Below, piece after piece: positions 1 through 64,000 of a stretch of 64,000 nucleotides of DNA (the first letter of the stretch is position 1; each line of letters starts with the position of its first letter). The notes below the pieces were generated by a model, which was not told the DNA's origin, ran no database searches, and was given only the letters and a program-made list of their open reading frames with translations. Where the stretch lies: NCBI GenBank assembly GCA_024401435.1, contig JAKSLB010000003.1, positions 144,977-208,976 on the forward strand, read 5' to 3'. The translations under genes and the position numbers were made by a program. Source of the stretch: Paludibacteraceae bacterium (GTDB lineage: Bacteria > Bacteroidota > Bacteroidia > Bacteroidales > Paludibacteraceae).

Positions 1-1645
1 AAGTTTTCAACTGACTCAACTGGTAATCAATATACGCATTATTATATAAATTAAATCCCCCCACAGAATTATGGACATTTCCTTTAACTGGATTTTGTAT
101 ATTGTAAGCCAGATTGTTTTCCTCCACCAATATGATATGATCATCGTCATATCCGCAATATTTAAGAGTCCAATACATAGCTAACACGTCTGCTTGATGA
201 CGATAATCCTGCCATGTGTCCGAACCTGCCACCAACAAAGCCCAACGATCATGCAAGACAGGCAACTCGTTTCCTTGAGTATCTGAATCATCTTCAATAT
301 TTTGCATTTGAAAATTCCAAGAAGAGATACTTGATTGAGTACCAAACACACCCTTCGTAGAAAAATCCTCTAAACTGGAAAAAACACCATCTTTAGAATG
401 CCAAAAAACAAAACTAGTATTCTCTCGAATTGATCCATATTTCGAATCAAAAACAAAGGGACCCGTTGCACCAACCACACTGGGCATTTCCCCTTTCTTC
501 AACTGATCTAATGCATATTTCAAATTAGATGATGTATAATTTAATTTTGCCTCTCTCGTGCTCTCTCGTGCTATACTTTTCATTGCATCAATCTGAGTCA
601 TAGGCACTGTCGAATAGTGTTTTGCACACAAGCCTAACCATGTCAGCATCAAGGCATCATAAACCTGTGGTTCTCCATAAACAGGAAATTCATTAAATTT
701 TGTTTCATAAAGAATACGAAATCCATAAGCAGGATCCGCCCCAATTGCCACGCCATACGAGCCTATTACACCATATCCCATACGATCAGGTAATGCAGAA
801 TCAGAGAATACTTGAACAAAAATCTTTCCAGACTCATCATTTGACAACAAAGAATCTATTGTTGCACATAGCGTAGGATTACTGCAAGCAACAATAATGA
901 TTTCACCATTTTCAGCCTTACTGATTAAACTTGATTGCAGGATCTTTTTCAATTCCACTTCTGAAATATTTTCGGATATGTTCAATGTGGTCGAAATATT
1001 CATAGCTCTTTCCGTTGCAACAAAAGGTAACCAGGTAGAGAAACTTTTCCCGTAAGAATCTGTGGTACATATCAAATGTAACTTTGAACCATTATCAGTA
1101 TTCAATGAAGAGAATGATTTTGTCACAGAAAGCAAGGCTTCTGATTGTGTTAAATTCGACTCCGACAAGCACCACAACCAATCACTCCCCACATATTCAC
1201 GTTGTAAATCTATGCTTGTTGCAACAGGTAAGATTAAAGGAATAGGATTTTTTTGATACTGCTTTTTAAAATTATCAAAAATGAAAGCCACATTTTCTGC
1301 TTTGGCAGAACTTTCTGGACCAATCATTGCCACATAATTACTGTCACAAAGGACATTCGTAATAAAAGTATTTAAAGAGAGTTCCGATGCATTTTCATCA
1401 AAAAAGACAAACTGAAAATCATAGGACAAATCATTGTCGCGTTGTGCTTCTCTAATGTTGGCCGCAGTCCATTGTAATGTTCGTTTCCATCGGTCAGTAT
1501 TTTCCAAAGAAACAATCACTGCCACCTTTTGTTTTTTTATGTTTTGTGTTTGTTCACAAGAGATGCATCCTTCATCTTCACATGATATGAAAGAAAAACA
1601 AATGACAACAAATGCCATGATATGAAACCAAAACACCTTAAACAT
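1..1645 (-). CDS. Lipoprotein: periplasmic-binding domain fused to legumain-like (C13) protease domain, 3' end missing
   Basis: The frame is open from an ATG at 1645 to the left edge (548 codons, no stop), so only the N-terminal part is present. Residues 1-26 form a lipoprotein signal ending in F-I-S-C. About residues 35-440 read as a type I periplasmic-binding fold, with MIGPESS, YDALML and an ATGPFVFD segment as in branched-chain amino-acid receptor proteins. From W468 the sequence switches to a caspase-like legumain fold: WALLVAGS, then YRHQADV, then DDDHIILVEEN, then NPVKG and a Y-x5-DY segment, in the order and spacing of peptidase C13. The catalytic His and Cys would lie beyond the edge and cannot be checked. 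Probably exported and outer-membrane or periplasm anchored. The domain calls are strong; the role, for example ligand-gated proteolysis, is inference. Confidence 0.85.
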   Translation of the reverse strand, partial: MFKVFWFHIMAFVVICFSFISCEDEGCISCEQTQNIKKQKVAVIVSLENTDRWKRTLQWTAANIREAQRDNDLSYDFQFVFFDENASELSLNTFITNVLCDSNYVAMIGPESSAKAENVAFIFDNFKKQYQKNPIPLILPVATSIDLQREYVGSDWLWCLSESNLTQSEALLSVTKSFSSLNTDNGSKLHLICTTDSYGKSFSTWLPFVATERAMNISTTLNISENISEVELKKILQSSLISKAENGEIIIVACSNPTLCATIDSLLSNDESGKIFVQVFSDSALPDRMGYGVIGSYGVAIGADPAYGFRILYETKFNEFPVYGEPQVYDALMLTWLGLCAKHYSTVPMTQIDAMKSIARESTREAKLNYTSSNLKYALDQLKKGEMPSVVGATGPFVFDSKYGSIRENTSFVFWHSKDGVFSSLEDFSTKGVFGTQSSISSWNFQMQNIEDDSDTQGNELPVLHDRWALLVAGSDTWQDYRHQADVLAMYWTLKYCGYDDDHIILVEENNLAYNIQNPVKGNVHNSVGGFNLYNNAYIDYQLSQLKT

Positions 1646-1788
1646 AAATCAATATACCCACGAGAATTTCGCAGTCTCAATAATAAATTGATAAAAAAAT
1701 CAGTTTTAATAAGTCAATACTACACTTTTCCCGTTCTTATCAGGAAATGTTCAGTTCGTTGCAATCTAACAATTTGATACAAAATGGA

Positions 1789-2583
1789 CTATTGATAATA
1801 TTCTATTTGGCAACTATATCTTTCGATACGATCCAAATACTCACGCACACGTTGTGTCATGTTTCCTTCTTCATCAAATGCCACTTTATCAAATCCTCTA
1901 TTTTTACCTAATACATAAAAATTACTCATCTCCAATTCTCTCTCATTATCCATCTTTACATTCTTTTGACGAGAGATTAATTTGTTTTTTGCATCGTACT
2001 CATTCAATTCAACGAGTCCCGATTTGCCATATTTATAAACAAACTTTTTTTTCAAAACTCCATTATTATCATAGTAGGATGTCTCTTGACTTTTTTGTGT
2101 CCCATTTTCATTGAAAACAGAGACAGAACGTTCTTGGACATTTCCCTTCCCATACCATTCAAAGACTGTACTCTCCATATAAATCAGATTTCCATTCTCT
2201 GAATATTGGCATACAATCTTCTTTTTCAAAACATTTTCTTCTGCGTATTTGCAAGTTTCCAACAAATTTCCCCTTTCATCATATTTAAAAGAAGAAAAAG
2301 AACTTTGAGTGGTATCTTCTGAACTGAAAATTTTCACAATATTTCCCTCTTCATCAAAACTCATCCTGCAAATAAAAAAATGTTCCGATTCAGTCAATGA
2401 ATCACGGTATTCCGTATCATTAAACAAAGTGTACAATTTCACTTTTCCATTCAATCCTAACGATTGAATAGTGGGTATACTGATATTCTCCTTCACCTGT
2501 TGTGCATCAGATTTGTCATCATTTTTTGCACTAACAAAGACAAACGAGAAAAACAATATAATCAATAAAGTAAAACGTTTCAT
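1789..2583 (-). CDS. Exported protein with YD/MORN-like repeats, unknown function
   Basis: 264 residues. A cleavable signal peptide (MKRFTLLIILFFSFVFVSA) is followed by a linker and then by a run of short repeats of the type Y/F-x-E-x-G-N-L (for example YDERGNLLETCKY, YSENGNLIYMES, YDNNGVLKKKF). This is the beta-strand repeat seen in Bacteroidales YD-repeat and MORN-variant secreted proteins. The repeats suggest an elongated extracytoplasmic beta structure. No catalytic motif and no T9SS sorting domain are visible. It lies 143 bp upstream of the binding-protein/legumain lipoprotein on the same strand, so the two may be co-expressed, but the gap is large enough for a separate promoter. No substrate or partner can be named. 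Confidence 0.8.
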   Translation of the reverse strand: MKRFTLLIILFFSFVFVSAKNDDKSDAQQVKENISIPTIQSLGLNGKVKLYTLFNDTEYRDSLTESEHFFICRMSFDEEGNIVKIFSSEDTTQSSFSSFKYDERGNLLETCKYAEENVLKKKIVCQYSENGNLIYMESTVFEWYGKGNVQERSVSVFNENGTQKSQETSYYDNNGVLKKKFVYKYGKSGLVELNEYDAKNKLISRQKNVKMDNERELEMSNFYVLGKNRGFDKVAFDEEGNMTQRVREYLDRIERYSCQIEYYQ

Positions 2584-2715
2584 TCTTTTTCTAAACTGGA
2601 TTCTATTATCTAAATTTTAGTTCAAAACAACCAATGTCTGACATTCACTCACCATTCTATTCATATTCATAATCACCATATTATCATTAAAGAATGGCAT
2701 CTTCATTTCAAGTGG

Positions 2716-2748
2716 CAAAATTACAAAAACTTTTGCGAGTATTTCAAT
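2716..2748 (-). promoter_or_regulatory. Putative Bacteroidales promoter for the YD-repeat gene
   Basis: On the minus strand a TAATTTTG box (2716-2723) fits the TAnnTTTG -7 consensus, with an ATTG at 2745-2748, 21 bp upstream, near the usual -33 spacing. It lies about 130 bp before the ATG at 2583. This is a pattern match only. Confidence 0.4.
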
Positions 2749-2828
2749 TTTTTTTAACTCTTTTTCCCTCATACATATACACTAAGGGAATGATTGTATT
2801 CAAAAATCTTTTGTCTACTCTTTTTCAC

Positions 2829-4466
2829 TTACGACTTTCGTTCTATTTCATGAAGATTCTCCATTTTTTTCTTTTTCAAGAACTCATAGATTCCATCAAG
2901 ATGCTCTGTCACACGCTGATGTCCAAACTCATATACTTTTGTCACCAAGCCATCCAAGAAATCACGATCATGAGACACCACAATCAATGTTCCATCGAAG
3001 TCTTTCAAAGCAGTCTTCAGAATATCTTTCGTCTTCATATCCAAATGATTAGTTGGCTCATCCAAGATGAGTAAATTGACAGGTTCCAACAATAATTTAA
3101 TCATTGCCAGACGTGTACGCTCACCACCAGACAACACCTTCACCTTCTTGGTAGAGTTTTCGCCTCCGAACATAAATGCACCTAACAAATCCTTAATTTT
3201 ATTTCGGATTTCTCCTTTTGCCACATCATCAATTGTTTGAAAAACAGTCAATTCTCCATCCAACAGAGAAGCTTGATTTTGAGCGAAATAGCCAATCATC
3301 ACATTATGTCCCAACGTCAAAGTACCATCATGTTTAATCTCATCCATAATACATTTCACCATAGTGGATTTTCCTTCTCCATTTTTACCCACAAAGGCTA
3401 CTTTCTCACCACGAGAAATGGTAAACGAAGCATCTTTAAAGACCAAATGATCGCCATAACTTTTCCCCACTCTATCTGCTATAACCGGGAAGGAGCCAGA
3501 ACGTGGAGAAGGAGGAAACTTCAAATGCAAAGCCGAAGTGTCTTCTTCATCAACCTCTACCAACTCTAATTTTTCCAACATCTTCACACGCGATTGCACT
3601 TGCAAAGTTTTAGAGTAGGTACCTTTGAATCGTTCAATAAAATCCTTGGTTTCTGCAATCATCTTTTGTTGTTCTTCAAAAGCTTTCTGTTGTTGTTCAC
3701 GACGTTCTTTTCTTAATTCCAAATAATGGGAATAGTTCACTTTATAATCGTAGATTCGACCCATTGTCACCTCAATTGTACGAGTTGTGATATTATCCAC
3801 AAAGGCACGGTCATGTGAAATGACGATCACCGCTTTGGCGCTCTCCACCAAGAACTCTTCCAACCACTGAATAGATTCAATATCCAAATGGTTAGTAGGC
3901 TCATCAAGTAAGATGACATCTGGTTTACGCAAAAGGATTTTCGCCAATTCAATACGCATACGCCATCCACCGCTGAACTCTTTCGTCTGTTTTGTAAAAT
4001 CCTCACGAAGGAAACCCAAACCGAGCAACGTTTTCTCAACATCAGCTTCGTAGTTTGTCTCTTCAATAGAATAATATTTTTCGCTTAACGTAGAGACCTT
4101 TTCAATCAACTCCATATAGCTATCACTCTCATAGTCAGTACGTTCAGAAAGTTCTTTATTTAATTCTTCTATCTCTTTTTCCATGGCAAACAATTCGGCA
4201 AAGGCAAGCGAAGCCTCTTCAAAGACAGTGCGATGATCTTCTGTCATCAAATGCTGTGGAAGATAAGCCACCACGGTTCCTTTCGGAGCTGTGACACTGC
4301 CCCGTGTGGGTTGTTGCACTCCTGCCAAGATTTTCAACAAAGTAGACTTCCCTGCTCCATTCTTTCCCATAAGAGCTATTCTGTCACCATCGTTCACCTG
4401 AAACGATATATTCTCAAAAAGTGTCGAACCTGAAAATTCGACCGTTAATCCATCAACTGAAATCAT
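2829..4466 (-). CDS. ABC-F family ATPase
   Basis: 545 residues with two ABC ATPase domains and no membrane segment, the ABC-F architecture of ribosome-associated translation factors such as EttA, Uup and YbiT. The first domain has Walker A GKNGAGKST (34-42), signature FSGGW and Walker B LLDEPTNHLD. The second has GKNGEGKST, LSGGE and LILDEPTNHLD. Between them is the charged coiled linker (EQQKMIAETKDFIERF) that contacts the ribosomal E site in characterised members. Length is typical. A good promoter lies upstream at 4525-4556. The subfamily, and whether it protects against an antibiotic, cannot be told from the sequence. Confidence 0.95.
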   Translation of the reverse strand: MISVDGLTVEFSGSTLFENISFQVNDGDRIALMGKNGAGKSTLLKILAGVQQPTRGSVTAPKGTVVAYLPQHLMTEDHRTVFEEASLAFAELFAMEKEIEELNKELSERTDYESDSYMELIEKVSTLSEKYYSIEETNYEADVEKTLLGLGFLREDFTKQTKEFSGGWRMRIELAKILLRKPDVILLDEPTNHLDIESIQWLEEFLVESAKAVIVISHDRAFVDNITTRTIEVTMGRIYDYKVNYSHYLELRKERREQQQKAFEEQQKMIAETKDFIERFKGTYSKTLQVQSRVKMLEKLELVEVDEEDTSALHLKFPPSPRSGSFPVIADRVGKSYGDHLVFKDASFTISRGEKVAFVGKNGEGKSTMVKCIMDEIKHDGTLTLGHNVMIGYFAQNQASLLDGELTVFQTIDDVAKGEIRNKIKDLLGAFMFGGENSTKKVKVLSGGERTRLAMIKLLLEPVNLLILDEPTNHLDMKTKDILKTALKDFDGTLIVVSHDRDFLDGLVTKVYEFGHQRVTEHLDGIYEFLKKKKMENLHEIERKS

Positions 4467-4524
4467 AAATTAGGTACTTCTAATAAGGAATTTTTCGCAA
4501 CCTTTTCATTGTTTTTTTGCGTTG

Positions 4525-4556
4525 CAAAGGTACTATTTTCCCATCACATGCACAAG
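4525..4556 (-). promoter_or_regulatory. Bacteroidales promoter for the ABC-F gene
   Basis: Minus-strand TACCTTTG (4525-4532) matches TAnnTTTG exactly, with CTTG (4553-4556) 20 bp upstream in the -33 position. It lies about 60 bp upstream of the ABC-F ATG. Confidence 0.6.
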
Positions 4557-4674
4557 TAGTCTTATCAATGCACTAAAAAGCATTATTCTTTCATAGCGAA
4601 TACCTCCACATCAAAAGTCACAAATAGCCATTCTCATTTTTCTTCTTTCACTTCTTTTTCTCAACAAATTTACT

Positions 4675-4682
4675 TAACTTTG
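4675..4682 (+). promoter_or_regulatory. -7 box upstream of holB
   Basis: TAACTTTG fits the TAnnTTTG consensus and lies about 30 bp before the holB ATG. Only a weak T-rich -33 region is visible upstream. Confidence 0.5.
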
Positions 4683-4710
4683 GAGAAATTTTAAATTCGG
4701 AATAAAAGCG

Positions 4711-5832
4711 ATGTTATTCAAAGAAATATACGGACAAGAGGCCATCAAACAAACATTTACAAAGGCAGTGAGCGACAATCGATTAGCGCACGCTATTTTG
4801 TTGTATGGACCTCAAGGCACGGGAAAATTAGCTTTGGCCATCGCATTAGCACAATACGTGAATTGTCCGAATCGAAAAGATGGAGAAGCATGCGGGACAT
4901 GTCCCTCATGTATACAATTTCAAAAGTTAGTGCATCCCGACTTGCACTTTGTTTTCCCGATCACCAGAAGTTCTGATTCCACCACCTGCGATACCTTTCT
5001 GCCAGAATGGAGGCAACGCATCTTCGAATCACCCTATTTCAATTTGGAGCAATGGGAAAGACTCATCAACCAAGATAACAAGCAAAGTACCATCTACACC
5101 AACGAGAGCAATGAAATTCTAAAAAAGCTCAGTGCAAAAGCGTATGAATCGGAATACAAAGTGATGATAATCTGGCTACCTGAAAAAATGCAAGAGGATT
5201 GTGCCAACAAGTTGTTAAAAATCATTGAAGAACCGCCATCAAAAACGCTTTTTATTTTGGTCAGTGAGGAACCTGAGAAGTTGTTACAAACCATCACGTC
5301 ACGTACACAACGTTTTTTCATTCCACCATTGACAGAAGAAGAGATAGCCAATGCGTTGAATGGAAAATTTACGCTTTCTTCAGAAGAGTTAGCCAACGTA
5401 TCACACATTGCCAATGGCAATCTAATCAAAGCCATCAACATCATTGAATCCTCCACCGAGGAAAATGAATATTTTAATCTATTCATCTCTCTTATGCGTT
5501 TATGTTATCAACGCAAAGCGAAAGAGATGAAAGAGTGGTCGGAAGAGATAGCCAAGATAGGAAGGAAAAGGCAAATCACCTTTTTGGAATATGCTCAACG
5601 CATGGTTCGTGAAAACTTCATCTACAATTTGCATGAGCAAAAGCTAAATTATCTAACGCAACAGGAGGCTGCGTTTTCAATGCGGTTTGCCCCCTTCATC
5701 AACGAAAAAAATATTGCGGGATTCTTATCTGAACTAGAATCTGCCGCACAACATATCGAGCAGAATGTACAAGCAAAAATCGTTTTTTTCGATCTTTCAC
5801 TTAAAATCACCATGCTCATCAAAATGAAATAA
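4711..5832 (+). CDS. holB: DNA polymerase III delta' subunit
   Basis: 373 residues. The AAA+ clamp-loader subunit of the replicative polymerase. The P-loop GPQGTGK is at 33-39, and four zinc-ligand cysteines follow at 52, 61, 64 and 67 (C-x8-C-x2-C-x2-C), as in bacterial tau/gamma and delta' proteins. The sensor region (KLLKIIEEPPSKTLFIL) and ITSRTQRF follow in the expected order. It is the first gene of the holB-ricT-gldH-trmB block, an order familiar in Bacteroidales, with 26 bp to ricT. Start ATG at 4711, about 30 bp after a -7 box. Confidence 0.95.
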   Translation: MLFKEIYGQEAIKQTFTKAVSDNRLAHAILLYGPQGTGKLALAIALAQYVNCPNRKDGEACGTCPSCIQFQKLVHPDLHFVFPITRSSDSTTCDTFLPEWRQRIFESPYFNLEQWERLINQDNKQSTIYTNESNEILKKLSAKAYESEYKVMIIWLPEKMQEDCANKLLKIIEEPPSKTLFILVSEEPEKLLQTITSRTQRFFIPPLTEEEIANALNGKFTLSSEELANVSHIANGNLIKAINIIESSTEENEYFNLFISLMRLCYQRKAKEMKEWSEEIAKIGRKRQITFLEYAQRMVRENFIYNLHEQKLNYLTQQEAAFSMRFAPFINEKNIAGFLSELESAAQHIEQNVQAKIVFFDLSLKITMLIKMK

Positions 5833-5858
5833 ATTAGCAAACAATATAAAAATAATAT

Positions 5859-7466
5859 ATGGGCGTAAACAATGGCTGCCAAATGAATACGAAAGGTTGC
5901 AGCAAAAAGACAGATCAAAAATTGGACACATTCGACTGGTTGTGTGACATTCCTGAATCAACCAGTGCAACCGACTTAGTCGAAGTGACCTTCAAAAATA
6001 CCCGAAAGGGATATTATCGTAACACAAACGACCTCACTCTCGAGAAGGGGGATATCGTAGCAGTGGAAGCAACACCGGGACATGACATCGGAGTCATCTC
6101 CATGACAGGTCAATTGGTTCTTGCTCAAATGAAAAAATATCATATCGACCAAACCAGAACGGAAATTAAGCGTGTCTATCGAAAAGTTCGTCCGAACGAC
6201 ATGGAAAAATACGAGGAATTCAAGGCAAAAGAGCATGACACCATGCTAAAAGCCAGAAAGATTGCCGAAGACCTCAATCTTAATATGAAGATTGGTGATG
6301 TGGAATATCAGGGAGATGGGAACAAAGCGATCTTCTATTACATTGCAGATGAGCGTGTTGACTTCCGTGAACTTATTAAAGTATTGGCCGACACCTTCCA
6401 CGTACGCATTGAAATGAAACAGATTGGTGCTCGTCAGGAAGCTGGTCGTATTGGTGGTATTGGTCCTTGCGGTCGTGCGTTGTGTTGTTCTAGTTGGATG
6501 ACCAAGTTCAGTTCAGTTGCCACAAGTTCAGCACGCTATCAAGAAATATCCCTTAATCCACAAAAATTAGCAGGTCAATGTGCGAAACTAAAATGTTGTC
6601 TCAACTTTGAAATAGATGCTTACGTAGAGGCTCAAAAAAGCATTCCAGACCGCAACATTCCTCTTGAAACATTGGATGGCACATTCTACCATTTCAAAAC
6701 GGATGTTTTTGGTGGTATCATGCAATACTCTTCTGCCCCTAACATGGCAGCTAACATTGTATCTATTCCAGTCGACCGAGTAAAAGAAATCATTGCTCTC
6801 AACAAGCAAGGAATCAAGGTTGAATCCTTGTTAGAAAGCACAGAAGAGAAAGAACGCGAGGCAGATTACGATAATGTAGTAGGACAAGATAGTTTGACTC
6901 GTTTCGACAAAAAGAAGAAAAAGAAGAAAAACAAAGGCAATAATACTGCTGACGCATCTTCTACAGATCAGCCAACAAACCAACAAAATCAAAGCGAAGT
7001 GGTCGAAGAATCTCCAAAGAACGAGGAAACAGATACAACAGAAGACAATGCTGCAGGAAACAATGACAATGCAGCACCAACCAACTCTCCTCGTAACGAA
7101 GAACGTAGAGACCGTCGCAACAATGACAGAAGAAGAGATCGCAACAATCGTCGTGACCGTGACCGTCGATCTTTCAAAGGTAATGAAGAAGGTGATAATA
7201 ATGCTTCTCAAGACAACGCTTCTCAAAATACTCCTATTCAAGATGCTCCTATTCAAGGAAATAATCCTTCAAACGAAGGAAACGCAGGAGAAAACAATCC
7301 AAATCCAAATCAGGAGAACAGAAGAAGAGACCATCGCGACAATCGTCGCAGGAACTTCGACAGAAGAAGAAACGGAAACAATAGAAACGAAGCAGGCAAT
7401 AATAACGGGCAAAACAGTTCGAATGGAAATACCAACAATAATGCTAATCCACAAAGCAATGAATAA
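5859..7466 (+). CDS. ricT: PSP1/RicT-family protein with long basic tail
   Basis: 535 residues. Residues about 45-330 are the PSP1 C-terminal domain family, whose Bacillus member RicT (YaaT) forms an iron-sulphur RicAFT complex controlling RNA maturation. The family signature GPCGRALCCSSW and the second cluster GQCAKLKCCLNFE provide conserved cysteines. The last 190 or so residues are low complexity: a poly-Lys stretch, then Asn/Gln- and Arg/Asp-rich segments such as RRDRNNRRDRDRR, probably disordered and RNA binding. An alternative ATG lies 24 bp downstream. The 3' end overlaps gldH by 8 bp, which indicates translational coupling. The RicT-like role in this phylum is inferred from the family. 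Confidence 0.88.
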   Translation: MGVNNGCQMNTKGCSKKTDQKLDTFDWLCDIPESTSATDLVEVTFKNTRKGYYRNTNDLTLEKGDIVAVEATPGHDIGVISMTGQLVLAQMKKYHIDQTRTEIKRVYRKVRPNDMEKYEEFKAKEHDTMLKARKIAEDLNLNMKIGDVEYQGDGNKAIFYYIADERVDFRELIKVLADTFHVRIEMKQIGARQEAGRIGGIGPCGRALCCSSWMTKFSSVATSSARYQEISLNPQKLAGQCAKLKCCLNFEIDAYVEAQKSIPDRNIPLETLDGTFYHFKTDVFGGIMQYSSAPNMAANIVSIPVDRVKEIIALNKQGIKVESLLESTEEKEREADYDNVVGQDSLTRFDKKKKKKKNKGNNTADASSTDQPTNQQNQSEVVEESPKNEETDTTEDNAAGNNDNAAPTNSPRNEERRDRRNNDRRRDRNNRRDRDRRSFKGNEEGDNNASQDNASQNTPIQDAPIQGNNPSNEGNAGENNPNPNQENRRRDHRDNRRRNFDRRRNGNNRNEAGNNNGQNSSNGNTNNNANPQSNE

Positions 7467-7965
7467 AATTCATCATTCTATTCAATGCCTAACCATTGGC
7501 ATTGTTACCCTACTTTTTGTTCTCGCAAGTTGTAGTAATGACATCGTCTACCAAGACGCACATGCGATTGACGATACAGGTTGGTATAAAAATGACTTCG
7601 TCTCTTTTGATTACAATGCGACCGATACGACAGGGACCTACAACATCCTTGTGGACATTCGTAACACACCAGACTATCCGTTTCAGAACTTTTGGTTGTT
7701 TGTGCATTCCACCTCACCAAAGGGAATTGAGTTCTCCGACACGTTGGAATGTATGTTAGCCGACCAATATGGCCGATGGATCGGAAAATCATCTGGTTCC
7801 ATGTATTCGGTTCCAGTCTTGTTTTTATCAAACATTCAATTTCCTCAAGAAGGGACCTATCACTTTGATTTAGTGCAAGGTATGCGAGCAGATACATTGC
7901 AAGGTATTCATGAAATAGGAATTCGTATTCAAAAGGTAACAAACGACAACGATGGGAAAGAATAA
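7459..7965 (+). CDS. gldH: Gliding motility lipoprotein GldH
   Basis: 168 residues. The ATG at 7459 overlaps the ricT stop and starts a lipoprotein signal with lipobox L-A-S-C (Cys25). The frame is open further upstream, but that part is read from the ricT tail and is rejected. The mature part ([10 protein letters not shown]-like FQNFWLFVH, then [14 protein letters not shown] and GRWIGKSSG) matches GldH, a periplasm-facing lipoprotein needed with other Gld proteins for gliding in Flavobacterium and conserved in non-gliding Bacteroidales. The 3' end overlaps trmB by 14 bp. Its presence fits the T9SS genes at 23-30 kb. Confidence 0.9.
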
Positions 7966-8716
7966 ATTAGCGAAATTCAGTGAGATGGAGACTTTCCCTC
8001 ACGTATTCCAATACACCTTCTCAGCCCTACAAGAGAAGCGAGAACCCTTTCCGATGAAAGGCAAATGGAGCACTTTCTTTGGCAACGACAACCCCATCAT
8101 TTTAGAATTAGGTTGTGGAAAAGGTGAATACACGGTAGCATTAGCCGAGCTCTATCCCGAAAAGAACTTTATCGGCGTAGACATCAAAGGGGCAAGGATG
8201 TGGACAGGCGCTAAGAGTTCCTTTCAAAAAGGAATGAAAAACGTAGCCTTTATTCGAACAAACATTGAGATCATCTCAGAGTTCTTCGACACTAATGAAG
8301 TATCAGAAATTTGGCTGACCTTTCCAGACCCTCAAATGAAAAAGGTGCGTAAGCGATTGACTTCAACCCGTTTCATGGAACTTTACCAATCCTTTGTTCG
8401 TCCGAATGGTATCATTCATTTGAAGACTGATAGTAATTTCATGTTCCAATACACTTGTGAAATGGTGAAAGCGAATCATTACAATGTATTGTTTCAAAAT
8501 GACGATCTGTACCATTCCGATTTTTCAGATGACAAGATTTTATCCATCAAGACATTCTATGAGAATCAATGGATAGAGAGAGGATTAACCATTAAATACA
8601 TAAAATTCAACCTTGAACCTAAAAGCGAGTTCATCGAGCCAGAGGTAGAGATTGAATATGACAGTTATAGAAGCTATAATAGAACGAGAAGATGCAATAC
8701 ATCTTCCAATGAATAA
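7952..8716 (+). CDS. trmB: tRNA (guanine-N7-)-methyltransferase
   Basis: 254 residues. It transfers methyl from S-adenosylmethionine to N7 of G46 in the tRNA variable loop. The SAM-binding motif [11 protein letters not shown] is at 51-60, [13 protein letters not shown] is motif II, and the [13 protein letters not shown] stretch near 125-137 corresponds to the TrmB PDP-x-KKRH-KRR signature. The ATG at 7952 lies inside the end of gldH, so the two are translationally coupled. Residues about 235-254 form a polar tail. Length is slightly above the usual 210-240. Confidence 0.95.
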
Positions 8717-8724
8717 CAAACTAT

Positions 8725-9696
8725 ATGGAAACGAAAGAATTACAAGCTCTTTTCGAGCAGGAACTAAAAAAATTGAATTGGAACATTTCTCCAAAAAATC
8801 TCTATGCTCCAATCGAATATGTGTTAGACTTAGGCGGTAAAAGGATTCGTCCTGTTACCACACTAATGGCTTGCGAACTATTCTCAGGTGATGCATTAAG
8901 AGCTATCAAACCTGCGTTGGCATTGGAAGTTTTCCATAATTTCACATTATTACACGATGATATCATGGACCATGCAGAGATGCGCAGAAATCAACCTACC
9001 GTACATGTAAAATGGAATGATAACACAGCCATTCTATCGGGTGATGCCATGTTAATCAAAGCTTATCAGTTACTTGAGCAAAGCAATCCAGAGATTCTTC
9101 CGAAACTGTTTAAGATATTCTCACAAACAGCTGCAGAGGTATGCGACGGGCAACAATACGATATGGACTTTGAAAGTCGCAATGACGTTACCATCAGCGA
9201 ATACATCGAGATGATTCGATTGAAAACCGCCGTATTATTGGCAGCAGCCATGAAGATAGGTGCTATCTGTGGTGGTGCCGATGACAAAGACGCACAATAT
9301 CTCTACGAGTTTGGTATTGGCATCGGTATTGCCTTCCAATTGAAAGATGATTTGTTGGATGTCTATGGTGATCCGAAAGATTTCGGAAAAGAAATTGGAG
9401 GAGATATTTGTTGTAACAAAAAGACCTTCCTTCTTATTAACGCCATCAATCAAGCAGAAGGTAATGACAAGAAAGAATTACTTCAATGGTTGAAGAAAAA
9501 AAGTTTTGACAGAAACGAAAAAGTGGCAGCCGTCACTAACATCTACAACAAACTTCACTTGCGAACATTCACTGAGAACAAGATGAAGGAATATTACGAT
9601 CAAGCATTAACTGCTCTTCGTAAGATTAATAAAAATGAAACTGAAAAAGCCGGTTTTTATCAATTGGCAGAAAAACTGATGTATAGAATCAGCTAA
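8725..9696 (+). CDS. Polyprenyl (all-trans) diphosphate synthase
   Basis: 323 residues. It condenses isopentenyl diphosphate with allylic diphosphates to give long-chain prenyl diphosphates for quinone side chains. The first aspartate-rich motif DDIMD is at 78-82, followed by MRRNQPT. The second, DDLLD, is at 208-212 after GIAFQLK. GGKRIRP at 37-43 is the IPP-binding segment. The fold and length are those of octaprenyl/heptaprenyl synthases (IspB-like). Chain length cannot be read safely from the sequence. It starts 8 bp after trmB and is probably in the same operon. Confidence 0.93.
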   Translation: METKELQALFEQELKKLNWNISPKNLYAPIEYVLDLGGKRIRPVTTLMACELFSGDALRAIKPALALEVFHNFTLLHDDIMDHAEMRRNQPTVHVKWNDNTAILSGDAMLIKAYQLLEQSNPEILPKLFKIFSQTAAEVCDGQQYDMDFESRNDVTISEYIEMIRLKTAVLLAAAMKIGAICGGADDKDAQYLYEFGIGIGIAFQLKDDLLDVYGDPKDFGKEIGGDICCNKKTFLLINAINQAEGNDKKELLQWLKKKSFDRNEKVAAVTNIYNKLHLRTFTENKMKEYYDQALTALRKINKNETEKAGFYQLAEKLMYRIS

Positions 9697-9710
9697 GAAA
9701 GGGAGTTAAA

Positions 9711-10415
9711 ATGCCATACAGAAGACTACCAAATACCAATCAAGCGAGATTAAGGTCTCTTCAACAGGCTGTCAGCATAGGTGACTATGTGGACATGTAC
9801 GACCTTGCCTTCTCCTACAAACACTGGGAGGATGCAAAGACATTGCTCGTACGCTACGAACGTGCACTCTTCGAAAGTAAGCAATGCAGCGAGAACCAAT
9901 TTAAGACAAGCAAAAAATTACAAGAGACCGCCAAGATGACGCGTCTCTATGTCTCTCACTTCATTCAAGTACTCAACATGTGCGTTCAACGAAACGAAAT
10001 CAAGGCTGAGTACAAAGAACTATACGGACTCGACCCTTCCAACTTTACTGTGCCCGACATCAACACCGATGATGGACTTATCGAATGGGGACGACGCATC
10101 ATCGATGGAGAGCAGAAACGACTTGCCAAAGGTGGTACTCCTATTTACAACCCAGCCATTGCCAAAGTAAGAGTACACTACGACATCTTTGTAGAAAGCT
10201 ATAACAATCAAAAGATTCTACAAAACAACACCACTCGTAGCATCGAAGGCGTAGCAGAACTCAACAAAGAGGTGGATCAACTTATTCTCAACATCTGGGA
10301 TGAAGTAGAAAAAAAATATGAGGCATTACCTCCACAAAAGAAACTCAAAAAATGCAAGGAATACGGTCTCATCTATTACTATCGTAAGGGAGAAACCATT
10401 CCTGACGAAGAATAA
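9711..10415 (+). CDS. Conserved Bacteroidales protein of unknown function
   Basis: 234 residues, soluble, mostly helical, no signal peptide and no recognised motif. It has a good ribosome-binding sequence for this phylum (gggag 9 bp before the ATG) and lies 14 bp after the prenyl synthase, so it is likely co-transcribed. It contains many Lys, Glu and Tyr residues, a central GLDPSNFTVPDINTDDG segment, and a C-terminal stretch KKCKEYGLIYYYRKGE. I recognise it only as the kind of hypothetical that recurs next to housekeeping genes in this order. No function is proposed. Confidence 0.8.
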   Translation: MPYRRLPNTNQARLRSLQQAVSIGDYVDMYDLAFSYKHWEDAKTLLVRYERALFESKQCSENQFKTSKKLQETAKMTRLYVSHFIQVLNMCVQRNEIKAEYKELYGLDPSNFTVPDINTDDGLIEWGRRIIDGEQKRLAKGGTPIYNPAIAKVRVHYDIFVESYNNQKILQNNTTRSIEGVAELNKEVDQLILNIWDEVEKKYEALPPQKKLKKCKEYGLIYYYRKGETIPDEE

Positions 10416-10483
10416 CCTGGATAGTTATCCTTTCTGATGACAAACAAAAGAGTATATGCTCTTTTACATAAAATTAATAGCTT

Positions 10484-13147
10484 ATGAAAATAACATTGTA
10501 CTTGCGATACAAATCTTCTTTCGGAGAGAACGTCTTCATTGAGGGTGACATCAAAGCACTTCAAAGCAAAGAGAAGAAAGGTGTTCCTATGGAATATACT
10601 GAAAGCGGTTGGAAAATTACTTTCTACACAGAAGAAAACACCTTCAAATATCGCTTTTACATTGAATGTAATGGAATCATCACACAATCTGAAAGCGAGA
10701 TGATTCACGTCATTGGTCCTTTTCAAAAGAAACATTACAACACCATTTTGGTCTATGATTGTTTCGATCCAACACCAGCTCCATCTCGCATACTACTCTC
10801 CTCTGCCTTTTCAAAAGCAATTCGTAATCACGGCACAACAGAGAAAAAGCATAGTGCTATACGCGTACCCATCATATTCAACACTTGGAGTACCAGTATC
10901 AATTACAACCATACGCTCTCCATTTTAGGAAGTTGTACGGCTTTAGGTAAATGGACAGAAGCCGATGCTATTGAAATGAGCACAACTACGTATCCTAAAT
11001 TTCAACGGATACTAGATGCTGGCAAACTTTTCTTTCCATTAGAATATAAATACGTCATCAAAGATTCAAAACAAGAGAGTGTCGTTTGTTGGGAAGAGGG
11101 AGAAAACCATCTTCTTCCACCTGATTTCTCTCCAGCTATTGATCTAATCATTGTCAATGACGCATGTCCGAAATTCAGTCTACCAGAATTCAAAGGTGCT
11201 GGTACAGCAGTTCCTATCTTTTCTCTTCGTACAAAAGAGAGTTTTGGGTGTGGTGAGTTTAACGACTTAAAAAAATTAGCTGATTGGGCATTTAAAACGG
11301 GACAACGAATCATTCAAACATTACCGATCAACGATACAACCGTCTACGGAACATGGCGCGACTCCTATCCTTACAGTGCCATCTCCGTCTACGCTCTTCA
11401 TCCTATGTATCTCAATATCGAGAAGATTGGAAAATTGAAAAACCTTACTCGCTATAAAAAAAAACAAAAGACTCTTAACGACAAAGAATTCGTAGACTAC
11501 GAGGCTGTCAATCAACACAAGTGGACTTTTATTCACGAGCAATTTGAAAAATATGGAGATGCCACCTTCGAAAGCAACGAATTCAAAACTTATTTTAAAG
11601 AGAATCAGTCATGGTTGAAACCTTATGCGGTATTCAGCTACCTACGTTATAAATTCAACACTTCTGACTTCAGTCAATGGAGTGAGGATGCGAAATTCAA
11701 CGCCAAACGCGTCAACGACTATTGTCAACCCAAACATGAAGCATATAAGGATATTGCTATTCACTTCTTCGTGCAGTATCATCTGCACAAACAGTTAACA
11801 GAAGCAGTAGAATATATTCATTCGAAAGGAATTGCCTTGAAAGGTGATGTGCCTATCGGAGTCAATCGTCATAGTGCAGATGTATGGGAACATCCCGAAC
11901 TTTTCGATTGCAACGGAAGTGCTGGAGCACCTCCTGACTATTTTTCTAAGACAGGTCAGATTTGGGGATTTCCCATCTATAATTGGGAACAAATGGCAAA
12001 AGACAACTACCTCTGGTGGGAGAACAGATTCAAGAAGATGGCTTGTTATTTCGATGCCTATCGAATAGATCACATCCTTGGATTTTTCCGTATCTTCCGT
12101 ACGCCAACCACAGCGAAGATGGGATTGTTAGGACAATTTGCACCTGCCATGCCTCTTTCTGTCAAAGAAATTGAATCGTACGGCATCAAGTTTAGCAAAG
12201 ATACCTGTTGTCAGCCCATCATCAATGATGCCATTCTAACCACAATCTTTGGAGATAAGAAGGAGTATATCAAGCAAACCTATCTAACAAAGAGCGGAGA
12301 AGACAAATATAAGTTGAAAAAGGAGGTTAGCACACACGAAGCAATTGACCAAACAATAGGCAATGATACCCAACAAACAGATATCAAGAAAGGTCTTTAC
12401 TACCTGTGTTGTCAAGTGCTCTTCATAGAAGATTATCAGAAAAAAGGCAAATATCATCCTAGAATCAGCATATTAGACAGTTACCTCTACCCTACATTAG
12501 AACCATCGTTACAAAAGGCGATGAAGGAGATATACGAAGATTTCTATTACAAACGTCACAATGATTTCTGGAAAGCAGAAGCACTCAAGAAGTTAACACC
12601 TCTCATCAACTCAACCAGTATGATGGTGTGTGGAGAAGACCTTGGAATGGTACCAGAATGTGTTCCGTCACTAATGAACGAATTAGAAATTCTCAGTCTG
12701 GAAATACAACGCATGCCAAAGATGATGGGAGTCGAATTTGATGATTTAAAAAAAATAGTTAAGGAATGTGTTTGTACTACTTCCACCCATGATATGAGTA
12801 CGATGAGACAATGGTGGGAGGAAGAAAGAGAGAGCATACAACGATATTTCAGTAATGAGCTCAATCAATATGGAACAGCACCTCAATTCTGTGAACCATG
12901 GATTTGTCAGCAGGTCATAGAGAATCATCTCAAATCACCTGCTATCTGGGTGATTTTACCTTTACAAGACTGGATGGCAACCGATGGAAATGTACGATGG
13001 AAAGAGACATTCAAAGAGAGGATTAACGATCCTGGTAATCCAGACAACTATTGGCGATATAGGATGCACCTTCTCATCGAAGATTTGATCGACAACAATG
13101 AGTTTAATGATCATTTACGCAATTTGATTCAATCCAACGGAAGATAA
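10484..13147 (+). CDS. malQ: 4-alpha-glucanotransferase (amylomaltase) with N-terminal starch-binding domains
   Basis: 887 residues. It transfers 4-alpha-glucan segments between maltodextrins in cytoplasmic glycogen/starch metabolism. Two CBM20-like domains occupy about 1-110 (ITLYLRYKSSFGENVFIEG) and 125-235 (a second domain with LGSCTALGKW), as in the long Bacteroidetes and plant DPE2-type enzymes. The GH77 catalytic part follows, with ADVWEHPELF, the nucleophile in RIDHILGFF (Asp about 529), the acid/base CGEDLG (about 715) and the transition-state Asp in TSTHDMST. No signal peptide. It begins 68 bp after the unknown gene and ends just before a double palindrome that may terminate transcription. 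Confidence 0.95.
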   Translation: MKITLYLRYKSSFGENVFIEGDIKALQSKEKKGVPMEYTESGWKITFYTEENTFKYRFYIECNGIITQSESEMIHVIGPFQKKHYNTILVYDCFDPTPAPSRILLSSAFSKAIRNHGTTEKKHSAIRVPIIFNTWSTSINYNHTLSILGSCTALGKWTEADAIEMSTTTYPKFQRILDAGKLFFPLEYKYVIKDSKQESVVCWEEGENHLLPPDFSPAIDLIIVNDACPKFSLPEFKGAGTAVPIFSLRTKESFGCGEFNDLKKLADWAFKTGQRIIQTLPINDTTVYGTWRDSYPYSAISVYALHPMYLNIEKIGKLKNLTRYKKKQKTLNDKEFVDYEAVNQHKWTFIHEQFEKYGDATFESNEFKTYFKENQSWLKPYAVFSYLRYKFNTSDFSQWSEDAKFNAKRVNDYCQPKHEAYKDIAIHFFVQYHLHKQLTEAVEYIHSKGIALKGDVPIGVNRHSADVWEHPELFDCNGSAGAPPDYFSKTGQIWGFPIYNWEQMAKDNYLWWENRFKKMACYFDAYRIDHILGFFRIFRTPTTAKMGLLGQFAPAMPLSVKEIESYGIKFSKDTCCQPIINDAILTTIFGDKKEYIKQTYLTKSGEDKYKLKKEVSTHEAIDQTIGNDTQQTDIKKGLYYLCCQVLFIEDYQKKGKYHPRISILDSYLYPTLEPSLQKAMKEIYEDFYYKRHNDFWKAEALKKLTPLINSTSMMVCGEDLGMVPECVPSLMNELEILSLEIQRMPKMMGVEFDDLKKIVKECVCTTSTHDMSTMRQWWEEERESIQRYFSNELNQYGTAPQFCEPWICQQVIENHLKSPAIWVILPLQDWMATDGNVRWKETFKERINDPGNPDNYWRYRMHLLIEDLIDNNEFNDHLRNLIQSNGR

Positions 13148-13160
13148 GGGCGTATACAAT

Positions 13161-13207
13161 AGGGCGTATGCAATACGCCCATACGTACGGGCGTATTGCA
13201 TACGCCC
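13161..13207. repeat. Double palindrome, possible bidirectional terminator
   Basis: Two near-copies of a gggcgtatgcaatacgccc palindrome lie head to head around a tacgtac centre (arms 13161-13179 and about 13188-13207). The arms are reverse complements apart from one extra T. A partial third copy precedes them at 13147. It sits between convergent malQ and the M23 gene, so it may end both transcripts. Such gggcgtat palindromes also occur as dispersed repeats in this phylum. Confidence 0.7.
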
Positions 13208-13214
13208 CCAACGA

Positions 13215-14135
13215 TTATCTCACTCTCAATCTTCTACCCACTCTCAAGATGGTAGTGCTCTTAATGTGGTTTAGTTTGCAAAGACGACTGACTGTGGTAT
13301 GATAACGACGGGCAATTCGACCCAAGTTATCACCCTGACGAATTTTGTAATATTGAGCAGGACTATGAAGGTAGTTGTAAAACTCCTTAAAAGATTCTTT
13401 TTTGCTGACAGTGTAAGTGTCAGCCTTCATATACATAGTATCCGGAGTGATTTCAAGTAAGTTACGAGTATTAATAGGATTACCCAAAAAGCGGAATTCA
13501 AAGTGGAGGTGAGGACCAGTAGAACGACCTGTATTACCACCTAGACCAATAACATCACCAGCCTTCACATCTTGGTTATTGTGTACCAATATTTTAGACA
13601 TATGTGCATAGAGAGTTTCCAATCCGTTTGGATGTTGAATAAGGACAAAGTAGCCATACCCTTTTTTACGAGCACCCACACGAGTGATACGCACTTTACC
13701 ATCGAATGCAGCGTGGATAGAGTCTCCAATAGCAAGACGCATATCGGTACCAGCATGGAAACGTCCCCAACGTTCACCACATTCAGAGGTTACAACATTG
13801 ATATTAGGAGGATAAAATCCACGACAATCAACTACGAAAGTATCTTTAATAGAATCAATAGGAAAATGATAAGGATTTACACGAGTACTATCCCAACCAC
13901 TACGATAAATAGCAACAACTAAAGAGTCGGACAAAGAGTCGACTGGTAAGCTTAAACTCGTAAAACTTTTGACACTCGCAGAATCCATACTAATAGTTCC
14001 AGAAACATCTTCATCTAATGTTTCATCTCCCTCAGAGAGAGAATCTGTTTCCATCACTTCAATATCTTGTGCAATCACATACAAAGGGAGAAGTGCCATC
14101 GCACAACCCATCAAAATCACTCTCAATCGTTTCAT
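13215..14135 (-). CDS. M23 murein peptidase with C-terminal LysM
   Basis: 306 residues, with signal peptide (residues 1-22, ending VIAQ). A Ser/Asp-rich linker (about 25-75) leads to the M23 (LytM) domain with all metal ligands: H127 and D131 in HAGTD, and H209-L-H211 in GPHLHFEF. The last 45 residues are a LysM peptidoglycan-binding module (YKIRQGDNLGRIARRY). It therefore acts as a zinc endopeptidase on periplasmic peptidoglycan cross-links. A TATATTTG box on the minus strand at 14197-14204 is a likely -7 element. It is separated by 160 bp from the upstream operon, so it probably has its own transcript. Confidence 0.93.
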   Translation of the reverse strand: MKRLRVILMGCAMALLPLYVIAQDIEVMETDSLSEGDETLDEDVSGTISMDSASVKSFTSLSLPVDSLSDSLVVAIYRSGWDSTRVNPYHFPIDSIKDTFVVDCRGFYPPNINVVTSECGERWGRFHAGTDMRLAIGDSIHAAFDGKVRITRVGARKKGYGYFVLIQHPNGLETLYAHMSKILVHNNQDVKAGDVIGLGGNTGRSTGPHLHFEFRFLGNPINTRNLLEITPDTMYMKADTYTVSKKESFKEFYNYLHSPAQYYKIRQGDNLGRIARRYHTTVSRLCKLNHIKSTTILRVGRRLRVR

Positions 14136-14295
14136 TCACAACAAGTTAAAAAGGATAATGAATAATACCAGAATCCCAAATTAGCATAATAGGATGCAAA
14201 TATATGCAAAAAATATGCAAAATACAAGTAGAAAGATTTTCAAATTCCATTTTGTCAAATCCTGACACGTTCAAAATTTCATCCTCAGAAATTTC

Positions 14296-14769
14296 TTATC
14301 CTTTCAATCTTCTCCACCCTCGGACAACCATCTCTCTAACCATAAAAATAGCTCTTCTCAACAAAAACGGCCAGCACCACAACCGAACATACCATCGATA
14401 CCAATTGTCAGTGGTCTTTATCGTTTTCCCTTTTCGAATAACACCAGATAGAACCCCTATAATATGCTGATCTCCAATACCTGTTTCACAACGCCATCGA
14501 TTATCGCCACAAATCACATAGTCATTTGTTCGGACACGCATTACACGATGCAAGACATACTTTCCGTTATCCCTTCTATACAAAGGAACATCATATTTTT
14601 TCAATCGTCCTTCGGGTTTGGGAACAATAATCACCTTATCCCTACCCTGACGAATGAGAGGGAGCATACTATCCCCCTCATTCTCATAGATTAAAATACC
14701 ACAAACTTGAAGTGTTTCCTCAAAACTACTAACTACTTTTTCATCCATTTTCGTTTCGGATAGTTTCAT
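14296..14769 (-). CDS. S24/S26-family peptidase, signal-peptidase-like
   Basis: 157 residues. The catalytic serine is in EGDSMLPLI (S34). The second catalytic position is LHRV (H74) rather than the lysine of bacterial signal peptidase I, followed by ICGDN. This Ser-His-Asp arrangement resembles the archaeal/ER S26B group. There is no clear N-terminal membrane anchor; a hydrophobic, Trp-rich stretch (WYVRLWCWPFLL) near residues 125-140 may bind the membrane. It is the last gene of the operon with PqqD, HprK-like kinase, nucleotidyltransferase and ABC exporter, 15 bp after manC. It is a candidate for processing a small exported substrate, which is inference from context. Confidence 0.85.
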   Translation of the reverse strand: MKLSETKMDEKVVSSFEETLQVCGILIYENEGDSMLPLIRQGRDKVIIVPKPEGRLKKYDVPLYRRDNGKYVLHRVMRVRTNDYVICGDNRWRCETGIGDQHIIGVLSGVIRKGKTIKTTDNWYRWYVRLWCWPFLLRRAIFMVREMVVRGWRRLKG

Positions 14770-14784
14770 CCCTTATGAAACACA

Positions 14785-15834
14785 CTATTTAGCACTTGAA
14801 AATTCTTTTATTCTCTGTTCTTCGCTTCTCTTACAAACTAAGAACTGACCATTCTTTTCACTGATGATATAACCATCCAAGCCTTGCAAGACCACACGAG
14901 TCGCATCGGCAGCATGAACCACACAATTCGCACACTCATACATCTGCACGTTACCCACTGCAGCATTTTCTTGAGAATCATGAGAGAGAAGACCGTGTAG
15001 AGAAGCCCAGTTACCAAGATCGCTCCATCCAAACTCAGCAGGTAAAGTGTAAATCTCTTTAGACTTTTCCATTACGGCATAATCTATGCTGATTTTCTCA
15101 CACGTTGGAAATAGTTGATCGACCGTTGCTTTCTCCTGATTCGTAAAGAACGACTGACTCATCTCATCCATGATAGCACTCAACGCAGGAGCATGCATAC
15201 GCAACTCCGCCATGATGGTTTGTAAATTCCACACAAAAATACCTGCATTCCACAAATAATTACCATCTTCCAAATATGCTTTTGCTGTTTGAATATCAGG
15301 TTTTTCTTTAAACTCAGCTACCTTCACAATATCTTCCATTGCCTGCTGATTTGTAGCATGAATATAACCATATCCAGTTTCTGGACGAGAAGGCTTAATA
15401 CCAATCGTTACAATGGCATGTCTGTCGGATGTGAAACGTAGAGCCTCTTCAATCACACGTTGAAACTCTATCGTATTGATTACCAAAGCATCGCTCGGTG
15501 TCACAACGATATTAGCATCTGGATATTTCTTTTGAATTTTCCAACATGCATAAGCAATACATGGAGCCGTATTACGTGCTGCAGGTTCAGCCAAGATATT
15601 ATCAACTGGAATCTCTGGCAACTGTTCTCTAACAATATCCACATATGCAGCATTGGTCACGATCCAAACATGGTCAGCAGGGCATACGGGAGCGAAACGA
15701 TCGTAAGTCATTTGAATCAAACTACGCCCCATGCCCATCACATCAATAAATTGCTTTGGATAATCTGGAGTACTCAATGGCCAAAAGCGGCTACCCACGC
15801 CACCTGCCATTATAATTACATGATTGTTATTCAT
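14785..15834 (-). CDS. manC: Mannose-1-phosphate guanylyltransferase
   Basis: 349 residues. It makes GDP-mannose from mannose-1-phosphate and GTP. The nucleotide-binding start is IMAGGVGSRFWPLS, with PKQF following, then EPAARNTAPCIAYA and the VTPSDALV metal-binding segment. GYIHA and the FKEKP motif also match. There is no C-terminal isomerase domain, so this is the short single-function form. It sits 45 bp after the nucleotidyltransferase gene and 15 bp before the S26 peptidase gene, inside an otherwise peptide-processing-like operon. Confidence 0.95.
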   Translation of the reverse strand: MNNNHVIIMAGGVGSRFWPLSTPDYPKQFIDVMGMGRSLIQMTYDRFAPVCPADHVWIVTNAAYVDIVREQLPEIPVDNILAEPAARNTAPCIAYACWKIQKKYPDANIVVTPSDALVINTIEFQRVIEEALRFTSDRHAIVTIGIKPSRPETGYGYIHATNQQAMEDIVKVAEFKEKPDIQTAKAYLEDGNYLWNAGIFVWNLQTIMAELRMHAPALSAIMDEMSQSFFTNQEKATVDQLFPTCEKISIDYAVMEKSKEIYTLPAEFGWSDLGNWASLHGLLSHDSQENAAVGNVQMYECANCVVHAADATRVVLQGLDGYIISEKNGQFLVCKRSEEQRIKEFSSAK

Positions 15835-15879
15835 ATCTTTTTTATTTATAGGGCAAATTTAAAAATAGTTTTCTTTAAA

Positions 15880-17004
15880 TTAAACTCCCTTACTTAATCT
15901 TTTAAAGCCCATCATCAAATTTGCCAAAAGCAACTTAAATGATAATGGAACCGAGATTTTTAGCAAACAAGCATATCTATTTATATGGATACACAAAGAG
16001 CGAAATTTCTTCCGCCAATATTTTTTTTCTTTCCCGTAATCTCGACCTGATGCAAAATTACCATCCTCCATAATCACAGAAACGAAGTTGTCTAATTTTT
16101 GATCATTCATTTTTTCATAAAAAGGGAATTCGGATGCTGGCAACCCTAATCGTTGAACCATTAAAGCGCCACAAAGTAGCCATTCATCCCACAATTTCAC
16201 ATCTTTCAAATCTTTTTGTAATTTTTCTCTATCCAATGAATCGGAAATGTTATGAAGGCACATAGCCAAATCAGCAAACTGACGGAATCCTACGCCTCCT
16301 GTTTTAAAATGGTTCCACAGATGACTAAGCAAATAAACGGGTAAGATTTGTATCGGGAAAACAGGAATCTCAGTCTCAGCAATTTTCACAAAGGAGAGAT
16401 TACGAACAGCTTCCTGCATCAACTTTTGATACGCTTTATCATCTTGCGGATAGAACTGAAGTTCTGAATAACGATGTATCTCATATTCTGTTTCCTTCCA
16501 CTTCATCTCTTGATGTTTATCCGTAGCCTTTTCAAATACAGCCTGAGGATATTGATGTTTCAAAAAATCACAAACCGCATCATAATCCTCCGAACCCACA
16601 TATACATCCACATCTCCACACTTACGAAAAAAAGGGTTTTTGTAATAGGGTGCCAAACTCTGTCCTTTCATCAAAACAGGATGAAATCCATGTTGTTGCA
16701 ACAAAGTGAAAAAAGAGACTATATCAGCATTTAAACGGCTATGTTCCCTCATATTCAAAGCCATCAATTGCATGAATCGATTTTGAACAGCACCATCTGG
16801 CTGATATTCTTTAGGCAAGGACAATATAGAATTGGTCAGTAAACTCTGCAACGCATGCATCTCTACTGCATAAAAGATTGCATTCCACGACCATGTTTTT
16901 CCCCACTGTTCAGGTACTAGGGGCTCATTCCACAACGCATGACGAAGAAGGGCAAAAAAGATATCTGTTTCACTTGTAGACAATGGCATTGCTGTTTGTT
17001 TCAT
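15880..17004 (-). CDS. Nucleotidyltransferase family protein (NTP_transf_5 type)
   Basis: 374 residues. The core KGQSLAPYY (113-121) followed by GDVDVYV (130-136, metal-binding Asp131 and Asp133) is the signature of the uncharacterised NTP_transf_5 nucleotidyltransferases. These are repeatedly found beside HprK-like kinases, PqqD-like proteins and peptide transporters, including in some lasso-peptide clusters. The C-terminal half is helical with a basic, hydrophobic tail. It lies 22 bp downstream of the HprK-like gene in the same operon. The family is clear. The substrate is unknown, and a peptide or protein acceptor is inferred from context only. Confidence 0.88.
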   Translation of the reverse strand: MKQTAMPLSTSETDIFFALLRHALWNEPLVPEQWGKTWSWNAIFYAVEMHALQSLLTNSILSLPKEYQPDGAVQNRFMQLMALNMREHSRLNADIVSFFTLLQQHGFHPVLMKGQSLAPYYKNPFFRKCGDVDVYVGSEDYDAVCDFLKHQYPQAVFEKATDKHQEMKWKETEYEIHRYSELQFYPQDDKAYQKLMQEAVRNLSFVKIAETEIPVFPIQILPVYLLSHLWNHFKTGGVGFRQFADLAMCLHNISDSLDREKLQKDLKDVKLWDEWLLCGALMVQRLGLPASEFPFYEKMNDQKLDNFVSVIMEDGNFASGRDYGKEKKYWRKKFRSLCIHINRYACLLKISVPLSFKLLLANLMMGFKRLSKGV

Positions 17005-17026
17005 AACACAACATTTATTGATTCAA

Positions 17027-17776
17027 CTATTTATCGGCAGGAATTTGTCCCGACATAACACCATACGACAATTCTGCTGCAGAGAGATCCATATTACATT
17101 GCAAATGATACAATGCCACAGAAGAAGAGAGTCGATTAACCAATGACAAGACTTGCAATAGTTTCGTGCGATCCTCCGGAAGATATGTTTGTTTCAACAA
17201 AAAAGTAGTAGCCTCAACGGGTGTAATCTTTCGAATTTGATTTTCCAAACCACGTTCCAACAGACAGATAGAACGCAAAGGGACCTCCACATTAGAACTT
17301 AAATGATGCTTCCCATTCCATGGCGTACCACACACGACAGCTTTATTTTCAATAAAACGAATCAATGGTTTATCATCATTCACCATCACAGCTTGCTTCC
17401 CTAATAATTTTCGCCACAAAGAGGTATGAGTAGACTTTCCAACACCACTCTTAGCCGTAAAAAGATAACCGACATTATTCACCGCCACGACAGAACCATG
17501 AAACAACAATGTATCATACTGAATCATACAGACCGCCAATTGACGATAAACCGCCAATGTTTCTAAATAATCATCAGAATACTCAGTTATCATCTGCAGT
17601 TCCCGTTCTTGTTGCATACGAGAATATTCTCGTTCCTTCTCTATATCAGCATTAGTCACGACAATAGAATATTCAGCAGGCAGTGTGGTTCGATAATCCA
17701 CACACATCGTATGAATCTTCTCATAGATCGACTCTATTTCAACTACATGTCCTGCTATTTTATAACATCCCTTCAT
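17027..17776 (-). CDS. HPr kinase-like protein
   Basis: 249 residues. Similar to the C-terminal kinase domain of HPr kinase/phosphorylase: FHGSVVAV, P-loop AKSGVGKST (108-116), NDDKPL (133-138) and the CGTPWNGK segment. It lacks the N-terminal regulatory domain of true HprK. Stand-alone forms of this type are known to phosphorylate the precursor peptide in certain lasso-peptide clusters. It is 6 bp after the pqqD-like gene and is clearly co-transcribed with the ABC exporter and nucleotidyltransferase. A role in modifying an exported peptide or glycan carrier is inference. Confidence 0.85.
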   Translation of the reverse strand: MKGCYKIAGHVVEIESIYEKIHTMCVDYRTTLPAEYSIVVTNADIEKEREYSRMQQERELQMITEYSDDYLETLAVYRQLAVCMIQYDTLLFHGSVVAVNNVGYLFTAKSGVGKSTHTSLWRKLLGKQAVMVNDDKPLIRFIENKAVVCGTPWNGKHHLSSNVEVPLRSICLLERGLENQIRKITPVEATTFLLKQTYLPEDRTKLLQVLSLVNRLSSSVALYHLQCNMDLSAAELSYGVMSGQIPADK

Positions 17777-17782
17777 ATCAAC

Positions 17783-18049
17783 TTACTCAACCAAAAGACC
17801 CGATTTTTGTAACTGAGACAAAAAATCTTCTGTCGCTTTTTGTGCTTGTTGTTCGGTGACATCAAAATTCTCCAACATGGATTGCACAATCTCTTGCTGA
17901 TTCTTTCCTTGTTGAATAAATTCAAAAATATGTTTTGCCGTATTATTCAAACGGATCATACCTTTAAAATTTTCCGAACCAGCACCAATGGCAACAGCTA
18001 TAAAAGAGCCAGCCACCTCTTGAATTACAAAATCATATTTTAACTTCAT
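17783..18049 (-). CDS. PqqD-like peptide chaperone
   Basis: 88 residues. It has the PqqD/RiPP-recognition-element fold pattern: MKLKYDFVIQEVAG, a short strand FIAVAIG, then GMIRLNNTAKHIFEFI and a C-terminal winged-helix region with VTEQQAQKATEDFLSQL. PqqD-like proteins bind the leader of ribosomal peptides and hand it to modifying enzymes. It is 6 bp from both neighbours (ABC exporter upstream, HprK-like kinase downstream). No radical-SAM or cyclase enzyme is next to it, so the modifying partner may be the kinase or nucleotidyltransferase. Confidence 0.88.
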   Translation of the reverse strand: MKLKYDFVIQEVAGSFIAVAIGAGSENFKGMIRLNNTAKHIFEFIQQGKNQQEIVQSMLENFDVTEQQAQKATEDFLSQLQKSGLLVE

Positions 18050-18055
18050 AATAAA

Positions 18056-19678
18056 TTAAGAATTAATCGAAATAATACGAGAACAGAATGCCAAGGAACT
18101 TTCACGATGAGCTATCACAACAATCGTTAACTCCTTGCAATTATCTGACAAAGATTGTAATGTCTGATTGATTTCCTGTTCTGTTTGTGTATCTACTGAA
18201 GACGTTGCTTCGTCGAGAAACAACACCTCTGGGGATTTATATATGGCACGAGCAATTCCAATTCGCTGACGTTGACCACCAGACATACGAGAGCCCGCTT
18301 CACCCATCTGTGTATGAATACCATTCGGAAGACTTTCAGCCCAATCTAACAAACAAGACAAACAAAGAACCTCTTTAATTTTATCTTCACTCACATCAGA
18401 TTGTCCCATTGCCACATTCTCTGCCAACGTACCCTGAAGAATATAGACATCCTGAGGAACATAGCCCACCTGACGTAACCAATCAGAATGCGTAGAATGA
18501 TTCAACTCCTTGTCATCTATCAACACTCGTCCCTCCTGCGGTTGGTAAAAGCCTAACAAAAGATTGAATAATGTACTCTTTCCAGAACCACTAACGCCAC
18601 AAAAGCCTATGCGTTCGCCCTTCTGAATAGACATAGAATAATTCTGGAAAACAGATGTTCCATCCGAAAAAGAAAAAGAAACATTCTCCATCTTCAATTC
18701 ATGTCGGAATGGAATTTTCTCTGACTCAGTCTCATCTTCTTGTTTATTTGTCAAGTTTTTTTCCAACAGATCGACCGAGAAAGTAGATTGTTGAATAGTA
18801 GACCATGCAGAAACAATATTACGGAAAGCAGGCATCAAACGGAATGCAGCCAAGGCGAAAGCTCCCCCTAACAATGCACTATTAGCTCCTTGAATTAGCA
18901 AAAGAAGTGCCAAACCAAATACCAAGGCTAACTCTGTCAATAGCGATGGAATTGAAAACATCATCACTATTTTTTCCCTGTATTTTGCAATCGTTTTCAA
19001 TCCAGAAGAAAAGGCACTCATCTGTTTCTCATAAGCATCATACACCTCCAATTCCGAAAATCCTCGGAACGTTTCCACCACGATTCGCGATTGTTGTCGA
19101 CGAGCATCCATCTCTTCCTTTCCACAAAGTTGCATTTTCCCTTTAAATAAAAAAGCGTAAACAGCAACTAATGGAATCATAACTGCAATCATCAAAAAGG
19201 AAAGTAACGGAGAGTACCAAACTAAAGCAGCAAAAATAAAAAGAACTAAAAAAGACTCTGCCACTATGGTATATAAACCTTGCAAAACGTTTACACAAAA
19301 CACCATACTAACAGACGTCACATCATTGGTTAAGGCAACAGGGCCAGACTCTTTGATAAAAAGAAGACCCTTTTTGTAATATTGCTCAAATAATGATGAA
19401 CTATAATAGCGATACTGATTCATCAAGTATCTCGTCTGAACTTTCGTCAACAACATAACAAGAAGGTTTTTGACAAGAATGAATAAAAAGATTGCACCAA
19501 AAACCATCATCATTTTATTCGTAGACGGATGCTCTTCCAACACCATTTTGAGCAAAGGAAATAAAGAAGCCAATCCCGCAAAATTCAAAAGAGAACGCAG
19601 CAACGCCATAAAAGAGAGCCACATACTACGTTTTTTATCCTCCGAAGATTGTAAATTATATATTCTTTTAACAATCAT
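18056..19678 (-). CDS. ABC exporter, fused membrane and ATPase domains
   Basis: 540 residues. The N-terminal half (about 1-300) has hydrophobic segments of an ABC type I exporter, and residues about 325-540 are the ATPase: Walker A GVSGSGKST, signature MSGGQRQR, Walker B VLFLDEATSSVD and the H-loop IVVIAHR. There is no N-terminal C39 peptidase domain, so any leader removal must come from elsewhere, possibly the S26 peptidase of the same operon. The start overlaps the preceding 50-residue gene by 4 bp (ATGA-type coupling). Likely exports a small peptide, lipid or glycan; the substrate is unknown. Confidence 0.93.
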   Translation of the reverse strand: MIVKRIYNLQSSEDKKRSMWLSFMALLRSLLNFAGLASLFPLLKMVLEEHPSTNKMMMVFGAIFLFILVKNLLVMLLTKVQTRYLMNQYRYYSSSLFEQYYKKGLLFIKESGPVALTNDVTSVSMVFCVNVLQGLYTIVAESFLVLFIFAALVWYSPLLSFLMIAVMIPLVAVYAFLFKGKMQLCGKEEMDARRQQSRIVVETFRGFSELEVYDAYEKQMSAFSSGLKTIAKYREKIVMMFSIPSLLTELALVFGLALLLLIQGANSALLGGAFALAAFRLMPAFRNIVSAWSTIQQSTFSVDLLEKNLTNKQEDETESEKIPFRHELKMENVSFSFSDGTSVFQNYSMSIQKGERIGFCGVSGSGKSTLFNLLLGFYQPQEGRVLIDDKELNHSTHSDWLRQVGYVPQDVYILQGTLAENVAMGQSDVSEDKIKEVLCLSCLLDWAESLPNGIHTQMGEAGSRMSGGQRQRIGIARAIYKSPEVLFLDEATSSVDTQTEQEINQTLQSLSDNCKELTIVVIAHRESSLAFCSRIISINS

Positions 19679-19827
19679 TTATTTACCTGTTCGCCTGATG
19701 AATTTCCTTGGTTATTATTCATTTTAGTTCGTAACTCCTTAATCTTCCGAATACGACTTTTAGCCTCCCAAGCTTTCTTCTTGATTTCGTACTCTTCTTG
19801 ATGTCTTTCTAAGAAATTATCTGCCAT
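19675..19827 (-). CDS. Small conserved-type protein, 50 residues
   Basis: The start is the ATG at 19827 (MADNFLERHQEEYEIKKK), 11 bp after the DUF2027 gene. Upstream in-frame codons overlap that gene and are not used. The protein is very hydrophilic, with a Lys/Arg/Glu-rich helix and a Gln/Asn/Gly/Ser tail, and has no cysteine. MADN-x-LE starts are familiar from small Bacteroidales proteins that follow DUF2027 genes, so a housekeeping small protein is the favoured reading. Its 4-bp overlap with the ABC exporter also makes it the only small reading frame placed like a precursor peptide in this operon. Confidence 0.7.
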   Translation of the reverse strand: MADNFLERHQEEYEIKKKAWEAKSRIRKIKELRTKMNNNQGNSSGEQVNK

Positions 19828-19838
19828 AGCCTCAACTT

Positions 19839-20885
19839 TTAACGGATTGTCACCATTGTAGCACCATAACCATACTCTTGAAACGAAGCATCCTGTACAT
19901 AGCAAGAAGAATATTTCAATTTCAATTGTTTTAGAATCTCTTTTCGTAAAACGCCATTCCCTTTTCCATGAATAAAGACAATCTTCTGACCTTTACGTTT
20001 TGCATTTTCTTGCATCAAGTTATTGAAAGTATCCAATTGATACTGAAGCATATCATTAGAAGACATACCATTTGTATTGTCGACCAACTGATTCATATGT
20101 AAATCCTTAACGATTATGTCCATAGGTTTCTGCTTCTGAGATATTTTCGCAGCAAAACGAGTCTCTTTCTGTTGAAGGACACGCTCCAATTCATCTTCCG
20201 TAACCATAGAAGCCACAGCAACATCATTTTGTATAACTGGACACATCAAAGCCAATTCGTCGAAATAATCATTTTCGACAAAGCTATGTAATTTATAAAA
20301 CTTAACAGCATTTTGTTTGATTTGCACATCATAAACAGGCTTTAACGTATAGGTACGTTTTTGTTTCAGTGCCAATATTTGAATTCTTAATTGTTCCCAA
20401 TCATTCAAATCATTTCTATCCACTTCCTGCAAAAGTATTTTGGTGTTGGGTTGAATAAAGCCAACAGTCTTACTAACAAACTTTGTTCCAACCATTGCAG
20501 CAATGTTATAAGACAAATAATAATTACTATCATTTATCAAATAAGCATCAAAATTAGTAGAAGAAAGAACCTTTTCATTTTGCGGCAAAAATGCTAAAAA
20601 AACATTGAGTATTTCACCTTCTGGCGTATCTTCCTGAGGTTTATAGGGTTCCGATTCTTGTTCTTTCTCGACAAAATCTTCTAACGTCTCTATTTCCTTC
20701 TCTTTTTTCTTTTCCTGCGTGTGAATCGTATTTTCAGTTTCCACCACCACACATTCACGAGCAAGTGTTGGCACATCAAAGCCATCATCATCTGTCACCA
20801 TCACCAATTCTCGATTGACGATTTTCGTCACAACCCCACCGCCTACAGCGTTTAGGAAACGCACTCTATCTCCAACTTTTACCAT
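19839..20885 (-). CDS. DUF2027 protein with C-terminal Smr domain
   Basis: 348 residues from the ATG at 20885 (an in-frame TTG lies 6 bp upstream). The N-terminal part has a small beta domain (VKVGDRVRFLNAVGGGVV) and an acidic Lys/Glu linker. The middle DUF2027 region lies at about 85-230. The last 75 residues form an Smr domain (VFIHGKGNGVLRKEIL, then YGATMVTIR), a fold with nicking nuclease activity in MutS2 and RNA-related roles elsewhere. The combination is typical of Bacteroidales. It is first in the operon leading to the ABC exporter, with a TATTTTTG box upstream. Confidence 0.9.
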   Translation of the reverse strand: MVKVGDRVRFLNAVGGGVVTKIVNRELVMVTDDDGFDVPTLARECVVVETENTIHTQEKKKEKEIETLEDFVEKEQESEPYKPQEDTPEGEILNVFLAFLPQNEKVLSSTNFDAYLINDSNYYLSYNIAAMVGTKFVSKTVGFIQPNTKILLQEVDRNDLNDWEQLRIQILALKQKRTYTLKPVYDVQIKQNAVKFYKLHSFVENDYFDELALMCPVIQNDVAVASMVTEDELERVLQQKETRFAAKISQKQKPMDIIVKDLHMNQLVDNTNGMSSNDMLQYQLDTFNNLMQENAKRKGQKIVFIHGKGNGVLRKEILKQLKLKYSSCYVQDASFQEYGYGATMVTIR

Positions 20886-20901
20886 ATGCAATATTTTTTT
20901 A

Positions 20902-20936
20902 CAAAAATACAGAATATAAAGAATTTTAACAACAAA
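20902..20936 (-). promoter_or_regulatory. Putative promoter of the DUF2027-exporter operon
   Basis: Minus-strand TATTTTTG (20902-20909) matches TAnnTTTG, and TTTG (20933-20936) lies 23 bp upstream, slightly long for the -33 spacing. The box is 16 bp from the ATG at 20885, giving a very short leader. Confidence 0.45.
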
Positions 20937-21215
20937 AAAAGATATGCTTATTTATCAAGCAATAAAGATAATAAATTACCCTTGTTATGAAAAAACGAAG
21001 TCCGTGGTTTTTCATTCCATTCAACACTTCATCACCCATGATGTTTTTAACTTTAAATGTTATTTTTCTCTCTTCAAAGGTAGAACAACACAGAAGAAAT
21101 ATTCTTCATCATTTCATCATCAATATTAATTTCTTTTAATATCAACTTTATCGTCATTCATCGATAAAATCCCTCCATACGTAGTAATATATTTTTTCGT
21201 CTATCATTTTTTTTA

Positions 21216-21223
21216 TAATTTTG
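21216..21223 (+). promoter_or_regulatory. -7 box upstream of queA
   Basis: TAATTTTG fits TAnnTTTG, about 35 bp before the queA ATG at 21259. The expected -33 region is T-rich but lacks a clean TTTG. Confidence 0.45.
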
Positions 21224-21258
21224 TGCACTGAAAAAGAAACATCAATACGTTGATTGAC

Positions 21259-22476
21259 ATGCAAAAACCAAAAGACATCGCCATTGAAAATTTCAACTAC
21301 GATCTTCCAGATGAGCGTATCGCAAAATTCCCATTAGAGAAAAGAGATGAATCCAAATTGTTGCTTTACAACAACGGAGCTATATCTCATACAATTTTCA
21401 AAAATTTAGCACAACAACTAAATAGTGGAGATTTATTGGTTTGTAACAACACAAAGGTTATTCAAGCACGACTTCTATTTCAAAAAGAAACGGGTGCACA
21501 CATTGAGGTCTTCTGTCTTGAACCTATTTCTCCTCACGACTACGTACTTACCTTCCAAACCACAAAAGAATGTACATGGAAATGTATGATAGGAAATGCC
21601 AGCAAATGGAAACATGACACCATTCTTGAGAAAAAGGTAATGATTGAGGGTAAAGAGTTAATCTTCAAAGCCGAACGTGGAGAAACCATCGGCAATGCTC
21701 ATTATGTTCGTTTCTTTTGGGATGACGAGACAATCAACTTCGCCTCTATTCTTGATGCATTTGGTGTCCTTCCCATTCCACCATATTTGCACAGAGAAAC
21801 TGTAGAACGTGATAAGGTAACTTATCAAACAGTCTATTCGAAAATTAAAGGTTCCGTAGCAGCACCTACAGCAGGACTACACTTTACCAATGATGTTTTC
21901 GACTCGCTTCGTGAGAAAAACATTGAATGCGAAGAGGTAACTCTTCATGTAGGTGCAGGCACATTTCAACCCGTAAAGTCCGAAACAATCGGAGATCACG
22001 AGATGCACACCGAATGGATTTCTGTCAAGAAATCTGTCATCGAGAAAATTCGTCAAGCAGGGAAAGTGGTTGCTGTCGGTACTACCTCCGTTCGCACATT
22101 AGAAAGTCTTTATTACATCGGCTGCCAATTGGCTGAAAATGATCAACTGGCAGAAACAGATTTAAAAGTAACACAATGGATGCCATACGAAAGTGGGTAT
22201 TCACTATCTACTGAAGAGGCTTTAGATGCCATTCTACACTACATGCAGGCAAATGAGTTAGAAACAATTAATGCCAACACACAAATTATTATCGTACCAG
22301 GGTACACTTTCCATCTTGTGAAAGCAATCATCACCAATTTTCACCAACCACAAAGTACCTTATTACTACTTATCTCGGCTTTTGTAGGTGACGATTGGAA
22401 GAAGATGTATGCTTATGCAATGGACAATGGATTTCGATTTTTAAGCTATGGGGATAGCTCTCTATTAAAGAAATAA
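21259..22476 (+). CDS. queA: S-adenosylmethionine:tRNA ribosyltransferase-isomerase
   Basis: 405 residues. It transfers and isomerises the ribosyl part of SAM onto 7-aminomethyl-deazaguanine in tRNA, making epoxyqueuosine. Family motifs are YDLPDERIAKFPLEKRD, LLVCNNTKVI.ARL, GSVAAPTAGLHFT, EVTLHVGAGTFQPV and TNFHQPQSTLL.L. The ATG at 21259 is chosen over an in-frame TTG at 21250. It is the longer Bacteroidetes form, with an insert before the C-terminal catalytic segment. It is a single gene, followed after 31 bp by a small lipoprotein gene. Confidence 0.92.
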   Translation: MQKPKDIAIENFNYDLPDERIAKFPLEKRDESKLLLYNNGAISHTIFKNLAQQLNSGDLLVCNNTKVIQARLLFQKETGAHIEVFCLEPISPHDYVLTFQTTKECTWKCMIGNASKWKHDTILEKKVMIEGKELIFKAERGETIGNAHYVRFFWDDETINFASILDAFGVLPIPPYLHRETVERDKVTYQTVYSKIKGSVAAPTAGLHFTNDVFDSLREKNIECEEVTLHVGAGTFQPVKSETIGDHEMHTEWISVKKSVIEKIRQAGKVVAVGTTSVRTLESLYYIGCQLAENDQLAETDLKVTQWMPYESGYSLSTEEALDAILHYMQANELETINANTQIIIVPGYTFHLVKAIITNFHQPQSTLLLLISAFVGDDWKKMYAYAMDNGFRFLSYGDSSLLKK

Positions 22477-22507
22477 ACTATTGAATAACAATTTAAAACA
22501 CAACAAC

Positions 22508-23032
22508 ATGAATACCAAAAAATTATTTAATTTGCTTTTAGTATGCCTATGTTATGGCATATTTACCGCTTGTACTTTCGAGGGAGATGGCACAGAAGAT
22601 GATCCTACAGCGTATGAAAACGCTATTACAATTGACGGAACCAAGTATCTTATTGACTCCTATAATTGTACTGTTTCACCTACGACAGATCTTAAATTCG
22701 TTGACAATTCAACGGGAACAACAGTTGTTGTAAAGAAAAAGGGAGAAGCTCTTCCAACATATATAGATAACAATCTATTAGACTATAACGACTGGTCCAT
22801 TGACGTCACTGAAATAAAATCAAATGGCACAAAAATTCTATATCATTACGAAAATCTTAACTCATATGATTTAGAGAACGGTATCAAAACATATTGGACT
22901 GCACCCGATGTTGCATCTATCTATATGGAAGACGCAGAAGATTACCTAACCGTTAAAATGAACCTAGACTTAGGCAAATTTGACAAAAAAGGTGTGGTAA
23001 AATTATATTGCTGTATGATAAAAGATTATTAA
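22508..23032 (+). CDS. Small lipoprotein, unknown function
   Basis: 174 residues from the ATG at 22508; in-frame codons upstream begin with TTG and would spoil the signal. The signal is LLLVCLCYGIFTAC with lipobox Cys22, followed by an acidic stretch EGDGTEDD that is typical of surface-exposed Bacteroidales lipoproteins. The mature part is rich in Asp, Thr and Tyr, probably a beta fold. It precedes the T9SS type B substrate by 40 bp and may belong to the same transcript. No family recognised. Confidence 0.8.
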   Translation: MNTKKLFNLLLVCLCYGIFTACTFEGDGTEDDPTAYENAITIDGTKYLIDSYNCTVSPTTDLKFVDNSTGTTVVVKKKGEALPTYIDNNLLDYNDWSIDVTEIKSNGTKILYHYENLNSYDLENGIKTYWTAPDVASIYMEDAEDYLTVKMNLDLGKFDKKGVVKLYCCMIKDY

Positions 23033-23072
23033 CATCAAAAATCAAATCAAACAAATTTCAAACAATAAAGTT

Positions 23073-26000
23073 ATGGCAAAACTTTTATTAAGAATTTTTA
23101 CGTTATTTGGGTTCTTGTTTATTCTATCTAATGTATATTCGGAGGGTATATTAATATTCGAAATATCAGACGCACAAAACAAGCCAGTTTCAGGTCTTAC
23201 CATCGACGTAAAAAAAGATGGGAAACTTCACAGATCATACACAACGAATGAGAGTGGACGTTTAGTGGATGCTTTTATTCCTGAAGGCACGTACACCTAC
23301 TCCTTTGATTTTGGAGATTTAAATTCTGGAACATTCGTTGTAAAAGATGGTGATTACACATGGATTAACCTAGACTACAGATTGTGGACTATCACATTTA
23401 AAGATGACGAAGATACGCCTTTAGCCAACAAAAAGGCAACAATATACAAAGTCAATGAAGATAACACAGAGACTCTTGTCAGTGAAAAAATGTCAGACGT
23501 AGCAGGAATCACAGAATTCCTTGTACCTGAAGGAAAGTACAAATATTCAACTTTCCGTGGTTCTAACTACCAAGAGGTCAAAGACCAGAACATCAACACG
23601 GCAATTGGTGTCACAAGTGGTGAAATCACCCACCAAACACACTTCTGCTTCATCAACGATAAAAAAGAAAATCTAACCATCTTTGCGAAAGACATTTCTG
23701 TGACACACATTGCACCAGATAGTGTCTACATCTTTGGTTCGGTTGACGCTCACAGTAAAACCATTTCTCATGGTTATTATTTATACAACACAACGGAAAG
23801 TTATGTTTCTTGTCCTGCTGGAACTTACACATGTACTGTGGAGACACAAGACTACGGCAACATATCCGACACTTTTATAGTAGACGATAATGACCCACTT
23901 ATTGACAACATCGTCTATCTCGTATTACCTACTCTTCCAGACACATCAAAAGGTGATGATGATGAGAAGAAAAAAGAGTTATATAAATTGGAAGCTGCTG
24001 ATACAATTTCTCCACAGACACCTATAAAATTGAAAGTATATGCTATCTTGGAGGATGACCACACAACACCTATCGCAAACGCTCTTTCTTCTCTTCTTAA
24101 ATCATCCGATTACGAAATACGTTCTCCCTATGCTTTCACAAACGACTCTGGTTTCGTTATTTGGTATGTAGCACCCGATACTTTTGATATCGCCATTTTG
24201 AATGATACATTAAAAAAAGTAGGAATAGACAAAGATTCCACCATCTATATGTATATCAATTCAAGTGATTTCACCAAAATCTATTTTGATTTCTACTTAG
24301 GAACAGAAAAATTCAATCCAACGTCTGTAGATCAAATCCTTGTGTGGCCTTCGGATGAAGAAGAGGCAATATTTACCATATATGGGGAAAAAGGTGAAGA
24401 TTACGCATATGATGATCCTATTCTTCTTCCTTATAACACGTATAGTTATTCATTCTATTTGGAGGAAAAAGATTATCATCGAAGATTCATCAAAGATTTT
24501 ACCGTAAGAAGAGGTGACACTCTCATTCGAAACAAAACAACATTGGAACCTTTCTACACACTCAACATTGAGATGCGTGACATCAACGGATTGAACTTTG
24601 AATCTAGACAATATATCGAAATCAATCAATATGGTTTCACCTCTCGATTAGTAACAGATAGTTTAGGTTTCTATACGGGTCGTCACATTATCGGTGATTA
24701 CACTCTTAGTGCATTGGGTGACACACAAAGTTTCACTCTGAATGCTGATACTACCATCTATTTCCAATCGAAAGCGTTAAACTCCCAAAAAGTGAAATTC
24801 CAATTCTTGCACGATGGTAACCTAGTTTACCCTCAAATCATGAATATGGACATTTACACAAACGAAGAAACACCTTATTCTAAAGCAATTTCTCATTTTT
24901 ATGAGGAATATGAAGGAAATACAAACGTATGGGTATTCGATGAACCAACTATTTGCGAAGTTAATAAATATTACATAGAATATGTTTTGAAGGATTATGA
25001 CTACAACGGGACCTTCAAACTTAACTTTGAAATTGTTCCTTCTCTCTCCCCTGACACACTCATCTATATTGTAGTCCCTGTCAAACGTTCTGTTACCATC
25101 ACCATTAAAGATGCCAACCTCGATTTGGTCAACGGTGTATTCGGAAACATCTACAAATATGATGAGAACGGTGTTTTACAAGAGAGTACAGATTACGATG
25201 ACGGATCGCATGCAGGTCTTAGAACCAATTCCGCAGGTAACATCATCGACCATTTGGTACCTGGTAGATATCAAATTAGAATCCTGGATATTGCAAGAGA
25301 CTTCATCGTTAAAGACTACGATTTAAGTTTCGATATTATTTCAGGAACGAAATTGTATGATGTAAAATACATAGTCCTTTACGAAACAAGCAAGAAGCCT
25401 GCAACAGACCTGTTACTCGATGTGAATAAAGACAACAACTTCTATAATGCCACTTATACAGATCAAGACGGAAAAGTAGAGTTGTTCTGTGAAACTGGAG
25501 ATTACTCCTATCATTTACATTATGACAATGGATATGATGGAAACTACACTTTAAAGAAAGACACCACCATCTATCTATACGTAAAAGACCCTATCCATAT
25601 CGACTCCATGGAGATTTTAGGTTGCGCATGTTTGTCTCACAATGACTCTATTCCACTCAACATTACGATTCTTCCTGAAGATGCAACATTAAAGGAGATT
25701 GACTGGTCTGTCGACAACGACATTCTTGCGCACATAACTAGTGAAGGTGTTTTAATCACTCACAATGTAAATACCGACGGATTTATCACTATTACAGCAT
25801 CCAGCAAAGATGGTAGTGGCGTCACTGCAACCAGAAAATTCTTTGTGGGAGATGGTAATTGCGGTCCTAACCAATTCCTTCGTTATGACAACACTTCTGA
25901 AACTGAAATACCTTTGACCACAGATAGTGTTAAAGTGATAATTTATACTACAGATAAAGACGAATTCACTCACGTCTATCTATTCCAAACATCTTCTGAT

Positions 26001-27683
26001 TCTATTCATTGGACAAACGCATATGGTCCAACATCAGAAACTGAATTTGTCATGCCTGCCCAAAACATCAAGAAAGATATGTTATTTAGAGCTCTTGTTG
26101 CCAACTCAGAAAAAGACATTCTAAAATTTGCAGAAGACAACGATGCCGATTGTGGAAGTAACAAAATCACCAATACACTTTCCATTCGTTTAAATCATCT
26201 TGTTCCTTCCAATTGGCCAGACTCAATCTGTTCAACACAAGAAGAAGTAACATTCACTATAGACGAAAATCAAATAGGAACCATTGCAAATGGTTATCAA
26301 CTTGTATGGTCTAAAAAGCTCGGTGGCGAATCTGACTACACTCGCTTAGAATACGATGGTGAAAAATCCATCACTATTCCTGCTCAACCCGGCATGACAA
26401 TCAAAGCAGCAATTCAAAAAGGCGATTCTGCCATCAGTTCATTCGAGCAAACACTCTTCATTGAAGAGAACCCTGTCTTCCACTTAACAACAAGTCAGGA
26501 TACGGTTTGTCGAGGTGATGAAGTGAAACTAACAGTCGTTGTGACCGAAGGAGCCATCAGCAATCCTATTTGGAGTGATGGTACCAAAGACACCACTACA
26601 ACTGTCAATGCTACAACAGACCTTTATACAATAAAAGCAGAATCTTACTATGGTCTTTGTGAATCACAAACAGACACCATTCGTTTAGTACTTGATGAAC
26701 CGATAGATTTCGAATTGAAACTAGACAAAGAGGTGATTTGTTCTACCGATACCAATGGAATCATCATCTCAATCGATAGTACCAACCATATTTTAGGTGA
26801 CATCGTGTGGGATGACAATTCAACAGCAGACACTCTTCACATCACGCCAAAAGAGAGTGGTTCTAACAAAGCAACCGTTCAATCTCTTTACAACAAATGT
26901 TTGAGTGTGACAAAATACATTCCTTACGAAGTGCGTCAACCATTGTCAGTTGCCATCAGTACAGACCAATTCGACATCTGTCAATATGGTAACGACTCCA
27001 TCACATTAACAGCAGAAGTAACTTCTGGTGAAGCCAAACTCTACAACTGGTGGGATGGAACTCAAAGCAAGGAAAATCATCACACGTTTGTTCCTCAAAA
27101 GAATATGAGTCCATGGGTATACATCTCTGATAATGTATGTGCTGATTCCGACAAAGACTCATTGGATATTCAAGTGGCAAAACCTGCTACCATTCAACTA
27201 TCCTCTAGCAACAAGGTGTTTGAATATGGAGTTGACATTCATTTAATTGCCGATACATCTTCATTCATCTACGGACCCTATTCATGGTATTCGATAGATG
27301 CTGACGGTGATGAGCAACTAATAACAGTTAGTGACGAAATAGAATTAGACAATATGCCTAATGGAGACGTCACCTACCATATAGTGGCAGAGAATGGAGC
27401 TTGTCCTAAGATTGAAAGTAATTCAATCAAAGCAACGTTGGTTGACAATATAGTCATACCTACAGTCTTTACTCCTTACACCGTAGATGGTGAGAACGAT
27501 GACTTTATGCCTGGTTATCCAGTTATCATTTATGATCGATATGGAGACATCGTATGCAACTCATCCAATGGTTGGGACGGATACTACAAAGGAAAGCTCT
27601 CTGACCCTGGCGTCTACATTTATGTCTTGACATTAAAAGACGGCAGAGTCGTAAAAGGTACAATTGAAATATTCAGAAAATAA
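23073..27683 (+). CDS. Giant secreted protein with type B T9SS sorting domain (CHU_C)
   Basis: 1536 residues with a signal peptide (1-23). The N-terminal 840 or so residues are serial beta domains of the prealbumin/Cna-B or carboxypeptidase-regulatory type, each opening with a pattern like I-x-D-x3-P-V-x-G-L and containing GxYxY strands. About 850-935 resembles a bacterial Ig-like (Big_2) domain (WSVDNDILAHITSEGVL). Further Ig/PKD-like segments follow. The C-terminal 75 residues form the gliding-associated type B signal: VFTPYTVDGENDDF, then YDRYGDIV, WDGYYKG, GVYIYVLTLKDG and GTIEIFRK. Probably exported by T9SS and anchored through the neighbouring PorP/SprF protein. An adhesin role is inference. 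Confidence 0.9.
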   Translation: MAKLLLRIFTLFGFLFILSNVYSEGILIFEISDAQNKPVSGLTIDVKKDGKLHRSYTTNESGRLVDAFIPEGTYTYSFDFGDLNSGTFVVKDGDYTWINLDYRLWTITFKDDEDTPLANKKATIYKVNEDNTETLVSEKMSDVAGITEFLVPEGKYKYSTFRGSNYQEVKDQNINTAIGVTSGEITHQTHFCFINDKKENLTIFAKDISVTHIAPDSVYIFGSVDAHSKTISHGYYLYNTTESYVSCPAGTYTCTVETQDYGNISDTFIVDDNDPLIDNIVYLVLPTLPDTSKGDDDEKKKELYKLEAADTISPQTPIKLKVYAILEDDHTTPIANALSSLLKSSDYEIRSPYAFTNDSGFVIWYVAPDTFDIAILNDTLKKVGIDKDSTIYMYINSSDFTKIYFDFYLGTEKFNPTSVDQILVWPSDEEEAIFTIYGEKGEDYAYDDPILLPYNTYSYSFYLEEKDYHRRFIKDFTVRRGDTLIRNKTTLEPFYTLNIEMRDINGLNFESRQYIEINQYGFTSRLVTDSLGFYTGRHIIGDYTLSALGDTQSFTLNADTTIYFQSKALNSQKVKFQFLHDGNLVYPQIMNMDIYTNEETPYSKAISHFYEEYEGNTNVWVFDEPTICEVNKYYIEYVLKDYDYNGTFKLNFEIVPSLSPDTLIYIVVPVKRSVTITIKDANLDLVNGVFGNIYKYDENGVLQESTDYDDGSHAGLRTNSAGNIIDHLVPGRYQIRILDIARDFIVKDYDLSFDIISGTKLYDVKYIVLYETSKKPATDLLLDVNKDNNFYNATYTDQDGKVELFCETGDYSYHLHYDNGYDGNYTLKKDTTIYLYVKDPIHIDSMEILGCACLSHNDSIPLNITILPEDATLKEIDWSVDNDILAHITSEGVLITHNVNTDGFITITASSKDGSGVTATRKFFVGDGNCGPNQFLRYDNTSETEIPLTTDSVKVIIYTTDKDEFTHVYLFQTSSDSIHWTNAYGPTSETEFVMPAQNIKKDMLFRALVANSEKDILKFAEDNDADCGSNKITNTLSIRLNHLVPSNWPDSICSTQEEVTFTIDENQIGTIANGYQLVWSKKLGGESDYTRLEYDGEKSITIPAQPGMTIKAAIQKGDSAISSFEQTLFIEENPVFHLTTSQDTVCRGDEVKLTVVVTEGAISNPIWSDGTKDTTTTVNATTDLYTIKAESYYGLCESQTDTIRLVLDEPIDFELKLDKEVICSTDTNGIIISIDSTNHILGDIVWDDNSTADTLHITPKESGSNKATVQSLYNKCLSVTKYIPYEVRQPLSVAISTDQFDICQYGNDSITLTAEVTSGEAKLYNWWDGTQSKENHHTFVPQKNMSPWVYISDNVCADSDKDSLDIQVAKPATIQLSSSNKVFEYGVDIHLIADTSSFIYGPYSWYSIDADGDEQLITVSDEIELDNMPNGDVTYHIVAENGACPKIESNSIKATLVDNIVIPTVFTPYTVDGENDDFMPGYPVIIYDRYGDIVCNSSNGWDGYYKGKLSDPGVYIYVLTLKDGRVVKGTIEIFRK

Positions 27684-27701
27684 TTTAGAAGGGAAACGAT
27701 A

Positions 27702-29090
27702 ATGAAGAATTTATTTTTCACCTTATTAGCTATTGGCACAATGTTTAATTCCATAGACGGATTTTGTCGCCAAACAACGAATTTTACGGAAACAAAAAAT
27801 GTAGGGACACAAGAGTTAATCTCTAAATACAAAGACGGAAAAGTTCTTTTTGTCAGACACGATAGTACCTTCATCGCTGAATTAGATGATGAGGGACAAC
27901 TACAAAACATCACCTACACAACCGATTTGAAAAAAATCGAACATGATGGTCAGGTCTCTTATGGATCAAAATCAGGAGCTCTCTACTATACCCAATCTGG
28001 CAAACTATTTACTGCCAGACAGAAGAAAAACGGGCAATGGGTAGAAGACAAATACATTGAAATACCAGGATTTGATATCAAACGTGACAAATACAAAGGT
28101 TCTGTTTTAGCATACGCCAATTGGAGATACCTTCCTAACGATTCCATCGTCATTCTCAATCCTGCCGTTAATGACGACGAGACTGTAATGTACTTTGCCA
28201 CCAACAACAAAAGTAAAAATGGACTTGATATTTGGAAGGTGGATAAGATTGCTAACGATATGTGGGGAAATCCACAAAAACTCGGTGCGAATATCAACTC
28301 AAACAGTAACGAAGACTACCCATTCGTAAGAGAGGATGGTAGCATCACCTTCGCTTCAGACAGGAAAGTGAACAAGACAGTTCCTGATAGTGGCAAATAC
28401 AATGTGTACGTCATCAATCCAAAGAATGAAAAGACTCCTCAACTACTATCTATTACTCCGAAAGTTAAGAAAGAAGAGCCTAAAGAAGATAAAACATTAG
28501 CTGAATCCATTCAAAAAATTGAAGAAACGATTGCCAACAATCAAGTGGTAGCACAAGAGACGAAAGAGCCCGAGCAGACCACTGTGCAACCCGAAGAAAA
28601 GAAAAGCGAGGATCTCAATAGTAAAATTGAAAATGCTTTGAATCAACGTAATTCAACAAGTACTGATAAGAAGATGGAAGTAAGTGCACTGAACAAAACA
28701 CTGGAAGCTCATCCAGACACAGTAATCCAAGTCTCTAAAAATGTACTTGCCACACACGAAATGCGTATTTTCTATTTCGAATTTGACAAAGGTATTCCTA
28801 ATGGAACATACAAAGAAGATTTGGAAATCGTATTGGATTTTATCAATGCATACCCTAACAGTCAATTCCTTTTAGTCGGTCACACAGATGAACGAGGAAC
28901 ATTTGAATACAATGACAAACTCTCTATGAAACGTGCCGAATGGGTTTATTTCAACCTACTACTCAGAGGCGTTAAAGTAGACCGTTTGAAGATGCGAGGA
29001 GACGGAGAGTATCATCCGATTATCAAAAATGCAAAGACGGAGGAAGATCACCAGAAAAACCGCCGTGTAGAAATTTACAAATTGAATTAA
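27702..29090 (+). CDS. OmpA-family protein with PD40-like repeats, T9SS-associated
   Basis: 462 residues with a signal peptide (1-22). The middle (about 60-250) has WD40-like/PD40 strands such as DETVMYFATNNK-x-GLDIWKV and EDGSITFASDR, indicating a beta-propeller. A Lys/Glu/Pro-rich linker (about 255-345) leads to a C-terminal OmpA peptidoglycan-binding domain (LVGHTDERGTFEYNDKLSMKRA and NRRVEI). This layout resembles PorE/SprE-like anchors that tie T9SS parts to the cell wall. It lies 18 bp after the type B substrate and 14 bp before the PorP/SprF gene, so the three form one operon. Confidence 0.9.
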   Translation: MKNLFFTLLAIGTMFNSIDGFCRQTTNFTETKNVGTQELISKYKDGKVLFVRHDSTFIAELDDEGQLQNITYTTDLKKIEHDGQVSYGSKSGALYYTQSGKLFTARQKKNGQWVEDKYIEIPGFDIKRDKYKGSVLAYANWRYLPNDSIVILNPAVNDDETVMYFATNNKSKNGLDIWKVDKIANDMWGNPQKLGANINSNSNEDYPFVREDGSITFASDRKVNKTVPDSGKYNVYVINPKNEKTPQLLSITPKVKKEEPKEDKTLAESIQKIEETIANNQVVAQETKEPEQTTVQPEEKKSEDLNSKIENALNQRNSTSTDKKMEVSALNKTLEAHPDTVIQVSKNVLATHEMRIFYFEFDKGIPNGTYKEDLEIVLDFINAYPNSQFLLVGHTDERGTFEYNDKLSMKRAEWVYFNLLLRGVKVDRLKMRGDGEYHPIIKNAKTEEDHQKNRRVEIYKLN

Positions 29091-29104
29091 GTTTTGATTA
29101 GAGT

Positions 29105-30025
29105 ATGATTAGTACAATGAAAAATAAGAACGTTTTCAAACTATTAGCAGTTCTTTGCTGCACATTCTTGTGTGTCTGTACAACAGAAGCACAACAAGAC
29201 ATAATGCTTTCACAACAATTGTTTTCTCGTATCAATGTGAATCCCGCAGGAACAGGTAACAATGATAAGTTTGATGTCTTCCTTTTAGGTAGATTTCAGT
29301 GGGTAGGAGTTGACAATGGTCCGAAAGTCGGATTACTAAACTTCACTGGATATAGTGAAAAACTCAAATCAAGTATTGGTCTCACCGTTTTACACGATCA
29401 TTTAGGTGTAGGTCACAGTACGACCAATGCACAAGTGGTTTACTCTTATCACTTAGATATCACAGAGAAATACATTCTTTCATTAGGATTATCAGGAGGT
29501 GTGAACTTCGGATATTTCAATCCGCAAGACAACATTATGAGAGACGAAAGCGAATATAGTGATCCGGACACATACGTACAAGAGAAGACAACAGAAGTAA
29601 AACCAGACCTGAACTTCGGTTTTGAGTTTACCTCCAAGCATTGGATGGTAGGTGCATCTTGCACACACCTACTGAATGATAGCTCAACCACTTTCAAAGC
29701 TGGTCGACACATCTATGTATATGGAAGAGGATTTATTCCTGTTTCAGATCATTTCGACATAGCCCCTGCCCTATCTTATATGCACAAAAACAAAGTGAAT
29801 GTTTTGGAAATTAATGCAATGGCATTCTACAATCGATTCATCTGGGGCGGTGTGACATGGAAACCAGATTTAAGCAAACCAACCGAAATGTCTATGTTGG
29901 CAATTACCGCAGGATTTGAATGGAACGATATGTTCCGTATCGGTTACACCTACAATCTCAACTTAGGTAAGTACAACAATCTACCATCCAATACGCACGA
30001 TATTCTGTTATCAATACAATTTTAA
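29105..30025 (+). CDS. PorP/SprF family T9SS outer-membrane protein
   Basis: 306 residues with a signal peptide ending TTEAQQ. The mature protein begins DIMLSQQLFSRINVNPAGTG, the typical opening of the PorP/SprF family of outer-membrane beta-barrels that capture type B T9SS substrates. The C-terminus ends in an aromatic residue (LLSIQF), as for an outer-membrane barrel. A second ATG at 29117 (MKNKNVF) would give an equally good signal peptide. It is last in the operon; a strong terminator follows at 30031. Partner of the giant substrate encoded at 23073-27683 by family precedent. Confidence 0.92.
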   Translation: MISTMKNKNVFKLLAVLCCTFLCVCTTEAQQDIMLSQQLFSRINVNPAGTGNNDKFDVFLLGRFQWVGVDNGPKVGLLNFTGYSEKLKSSIGLTVLHDHLGVGHSTTNAQVVYSYHLDITEKYILSLGLSGGVNFGYFNPQDNIMRDESEYSDPDTYVQEKTTEVKPDLNFGFEFTSKHWMVGASCTHLLNDSSTTFKAGRHIYVYGRGFIPVSDHFDIAPALSYMHKNKVNVLEINAMAFYNRFIWGGVTWKPDLSKPTEMSMLAITAGFEWNDMFRIGYTYNLNLGKYNNLPSNTHDILLSIQF

Positions 30026-30030
30026 ATCAT

Positions 30031-30066
30031 TATGGGGGAGTCAATGTTACTCCCCCATATTTTTTA
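30031..30066 (+). terminator. Intrinsic terminator after the T9SS operon
   Basis: Perfect 11-bp stem (tatgggggagt at 30031-30041 with its complement at 30049-30059), 7-nt loop, then a run of T to 30066. Confidence 0.93.
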
Positions 30067-30124
30067 GGGTGGGTTGTATAAACGACACAAGTTCTATAAA
30101 TTTAAAATTTGATTTTTTAAACAT

Positions 30125-30148
30125 CGGGGAATTTATTGAAATTCCCTG
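30125..30148. repeat. Small hairpin repeat, ggggaatt type
   Basis: GGGAATTT (30127-30134) pairs with AAATTCCC (30139-30146) around a 4-nt loop, extended by a G-T and a C-G pair. Related sequences recur at 38487-38503, 38665-38685 and about 45630-45649, always between genes. Confidence 0.6.
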
Positions 30149-30189
30149 ATAATTATCATTGTTTCCAAAACACAAGACAATCCTCCGTT

Positions 30190-30350
30190 CAAAATATGCA
30201 ACCCCACTGGGGTTGTGTAACATCATGTCACAAATTGGTGCTATTGATATGGAACCCCGCTGGGGTTCAAGGACACATCACGATAACAACATTGGGCGGG
30301 GTATTGTAGAGACGCAACATATTGCGTCTCTACAATACGTACGGATTTTC
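30190..30350 (+). repeat. Palindromic repeat element, left half
   Basis: Contains a caacccc-x3-ggggttg palindrome (30199-30215), a gaacccc-x3-ggggttc palindrome (30252-30268), the conserved segment acatcacgataacaaca (from about 30273) and a perfect 17-bp hairpin (30301-30317 with 30322-30338, loop cata). Order and spacing match the first half of the larger element at 37840-38330. The second half appears at 31010 on the far side of the toxin-antitoxin genes. The 17-bp hairpin may also stop transcription coming from the toxin gene. Confidence 0.75.
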
Positions 30351-30355
30351 AAGAT

Positions 30356-30631
30356 TTACTTGTCTTTGTAATGACCTTCTATTTGAATCACCAACACATA
30401 CACAGCATCGTCATTGATTCGGTATATGATTCTGTCATTCGCTGTTATGCGACGAGAATACACGACACCCTCACCACCAATTAAAGGTTCAGGATGACCC
30501 AATCCATTGCGTGGATCTTCCGAAATAGATTGGATAACTTTGACTAATTTCTTAAAATTAGCTGCATTTGATTTCTTCCATTTCTTGATGATTCGTTGCA
30601 CAGTCTCATCAAATTTGACCTCATACACCAT
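30356..30631 (-). CDS. yoeB: YoeB-type mRNA interferase toxin
   Basis: 91 residues from the ATG at 30631 (a GTG one codon upstream is also in frame). Similar in length and pattern to Txe/YoeB: VKFDETVQRIIKKW near the start, DPRNGLGHPEPL, YSRRITANDRIIYRI and the C-terminal GHYKDK carrying the catalytic His-Tyr of the family. YoeB cleaves mRNA at the ribosomal A site and is neutralised by YefM. The start overlaps the antitoxin stop by 1 bp (TGATG), the usual coupling for this pair. Confidence 0.95.
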   Translation of the reverse strand: MVYEVKFDETVQRIIKKWKKSNAANFKKLVKVIQSISEDPRNGLGHPEPLIGGEGVVYSRRITANDRIIYRINDDAVYVLVIQIEGHYKDK

Positions 30632-30882
30632 CACAGAGAATTTAAGAACGACTTGATTTCATCTGCATTCTTACATGTGACACAACGATCTTCCCGACAA
30701 GCCTTTTCCGCTTCTTCTATTCTTTTTTGAAGTTCTGGAGTCACAATCATGTCTTCCTCTCCAACACTAACGAGTGCAAACAACTGGTTCCTACGTCTAA
30801 TTAAGACCCGCTCTCCATTATATGCTCTCGTGAACGAATCTGCAAGATTTTTACGATAATCTCTAACTGTCAATATTCTCAT
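30631..30882 (-). CDS. yefM: YefM/Phd-type antitoxin
   Basis: 83 residues. The N-terminal DNA-binding part (MRILTVRDYRKNLADSFTRA, then VLIRRRNQLFALV) has the Phd/YefM fold, and the acidic helical C-terminus (about 45-83) should wrap YoeB. It comes first in the operon, as expected, and directly upstream carries the paired TGTACA operator used by YefM-YoeB autorepression. Two cysteines in the C-terminal part (CREDRCVTC) are unusual for the family. Confidence 0.93.
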   Translation of the reverse strand: MRILTVRDYRKNLADSFTRAYNGERVLIRRRNQLFALVSVGEEDMIVTPELQKRIEEAEKACREDRCVTCKNADEIKSFLNSL

Positions 30883-30904
30883 AAGCTTTGTTTTTATTTT
30901 TCTG

Positions 30905-30937
30905 CAAATATAGAAAATATGTACAAAAAAGTGTACA
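30905..30937 (-). promoter_or_regulatory. Promoter and paired TGTACA operator of yefM-yoeB
   Basis: Two palindromic TGTACA hexamers at 30920-30925 and 30932-30937 have centres exactly 12 bp apart. This is the core motif and spacing described for the E. coli yefM-yoeB operator. A minus-strand TATATTTG box (30905-30912) lies between the operator and the antitoxin ATG, so bound repressor would cover the upstream promoter region. Confidence 0.82.
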
Positions 30938-31009
30938 CATTAAAAATATTGTTATTATCTGGATGTGCCTCTCTCCATTTTTCATTATTGGTGATGGCGA
31001 TTTTTTTGC

Positions 31010-31050
31010 GTATGCAGACCCCCGGAGGGGTTCCATATCTGTAGATGAAT
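31010..31050 (+). repeat. Palindromic repeat element, right-half remnant
   Basis: tatgcagacccccggaggggttcc followed by at-ctgtagatgaat matches the second gaacccc palindrome of the element at 38176-38216 in the same orientation. Similarity stops after gtagatgaat, and the outer caacccc palindrome is missing. The controller gene of the restriction system starts about 60 bp later. Confidence 0.7.
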
Positions 31051-31108
31051 GCAATTTTGATGATTATTGTCCGTTGTACGATTGTCATCGTGTTAAGAAT
31101 TTTGTAAA

Positions 31109-31330
31109 ATGGAAATTAAACAAAAATTTGGATTGGTTGTCAGAGAGTTACGCACACAAAAAGGTGTATCACAAGAACGATTGGCTCTTGATGCTGACAT
31201 TGATAGAACCTATGTTGGGCATATAGAGAAAGGAGCTCGCAATGTGTCGATAGAAATTGCAGAAAAACTTGCGGTATATTTTCAAATGCCTATTAGCGAA
31301 CTGTTTAGAATGGTAGAAGAGAAGAAATAA
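31109..31330 (+). CDS. XRE-type controller protein of the restriction-modification system
   Basis: 73 residues, a single helix-turn-helix domain (GVSQERLALDADIDRTYVGHIEKG) of the length and type of C proteins that time endonuclease expression in type II systems. It ends 1 bp before the endonuclease gene, so the two are one operon. I do not see a clear symmetric C-box upstream. Role as controller is inferred from size, fold and position. Confidence 0.88.
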   Translation: MEIKQKFGLVVRELRTQKGVSQERLALDADIDRTYVGHIEKGARNVSIEIAEKLAVYFQMPISELFRMVEEKK

Positions 31331-31331
31331 C

Positions 31332-32420
31332 ATGGAAAAGACATTTAATATTCCACCAAAGAATCCTCGTGATATAATGAGTGCCAATGATTTAGCACTT
31401 TGTTTGAAAAATCTAATTGGCAAATCGGTAAAAATAACAGGAAAACCACGAACCGATGGATCAACGATAAGAAAATTAGTTACGGATTGCCTATCGGTTT
31501 ATAGCACTTGCGAAGCCGCCAAAGAAACTGACTATGAAACAATTCCACCTCGTGGGAAAGGGATACCACGACTTTTGCTTGAATTGGTTGACACATACAT
31601 TATAACAAGTGGTGCGAACTACAATTTGCAAGTTTGGAATCGTTTTCCGAACAGCAAATCAGCCCTCATAGAGTACAAAAATGGTAAAAAAATACGTGCG
31701 TGTGACATTCGTTTAGTTTTTCTGAAAATAGATTTGCAAAAATCTATAATTGAATCAATTATCATTCTTACACCAGCATACATTGAAAAGGAATTCGGTC
31801 AGTTTGGGAAACCAACAATCAAGCACCAAATCATCATTTCCGAAAAGAAGAGAGAAGAAATCAAAGGTGTTGTTTTATTGGGAACTGACACGAAACGAAT
31901 GTCAGGCATTTGTAGGAAAACATATAAGCAACCAACAGAAAAAATGACTGACTTTCCTGAACAAACGAAACCTTTCTGTATAGATTTACTATCAAAATTG
32001 GTCGCAGAAAAACTTTTGGGAACGAAATTACAGTCCGCTGACACGAAAAACAGAGGACAAATTTTAGAAAGAAAAGCAATGTCATTGTTAGGATATAAAA
32101 GCAATTTAGTAGGCGGCTACCCCGATGTTCCAAATCAATTTCTTGAAGTGAAGGTTCAAGATTCACCTACTATAGATTTAGGAAAGTATTCACCTGAATT
32201 TGAAGAAGTTATACATTCAAACATAACAACAAAGGATGTTCGTTACTTGATTGCTCTAACAAATTATAAAACACATATGATAGAGAGTGTCGTTTTGGTA
32301 TCAGGCAAAGAGTTAGGCGATATTTTTTCTTTTGTTAGTGATACAAGTTTCAAATGTCAACGTTCCATACCTATGTCTTTCTTTGATAAATACAAAAAGA
32401 GATGCGTGTTTAATCCGTAA
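31332..32420 (+). CDS. Type II restriction endonuclease, PD-(D/E)xK type
   Basis: 362 residues, soluble. About residues 255-275 hold the likely catalytic core GGYPDVPNQFLEVKVQDS: Pro-Asp, a spacer, then Glu-Val-Lys, the PD-(D/E)xK nuclease motif. The preceding NRGQILERKAMSLLGY supplies a helix with a conserved-type Glu. It is coupled to the controller gene and convergent with the methyltransferase gene (11-bp overlap of the 3' ends). No specificity can be assigned from the sequence. The call rests on motif plus context. Confidence 0.87.
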   Translation: MEKTFNIPPKNPRDIMSANDLALCLKNLIGKSVKITGKPRTDGSTIRKLVTDCLSVYSTCEAAKETDYETIPPRGKGIPRLLLELVDTYIITSGANYNLQVWNRFPNSKSALIEYKNGKKIRACDIRLVFLKIDLQKSIIESIIILTPAYIEKEFGQFGKPTIKHQIIISEKKREEIKGVVLLGTDTKRMSGICRKTYKQPTEKMTDFPEQTKPFCIDLLSKLVAEKLLGTKLQSADTKNRGQILERKAMSLLGYKSNLVGGYPDVPNQFLEVKVQDSPTIDLGKYSPEFEEVIHSNITTKDVRYLIALTNYKTHMIESVVLVSGKELGDIFSFVSDTSFKCQRSIPMSFFDKYKKRCVFNP

Positions 32421-34080
32421 CACCAAAAGCAAGACGAACGTTCTCATTCAGTTTCTGAATTAAAGCAGAACAACAATTTACATCTTTTGCAGCATTTAAA
32501 TCCTCAACTATTCTAATTATGTTCTTTGAATAATCACTGTTCGGGTTTGGAATAGGATATTTTTCAACATATTGACTCAAATATCGTCTTCTACCAGAGT
32601 ACAATTTATTATTGAAACATAAATCGTGATATGTACTCATTAACTCTGAATTTGCGATACCTTGAATGAGTAATAATAAGTCTTTTTCTGTATCATTTTT
32701 GGCCTCAATCCAATAACAATTCCCGTTTACTATTGCGCCGCTTTCATCGTATGCGAATTGTGCTTCAACACTAATGTCAGGAAACACAATTTTAGGGAAT
32801 TTCCACAAAGCAGGATTTTGAGGCACCCACATTTCGTACCATTTACGACCTGCAGAAATCAAATACGAACGTCCTTCCAATTGTTCTTTGTGTTTGAGCA
32901 GATATTCTTTTGTTATAGGATACTTGTCAATATCATAGACACACCTACTTCCACCCTTATCATAATGCGGATATAGCACTTTCATAAGAGAGGAAGAATC
33001 GCAACTCCATCGTTGAATATTCTCGCGAGAAATCATTGGTTTGAACAACTCTTGTTCGGATGAAACATCGCCATTCAAGTTTGGATTCAAGAATACATTA
33101 TCAGCACAAGATTTTATTCCAACTCTCACTTTGAATTTGTCGCAAATATGGCAGTATGTATTTTTGTGAATAACATCAATGAATTTACTTTCTGTTTCCT
33201 TGGTCATTTTCCACACATCAGTTTTATTTGACGAATAAGTAAGAATTCCTGTCGTATAATCAAACACTTTTCCCCCAACCCAATATATGCCTGTCGTATT
33301 GTTTGATAAAATATCATAAACAGAACTAACCATATTTGTCGCTTTTTTTGATGAATTGTGAATTTCATATATTTTCACAAATTTGCATGTTGACTGCAAT
33401 TGGGTTTTAGATGTTTTTTTTCTGCCAATTAAAATTGCAGGCAGTACTGCCGCATCAAACAATTGACTATCACCTAAATCTATAACCTCCAAAATATCAT
33501 AGTTGTCAAGAAGAAATTTTCGAATATCAGAGCCACTTTTGGTTGTCAAATATCGATTGGATGTAATTACGCCTAAAATTCCTCCTTTTTTGAGAACGTT
33601 AGTCATCCCTATCAAAAATGGATAATATAAATCCACTTTGCCAGTCAAATTGAAATTTTTTGCTATTTGCCTCGATTTCTCACGTCCTAAATTTTGGGTT
33701 CGCACATACGGTGGATTGGCTATAATAATATCTGCATATTCGGAAAGAGAATTACTTGAGAACAAATTATTTTGTTTATTTGATATTTCAAGAAAATCCT
33801 CATTTCCAATTTCATAATTGCTAATTCCAATTTCTTCTAAATTCTTTTTAGTTTGAGTGACATACTCTTTGTTTGTATCAAAGCCAATTAGTTTTTCAAC
33901 ATTCGAACCTGTTTGTTCTGCAATAGAAATAAGAAGTGAACCATCACCACAAGCAGGGTCAAGAACGATTTTGTTTGACAAATCGCCATAATAATCTATC
34001 AATTTATTTGACAGGTAGTTGGCTAATTTAGATGGTGTAAATGTTGCACCCGTTTTTTTTATTATGGAAATGTCTTTCAT
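32410..34080 (-). CDS. Adenine-N6 DNA methyltransferase of a type II system
   Basis: 556 residues from the ATG at 34080 (an upstream in-frame TTG at 34092 is less likely). Motif X/I region TGATFTP then VLDPACGDGSLL (40-50) binds SAM, and ANPPYVRTQ (N122-Y125) is the catalytic NPPY motif. This order is that of the gamma class TaqI/Eco57I-like N6-adenine enzymes. The C-terminal half would be the target-recognition domain (WKFPKIVFPDISV, YLSQYVEKYPIP). It should modify the site cut by the neighbouring endonuclease. Confidence 0.93.
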   Translation of the reverse strand: MKDISIIKKTGATFTPSKLANYLSNKLIDYYGDLSNKIVLDPACGDGSLLISIAEQTGSNVEKLIGFDTNKEYVTQTKKNLEEIGISNYEIGNEDFLEISNKQNNLFSSNSLSEYADIIIANPPYVRTQNLGREKSRQIAKNFNLTGKVDLYYPFLIGMTNVLKKGGILGVITSNRYLTTKSGSDIRKFLLDNYDILEVIDLGDSQLFDAAVLPAILIGRKKTSKTQLQSTCKFVKIYEIHNSSKKATNMVSSVYDILSNNTTGIYWVGGKVFDYTTGILTYSSNKTDVWKMTKETESKFIDVIHKNTYCHICDKFKVRVGIKSCADNVFLNPNLNGDVSSEQELFKPMISRENIQRWSCDSSSLMKVLYPHYDKGGSRCVYDIDKYPITKEYLLKHKEQLEGRSYLISAGRKWYEMWVPQNPALWKFPKIVFPDISVEAQFAYDESGAIVNGNCYWIEAKNDTEKDLLLLIQGIANSELMSTYHDLCFNNKLYSGRRRYLSQYVEKYPIPNPNSDYSKNIIRIVEDLNAAKDVNCCSALIQKLNENVRLAFGVTD

Positions 34081-34092
34081 CTTTTTATACAA

Positions 34093-34498
34093 AATTTATT
34101 TCATTTTACAAAAATATGAAATTTGATCTACCAATAGGAGGATATATCATGTTAAGTTTTATATTTTACTGAAAAAGTTGACTCACAACAAGAGTTTACA
34201 ATGTATCAGTTAAGTCAGGAAAACAACAAATGAACTTCAATGAAGTAATCAGACTTCATAACGAGGAAGACTATGAAGAAGACAGGATCTCTCGTCTTTT
34301 ACCACCATAGTATCAAGATGGATTGTTATCCCTGCAAAGGAGGAAAGGAATATTTTCGGAGTAAAAGACACCATGAAAAATGTGTCACCCGTGCTGTGCC
34401 GTCGGGGCTTGGAGAGCCCCCACATCACAGCACGCGCGACACTCACACCAAAAGAATATGGGGTTGCGTCCCTTTTAGGGGTTGAGTGGGCAAGGATG
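34093..34498. other. Intergenic region between methyltransferase and FISUMP gene
   Basis: 406 bp. Its first half is AT-rich, with two very short overlapping frames (34201-34233, 34230-34310) that I do not call genes. The second half is more GC-rich and contains a long imperfect hairpin described separately. Confidence 0.5.
34382..34442 (-). terminator. Long GC-rich hairpin downstream of the FISUMP gene
   Basis: Nested arms: gtgtc (34382-34386) with gacac (34438-34442), cgtgctgtg (34390-34398) with cacagcacg (34426-34434), and ggggct (34404-34409) with agcccc (34415-34420). It lies about 60 bp past the FISUMP stop codon, and the minus strand reads ATTTTTC after it, so a terminator is possible. 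A structured RNA or mobile-element remnant is not excluded. Confidence 0.5.
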
Positions 34499-37041
34499 CT
34501 ATTTCTGAGCGCGCACCGCGCGAACAGGGAAGCCATGGATGCGGTCCTCGATGGCCCAGTCATCGAGGCGGTCATCGTTGACCCAGTAGGCGCCCTTCTC
34601 GTAGAAGCAATGGAAACGAGCGGCGACCTCTAAGTACACGTTATCATCGAGCGAAGACGACCAGTAATAGCCACCGTAGCCCACACGGAAGGCATCCAAA
34701 CAGTTGCGGTAGCCTGCGGCAGGGAAAAAGACAGAATTACCGTTAGGTCCTGTGAATTTTGCTCCGTACACTCCGTTGACCTCTTCCCAGCTGTATGTAC
34801 ACTTTTCAACAAGCTCTCTCTGTTCATAACAGGTCGGCATACGCCACTCATCACCCCAGTTGACTGTCGCTGCGTCATCCTCGGGAAGAAGGGTAGAATA
34901 GGAATCTATATGATTATATTTTGTATAAACATCATCCTTTAGCCATTTGTATCTTATCATATCATACACCTCTTTTGGCTTTGTCTCGCCCCAGGAAAAA
35001 TAGTCGCCGTATTCCTCTGGTTGAGAGGCTCCAATGTTGCAAGTCGCCCATAGAGTACCGGAAGGAAGACCAAGATCAACATACTCATGTGTTGATTCTG
35101 TCTCGAAATCAACTTTCACCACGTTTTCCATATTGTAGCGAACAATATTGCCGTCGGCAGTTTTCACTCTCATGTAGATTACCTCGTGAGGTTCTGTAGG
35201 TTCCGTGGATTCCATGGATTCCTGAGTTTGCACTGCACGAACTGGATGTCCGTAGTATCGAACGCCATTGCTACCACACTCAGCATACTCATCAGAAAAA
35301 TTCAAGAAGTAAGCATTGTTCTCGTACATTTTGCAGAGCGAAGACGACCAATATCCCGCATAGATTCCACTACTCTTGACATCCAAACCGTTAACATCGC
35401 CAGGAACGGGGAAAAAGAGAGAATTGCCGTTCTTCGCTGTGAATTTTGCTCCGTACACTCCGTTGACCTCTTCCCAACTATATTCGCAGTTATCAATGAG
35501 TTCTTGCATATCTTCGGTTGTAGGCATTCGCCACTGCGCACCCCAGTTGGCTGTGGCAGCATCATCTTCTGGAAGAAGGGTAGTATAAGAGTCTATATCC
35601 GGGTTATATTTTGTAAAATGATCAAAATCTCCCCATTTATAGTTCTTTCCATTGAATACCGACTTTGGCTCTGTCTCGCCCCATGCAAAATAGTCGCCGT
35701 ATTCCTCTGGTTGAGAGGCTCCGATGTTGCAAGTCGCCCATAGAGTACCGGAAGGAAGACCAAGATCAACATACTGTTGTTGTTTCTGAGCACGTACCGC
35801 ACGAACTGGGAAGCCGCTACCACGGTTGTCGACAGGATTCCAGAGTGCTCCTTCCTCGTCAAAGAACAGGCGGCGAGCGCCGTTCTCGTCCGTCTCGTAG
35901 AGCGAAGACGACCAGTAGTAGCCGTAGTTGCCCACATGATAGGCATCCGAACCGGAACGGAAGCTAGCAGCAGGGAAAAAGACAGAATTACCGTTAGGTC
36001 CTGTGAATTTTGCTCGACCTCTTCCCAGCTGTATGTACACTTTTCAACAAGCTCTCTCTGTTCATCACTGGTCGGCATACGCCACTCATCACCCCAGTTG
36101 GCTGTCGCTGCGTCATCCTCAGGAAGAAGGGTAGAATAGGAATCTATATCCTGGTTATATTTTGTAAAAACATTATCGTTTATCCATTTGTATGTTCCCA
36201 AATTATACACCTCTTTTGGCTTTGTCTCACCCCAAGCGAAATAGTCGCCGTATTCCTCTGGTTGAGAGGCTCCGATGTTGCAAGTCGCCCATAGAGTACC
36301 GGAAGGAAGTCCAAGATCAACATACCGTTGTTGTTTCTGAGCACGTACCGCACGAACGGAACAGCCGCCGTAACGAACGAAGTCACGTCCTTCATAGGAA
36401 CTCTTCTCGTTGAAGTCCATGTAGTAAGCGTAGTCTGTATCGTAGAGCGAGGACGACCAGTAGTAACCATATTCGCCCACATAATCAAGATATGAAAGGT
36501 AACGGCAACCAACGGCAGGGAAAAAAACAGAATTACCGTTAGGTCCTGTGAATTTTGCTCCGTACACTCCGTCAACCTCTTCCCAACTATATGTGCACTC
36601 TTTAAAAAGCTCTATCTGCTCTTCACTGGTCGGCATACGCCACTCATCACCCCAGTTGGCTGTCGCTGCATCATCCTCGGGAAGAAGGGTAGTATAGGAA
36701 TCTATATCCGGATTATATTTTGTAAAAATATTATTCCTCTGCCATTTGTATGTACTCATATCGTACACATTCTTTGGTTCTGTCTCACCCCAAGCAAAAT
36801 AGTCGCCGTATTCCTCTGGCTGAGTGGCTCCGATGTTGCAAGTCGCCCATAAGGTACCAGAAGGAAGACCTAAATCAACATACTCATGAGTCATTTCTGT
36901 CTCGAAATCAACTTCAATTACATTTTCCACATCATAACGGTCAATATTGCCGTCAGTGGTTTCCACCTTCATGAAGGTCGTGGCGTAAGATGACACGCAT
37001 AGGAAGATAAACCCTACTATTGCCAGTAATTGTCTTTTCAT
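34499..37041 (-). pseudogene. Frameshifted exported protein with four tandem FISUMP-type modules
   Basis: Reading starts at the ATG at 37041 with a signal peptide (MKRQLLAIVGFIFLCVSSYA). Four modules follow, each starting YVDLGLPSGTLWATCNIGA and ending F-P/S-VRAVRAQ: A about 36.35-36.89 kb, B 35.79-36.33, C 35.22-35.78, D 34.50-35.09. They match the Fibrobacter succinogenes major paralogous (FISUMP) family. A 13-bp deletion at about 36015 in module B, relative to the same site in A, C and D, shifts the frame. Translation then runs in a wrong frame to a stop at 35593. The remainder is open in another frame to 34499 and its apparent ATG at 36040 is not a real start. Intact length would be about 850 residues. 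The DNA is visibly more GC-rich than its surroundings. Confidence 0.85.
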
Positions 37042-37065
37042 ATTATTTTATTTAGTATTTACGGA

Positions 37066-37539
37066 TTATTTTCTGATGATTTTGAATGATTTACCTGCTA
37101 CCGAAAGGATGTATACCCCTTTGGTTTTTGGCAATGAAACGATGGCAGTTCCATCTTCGTTTGTTTTCGACGATGAGATAAGCATTCCCGACACGTTCAT
37201 AAGCGTTACAACAGCTTGCTTGTCAAGGTTCTGCAACTGGATTGTCGCCTCGTCCAGACTGACAATACGAATCTCTTCGGAAGAGAGTTGTTCTACTTTT
37301 GTCACATCACCCTCCGTAAAATGGAAGTTCTTCACACCCTCAATTGAATAGGAAGTCTCGGAATTGCCGTTGACCACCAGGTCCCCAGATTTGAATGTCA
37401 CTACCGGCTTGTCTGCCAATAGGAAGTTGTACTTGTTACCTGCGTTGAGCTCCACTGTCAAATAGGTTGCCTCAGCACTAACAGACATCATGCCTGTAAG
37501 GATACATGCAGATGCCAAAATAATTTGTTTAAGATTCAT
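37066..37539 (-). CDS. Small exported protein with type A T9SS-like sorting domain
   Basis: 157 residues from the ATG at 37539 (MNLKQIILASACILTG); the frame extends upstream but that would displace the signal peptide. The signal ends SVSA. Residues about 23-65 have the short beta pattern YLTVELNAGNKYNF that also opens the neighbouring FISUMP protein (MKVETTDGNIDRY). The last 65 residues resemble the T9SS type A C-terminal domain: VTLMNVSGMLI, then GVYILSVAGKSFKIIRK. It lies 24 bp upstream of the FISUMP gene on the same strand, hence probably one operon. Confidence 0.82.
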   Translation of the reverse strand: MNLKQIILASACILTGMMSVSAEATYLTVELNAGNKYNFLLADKPVVTFKSGDLVVNGNSETSYSIEGVKNFHFTEGDVTKVEQLSSEEIRIVSLDEATIQLQNLDKQAVVTLMNVSGMLISSSKTNEDGTAIVSLPKTKGVYILSVAGKSFKIIRK

Positions 37540-37839
37540 AAAATTGTATTTTTTATTTAAACGTAGAAAATCAATAAATTTTAAAAACATTTAATCATTT
37601 AACAACCGACAACAAAAATCATATTTTATTAGAAGGATTCTATAAATTACCATTTTACCGTCCAAACCCGTTAAAACAAATACCATGGACACCCTATAAT
37701 GTCAATGATTATTTGCAAATTTAGCGCATTTAGCATTATTAACTCCTATTTATTGCATAGAAAATTCCCCCCCCTTATTTCTTGATAATTATCAATATTT
37801 ATTATTACATAAGCTTTTTTTAATCTTACATAAAAAAAT
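37540..37839. other. AT-rich intergenic stretch with C8 tract
   Basis: No gene seen. A minus-strand TAAATTTG box at 37716-37723 could be a -7 element, and a run of eight C lies at 37767-37774, about 230 bp upstream of the type A protein. Confidence 0.4.
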
Positions 37840-38330
37840 TATTACTGTCCGCTAAACCTTTTATGTTTTTAAACATTGTGCAAAAAAAAATGAATTATAT
37901 AATTAATAATACATAATAATCGTATTCTATGTTATGTGCAACCCCTCTGGGGTTGTGTGTGGACGGGGGTACAAATCAATCATTCTACCGATATGCAACC
38001 CCTCTGGGGTTCTGCGAGAAAGTAACATCACGCCACAAATTGATGCTATTAACATGGAACCCCGCTGAGGTTCAAGAATACATCACGATAACAACAATGT
38101 GCGGGGGTTCGGTAGAATTACAATTGTTTCAACACATTCTTTTTCCACCACATTCGAAATCCTATTCCCTTTTGTGCTATGCAGAACCCCGGAGGGGTTC
38201 CATGTCTGTAGATGAATTGATTCGTGGCACGCGTACACAACCCCAGAGGGGTTGCACATTCTATTTACCTCGCATGAATCATTTTTTGTATAATGTTTAA
38301 AAACACAAAAGGTTTATCGAACACCTATAA
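37840..38330 (+). repeat. Palindrome-rich element of about 490 bp (copy 1)
   Basis: Starts with actgtccgctaaaccttttatgttt and an atgttt/aaacat inverted repeat, and ends with the inverted equivalent (about 38290-38325). Inside are palindromes at 37939-37955, 37996-38011, 38057-38073, 38184-38200 and 38238-38254 of the type (c/g)aacccc-x3-ggggtt(g/c). The order of landmarks is the reverse of that in the copy at 42555-43080. No reading frame of its own is convincing, so it looks like a non-autonomous dispersed element. Confidence 0.75.
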
Positions 38331-38697
38331 ATCATTATAATATGGTGCAATTATATATTTCAATGGTGTGCGGGGTTATATGGGAACATTGGGCAGGATT
38401 TCGGCAGAGACGCAATATGTTGCGGGTAAAGACGCCATAATACAACGTCTCTACAGGGTAACAAATTAAAAAAACGACATTTTAAAGGGGATTTCTATAA
38501 ATTGCTTTGTAGCGATTTTGAAAGTTTTGTCAGACAGATTGTTGATTTGAACGAAGGAGCAGTGCGGGCACTGTGACTGAGTGAAAATCAGCAAGATGGC
38601 GACAAAAGTTCAAAAGCGCACAAAAGATTAAAGAATAACCTATATAAAAAAATATTTAATAATCGGGGAATTTATAGAAGTCCCCTAAAATATAAAT
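38331..38697. other. Intergenic region with hairpin repeats
   Basis: Contains a decayed version of the gagacgcaa/ttgcgtctc hairpin (about 38404-38453), two copies of the ggggaatt-type hairpin (38487-38503 and 38665-38685), and an unexplained segment 38520-38635 with a small agtgc-gg-gcact hairpin. No gene recognised. Confidence 0.5.
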
Positions 38698-39237
38698 CTA
38701 CATCAAAGCAACACCCAAAATTCCTGAAACAACAATCAACAACATTGGGTTCACCTTGAAAAAATAGAGTGCAACAAATGAGGCCATAAAAATCAAAACA
38801 GAGATATTATTTTCACCACGACCAAAATCCACAAAAGATTCCTTGTTAAACAACATCAACGAAGCTGCTAAAATCAATCCACCTAACACAGGTCTCAATC
38901 CTGATAATACATATTGAAGATATCGGTTATCTTTGTTTTTCATTAAAAACTTAACAACCAAGTACATCAACAATACCGAAGGCAAACATAAAGAAGTCGT
39001 TGTCAACACAGCGCCAGGAATTCCAGCCACAACATATCCCACGTAAGTAGCAGTATTAATTGAAACAGGTCCCGGTGTCATTTGAGAGATAGCCAACATA
39101 TCAGAAAACTCCTTGATTGTCATCCAACCGAAATGATCCACCACCTCAAATTGAATGAGTGAGAGCATAGCATATCCACCACCGAATCCCAACAATCCGA
39201 TCTTAAAAAAAACATAGAATAATTCAAGATACACCAT
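38698..39237 (-). CDS. Chromate transporter family protein, half-size subunit
   Basis: 179 residues, hydrophobic throughout, with the CHR-family motif GLLGFGGGYAML near the N-terminus, followed by MTPGPVSINTATYVGY. It is one of a pair of half-length CHR proteins that together correspond to a full ChrA. Encoded 4 bp after its partner. The chromate substrate is known only for some members, so the real anion here is uncertain. Confidence 0.9.
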   Translation of the reverse strand: MVYLELFYVFFKIGLLGFGGGYAMLSLIQFEVVDHFGWMTIKEFSDMLAISQMTPGPVSINTATYVGYVVAGIPGAVLTTTSLCLPSVLLMYLVVKFLMKNKDNRYLQYVLSGLRPVLGGLILAASLMLFNKESFVDFGRGENNISVLIFMASFVALYFFKVNPMLLIVVSGILGVALM

Positions 39238-39241
39238 ACAC

Positions 39242-39793
39242 TTACACCTTCCTCATTTTATGATACATATAGATACCATACAACAATGCACCCACCGAAA
39301 CGATCAATATAATTATAATCGGAGAAACCTTAAACCTCCATATCAAAACAGCAGCCACGATTGGTATCCATATTTTCTTCCAACTCCAACTGTTTTGTTT
39401 GATCAAACGAATAGCAGGCACTAAAATTAATGCCACCACACATGGACGAATTCCTTTGAACAATCGTTCCACAATCTCATTATCCTTTATTTCCGTAAAA
39501 AATATGGCAATCAACAAAATAGCAATGAACGATGGTAGGGCAGCACCTAAAGCCGACCAAAACGCACCCGCCTTTCCTCGCAACTTATATCCCACATATA
39601 ATCCAGTATTGATAGCAAACACACCAGGCAAAGATTGAACCAATGCAATCAAATCCCAAAATTCCTCCTTAGACATATACTTACGCTTGTCCACAATAGC
39701 AATTTCCACCATTGTAAGCATAGCATAACCACCTCCCAATGTGAAAGCTCCTATTCGCAAGAATATTCGAAACAAATCTATCAGTTTTACCAT
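39242..39793 (-). CDS. Chromate transporter family protein, half-size subunit
   Basis: 183 residues with about five or six membrane segments. FLRIGAFTLGGGYAML and SLPGVFAINTGLYVGYK are the CHR signatures and align with those in the downstream half. Together they probably form a heterodimeric inner-membrane anion transporter. The first gene of the two-gene unit, with 133 bp separating it from the divergent tRNA-Lys. Confidence 0.9.
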   Translation of the reverse strand: MVKLIDLFRIFLRIGAFTLGGGYAMLTMVEIAIVDKRKYMSKEEFWDLIALVQSLPGVFAINTGLYVGYKLRGKAGAFWSALGAALPSFIAILLIAIFFTEIKDNEIVERLFKGIRPCVVALILVPAIRLIKQNSWSWKKIWIPIVAAVLIWRFKVSPIIIILIVSVGALLYGIYMYHKMRKV

Positions 39794-39847
39794 AAATTCT
39801 ATTTTAATTGCAAAGATAAAAAAAATATTATTTTTTTATCCAAAAAG

Positions 39848-39878
39848 TTTGCTCGTATCAAAATAATGCGTACCTTTG
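39848..39878 (+). promoter_or_regulatory. Promoter of tRNA-Lys
   Basis: TTTG at 39848-39851, 19-bp spacer, TACCTTTG at 39871-39878: an exact fit to the Bacteroidales -33/-7 consensus, 32 bp before the tRNA. Confidence 0.85.
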
Positions 39879-39910
39879 CAACGCTTTTGAGAAATAAAGC
39901 AAACAAGGGA

Positions 39911-39986
39911 GAGCTAGTAGCTCAGCAGGTAGAGCACATCCCTTTTAAGGATGGGGTCTTGGGTTCGAGCCCCAACTGGCTCACCA
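39911..39986 (+). tRNA. tRNA-Lys (UUU anticodon)
   Basis: 76 nt including an encoded CCA. Acceptor GAGCTAG pairs with CTGGCTC (one G-T), D stem GCTC/GAGC, anticodon stem CATCC/GGATG with loop CTTTTAA giving anticodon TTT, and T arm TTGGG/CCCAA with TTCGAGC. Followed by a terminator. Confidence 0.97.
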
Positions 39987-40020
39987 AAGCGATCAAGAAT
40001 TTTCTTGGTCGCTTTTTTTT
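39987..40020 (+). terminator. Intrinsic terminator after tRNA-Lys
   Basis: gcgatcaagaa pairs with ttcttggtcgc (one G-T), followed by eight T. Confidence 0.93.
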
Positions 40021-40160
40021 ACCAATGTGAAGAAGTATACAAGGATTAAAATAAATCCATCTTCTCATTGCATATGTATCACATAATTTGTACTTTTCGC
40101 CATCTAAAACAAAATCTTTAGATATTTTAGGAAAGAAAAGACATTTTAAATCATCAACGT

Positions 40161-41228
40161 ATGACACTACTTATCATTGCATTAATAGCCACTTTAGGAA
40201 TATCGTTTTTATGTTCTTTACTCGAAGCAACATTATACAACGCGACCTCTTCTTATATAGAATCATTACCTACAGAAAAAAATGGCGTGGAAAATTTGAA
40301 AAATTTAAAATCCAACATAGAAAAACCCATTGCTGCCATTTTATCACTCAATACAATAGCTAATACAGCTGGAGCAGCAGCAGTGGGTGCTCAAGCCGTA
40401 GACGTTTTCGGTAGCATGTATTTCGGTCTATGTTCTGTCGTACTTACCATCTTAGTATTAATCTGCTCCGAAATCATACCGAAAACCATTGGTTCCAATT
40501 ATTGGAGAGAACTATGTATTCCTGCCGGATATATCATTCGTGTTATTTTATACTTATGCTATCCACTAGTAATTATGTCACAATTTCTCACCAGACTCTT
40601 TACAAGAAAACAAGTTCAAACGGTGAGTAGAGAGGAAGTGGCTGCACTCACCAACATTGGTGAACGCGAAGGTGTATTCAAGAAAAACGAAAGTATCATC
40701 ATCAACAACCTCGTAAAAATGGAGAAAGTGAAAGTCCACTCCATTATGACACCACGTACGGTTGTTTTAGCCGCACAAGAAGATATGACATTAGAAGAGT
40801 TCTTCAAAGATAAAAAATTCCTCACCTATTCCAGAATTCCCATCTACACAAATGACTTCGACGACATCACAGGATTTGTTTTAAAAGCAGATATTCTTTT
40901 CCATCTCGCTAATGGTGAAGATCAAATCAAACTAAAAGAAATTAAACGTGATATTATGGTATGCTACGAAAACACATCTATCACGAAATTCTACGATTTG
41001 ATGGTGGCAAGAAAGGAGCAAATAGCTCTTGTCATTGACGAATACGGCGGAATGGATGGAATCATCACACTAGAAGATGTGATAGAAACTATCTTAGGAC
41101 TTGAAATCACAGATGAATTTGATAATCAAACAGATATGCAAGCGTTTGCCAAAGCATTATGGCAAAAAAGAGCTGAACAACTAAACTTTGCACAGGTAGA
41201 AGAAAACGAAGAATCTAATCCTTCCTAA
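40161..41228 (+). CDS. CNNM/HlyC-CorC-like membrane protein with CBS domains
   Basis: 355 residues. Residues about 1-150 are the DUF21/CNNM membrane domain (four hydrophobic segments, with NTIANTAGAAAVGAQA and SEIIPKTIG), and about 190-320 are a CBS pair (VHSIMTPRTVVL to ALVIDEYGGMDGIITLEDVIETILG). The C-terminal transporter-associated domain of longer family members is absent. The family is linked to divalent metal (Mg, Co) export or homeostasis. It stands alone after tRNA-Lys, with its 3' end overlapping the convergent small gene by 14 bp. Confidence 0.93.
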   Translation: MTLLIIALIATLGISFLCSLLEATLYNATSSYIESLPTEKNGVENLKNLKSNIEKPIAAILSLNTIANTAGAAAVGAQAVDVFGSMYFGLCSVVLTILVLICSEIIPKTIGSNYWRELCIPAGYIIRVILYLCYPLVIMSQFLTRLFTRKQVQTVSREEVAALTNIGEREGVFKKNESIIINNLVKMEKVKVHSIMTPRTVVLAAQEDMTLEEFFKDKKFLTYSRIPIYTNDFDDITGFVLKADILFHLANGEDQIKLKEIKRDIMVCYENTSITKFYDLMVARKEQIALVIDEYGGMDGIITLEDVIETILGLEITDEFDNQTDMQAFAKALWQKRAEQLNFAQVEENEESNPS

Positions 41229-41517
41229 CAGAATCCTTATAATTCTTACCTCCGATAGATACTGATGACAATGCATCTTGTATCAAACACATTGCTTCTG
41301 CCAATTTTTCATCTGCCGCCGTCAGTCTGTTTACTAAATCTTTTGTTGCAACAGCAGCATTAGGAGAATCTGACATCGGCATATTTTGCAACATCTCCAC
41401 ACAAGGCTTTATTCGTTTAGCATCAAAAGACAAACAATCGTATGTCGACTGTACACTACGAATCAATGAATCAACATTCTTAACTACAGAAGTCCCATTT
41501 TTTGAATTCTTCTCCAT
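41215..41517 (-). CDS. Hypothetical small helical protein
   Basis: 100 residues, no signal, no cysteine pair or motif known to me. The composition looks protein-like, with amphipathic helices (VDSLIRSVQSTYDCL, ATKDLVNRLTAADEKLAEAMCLIQDAL). It has its own intergenic space upstream (about 300 bp to the TSUP ATG) and its 3' end overlaps the CNNM gene. Probably real, but no function can be given. Confidence 0.65.
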   Translation of the reverse strand: MEKNSKNGTSVVKNVDSLIRSVQSTYDCLSFDAKRIKPCVEMLQNMPMSDSPNAAVATKDLVNRLTAADEKLAEAMCLIQDALSSVSIGGKNYKDSVRKD

Positions 41518-41817
41518 ATCTATTCTATTTGTGTTTTATTTCATCGGTAAAAATAAGACTATTTTTTATGAAAAACAAAGGAAAGATTAAGGATTTATTT
41601 CATACATAAATATTAATTTTGCATATGGAATTAAACTGAAGCTATTAATCGATTTTTCACTCATAATAAAGTGTAACACAAACATCTTTTGTCTTCGTTA
41701 ATAGTGTTTGAATTTTTATTTTATCAGATTGATTTACAATTAATTAAAAATATTTGCTTCTTTATTTTTTCTGAATCAAAAAAATTTAATTGTTTATCGA
41801 AACAGAAAGATAAAAAA

Positions 41818-42543
41818 ATGGAATACACCATACCATTATTAATTTTATTAAGCACTGGTGCAAGTTTCGTACAGCGTGTTTGCGGATTCGGCTTTGGAAT
41901 CTTCATCATGACCATGCTTCCCTATATTCTACCCACCTACGGAGAAGCCACCACTCTATCTGGAATGTTATCTGCCGCACAATCAATCTACATCATAAGG
42001 ACACATTATAAATATATCAATTGGAAACACCTTGTTCCCATTATGATTACATTTCTCATCTTCTCCTTTATATCCATTGGTTTTGTAGCTTCCGCATCAG
42101 AATCTCATTTAAAAATATTACTAGGTATCATATTAATTCTTATGAGCCTATATTTTTTGTTTATCAACAGGCACATTCACGTTAAGCCGAGTATCAAACT
42201 ACAAATTTCCATGGGTACCATTAGCGGTGTTATGGGCGGTTTGTTCGGAATGCAGGGTCCTCCTGCCGTACTCTATTTTTTAACTTCAGAAAAGAGTAAA
42301 GATGAATATTTAGCGATAGCGCAAGCCTATTTTCTCATTGGCAATATAGCAATGACCATTTTCCGTGCAGGTCACGGATTCTTAACACATGAAGTTTGCA
42401 TTGATTGGGTCTATGCTTTCATTGGTGTCATATTCGGAAGCATACTAGGCAAATATGTTTTCGATAAAATATCAGCCGACACGCTACGAAAGATTGTCTA
42501 CATTTATATGATTATTAGCGGAGTCATTGCTATTGTCTCCTAA
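41818..42543 (+). CDS. TSUP family permease (TauE/SafE type)
   Basis: 241 residues from the ATG at 41818; earlier in-frame codons lie in AT-rich non-coding-like DNA. About seven or eight membrane segments with the two TSUP half-repeats: FVQRVCGFGFGIFIM near the N-terminus and ISGVMGGLFGMQGPPAVLYFL in the second half. The family exports or imports sulphite, sulphonates or other organosulphur anions; the substrate here is unknown. No sulphur-metabolism gene is next to it. Confidence 0.92.
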   Translation: MEYTIPLLILLSTGASFVQRVCGFGFGIFIMTMLPYILPTYGEATTLSGMLSAAQSIYIIRTHYKYINWKHLVPIMITFLIFSFISIGFVASASESHLKILLGIILILMSLYFLFINRHIHVKPSIKLQISMGTISGVMGGLFGMQGPPAVLYFLTSEKSKDEYLAIAQAYFLIGNIAMTIFRAGHGFLTHEVCIDWVYAFIGVIFGSILGKYVFDKISADTLRKIVYIYMIISGVIAIVS

Positions 42544-42554
42544 ACATCATAAAG

Positions 42555-43080
42555 TATTATTATTATTCGCCAAACCTTTTATGTTTCAAAACATTATGAA
42601 AAAAGAATGCTAAAATTAATCATGCGTAATAAATAGAATGTGCAACCCCTCTGGGGTTGTGTACGCGTGCAACAAATCAATTCATCTACAGACATGGAAC
42701 CCCTCCGGGGTTTTCTGCATGGCACAAAAGGTAATAGTATTTCGAATGTGGCAAAAAAATGTATGGAAGCAATTGTAACAAACACATTTACAATATTTAT
42801 CGAAAAATTCACAGGCGGTCACCTGCCAACATTGCTCCTTGTAGAAACGTCATATTATGGCATCTCTACCGAAATCACGCCCAATGTTGTTATCGTGATG
42901 TATCATTGAACCCCAGCGGGGTTTCATATTTATAGCAATGATTCGTAATGTAATGTTTCACAACCCCAGCGGGGTTGCACATTTTGAACGGGGCTTGCCT
43001 CAAGTTTTCTTATTCGCATCCGCTGTATTTCTGTGTATTAGAATTTTATTTTCATGTTTAGCGGACAGTAATAATAAAGT
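42555..43080 (-). repeat. Palindrome-rich element of about 525 bp (copy 2, inverted)
   Basis: Bounded by ttcgccaaaccttttatgttt (left) and catgtttagcggacagt (right). Palindromes at 42643-42659, 42697-42713, 42908-42925 and 42961-42977. The stretch 42620-42760 is nearly identical to the reverse complement of 38140-38290, and 42890-42930 matches the reverse complement of the acatcacgataacaaca segment. A decayed gagacg hairpin lies at about 42840-42875. It fills the gap between the TSUP gene and rseP; no gene is seen. Confidence 0.75.
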
Positions 43081-43117
43081 ATAGGAGATTATATGAACAT
43101 GTGCAACACGCCCCACT

Positions 43118-44443
43118 CTATAATAATCGGAACACATCATTTAAATTGGCATAAATCATCAAAGCAAACAGTAATGCCATTCCAATTATTTGTGCTTTAA
43201 CCATCACATTCTGACTTGGTTTCTTTCTTGTTATCACCTCAATCAGCAAGAACATCACATGACCGCCATCCAAAGCTGGGATTGGCAAGATATTCATAAA
43301 GGCTAATATGACAGACAAAAAAGCAGTGATTTCCCAAAATGCATGGGCATTAAATGGATAAGGGAACAAATTTCCGATACTCATGAATCCTCCCATTTGT
43401 TTTACACCTGCAGAAGAGAATACATATTTCATATCTCCCACATAAGTAAACAATCTACCAAATCCCTTTTTAATGCCTACGGAAATAGATTCAAAGAAAC
43501 CATACGAAACACTTTCCATCTTGTAAAAAGCAGCAGGTCCTTTCATTCCTACCCCTATTTTTCCTTCATGATTGGGAGTTAAAGTCAAATGAATTAATGT
43601 GTTTCCTCTTTGTACTTTTACAACAATCGGAAGATTTTTGTTTTTATTAAACAAATCAACAACACCCAATACATATGCATCAACAACATTTTCCGTAGAG
43701 TCCATGTACGAAACAATACGGTCACCTTTCATCAACCCAGCCTTTTCTGCACGAGAATTAGGCATAACAGAATCCACTACGAACGGATATCGACATCCTA
43801 CAAATGCAGAATTTTCTGTTATGATATGATCTGCAAAATCATCTGGAAGATCAACCATCACCTCTTCACCATCACGCAACACCCAGACCTTGTCAGCCTC
43901 TAAAACTGCATGAATAGAGGCATCATCCATCTTGATTAACTGTTGGTCATCTGCTCGAAGAAGTAAATCTCCATTTTGAAAACCAACACTTCTTGCATAT
44001 TCACTAAACTCCATTCCATCCGTCATATTCTTAAAAGGAATATACTTTTCTCCAAAATGGAAGGCAATCATCGTATAAATAAATATAGCCAGCAAAAAAT
44101 TAAAAACAACCCCCATCACCATAATCAACAGACGTTGCCAAGCAGGTTTCGTTCTAAACTCCCATGGTTGTGGCTCTTTTTTCATCTGTTCCTGATCAAG
44201 AGACTCATCTATCATTCCTGCCAATTTCACATATCCACCCAAAGGAAGCCAACCAACACCATATTCTGTTTCACTGTTTTTAGGCTTATATTTGAACAAT
44301 GTCAACCATGGGTTAAAGAATAAATAAAACTTTTCTACTCTAACCTTGAATATTTTTGCCATAATAAAATGTCCAAACTCATGGATAATAACCAAGAGAG
44401 ACAAACTAGCAAAAAACTGAAGAAGGATAACCAATAGTTGCAT
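43118..44443 (-). CDS. rseP: RIP metalloprotease, site-2 protease family
   Basis: 441 residues. Inner-membrane zinc protease that cleaves transmembrane anti-sigma factors and signal-peptide remnants. The zinc motif HEFGH is at 21-25 in the first membrane segment, a PDZ region follows in the middle (NSRAEKAGLMKGDRIVSY), and NILPIPALDGGH near residue 390 supplies the third ligand region. Length is typical. It lies 4 bp after dxr, a common pairing in this phylum. Confidence 0.96.
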   Translation of the reverse strand: MQLLVILLQFFASLSLLVIIHEFGHFIMAKIFKVRVEKFYLFFNPWLTLFKYKPKNSETEYGVGWLPLGGYVKLAGMIDESLDQEQMKKEPQPWEFRTKPAWQRLLIMVMGVVFNFLLAIFIYTMIAFHFGEKYIPFKNMTDGMEFSEYARSVGFQNGDLLLRADDQQLIKMDDASIHAVLEADKVWVLRDGEEVMVDLPDDFADHIITENSAFVGCRYPFVVDSVMPNSRAEKAGLMKGDRIVSYMDSTENVVDAYVLGVVDLFNKNKNLPIVVKVQRGNTLIHLTLTPNHEGKIGVGMKGPAAFYKMESVSYGFFESISVGIKKGFGRLFTYVGDMKYVFSSAGVKQMGGFMSIGNLFPYPFNAHAFWEITAFLSVILAFMNILPIPALDGGHVMFLLIEVITRKKPSQNVMVKAQIIGMALLFALMIYANLNDVFRLL

Positions 44444-44447
44444 ATAT

Positions 44448-45611
44448 TTATAATTTATACTTTAATGATAATTCCATAGCTTTTGCACGAGCTAACTCAT
44501 CCGTTTTAACATAATCTTCATACGATGGTTTTGCAATGAAAGAAACAAGTCCCATCGTCTCCTCTATCACATCAGACATTTGTAAGAATCCAATCTCCTC
44601 GTGTAAAAATTTAGCCACGACCACTTCATTCGCGGCATTCAAAATACATGGCATATTACCACCCTTATCCATAGCAGCATAAGCGAATGCAAGATTACGG
44701 AAAACATTCAAATCTGGTTTTTCAAAAGTCATCGTCTGATGAGTAAAGAAATCCAAACGAGGATAATTATTTTTCAAACGAGTAGGATAACCAAAGGCAT
44801 ATTGAATAGGCAATTTCATATCAGGCAATCCTAGTTGAGCTTTGATGGAACCATCTTGAAACTGAACCATGGAATGAATTAACGATTGTGGATGAACAAC
44901 AGCCTCTATCTGGGAAGCCTTAACATTAAACAACCATTTTGCTTCTATCACCTCAAATCCCTTGTTCATCATAGAAGCAGAATCAATTGTAATTTTCGCT
45001 CCCATCGACCAATTAGGGTGTTTCAACGCATCCGCTGGAGTAACATGCTCTAGGAAAGCACGATCTTTTCCACGGAAAGGTCCGCCAGAGGCTGTCAACA
45101 AGATCTTCTCTATCGGTGATAATTCGCCAGCCAAACATTGGAAAACAGCGGAGTGCTCTGAATCTACAGGAAGGATTGCGACTTTATTTTCTTCTGCCAA
45201 ACGACAAATCAAATCACCAGCCACCACTAAGGTTTCTTTATTAGCTAATGCGATTGTTTTATGAGCTTTAATAGCCTTAATCGTAGGATACAAACCAGCA
45301 TAACCTACCATAGCCGTTAAAACTATATCAATAGGTTCTGACTCAACCACATCCGCAATGGATTGTGAACCAGCAAACACCTTAATAGGCATATCTGCCA
45401 AAGCATCTTTCACCTCCTGATACTTAGCTTCATTTGCAACAACAACCATCTCAGGTTGAAATTTTTTTGCCTGTTCAATTAAGAGTGTCGCATTATTATT
45501 TGCAGTAAGAGCATAGACTTCAAACAAAGAAGGATTCTCTTCAATAACTTCCAAAGCCTGGGTTCCAATAGAACCTGTCGATCCCAATATAGCGATTTGT
45601 TTTTTCTTCAT
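44448..45611 (-). CDS. dxr: 1-deoxy-D-xylulose 5-phosphate reductoisomerase
   Basis: 387 residues. NADPH-dependent second step of the MEP isoprenoid pathway. The N-terminal nucleotide-binding GSTGSIGTQ (10-18), LANKETLVVAG, the metal and substrate site PVDSEHSAVFQ, and SGGPFRG followed by ALKHPNWSMG are all intact. It supplies isopentenyl diphosphate, used for example by the prenyl synthase at 8725. Co-transcribed with rseP. Confidence 0.97.
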   Translation of the reverse strand: MKKKQIAILGSTGSIGTQALEVIEENPSLFEVYALTANNNATLLIEQAKKFQPEMVVVANEAKYQEVKDALADMPIKVFAGSQSIADVVESEPIDIVLTAMVGYAGLYPTIKAIKAHKTIALANKETLVVAGDLICRLAEENKVAILPVDSEHSAVFQCLAGELSPIEKILLTASGGPFRGKDRAFLEHVTPADALKHPNWSMGAKITIDSASMMNKGFEVIEAKWLFNVKASQIEAVVHPQSLIHSMVQFQDGSIKAQLGLPDMKLPIQYAFGYPTRLKNNYPRLDFFTHQTMTFEKPDLNVFRNLAFAYAAMDKGGNMPCILNAANEVVVAKFLHEEIGFLQMSDVIEETMGLVSFIAKPSYEDYVKTDELARAKAMELSLKYKL

Positions 45612-45624
45612 TTTTGTGGGTTAA

Positions 45625-45655
45625 TTAAAGGGACATCTATAAATTCCCCGATTTT
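45625..45655. repeat. Small hairpin repeat, ggggaatt type
   Basis: gggacatctataaattccccga is the reverse-complement form of the repeat at 38664-38686. It sits in the 76-bp gap between dxr and the M23-like gene. Confidence 0.5.
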
Positions 45656-45687
45656 TAAAATTACAACCATATAAACCTTCAAACGAT

Positions 45688-46542
45688 TTAAAATGTAATG
45701 AACACCTGAGGGTCCATTGGCAGTCCATCTTTCCAAAGTTGGAATTCAAAATAGGTTTCAACATTCTTTTGGAACGTAGAAAGGATTTCTCCAGCATGAA
45801 CTTTTTCTCCAGCTTCTTTCATAAATGGTTGTCGTATTTTATAGATAGAAACTATATTATCCGAATGTTGAATCGTCATCACATAAATATTATTCAAAGT
45901 ATAGTCACAAGAAAGGATCACACCATCCAAGATGGAGACAACACTAGAATTATAATCAGCTTTCATAGTTATTCCGAACATTTTCAAATGCGGGCTAAAA
46001 GATTCCACAACATTACCTTGAGCAGGTTGCTGCATCAAGTAATTTATGTTGTCCTGATTCTGAATCATACCCAACACAGACGAAACGGCGACTTCAGACT
46101 CAAAAGAATCACGGAAAGCCAATTCTTTAGGAGATGCTTCAGACAAAGGTTTTTGTGCCACAATACGCAAAGAATCAACACTTATGACAGAATCGACAAC
46201 AATTTCACCTGCCACAATAGAACGTAAGGCTTCCACATATTTAGTCTGTAATTCTACTTCTTTAGAAATAGAATCCACTTCTAACATATTCAGTTTTAAT
46301 TGACGTTCCAAATCGATATGCTCTGAATACCCAGGCAAGAAACCACGTAAAGGAGTTTTTATAATTAGTAACGCGATCAAAAAGAAATAGACAACCGCCA
46401 CAAAAAAGCCAAAAGAAATAACAGAGAGTTTAGACAATCTGATTCTCCACACCTCTTCCAACGTGTTTTCATTCAAAATTGCCAATTTGTATTTAAACCG
46501 CCATCTCTGTAAAAGTGATTTTGCACCTGATATTATTCCCAT
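45688..46542 (-). CDS. Degenerate M23-family membrane protein
   Basis: 284 residues: a short cytoplasmic segment, one membrane helix (about 40-63), a helical region (about 80-125) and a C-terminal LytM/M23 fold. The zinc ligands are missing: the position of H-x3-D reads in the FGITMKADYN segment without the His, and the terminal H-x-H is replaced by YFEFQLW. Surrounding strands (VVSILDGVILSCDYT, YVMTIQHSDNIVSIYKI, GEILSTF) are retained. It is therefore probably a non-catalytic regulator of cell-wall hydrolases, in the manner of EnvC. It lies 2 bp before the methyltransferase stop in the dxr cluster. Confidence 0.85.
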   Translation of the reverse strand: MGIISGAKSLLQRWRFKYKLAILNENTLEEVWRIRLSKLSVISFGFFVAVVYFFLIALLIIKTPLRGFLPGYSEHIDLERQLKLNMLEVDSISKEVELQTKYVEALRSIVAGEIVVDSVISVDSLRIVAQKPLSEASPKELAFRDSFESEVAVSSVLGMIQNQDNINYLMQQPAQGNVVESFSPHLKMFGITMKADYNSSVVSILDGVILSCDYTLNNIYVMTIQHSDNIVSIYKIRQPFMKEAGEKVHAGEILSTFQKNVETYFEFQLWKDGLPMDPQVFITF

Positions 46543-46544
46543 AC

Positions 46545-47306
46545 CTATTTATTTATTCTTCGTCTAAACTCAGAGCAAGTTATTGCTGTTGCAATAGCAA
46601 CATTCAATGATTCCGAAGTATCTCTACTCTGAGGGAAATTGGGTATATACAATTTCCGATTGACATATTTTCCAACACCAGAAGAAATGCCATTTCCTTC
46701 ATTTCCCATAATAATAACACCTGTCGGAGGCAACGCTTCCTCATATATGTTATTACCTTCCAAGAAAGTACCGAAAATAGGAACATTTTTCATTTTAATT
46801 AAAGTCTCTTCCAAATCAAGATAATGAATCTTCACTCTGGAAAGAGCTCCCATCGTTGCTTGCACAACTTTAGGATTATATACGTCCACTGTTTCTTTCG
46901 AACAGAGTATGTTTTCTATTCCAAACCAATCAGCCACACGAATAATGGTTCCCAAATTACCAGGATCCTGAATAGTATCCAACATTAAAGTCAACTGATT
47001 GGCTATATTAGCACAATCTAACTGATAATTAGGTTTCCTGAAAACAGCCACAACAGATTGTGGAGCACACAAAGCTGACGCTTTTTTCAAATCCTCTTTC
47101 GAGACCTCCTTAACGATATCAGCACGAATAGATTTATGTGAATCTATGTAATCCGATGTAGCCACCAATAGAGAGCAAGAAAAAGTATTTAATAGATCAT
47201 CTACCAATTTAGGTCCTTCCGCAAAAAACAAATTCAACTCATCTCTCTCCTTTTTACGGGTCAAAGAGGTTATCAGTTTTATTGTGTTTTTACTTAAAGG
47301 CTCCAT
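46545..47306 (-). CDS. TrmH/SpoU-family RNA 2'-O-ribose methyltransferase
   Basis: 253 residues. The N-terminal substrate-binding domain (KERDELNLFFAEGPKLV) is followed by the SPOUT knot: LMLDTIQDPGNLGTIIRVADWFG (motif 1), IIMGNEGNG (motif 2) and IPNFPQSRDTSESLNVAIATAI (motif 3). It methylates rRNA or tRNA with SAM; the exact nucleotide is not predictable. It starts 6 bp after the DUF4827-like gene. Confidence 0.94.
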   Translation of the reverse strand: MEPLSKNTIKLITSLTRKKERDELNLFFAEGPKLVDDLLNTFSCSLLVATSDYIDSHKSIRADIVKEVSKEDLKKASALCAPQSVVAVFRKPNYQLDCANIANQLTLMLDTIQDPGNLGTIIRVADWFGIENILCSKETVDVYNPKVVQATMGALSRVKIHYLDLEETLIKMKNVPIFGTFLEGNNIYEEALPPTGVIIMGNEGNGISSGVGKYVNRKLYIPNFPQSRDTSESLNVAIATAITCSEFRRRINK

Positions 47307-47312
47307 CTGCTA

Positions 47313-47924
47313 CTATTCTAAAGCGACTAACCAAATATCATAAAACATTGGCTTGTATTCATCTGCATCCGAACGTTTACCGCCAGTTACAGTAGACAAC
47401 GTACCATTAGCAAGATCAAATGGTATGATCACTTGACAATGACCACCCACTCTCAAATTACGAACTGCATATTGGAATCCTCTTCCATAATTATTATTCG
47501 AAGTAGGATTCTGCAATAGAATAAAAGAAAGAGGATCTGGATTAGTTGCAGCAGTACAATCATAGTACAACTTACCAGTCATATCGTATCCTTTATACCT
47601 AACATAAGCCTTCCAATTAGTTTGTGGCTCCGCACCAGTTCCTTTTTCAACTTGATGATAATACAAACCTTCCAAAACACCTGTCTCATATTTATAGAAT
47701 AGTTTTTTATTACCATCCATCCATTCTAGCGAATCTGTCGGCATAGATGTTGTAACAGCAAAATTTTTTCCGGCGATAAATGACTTAATCGCTTCCTTTT
47801 CATCATCCACACGATCTGCATACGTCTCCGTATCCTTACATGAGAAGAGAGCAACTGCACACACAAGCAAAGTAACAACTCTTCTAACGGTTATAAAAAA
47901 TTTCATTTTATTTATATTAATCAT
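47313..47924 (-). CDS. FKBP-like lipoprotein (DUF4827 type)
   Basis: 203 residues from the ATG at 47924, which overlaps the preceding stop (ATGA). The signal ends ALFSC, a lipobox. The mature part has an FKBP-like core (GLYYHQVEKGTGAEPQTN, VRYKGYDMTGKLYYD, RGFQYAVRNLRVGGHCQVIIP), but the ligand-pocket aromatics appear incomplete. The family is common in Bacteroidales next to an FKBP lipoprotein. Possibly a periplasmic fold or assembly factor. Confidence 0.85.
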   Translation of the reverse strand: MININKMKFFITVRRVVTLLVCAVALFSCKDTETYADRVDDEKEAIKSFIAGKNFAVTTSMPTDSLEWMDGNKKLFYKYETGVLEGLYYHQVEKGTGAEPQTNWKAYVRYKGYDMTGKLYYDCTAATNPDPLSFILLQNPTSNNNYGRGFQYAVRNLRVGGHCQVIIPFDLANGTLSTVTGGKRSDADEYKPMFYDIWLVALE

Positions 47925-48454
47925 TTTTTTGTAACTTCTAACAACGTGATAGTACATTCAACGGGTGTCCATGCTGGAATACAATTAGGTACTCCTATCA
48001 CTCCATAAGCCATAAATGAGGGCATCACAAAAACACCCGTACCTGATACTTTCAACAAACGCAACGCCTCTCTGTAACCACGTTCCAATTCACTTTTTTC
48101 CAAGTTAACTGTCTTGACTACATCCGTCAATTTTTCACAAGACGTACCATCTAACATTCTTACAGAATAACGATAGGTTACATCATCTGTCGCCGAAACA
48201 GTATCACCATCACCTTCCTTCGTAATATAATAACGGATTCCAGACTTAGTTGTTGTGAATGGAACAGACAAAGAATCCATATAAGAAGAAATTATGCTAT
48301 CTTCAATGGCTGCGAACTCTTTATTCAACTCCATAAAAGATTCCGTTGGATTCTCTTGTTGAATTTTATTATTCGGAATCTGAGGAGCAGGATCAGAACA
48401 AGCCACTAACAAAAAAGGCAATAAACCTATTATGTATTTTAACACATCTCTCAT
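47921..48454 (-). CDS. FKBP-type peptidyl-prolyl isomerase lipoprotein (GldI-like)
   Basis: 177 residues. Signal with lipobox V-A-C (Cys19). The FKBP domain (about 65-175) reads SGIRYYITKEGDGD, VTYRYSVRMLDGT, YREALRLLKVSGTGVFVMPSFMAYG and TPVECTITLLEV. Such lipoproteins include GldI, required for gliding in Flavobacterium. It overlaps nrnA by 1 bp upstream and the DUF4827-like gene by 4 bp downstream, so all are coupled. Likely helps fold outer-membrane or T9SS components. Confidence 0.9.
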   Translation of the reverse strand: MRDVLKYIIGLLPFLLVACSDPAPQIPNNKIQQENPTESFMELNKEFAAIEDSIISSYMDSLSVPFTTTKSGIRYYITKEGDGDTVSATDDVTYRYSVRMLDGTSCEKLTDVVKTVNLEKSELERGYREALRLLKVSGTGVFVMPSFMAYGVIGVPNCIPAWTPVECTITLLEVTKK

Positions 48455-49506
48455 TATATACTCATCTGTCGATCATGTTCGACCTTCATATATTGTTCTA
48501 ATGTAGGTAATTTCTCCTCAAAAACACGTACAGCTTCCTCCATTGAAACGAACAATTGTCCACCTGCCGCATTTTTGTGTCCACCGCCCGTAAAATATTC
48601 TGATGCGAACTCATTCACTGGAACATTACCTTGAGAACGGAATGACATACGAATCTTCTCTCCATCCTCCTTGAATAATGCAGTAAACACAACACCTTTA
48701 ATAGACAATGGCATATTTACAAAGCCTTCGATATCACCTGGTTGATAATTGAATCGATCTAATTCCTCTTTTGTTAAGCACATCAACGCTGCTCCATATT
48801 CTGGATACATCTTCAACTTGTTACTCAACATATATCCTAACAAACGGAAACGATTCTCTGAGTAGTTATCATAAACACGACGATGAACTTCGTCTTTATC
48901 CACTCCCTTTTTAATTAATTCAGAAACTATTGAATAAACTTCTGATTGATTTGAATTAAACGAGAAAGAACCTGTATCTGTCATCAATCCTACAAAAATA
49001 CACTCCGCACATTCTTTCGTCATTTCCGTGAAATAACCCATACGACAAATCAATCGAAACACCATTTCCGCTGTTGATGTCATCTCTGGATATGAAATAA
49101 CGACATTAGCAAAATTACCTGGTTCTATATGGTGGTCAACCAAAATCTTTTTCGCAGCTGCATCTGCCACGACAAACGCCATATCTCCAATTCTTTTCAA
49201 GACATTAAAGTCTAATGCAAATATCAATTCTGTATTTTTGATTTTTTCATCGGATTGCTCTTTCTGATCTGCATAAACGAGTATATCCGTAGCTCCTGGC
49301 ATCCATCTAAAATAGTCTGGATACGCGGTAGGCACAATCACAGTCACATTTTTTTCTAATGTGTTTAAAAAATTGGCCAAAGCCAATGAGGAGCCAATTG
49401 CATCACCATCCGGAGATATATGCGACACAATCACTATATCATTTACTGATTCAATTTCATCCTTCGTTGCTTGAATCAAATCTTCCTTGATAATCTTTGA
49501 TATCAT
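48454..49506 (-). CDS. nrnA: DHH-family phosphoesterase (nanoRNase/pAp phosphatase type)
   Basis: 350 residues. Degrades very short RNA and often pAp. The DHH domain has SHISPDGDAIGSSLAL (about 29-44), LVDHHIEPG and VGLMTDTGSF, and the DHHA1 domain ends in GGGHKNAAGG. Length fits NrnA. It lies 20 bp after comEC and overlaps the FKBP gene by 1 bp. Confidence 0.92.
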   Translation of the reverse strand: MISKIIKEDLIQATKDEIESVNDIVIVSHISPDGDAIGSSLALANFLNTLEKNVTVIVPTAYPDYFRWMPGATDILVYADQKEQSDEKIKNTELIFALDFNVLKRIGDMAFVVADAAAKKILVDHHIEPGNFANVVISYPEMTSTAEMVFRLICRMGYFTEMTKECAECIFVGLMTDTGSFSFNSNQSEVYSIVSELIKKGVDKDEVHRRVYDNYSENRFRLLGYMLSNKLKMYPEYGAALMCLTKEELDRFNYQPGDIEGFVNMPLSIKGVVFTALFKEDGEKIRMSFRSQGNVPVNEFASEYFTGGGHKNAAGGQLFVSMEEAVRVFEEKLPTLEQYMKVEHDRQMSI

Positions 49507-49526
49507 ACTCTTCTACATTTAGGCTG

Positions 49527-51098
49527 CTAAGTTACAAAAAATATTTTGTTTATCACTTGATATATGGAGTAAACAAACATAACAAATAAGAAAGAGATGA
49601 TTCGAAAAAAAGATTTCTTTTTCACATAGAATGCTAACAAAACCATTAACAATGCAAAAAACACTAAATCTGTCATTTCAAAAACAATTGTAGGACTCAC
49701 AACACCCCTGAAATTTTCTATATATACAATCGACACATTCATACATTTCACAACCTTTTCCAACAAGAATGATACCAAATCTCCTAAATAAGGAACAGCA
49801 GAAACGCACCACAAAAATATGGATAGATAAATAACAACAGCAGACAAGGGAATTACAATAAAACCTGACAACCAAAACAGATTGCTCGTCTGATGAAAGT
49901 AATAAAGCGTCAACGGAATCGTTCCTAATTGTGCAGCAAAGGAAACAGATAACAAAGACCATATTTTCTCTTGCAACTTCGTATGAAACACAAAAGATTC
50001 GTAAAGTGGTTTTTGAAAGATCAATATTGCCATCACTGCCGTATAACTCAATTGAAATCCCACGTTGAACAGATATTTAGGAGAATAAACAAGCATAAAA
50101 AAGGCAGATGCAAAAACTATATTAAAAGTCATCGGTTTTCGATTCACCAAAGAGGCGACAGATGCAAATGTCAACATAATAGATGCACGAATAACGGAAG
50201 GTGACAAGCCCGTCACAAACGTAAATAACCACAAGGCCAGCAATGAAAGTACCACACGCCATTTGACCCACGAATCTTTTCTGAAAATCTGCGACAAAAT
50301 CTTTGTAAAAACAAGAAACACAACTCCCACATGCAAACCGCTAACAGCTAAAATATGACTTGCTCCCGTGACCGAATAACTGTTTTTCAAGTCTCCACTC
50401 AACATAGTTTTGTCACCAATAGAAAGTGCTGACAAGACTCCTAGTTCTTCACCCTCAATACCTTTATTTCGGAAAATATCCACCAAATGTTTTTGAATGG
50501 AATGAGACAATCTGTACAAGGAAAAAGTGGTAGAATGATCGACAAAATACCATTTTCCTGACGGTACATAAAAAGAACCTGAAACACCTCTGTTTTTTAA
50601 ATAAGCCTCATAATTGAAATCGGTATTGTCTTGCTGAATTTTTCTTGCAGTGTCCGTTTTAACGACAATCCAATCACCCTCTTGCAACAACAAACTTGAG
50701 CTGTCCTTTTGTAGATAGATTTGCCATTTAACATTCGAATGGGATGAATCGGACATCATTCTTGCCAACAATTTTATAGATTTTGTCCTTTCTATAGGAA
50801 CATCTTCAATTTTAGCCAATATCTCCGTAGGCAATTCACTTAATGGCATTAATTCTTTTTCTTCTTTCTTTATACGCTCTCCTATCAACCAAATGAAAAA
50901 AGAAAAAACGAATAGGCCGAACAAAAATCTAGTCGCATATGATTTCCGTTGGTTATAAATGATATGCAATAAAAAAAAGAGGACAGACAATGGCAAAAAA
51001 GCGATTGTCCAATCACAAGGAATGCATTTTTTAAATAAAATACCCAAGACAACAGGTAAAAGTAACCGTGTAAAAGGCATTTTCGACAAATCTTTCAT
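49527..51098 (-). CDS. ComEC/Rec2-family DNA channel protein, membrane part only
   Basis: 523 residues from the ATG at 51098; an in-frame TTG 21 bp upstream is less likely. It has an N-terminal DUF4131-type region with early membrane helices, an OB-like segment, and the competence domain with SYSVTGASHILAVSGLHVGVVF and LSPSVIRASIMLTF. The C-terminal metallo-beta-lactamase domain of classical ComEC is absent, as usual in Bacteroidetes. It would carry single-stranded DNA over the inner membrane; actual competence is not shown. Confidence 0.92.
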   Translation of the reverse strand: MKDLSKMPFTRLLLPVVLGILFKKCIPCDWTIAFLPLSVLFFLLHIIYNQRKSYATRFLFGLFVFSFFIWLIGERIKKEEKELMPLSELPTEILAKIEDVPIERTKSIKLLARMMSDSSHSNVKWQIYLQKDSSSLLLQEGDWIVVKTDTARKIQQDNTDFNYEAYLKNRGVSGSFYVPSGKWYFVDHSTTFSLYRLSHSIQKHLVDIFRNKGIEGEELGVLSALSIGDKTMLSGDLKNSYSVTGASHILAVSGLHVGVVFLVFTKILSQIFRKDSWVKWRVVLSLLALWLFTFVTGLSPSVIRASIMLTFASVASLVNRKPMTFNIVFASAFFMLVYSPKYLFNVGFQLSYTAVMAILIFQKPLYESFVFHTKLQEKIWSLLSVSFAAQLGTIPLTLYYFHQTSNLFWLSGFIVIPLSAVVIYLSIFLWCVSAVPYLGDLVSFLLEKVVKCMNVSIVYIENFRGVVSPTIVFEMTDLVFFALLMVLLAFYVKKKSFFRIISFLFVMFVYSIYQVINKIFFVT

Positions 51099-51206
51099 TA
51101 GGTTTATCAAAAAAAACAAGTTAGAAATGCGACAAAAACAGACTAATATTCAGCAGATAGAAACAAAAAAAGAGGAAACAGATTTTAATGTTTCCTCTTC
51201 TATATT

Positions 51207-51857
51207 TTATAAAGCTTTCAAATTTGCAATTGTTTCCAATGGGTTCTCTGCACCAAAAACGAAACTGCCAGCCACAAGGACATCAGCACCCGCATTCAGC
51301 AATCGTTTTCCAGTTTCATAATTGACACCGCCATCGATTTCAATCAAAGCCTTCGAATTACGTTTCTGAATAAGTTCTTTTAAACGTTGAGTCTTATCAA
51401 TTGTATTTTCAATAAACTTTTGTCCTCCAAAACCTGGATTTACAGACATTAGCATAACTAAATCAACGTCATTAACAATCTCTTCAAGAACAGAAACAGG
51501 AGTATGAGGATTTAAAGTAACACCTGCCATAATACCCAAAGATTTGATTTTTTGGATGGTAGAGTGTAAATGCAAGCAAGCTTCATAATGGACATTAATC
51601 ACTTTAGCACCTGCTTTATAAAATGCATCCACATACTTTGTTGGTTCAACAATCATCAAATGCACATCCAATGGTTTCTTTGCATATTTATTAATAGCTT
51701 CGACCACAGGAATTCCAAACGACAAATTAGGTACAAAAACGCCATCCATAATATCTAGATGGAACCAATCTGCCTTACTTTGGTTAACCATATCTATATC
51801 CTTCTGCAAATTAGAGAAATCAGCAGACAACATAGACGGAGCAATTAAATGGCTCAT
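51207..51857 (-). CDS. rpe: Ribulose-phosphate 3-epimerase
   Basis: 216 residues, a TIM barrel of the pentose phosphate pathway. PSMLSADF at the start, HLDIMDGVFVPN with metal-binding His and Asp, VHLMI, MSVNPGFGGQKF and IEIDGGV are all intact. 108 bp separates it from comEC, and 6 bp from the exported small protein upstream. Confidence 0.96.
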   Translation of the reverse strand: MSHLIAPSMLSADFSNLQKDIDMVNQSKADWFHLDIMDGVFVPNLSFGIPVVEAINKYAKKPLDVHLMIVEPTKYVDAFYKAGAKVINVHYEACLHLHSTIQKIKSLGIMAGVTLNPHTPVSVLEEIVNDVDLVMLMSVNPGFGGQKFIENTIDKTQRLKELIQKRNSKALIEIDGGVNYETGKRLLNAGADVLVAGSFVFGAENPLETIANLKAL

Positions 51858-51863
51858 ATCTGA

Positions 51864-52226
51864 TTATTTACCAGCAGCAGCTTTAGCAGCAGCTCTTTCC
51901 TCTCTTTTCTTCTTTAATTCCAATTGTTTCATATAAGCTTCACTATTATCACGTGCAATAGTTTTCACAACGTGAATAGTATCAGCTTCAGGATTATACT
52001 CCTCTACATAGATTGTATATTCGTATCCTTGCTCGTAATAGAAATTATCGAATTCTCCTTTGAAAGGAACCCATTCGACTTTATCACGACGAGAATAACC
52101 TTTTCTTATCATATAAACTCTCTGTCCATCAACAACAGGACGGTCAGGAGAAACCTTCATGTACTCTCTTGGAGTTGCGTCAAAAGCAAAAGCTACCAAG
52201 AAAATAGCTAATAATATTTTTTTCAT
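51864..52226 (-). CDS. Small exported protein, unknown function
   Basis: 120 residues from the ATG at 52226 (MKKILLAIFLVAFAFDATPR), a signal peptide without lipobox. The mature part has the strand-turn pattern KVEWVPFKGEFDNFYYEQGYEYTIYVEEY, like small DUF4377-type beta proteins, then a Lys/Glu/Ala helix ending AAAKAAAGK. It lies 6 bp before rpe. No function proposed. Confidence 0.75.
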   Translation of the reverse strand: MKKILLAIFLVAFAFDATPREYMKVSPDRPVVDGQRVYMIRKGYSRRDKVEWVPFKGEFDNFYYEQGYEYTIYVEEYNPEADTIHVVKTIARDNSEAYMKQLELKKKREERAAAKAAAGK

Positions 52227-52394
52227 TTTCGTTTTTTTTAACGTTTCCAGTCTGCAAATATAACTAAATTTTGCTTGTAAACAATATTTTATCACAATTT
52301 GTATTATTTTTCATTTAGAATAAAACAGAATGCAAAATTTAGTTACTCAATGACATAATGAATTGTTCTATAAAGATTTGAAGAAGAAAAGGAA

Positions 52395-52724
52395 TTATGC
52401 TTCTCCAGATCCTGATAAATTAATAGGGAAAGGTGGATTAAAACTTGGATCTGCGCGTTTGACAGTACCAAATTGATTTTCAAACTTCTCCATATTATCT
52501 TCCAAAGCATGCAACAAACGTTTAGCATGTTCAGGAGTTAAAATAATTCTTGATTTCACTTTAGCCTTATTAGAATTAGGCATAATACGAAGGAAATCCA
52601 ACACAAATTCAGAAGGGGAATGTGAAATAATTGCCATATTTGAATAGACACCCTCAGCTACCTCTTCACTCAGTTCAACACTGATTTGATTTTTGACAAC
52701 ATTTTTTTCTTCGTTATCTTGCAT
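52395..52724 (-). CDS. DUF3467 domain protein
   Basis: 109 residues from the ATG at 52724. The core SVELSEEVAEGVYSNMAIISHSPSEFVLDFLRIMP followed by KVKSRIILTPEHAKRLLHALEDN is the DUF3467 family. In Bacteroidetes this gene commonly follows rpoC, as here (81 bp after its stop), and is likely co-transcribed with it. The tail PFPINLSGSGEA is polar. The biochemical role is unknown. Confidence 0.92.
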   Translation of the reverse strand: MQDNEEKNVVKNQISVELSEEVAEGVYSNMAIISHSPSEFVLDFLRIMPNSNKAKVKSRIILTPEHAKRLLHALEDNMEKFENQFGTVKRADPSFNPPFPINLSGSGEA

Positions 52725-52805
52725 TTTCGATATTTGTTTAAACAACAAAGGAAACCAGCCCATGCTAGTTTCCTTTGTCTATATTATACATAATTGAAAA
52801 ATTTA

Positions 52806-55800
52806 TTATTCTTCAACATTACCTCTGCGAGGTGCGTTGATCAAACCTTCCATCTCTTCTTTAGAACCGACGATTAAACGATCGAATTCTCTTTGACCAG
52901 TTCCGGCAGGGATCAAGTGACCGCAGATTACATTTTCCTTCATACCTTCCAAACCATCAACTTTACCTCTAATAGCAGCATCGTTCAAGACCTTTGTAGT
53001 TTCCTGGAATGAAGCAGCTGACATAAAGCTTGTTGTTTGTAATGCAGCACGAGTGATACCTTGAAGTATTTGTGAAGAAATAGCAGGAACTGCATCTCTT
53101 GTCTCAACCAACTTCAAATCTTTACGTTTCAAAGCACTGTTTTCATCTCTCAACTTACGAGCAGTAACAATTTGTCCTGGTTTTAAATTCTCAGAATCAC
53201 CGGCATCAATTACGACTTTCTTACCGAAAATACGATCATTTTCCTCCATGAATTCCAACTTATCAACCATTTCTTTCTCCAAGAAACGTGTATCACCAGC
53301 ATCCTCAATTTCTACCTTACGCATCATTTGACGTACAATAACCTCAAAGTGTTTATCATTAATCTTCACACCTTGTAGACGATAGACGTCTTGAACCTCG
53401 TTTACGATATACTCTTGAACTGCAGTAGGTCCCATGATTGCCAAAATATCAGATGGAGTTACAGCACCATCAGAAAGCGGAGTACCAGCACGAACATAGT
53501 CGTTTTCTTGTACCAAGATTTGCTTTGACAATGGAACTAAGTACTTCTTCTCATCACCTGTCTTAGAGGTAACCACGATTTCACGATTACCACGTTTCAC
53601 CTTACCAAATGTAACCTCACCATCGATTTCAGATACAACAGCTGGGTTAGAAGGATTACGTGCCTCAAACAACTCGGTAACACGAGGAAGACCTCCCGTG
53701 ATATCACCCGCACTACCAACAGCACGAGGAATCTTAACCAATAACTGACCAGGAATAACCTCATCATTTTCATCAACTGTAACGTGAGCACCTACTGGTA
53801 AGCTATATGTCTTAATGATATCACCCTTCTTATCAACAATATGAGCTTCTGGAACTTTTGTCTTATCCTTAGACTCAATAATAATCTTTTCACGCAAACC
53901 TGTTGTTTCATCAGATTCAGTCTTGTATGTTACATTTTCTATAACATTTTCAAACTTAATCTTACCTGAAACTTCAATTACAATAACCGCGTTGAATGGG
54001 TCCCATTCACAAATACGATCACCCTTCTTAACAGTTGCACCATTGTTAACAAACAACTTAGCACCATAAGGAATATTCGCATTGGTTAAAGTAATCTTTG
54101 TATTAGGATCTATAATCTTCAATTCTGCCAAACGACCGACAACCACTTGTATAGGATTGTTATTTTCATCTACAGAATTAATTGTACGTAATTCCTCAAT
54201 TTCAACGATACCTTCATATTTTGAAGTAATACCTGAATTAGCAGCGATATTTCCGGCAACACCACCGACGTGGAACGTACGCAATGTCAACTGAGTTCCT
54301 GGCTCACCGATTGACTGTGCTGCAATAACACCGACAGCCTCACCTTTCTGAACCAAACGACTCGTAGCCAAGTTACGACCGTAACATTTTGCACATACAC
54401 CCTTCTTAGATTCGCATGTCAAAACGGAACGAATCTCCACGCGTTCAATTGGCGAATCTTGAATAATTTGAGCTGCATCCTCACGAATTTCTTCTCCAGA
54501 GCGAACGATGATTTCACCTGTCAATGGATGTTGAATATCATGAACAGAAACACGACCTAAGATTCTTTCATACAAGGAAGCAACAACCTCTTCGTTGTTT
54601 TTCAACTCTGTACAAACCAATCCACGAAGTGTACCACAATCTTCTTCGTTGATAATCACATCATGTGATACGTCAACCAAACGACGTGTCAAATAACCTG
54701 CATCGGCAGTCTTCAAAGCGGTATCAGCCAAACCTTTACGAGCACCGTGTGTAGAAATAAAGTACTCCAACACTGACAAACCTTCCTTAAAGTTAGAAAG
54801 AATTGGGTTCTCAATAATCTGACCACCTTCAGCTCCAGACTTTTGAGGTTTTGCCATCAAACCACGCATACCAGACAACTGACGAATCTGCTCTTTAGAT
54901 CCACGGGCTCCAGAATCCAACATCATGTAAACTGAGTTAAATCCTTGGTCATCTGATGAAATAGTCTTCATCAAGATATTTGCCAAATCAGCATTGATGT
55001 GCGTCCAAATATCGATAATCTGATTATAACGTTCGTTGTATGTAATGAATCCCATATTATAGTTGTTCATTACCTCTTCAACTTCAGCATAACCTCTTTG
55101 TACTAATTCCTCTTTCTCCTTAGGGATAATTACGTTATCCAAATTAAATGACAAGCATCCTCTGAACGCCATGTAATATCCTAAGTTTTTAATATCATCC
55201 AAGAATTGAGCTGTACGAGCTACTCCACAAACTTTGATTACATTACTGATAATCTCACGAAGAGATTTCTTTGTAATTAATGTATTTACATAACCAACCT
55301 CTTGTGGAACATTTTGATTGAATTTCAAACGACCTACAGTTGTTTCAACCATAGTATCAACCAATTCGCCCTTATCATTCAAATCTTTAACAATAACCTT
55401 GATTGGAGCATGCAAAGCAACTTTTCCTTCGTTGTAAGCAATTTCAGCTTCTTCAACACCATAGAAAATCAAGCCTTCGCCTAAAGCACCCTTACGAGGT
55501 TTAGTGATATAGTATAGACCAAGCACCATATCCTGAGATGGAACGGTGATAGGAGAACCATTGGCAGGGTTAAGAATGTTGTGAGAAGCCAACATTAACA
55601 TTTGAGCTTCCAAAACAGCCTCGTTACCTAATGGCAAGTGAACAGCCATCTGGTCACCATCAAAGTCGGCGTTGAACGCTGTACATGCTAATGGGTGAAG
55701 TTGGATAGCTTTTCCTTCAATCATCTTAGGTTGGAATGCTTGGATACCCAAACGGTGCAATGTAGGGGCACGGTTCAATAGAACAGGGTGTCCTTTCATA

Positions 55801-57080
55801 ACATATTCCAAGATATCCCAAACAACTGGATCTTTACGGTCTACAATCTTTTTAGCTGATTTTACAGTCTTTACAATACCACGTTCAATCAATTTACGAA
55901 TAACGAATGGTTTGTAAAGTTCTGCTGCCATATCCTTAGGAAGACCACATTCGTGCATCTTCAATTCAGGACCAACAACAATTACAGAACGTGCAGAATA
56001 GTCAACACGTTTACCTAACAAGTTTTGACGGAAACGACCTTGCTTACCCTTTAATGAGTCAGACAATGACTTCAATGGACGATTAGCATCAGTCTTAACA
56101 GCACTTGATTTACGAGAGTTATCGAACAATGAGTCAACAGCCTCTTGCAACATACGTTTCTCATTACGTAAAATAACCTCAGGTGCCTTAATTTCAATCA
56201 ATCTCTTCAAACGGTTATTACGAATAATAACACGACGATACAAATCATTCAAGTCGGAAGTAGCGAAACGACCACCATCCAATGGAACCAATGGACGAAG
56301 CTCTGGTGGAATAACTGGAACAATTTTCACAATCATCCACTCTGGTTTGTTTCTTCCGTTAGAAGCTCTGAATGCTTCAACAACTTGCAAACGTTTCAAA
56401 GCCTCTGTCTTACGTTGTTGAGAAGATTCTTGACCTGCTTTGTTACGCAAATCATAAGACAATGAATCCAAATCAATTCTTTGAAGCATATCATAAACCG
56501 CTTCTGCACCCATCTTAGCGATGAACTTGTTTGGATCTGAATCTTCTAAATCCTTGTTCTCTTTTGGAAGAGAATCCATAATGTCAAGATATTCTTCCTC
56601 AGTCAACAAATCTTGTTCTTCAATACCATCAGCAGCTTTAATACCAGGTTGAATAACAACGTATCTTTCGTAATATATTACAGCATCCAACTTCTTAGTT
56701 GGCATACCTAATAAATAACCAATCTTATTTGGCAATGAGCGGAAATACCAAATGTGAGCAACAGGAACAACCAATTGGATATGACCCATACGTTCACGAC
56801 GTACTTTCTTCTCAGTAACCTCAACACCACAACGGTCACACACAATATTCTTATAACGAATACGCTTGTACTTACCGCAATGACACTCATAATCTTTTAC
56901 TGGACCGAAGATACGTTCACAGAACAAACCATCACGTTCTGGCTTGTATGTTCTGTAATTGATAGTTTCTGGTTTTAAAACCTCACCGCTAGACATCTCC
57001 AAAATTTCTTCTGGAGACGCTAATCCTATTGAGATTTTTGTAAAGGAATTCTTTACTTTATTATCGCTTCTAAAACCCAT
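52806..57080 (-). CDS. rpoC: RNA polymerase beta' subunit
   Basis: 1424 residues. The N-terminal zinc site ([10 protein letters not shown] to CDRCGVEV), the catalytic magnesium loop [12 protein letters not shown] at about residues 468-479, the bridge and trigger region ([19 protein letters not shown]), and the second zinc site [13 protein letters not shown] are present in order. Full length for Bacteroidetes. 24 bp after rpoB. No frameshift seen. Confidence 0.99.
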
Positions 57081-57104
57081 TTTTGTACTAAATAAAAATG
57101 AACA

Positions 57105-60100
57105 TTAATCGAGTTTAACACTTAATCCCAAACCTCTTAATTCGTGTAATAACACATTTAATGATTCAGGAATACCAGCAGGCGGCATTGGTTCGCCCTT
57201 AACAATAGCCTCATATGCACGAGCACGACCCATAACATCATCAGACTTAACTGTCAAAATTTCTTGAAGAACATGAGATGCACCGAATGCTTCCAATGCC
57301 CAAACCTCCATTTCTCCGAAACGTTGACCTCCGAACTGAGCTTTACCACCTAATGGTTGTTGTGTAATCAAAGAGTAAGGACCGATAGAACGAGCATGCA
57401 TCTTATCATCAACCATGTGACCCAACTTCAACATGTAGATAACACCTACTGTAGCTGGTTGGTCGAAACGTTCTCCAGTTCCACCATCACACAAATAAGT
57501 CTTACCATAACGTGGAAGACCAGCTTTGTCAGTCCACTCGTTCAAATCATCCAATGTTGCACCATCGAAGATTGGAGTTGCAAATTTCACACCCAACTTC
57601 ATTCCTGCATGACCTAATACAGTTTCGAAAATCTGTCCTAAGTTCATACGAGAAGGCACACCCAATGGGTTCAATACGATATCAACTGGAGTTCCATCTT
57701 CCAAGAATGGCATATCCTCTTGACGAACGATACGAGAAACAATACCCTTGTTACCGTGACGTCCTGCCATCTTATCACCTACACGAATCTTACGTTTCTT
57801 AGCGATATATACCTTAACCAATTGAACAATACCTGAAGGAAGTTCATCACCGATTGTGATATTAAACTTCTTTCTCTTCAATTCAGCGTCGTACTCTTTA
57901 TATTTTCTAATATAGTTCATGATTAAATCATGAATCATATCATTCTTATGAGCATCTGAAGTCCATTTTGTTAATTGAACTTCCATGTAGTTGATATCTT
58001 CTAACGCTTTCTTAGTGAATTTAGCGCCCTTAGCAATCACATCAACACCCAAGTAATCTTTTACACCTTGAGAAGTTTTAGCATTTGTAAGAACTTGCAA
58101 CTTATCAATTAAGATTGCTTTCAAAGCTGCCTCTTTCTCTTCGAACTCAGCATCCAATTTTTCCAAGATTGTCTTATCAGACAAACGAGATTTACGAGTC
58201 TTCATTGCTTTAGAGAATAATCTCTTACCAACAACGACACCACGTAATGATGGATTAGCTTTCAAAGAAGCATCTTTTACATCACCTGCCTTATCACCAA
58301 AGATAGCTCTCAACAATTTCTCTTCTGGAGAAGGATCTGATTCACCCTTAGGAGTAATTTTACCAATCAAGATATCACCTGGCTCAACGAATGCACCCAC
58401 ACGGATAACACCATTCTCATCCAAGTTTCTTGTAGCATCTTCACTTACATTAGGTATATCAGATGTCAATTCCTCCATACCACGTTTTGTTTCACGAACT
58501 TCCAATTGGTATTCGTCAACGTGAACAGAAGTAAAGATATCATACTTACAAACTTTCTCATTGATAACAATAGCATCCTCGTAGTTGTAACCCTTCCAAG
58601 GCATGAATGCTACCAACAAGTTCTTTCCGATTGCCAACTCACCATCTTGCGTAGAATAACCTTCAGTCATGATTTGACCTTTTTCTACTCTTTGACCAGA
58701 TACAACGATTGGACGAAGATCGATAGTTGTACTTTGGTTGGTCTTACGGAATTTAGGGATTATATATTCCTTCAATGAAGGTTCGAAACTAACGAACTCT
58801 TCATCTTCAGTTCTATCATATCTAACTTTAATAACACTTGCATCAACGAACTCAACAACACCAGCACCTTCAGCAGCAATTTGAGTACGAGAGTCACGAA
58901 CTAACTGACGCTCGATACCTGTACCAACGATAGGTGACTCACAACGTAACAATGGAACAGCTTGACGCATCATGTTAGATCCCATCAATGCACGGTTAGC
59001 ATCATCATGCTCCAAGAATGGAATCAAAGAAGCAGCGATAGAAGCAATCTGTTGAGGAGCGACATCCATCAAATCCAATTCTTTAGGATCCAAGATAGGG
59101 AAGTCAGCTTCCTTACGACATTTAACTTTATCAACCAAGAAGTTACCCTCATCGTCTAGAGGAGCATTACCTTGAGCGATGGTCTTACCTTCCTCTTCCT
59201 CTGCAGTCATGTACTTAATTCCATTTTCAGAGACGTCGACTTTACCATCCTTTACAATACGATAAGGAGTTTCTATAAATCCAAGGTCATTAATCTTTGC
59301 ATAGACACACAATGAAGAAATCAAACCAATGTTTGGACCTTCAGGAGTCTCAATAGGACAAAGACGACCATAGTGAGTATAGTGAACGTCACGAACCTCG
59401 AAACCAGCTCTCTCACGAGAAAGACCGCCAGGACCAAGGGCAGACAAACGACGTTTATGAGTAATTTCAGCCAATGGATTGGTTTGATCCATGAACTGAG
59501 AAAGAGCATTTGTACCAAAGAATGAATTAATGACAGAAGATATAGTCTTTGCATTAATCAATTCTGTTGGAGAGAACACTTCATTATCACGGATATTCAT
59601 ACGTTCACGAATGGTACGAGCCATACGAGCCAAGCCAACGCCAAATTGGTTATAAAGTTGTTCACCAACAGTACGAACACGACGGTTACTTAAGTGGTCG
59701 ATATCATCAACATCAGCTTTTGAGTTGATCAACTCAATTAAGTACTTAATAATTTCAATAATATCTTCTTTCGTCAAAACACGAACGTCCATGTCCGTCG
59801 TAAGATTCAATTTCTTATTGATTCTATAACGACCAACATCACCTAAATCATAGCGTTTTTCTGAGAAGAAAAGACCAGAAATGATTTCGCGAGCAGCATT
59901 TTCATCAGCAGGCTCAGCGCTACGCATTTGACGGTATATATAGTATACAGCTTCTTTTTCTGAATTTGTTGGATCCTTTTGTAAAGTATTATAGATGATG
60001 CTATAATCAGAAAGATTAGGATCCTCTTTGTGAAGAAGAATAGTTTGTACACCAGAATCTAGAATATCTTGGATGTTGTCTTTATCCAATACAGTTTCAC

Positions 60101-60917
60101 GATCAATGATTACTTCTGTACGTTCAATAGAAACAACCTCACCAGTATCTTCATCAACGAAATCCTCAACCCAAGTTTTCAAAACACGAGCTGCTAATTT
60201 ACGACCTTCAACCTTTTTTAAACCAGATTTGGTAACTTTAACTTCTTCCGAAAGTCCAAATATTTCAAGAATATCTTTATCACTTTCGAAACCAATAGCA
60301 CGTAATAATGTGGTTACTGGTAATTTCTTTTTACGATCGATATAAGCATACATGACATTACTAATATCAGTAGCAAACTCGATCCAAGAACCTTTAAATG
60401 GAATAATACGAGCAGAATACAATTTCGTACCATTAGCGTGCATACTCTGACCGAAGAAAACGCCAGGAGATCTATGCAATTGAGATACGACAACGCGTTC
60501 AGCACCGTTTATAACAAATGTTCCTTTATCTGTCATATAAGGGATCGTACCCAAATAGACATCTTGGATAATTGTCTCAAAATCCTCATGATCAGGATCT
60601 GTACAATATAACTTTAACTTAGCCTTCAGAGGAACACTATAAGTTAGACCTCTTTCAATACACTCATCGATAGTGTACTTAGAAGGGTCTATATAGTAAT
60701 CTAAGAACTCAAGGACGAAATTATTACGAGTATCCGCAATTGGGAAATTTTCAGCGAACACTTTAAACATGCCATCATTCTTTCGTTGCTCTGGTGGCGT
60801 ATCGAGTTGGAAAAAATCTCTAAAAGATTTTAATTGCACCTCAAGAAAATCAGGATATTCCATCTGATTTTTAACAGATGCAAAGGTTACTCTTTGATTT
60901 TTATTAATAGAAGACAT
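57105..60917 (-). CDS. rpoB: RNA polymerase beta subunit
   Basis: 1270 residues, full length. The rifampicin-binding cluster reads [20 protein letters not shown], with wild-type-like Asp, His and Ser at the positions equivalent to E. coli 516, 526 and 531, so no common resistance change is visible. [17 protein letters not shown] and the C-terminal clamp segment ([24 protein letters not shown]) are intact. It is preceded by a strong hairpin at 60967-60996 that separates it from rplL. Confidence 0.99.
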
Positions 60918-60949
60918 TTATCTAAGAATATTATTAAGAACTTAAAAAA

Positions 60950-60996
60950 GATAACAGACACAAAAAGGTTTAGAACCTATACATAGGTTCTAAACC
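60950..60996 (-). terminator. Hairpin and T run between rplL and rpoB, likely attenuator
   Basis: Perfect 13-bp stem (ggtttagaaccta at 60967-60979 with its complement at 60984-60996) and a 4-nt loop. On the transcribed strand it is followed by TTTTTG. It lies inside the rplJL-rpoBC transcription unit, so partial termination or RNA processing is more likely than a full stop. Confidence 0.75.
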
Positions 60997-61028
60997 AAAG
61001 TTTCTGATTTGCTCAGAACTGTACAGTA

Positions 61029-61397
61029 CTATTTAAGTTCAACTTCAGCTCCAGCATCTTCAAGTTGCTTCTTCAAGTCCTCAGCTGTTGCTTTGTCAGC
61101 ACCTTCTTTAATTACACTTGGAGCACCGTCAACCATATCTTTAGCTTCTTTCAAGCCAAGACCAGTCAATTCTTTTACTAATTTAACGATAGCAAGCTTA
61201 GCTGCACCAGCGGATTTCAATACAACATCGAAATTCGTTTTTTCTTCAGCAGCAGCTGCAGCAGGACCTGCAGCAACAGCTACAGCTACAGCAGCAGGCT
61301 CAATACCATACTCATTCTTTAAAATATCAGCAAGTTCATTAACTTCTTTAACAGTCAAGTTAACTAATTGTTCTGCGAAAGCTTTTAAATCTGCCAT
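61029..61397 (-). CDS. rplL: 50S ribosomal protein L7/L12
   Basis: 122 residues. N-terminal dimerisation helix ([26 protein letters not shown]), Ala-rich hinge with [15 protein letters not shown], and the factor-binding C-terminal domain ([20 protein letters not shown]). It forms the ribosomal stalk with L10. 34 bp after rplJ. Confidence 0.99.
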
Positions 61398-61431
61398 TTT
61401 ATTAATTGCTTTAATGTTTATAATCTGTTAA

Positions 61432-61938
61432 TTAATCGTTTGTTTCTGCTTCCTTGTCAGCTTTAGCTTGAAGGCCAGAAATAATATTTCTCATAGGAGA
61501 CTGCAACAAAGTAATAATATCGCCAATAAGCTCATTTTTACTTTTAATACTTGCTAATACATCAAGTTGATCAGCTCCAACATAAAAGCCTTCCTCAACG
61601 AAAGCAGCTTTCAAAGTTGGTTTACCTACTTTATTTCCTTTGCTGAACTCTTTGATAAGTTTAGCAGGAGCATTTCCTGTATTAGACAACATTAGAGCGG
61701 TTGGACCCTCAAGAGCACCATATAATTGAGAAAAATCGCCTTCTTTCTTATCTAAGGCTTTCTTTAACAATGTGTTCTTAACTACCACCAACTTAATATC
61801 TTTATTGAAGCAAGCACGTCTGATATCACTTGTAAGATCTGCAGTCAACCCAGCAGCATCTGCGATATAGAAATGACTATAATCATTCAAGCTGGCGAGT
61901 ACCTGATCTATGATAACATTTTTATCTTCCTTTTTCAT
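61432..61938 (-). CDS. rplJ: 50S ribosomal protein L10
   Basis: 168 residues. Stalk base protein; binds 23S rRNA with its N-terminal part (VKNTLLKKALDKK) and L7/L12 dimers with its C-terminal helix. It lies 18 bp after rplA. Translational autoregulation by L10 is known elsewhere; I see no clear leader structure in this short gap. Confidence 0.98.
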   Translation of the reverse strand: MKKEDKNVIIDQVLASLNDYSHFYIADAAGLTADLTSDIRRACFNKDIKLVVVKNTLLKKALDKKEGDFSQLYGALEGPTALMLSNTGNAPAKLIKEFSKGNKVGKPTLKAAFVEEGFYVGADQLDVLASIKSKNELIGDIITLLQSPMRNIISGLQAKADKEAETND

Positions 61939-61956
61939 ACTTCTCTAAATATTAAA

Positions 61957-62649
61957 TTAATCTACTTGTTTAGGGTCAATTTTAATACCCGGACTCATAG
62001 TACTTGAAAGATAAATACTCTTGATATACTCACCTTTTGAAGTAGTAGGTTTCAACTTGATTATAGTATCGATGAAAGTTTTTGCATTTTCAAAGATAGC
62101 ATCAGGAGTAAAAGATATCTTACCAACTGATGTATGAACGATACCAAATTTGTCAACCTTGAAATCTATTTTACCTTGTTTAACTTCGCGGACAGCCTTA
62201 CCAACTTCATTTGTAACAGTACCACTCTTAGGGTTTGGCATTAAACCACGAGGACCTAACACACGACCTAGAGCACCAATTTTACCCATGATAGAAGGCA
62301 TTGTAATGATTACATCCACGTCAGTCCAACCACCTTTGATCTTTTCGATATATTCGTCAAGACCAACATAGTCAGCTCCTGCAGCTTTAGCATCAGCTTC
62401 AGCATCTGGAGTACACAAAGCCAATACGCGAACACTCTTTCCAGTACCATTTGGCAAAGAAACAACACCACGTACCATTTGATTTGACTTACGAGGATCA
62501 ACACCTAAACGGACATCAATATCAACAGAAGCATCAAACTTGGTTGTAGTAATTTCCTTAACCAAAGCTGAAGCTTCCTTTAAAGAGTAAGATTTCCCTG
62601 CTTCAATCTTCTCTAAAGCTAACTTTTGATTTTTAGTAAGTTTACTCAT
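61957..62649 (-). CDS. rplA: 50S ribosomal protein L1
   Basis: 230 residues, standard length. Conserved segments [37 protein letters not shown] and [18 protein letters not shown] are intact. It lies 17 bp after rplK, the usual L11-L1 pair. Confidence 0.99.
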
Positions 62650-62666
62650 TTCAATTGAAGTGTTAA

Positions 62667-63110
62667 TTAATTATTTCCAGGGAATTCCCCTTTTACGGTG
62701 ATACCCATACTTCTTGCTGTACCAGCAACCATAGTCATCGCAGATTCAACTGTAAAGCAATTTAAATCTTGCATTTTGTCTTGTGCGATTGTTTTAACTT
62801 GATCCCAAGTAATTTCAGCAACTTTTTTACGATTAGGCTCTGCAGAACCGCTCTTTTGCTTAGTAATTTCAAGCAATTGAACTGCAACTGGAGGAGTCTT
62901 AACTACAAAATCAAAAGACTTATCAGCATAATACGTGATAACGACTGGTAATACCTTACCCGCCTTATCTTGGGTTCTGGCATTGAACTGCTTACAAAAA
63001 TCCATGATATTGATTCCCTTAGAACCTAATGCAGGTCCTACTGGAGGTGATGGATTTGCAGCGCCTCCCTTTATCTGTAATTTGATAAATCCAGCAACTT
63101 CTTTAGCCAT
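62667..63110 (-). CDS. rplK: 50S ribosomal protein L11
   Basis: 147 residues. [23 protein letters not shown] is the proline-rich thiostrepton-region N-terminal domain; the C-terminal rRNA-binding domain ends [13 protein letters not shown]. 52 bp after nusG. Confidence 0.99.
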
Positions 63111-63162
63111 TTTGTTTTTGATTTAAAAAAAATAATTATTTACGAAAAACAATCAAAATTGA

Positions 63163-63720
63163 TTATTCCTTTTCCACTTGTAAAAATCCCAATTCCAAAG
63201 GTGTTTCTCTTCCGAAAATTTTCACCTTAACCTTAAGTTTCTTACGTTCGTTATTTACCTCTTCAATCGTTCCTCTGAAACCACTGAAAGGTCCGAAAGT
63301 AACTTTAACAGTTTCTCCTACTAAGAAAGGAATCACTACATTCTCTTCAGAATCTTGCAACTCCTCAACCTTACCTAAGATACGATTAACCTCACTTTGA
63401 CGTAAAGGCACAGGTTCATTGGACTTTTTGGAGCCATCTCCTAAAAATCCAATTACATTAGGCATTTCTGATAAGCGATGTTGTACTTCGCCCACCAAAT
63501 TTGCTTCTACTAATACATAACCAGGAAGGTAAGTTCTTTCTTTAGAAATCTTTTTACCAGATTTACTAACTTGATAAACTCTCTCAGTTGGAATTAACAC
63601 TTGAGAAACATACTGACCAAGATCCGTAGTAGCCATTTCATTTTCGACATACTCTCGAACCTTGTTCTCTTTACCACTAATGGCACGTAATACATACCAT
63701 TTTTTTCCAGTCTCTGCCAT
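63163..63720 (-). CDS. nusG: Transcription termination/antitermination factor NusG
   Basis: 185 residues. NGN domain ([20 protein letters not shown] to [11 protein letters not shown]) followed by a C-terminal KOW domain ([22 protein letters not shown]). It binds RNA polymerase and Rho or S10. 16 bp after secE. Confidence 0.98.
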
Positions 63721-63736
63721 GTGCTTACCCTTTCTT

Positions 63737-63931
63737 TTATCTCAACAAATCGTAGATACTCTGAATAACGAATTGGATACTCTTATCCATTGCAAAAACA
63801 ACTAATGCAATTAGAAGGGAAGCTACAAGAACAACAATTGCACTATTAGATAACTCTTTTGCAGAAGGCCAAGATACTTTGTTTACAAGTTCGTCGTAAG
63901 AGTCTTTAATATAATTTATTACCTTATACAT
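63737..63931 (-). CDS. secE: Preprotein translocase subunit SecE
   Basis: 64 residues from the ATG at 63931 ([23 protein letters not shown]); upstream in-frame codons are inside the tRNA and are rejected. One membrane helix (about 34-55) and the conserved KVSWPS segment of SecE. It begins only 15 bp after the 3' end of tRNA-Trp, so it is expressed by read-through from the tRNA promoter. Confidence 0.96.
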
Positions 63932-63946
63932 GTTTGTAAATATTTG

Positions 63947-64000
63947 CACGGAAGGAGAGGCTCGAACTCCCGACACCTGGTTTTGGAGACCAGTGCTCTA
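63947..64000 (-). tRNA. tRNA-Trp (CCA anticodon), 5' part beyond the window
   Basis: Minus-strand anticodon stem CTGGT/ACCAG with loop CTCCAAA (anticodon CCA), T arm GGGAG/CTCTC with TTCGAGC, acceptor 3' strand CTTCCGT and discriminator G. No CCA is encoded. The acceptor 5' strand and the D arm lie beyond 64000. Confidence 0.95.

Follow-up and report, generated by a model that had tools for sequence, protein, structure and literature searches.

The gene at the left edge of the window (the whole stretch of 64,000 nucleotides analyzed here, C128:144977-208976, in an assembly of 3.8 Mb and 204 contigs) joins a receptor-like domain to a legumain-like protease. Within the window, the open reading frame (2-1645, minus strand) encodes 548 amino acids and is still open past the left edge. 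From this part, a preliminary description had proposed that one frame holds a lipoprotein signal, a type I periplasmic-binding domain, and a legumain-like segment, with the catalytic His and Cys lying beyond the window. Leftward extension in the assembly bore out both points: with the remainder (C128:144456-144976, left of the window), the frame becomes a single lipoprotein of 721 amino acids containing all three parts, of which 548 fall in the window, ending at a stop codon (L003:8457-10622), and carrying His582 and Cys623 with no early stop.

A lipoprotein joining a binding domain to peptidase C13

The protein starts with a lipoprotein signal peptide (residues 1-22; 1580-1645, minus strand), in which the lipobox Cys22 precedes a stretch of acidic residues (CEDEG) and is invariant in an alignment of nine relatives. 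An assembly artefact was ruled out as the origin of the fusion, since these nine relatives align over their full length, and many more do so in the locus comparison. A promoter scan near the gene yielded 15 sites, versus a shuffled mean of 12.7.

The legumain-like segment had been placed from W468 onwards, and the PF01650 match indeed starts at residue 467. It extends to residue 711 (profile positions 1-249 of 258, E 2.1e-52, 178.7 bits against a curated cut-off of 22.8), which assigns the region to peptidase C13, and not to another fold, and rules out a chance order of motifs. The window contains the first 82 residues of this domain (467-548; 2-247, minus strand), as delimited by Pfam, the legumain alignment, and family conservation, including the S1-type Arg482 and His483 (YRHQAD). 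The top PDB matches carry the name Legumain (E ~5e-30), and we take this to be the human enzyme. In the alignment with legumain, using the residue numbering that we assume for it, the catalytic His582 (CGHGE) and Cys623 (ETCYAG) correspond to His148 and Cys189, and Arg482, His483, Glu621, and Ser650 to Arg44, His45, Glu187, and Ser216, which presumably have S1 roles, as does Asp231. Across 75 non-redundant copies, used for the residue and Pfam tallies of the fusion, His582, Cys623, Arg482, Glu648, and Ser650 are invariant in 74, the remaining copy being devoid of the region, and the His-Cys dyad is found in these 74 in HG and E-x-C contexts; Glu621 is replaced by Asp in 11 copies.

Thus, the domain resembles legumain in its nearly complete profile coverage, its dyad, and its S1 counterparts, but differs from it in being preceded on the chain by a lipid anchor and a periplasmic-binding domain, and in having Asn667 in place of Asp231, a position occupied by Asn in 70 of 74 copies. 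It also lacks the C-terminal inhibitory prodomain of animal and plant legumains, since the protein ends 10 residues past the C13 match; such a prodomain is not a defining feature of the C13 family as a whole. Legumains are established to cut after Asn, and the same P1-Asn specificity is predicted for this C13 domain. Another caspase-fold match in the genome (L002:1210-3225, with a signal-peptide-like start) is better explained as a peptidase C14 domain with WG repeats.

The binding domain spans residues ~36-445 (311-1540, minus strand), and its assignment to the LivJ/ANF-receptor type relies on the family-level Pfam tally and on PDB profile matches. Here, the preliminary description holds for the family, with ANF_receptor found in 69/75 members and Peripla_BP_6 in 61/75 (E<=0.01), and less firmly for the protein itself: a Pfam scan of the whole protein gave no match for this domain at E<=1, and the domain scanned alone matched ANF_receptor at an E of 0.0086, a weak score below the cut-off. 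The family profile retrieves leucine-type binding proteins from the PDB (6e-13 for 4gnr, and 7e-10), as well as metabotropic glutamate receptor 1 (5e-5). Around residue 164, the window's protein has an Asn where over 90% of its relatives have an Asp. Judging from the PDB relatives of the binding domain, the ligand may be amino-acid-like. The results support the earlier interpretation that a binding domain and a legumain-like protease share one chain, and ligand control of proteolysis would fit the finding that the compared relatives retain both domains together.

The neighbour clusters shared by the compared loci include no transporter gene with a fixed place. An ABC-ATPase cluster occurs in four loci at scattered distances, and is represented in the window's genome by a 545-aa gene two genes upstream, presumably encoding a cytosolic ABC-F protein.

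The fusion is a real, patchily distributed Bacteroidales family, kept as a whole in relatives at ~26-38% identity. A scan of named genomes gave 265 relatives, and among the best 80, which were kept (L016-L095), nearly all titles are Bacteroidales, including Parabacteroides distasonis An897, Paraprevotella xylaniphila YIT 11841, and Phocaeicola sartorii, while two Fibrobacter titles and one Oscillospiraceae title are those of metagenome bins. In a draw of 300 genomes from the window's own family, 12 matched, namely the window's genome, nine strong positives (one of them truncated at the end of its contig), and two weak ones confined to the C13 part; the fusion is missing from all 15 listed genomes of the same genus. 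At the level of the order, 6/295 genomes matched at E<=1e-15, the window's own included, and at that of the phylum, 101/395 matched, the listed matches other than the window's copy covering the query only partly.

Lipoprotein and MACPF genes around the protease

Neighbours were compared in 89 loci, nine from the searched genomes and 80 from the named-genome scan, and neighbour counts were made on 70 non-redundant loci. Genes were called by longest-frame heuristics, by which the protease gene was lost in L042, so that the protease cluster counts 88/89 loci. In most of the 89 loci, the gene immediately upstream of the protease encodes a second lipoprotein, identified as PnrA-like, with Pfam Bmp in 36 of the 60 members scanned, and PDB matches of its profile to Lbp (3.5e-20), TmpC (1.3e-14), and Bmp proteins. 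Such a receptor lipoprotein gene, from cluster F1 or the related F9, is present in the gene run of 67/70 non-redundant loci, and its frame overlaps that of the protease in 59 of the 70 spacings measured, as calculated from longest-frame starts. The core gene pair combines the two folds known from the PnrA/TmpC nucleoside receptors and the LivJ amino-acid receptors; unlike in those systems, one fold is fused to a protease here, and no transporter gene keeps a fixed position among the shared neighbour clusters.

Lipoprotein-like genes are abundant in the same run, even when the core pair is left out (149/201, versus 85/343 of the other genes of the loci). At least two acidic residues, the typical surface-export signal in this group of bacteria, follow the lipid-bearing Cys in 42/66 proteases and 46/59 proteins of the MACPF family, versus 45/126 other lipoproteins of the loci. 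The fusion lipoprotein is, on this sequence signal, probably surface-exposed.

The largest set of partners, neighbour family F3, contains 70 proteins, with up to three per locus. Pfam MACPF (PF01823, E<=0.01) is detected in 60 of them, the family label being extended to the other 10, and the exact [YF]GTH motif in 48. The F3 profile finds insecticidal MACPFs, perforin-1, C6, and C9. A MACPF tree resolves three clades with an SH-aLRT support of 100, alpha (~480 aa), beta (~790 aa), and gamma (~575-680 aa), together with a fourth and looser type, delta (support 87). In 13 loci, alpha, beta, and gamma are all present, with one copy of each. A BACON domain is found in most of the types.

In the alpha, beta, and delta types, the linker between the last BACON strand and the MACPF start varies in length and letters, and yet contains one invariant Asn (14/14, 14/14, and 12/12, respectively, in counts that leave out two truncated beta rows and two delta rows with incomplete N-termini). 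This Asn is usually preceded by an acidic residue and followed by a small residue or Phe/Tyr. In alpha, only 14/454 well-filled columns are conserved to 93%, the linker Asn among them. It is less distinctive in beta, where 70/744 columns reach this level and three other Asn columns are conserved as well. The acidic-Asn pattern was found in 35/39 parsed linkers, against a mean of 18.7 and a maximum of 31 in 5000 rounds of shuffling, a result that should not be read as a probability, because the sequences are related; the beta linkers of L038 (misparsed) and L090 (left out of this tally) were read separately. Later-fetched cassettes provided 11 MACPF-family frames, seven of which were parsed, and after setting aside one repeat of an earlier locus, five of the six new linkers have the Asn.

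No conserved linker Asn was found in the gamma proteins, and the short first-gene type (L016, L017, L035, and L136) is devoid of the acidic-Asn motif. Several gamma linkers, e.g., those of L022:3470-5449 and L082:4350-6392, have an Arg after Ser/Thr. This recalls the sites cut by C11 proteases in CDC-like toxins, in the portion of PMC11169675 available, so that two proteases might act on one cassette.

Outside the MACPF family, the F4 partner has an Asn after its N-terminal domain in six of seven aligned proteins, the seventh being shifted by one, and its profile matched no solved relative in the PDB. The F2 lipoproteins contain an Asn that is invariant in 23/23 aligned sequences, within WP[D/E]N in 15, and may be substrates or decoys; their profile gave two weak PDB matches, both at the N-terminal lipoprotein stretch. 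The alignments took in 60/65 members for F1, 23/29 for F2, and 7/8 for F4. Tandem F2 genes are found in L074 (four copies) and L092 (three copies, with a small upstream flank), with no MACPF in the DNA covered. In L066 and L070, the protease gene is followed by tandem lipoproteins of no known kind and by a lipoprotein-like protein with what its motif leads us to take as an AraC-type end. When nine proteins were searched with the PADLOC models of known anti-phage defence systems, no match was obtained at E<=0.01.

Possible roles of the receptor-protease

The domains, catalytic residues, recurrent neighbours, MACPF types, and conserved Asn can be brought together in one reading, to which we give an even chance of being correct as a whole: a ligand-gated asparaginyl endopeptidase at the cell surface would clip co-encoded lipoproteins off their anchors. 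The fusion gene would encode a lipid-anchored receptor-protease, the LivJ-like domain of which recognizes a small molecule, most likely an amino acid or a related compound, and ligand binding would gate the C-terminal legumain-type cysteine protease. In the largest class of loci, the substrates would be MACPF pore-formers, cut between their BACON and MACPF domains and possibly activated or released thereby; in other classes, they would be other large lipoproteins. The PnrA-like, nucleoside-receptor-type lipoprotein might act as a second sensor or a regulator. Such a gated processing protease is in keeping with the lipid anchor of the legumain-type enzyme, the conserved Asn of the partners encoded beside it, and the binding domain retained on its chain. 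Several observations weigh against it: about half of the assessable loci, and the window's genome, have no detected MACPF, the gamma and short first-gene types depart from the linker pattern, and Asn takes the place of Asp near residue 164 of the window's binding domain and, in most copies, at the position of legumain Asp231.

A general surface protease, tuned by nutrient sensing and devoted to foraging or envelope upkeep, would be compatible with binding domains of nutrient-receptor types. The MACPFs would then be separate, co-travelling weapons, and the linker Asn a structural residue, as Asn is able to cap strands and turns. A MACPF-family gene is found in the run of 25/70 loci; among the 51 loci having 4 kb or more of upstream sequence, 24 have one and 27 do not. 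Nevertheless, the linkage to MACPF tracks the protease tree: on one side (41 rows), MACPF is present in 29/34 assessable rows, versus 0/20 on the other (34 rows, with three second copies in tandem arrays left out). These tallies were made by eye on a quick tree with a long-branch warning, on which the place of the window's protein is unsure, and count a MACPF within six genes on the same strand. Along the protease tree, MACPF presence changes six times, against a shuffled mean of 18.1 and a minimum of 11, none of the 2000 shuffles being as low.

The genome draws provide a similar view. In the own-family draw, MACPF was detected in 13/300 genomes, of which G122 alone also carries the protease, with three MACPFs beside it; eight of the nine strong protease positives are in genomes with no detected MACPF. 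The order draw gave 20/295 MACPF-positive genomes, and in both of those that also have the protease, the two lie side by side. The family of G942 (18 genomes) has four protease-positive genomes, which include its only two MACPF-positive ones, and in each of these two the protease and MACPF genes share a contig.

The BACON domain also argues against a general protease, as it is present in 35/70 cassette proteins, versus 1/31 MACPF frames from genomes with no detected protease, some of these control frames being cut by contig ends, the L112 and L115 matches, not recovered by the profile, being left out, and further controls from other families being few. The sole BACON-MACPF protein from a protease-free genome has a linker Asn too, before Pro (EAN-P), which leaves room for a structural role, this control being one protein and therefore thin. 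The F4 partner, although unrelated, has an Asn at the corresponding position, which also speaks against this reading; on balance, we find it rather unlikely.

With the same anatomy and the same cleavage site, the protease could instead be a regulated immunity or shedding factor, removing the producer's own MACPFs when the ligand signals danger, and thereby protecting the cell rather than arming pores; the F2 lipoproteins with their invariant Asn could be decoys or inhibitors in such a scheme. In the accessible part of PMC11169675, by contrast, a two-component pore system of Bacteroidota is activated by cleavage, and self-protection is provided by a surface lipoprotein that blocks the pore; a shedding role is improbable in this light. 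A transpeptidase that cuts after Asn and joins the partner to another surface molecule, with no release, would agree with the matches of the C13 domain to GPI-anchor transamidase (best E 2.6e-23) and to peptide asparaginyl ligases in the PDB, and an Asn with a small residue after it would suit hydrolysis or ligation alike, but the partners are already lipid-anchored on their N-terminal side, so that joining would be needed solely for the released part, which makes this the kind of explanation that we would hardly expect to hold.

The gated processing protease can be developed, somewhat more tentatively, into a complement-like surface cascade. The receptor-protease would sense amino-acid- or nucleoside-type molecules, such as those from lysing cells, and switch on up to three MACPF proteins by cutting at the BACON-MACPF Asn (gamma being cut at another site), the effector having been swapped for other lipoproteins in several lineages, including the window's. 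Vertebrate complement likewise combines a protease with several distinct MACPF proteins, as do the 13 three-type loci, but the protease here is of the C13 and not the serine type, and the comparison is an analogy drawn from genes.

Known systems and the window's own locus

Antibacterial toxins activated by a protease have already been described in Bacteroidota, namely CDC-like pore-formers (PMC11169675) and BcpT (PMC9308784), as stated in the parts of these sources available. The CDC-like two-component toxins share with the present loci several pore components, a lipid-anchored surface cysteine protease, and activation by cleavage, the latter being a proposal here. The C11 protease that activates them, DpnB, was traced to a sensitive strain, and their operon encodes an immunity lipoprotein, two toxins, and a porin, with no protease (PMC11169675, in part). 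Here, by contrast, a C13 sensor-protease is encoded beside the MACPF proteins, and the words 'legumain' and 'C13' occur 0 times in the available text of that article.

The BSAPs, antibacterial MACPF toxins of Bacteroidales, resemble the cassette proteins by their MACPF domain, lipid anchor, and export signal (PMC12853789, 2025, available in part). According to the same excerpt, 35/214 BSAP representatives have a BACON domain, the role of which is stated to be unknown, and the Arg sites of BSAP-1, when tested singly, are not essential; 'legumain' and 'C13' are again found 0 times in it. A MACPF operon of B. thetaiotaomicron has been described with its lipoproteins and porins, and no such protease is named in the accessible section of PMC2954219. 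No earlier description of a sensor-protease/MACPF module was found in open-licence PubMed Central, NCBIfam, or PADLOC.

In the present loci, BACON-MACPF proteins are encoded next to a dedicated sensor-protease of the legumain kind, and most types have an invariant linker Asn, so that the idea of BACON as a cleavable tether becomes directly testable. If correct, the proposed mechanism would give bacterial MACPF proteins a dedicated activating protease under ligand control, and would place a receptor joined to a caspase-fold protease on the bacterial surface.

The role proposed for MACPF-bearing loci is not extended here to the window's own copy, because the window's genome (assembly completeness 93%) gave no MACPF match at E<=1e-3. 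Its PnrA-like gene lies two genes downstream of the protease (L003:5776-6780), and the gene in between encodes a 519-aa lipoprotein with no Pfam family, relatives of which accompany the protease and its PnrA-like companion in L091 and L051. With no MACPF detected in the genome and this lipoprotein gene between the two, the window's copy would have a different partner. All three proteins (3/3) share an Asn with Tyr/Ala and then Thr/Ser after it, and it is a guess, made from these sequences, that the protease cuts the 519-aa lipoprotein.

Two further genes were observed nearby. To the left of the window, behind two opposite-strand genes, a C10 streptopain-type protease is encoded with its own Spi-type (I69) inhibitor domain (L003:1470-2726, minus strand). 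Directly upstream of the fusion, at 1789-2583 of the window (minus strand), a frame of 264 amino acids has a signal-peptide-like start and weak matches to MORN/RHS-type repeats.
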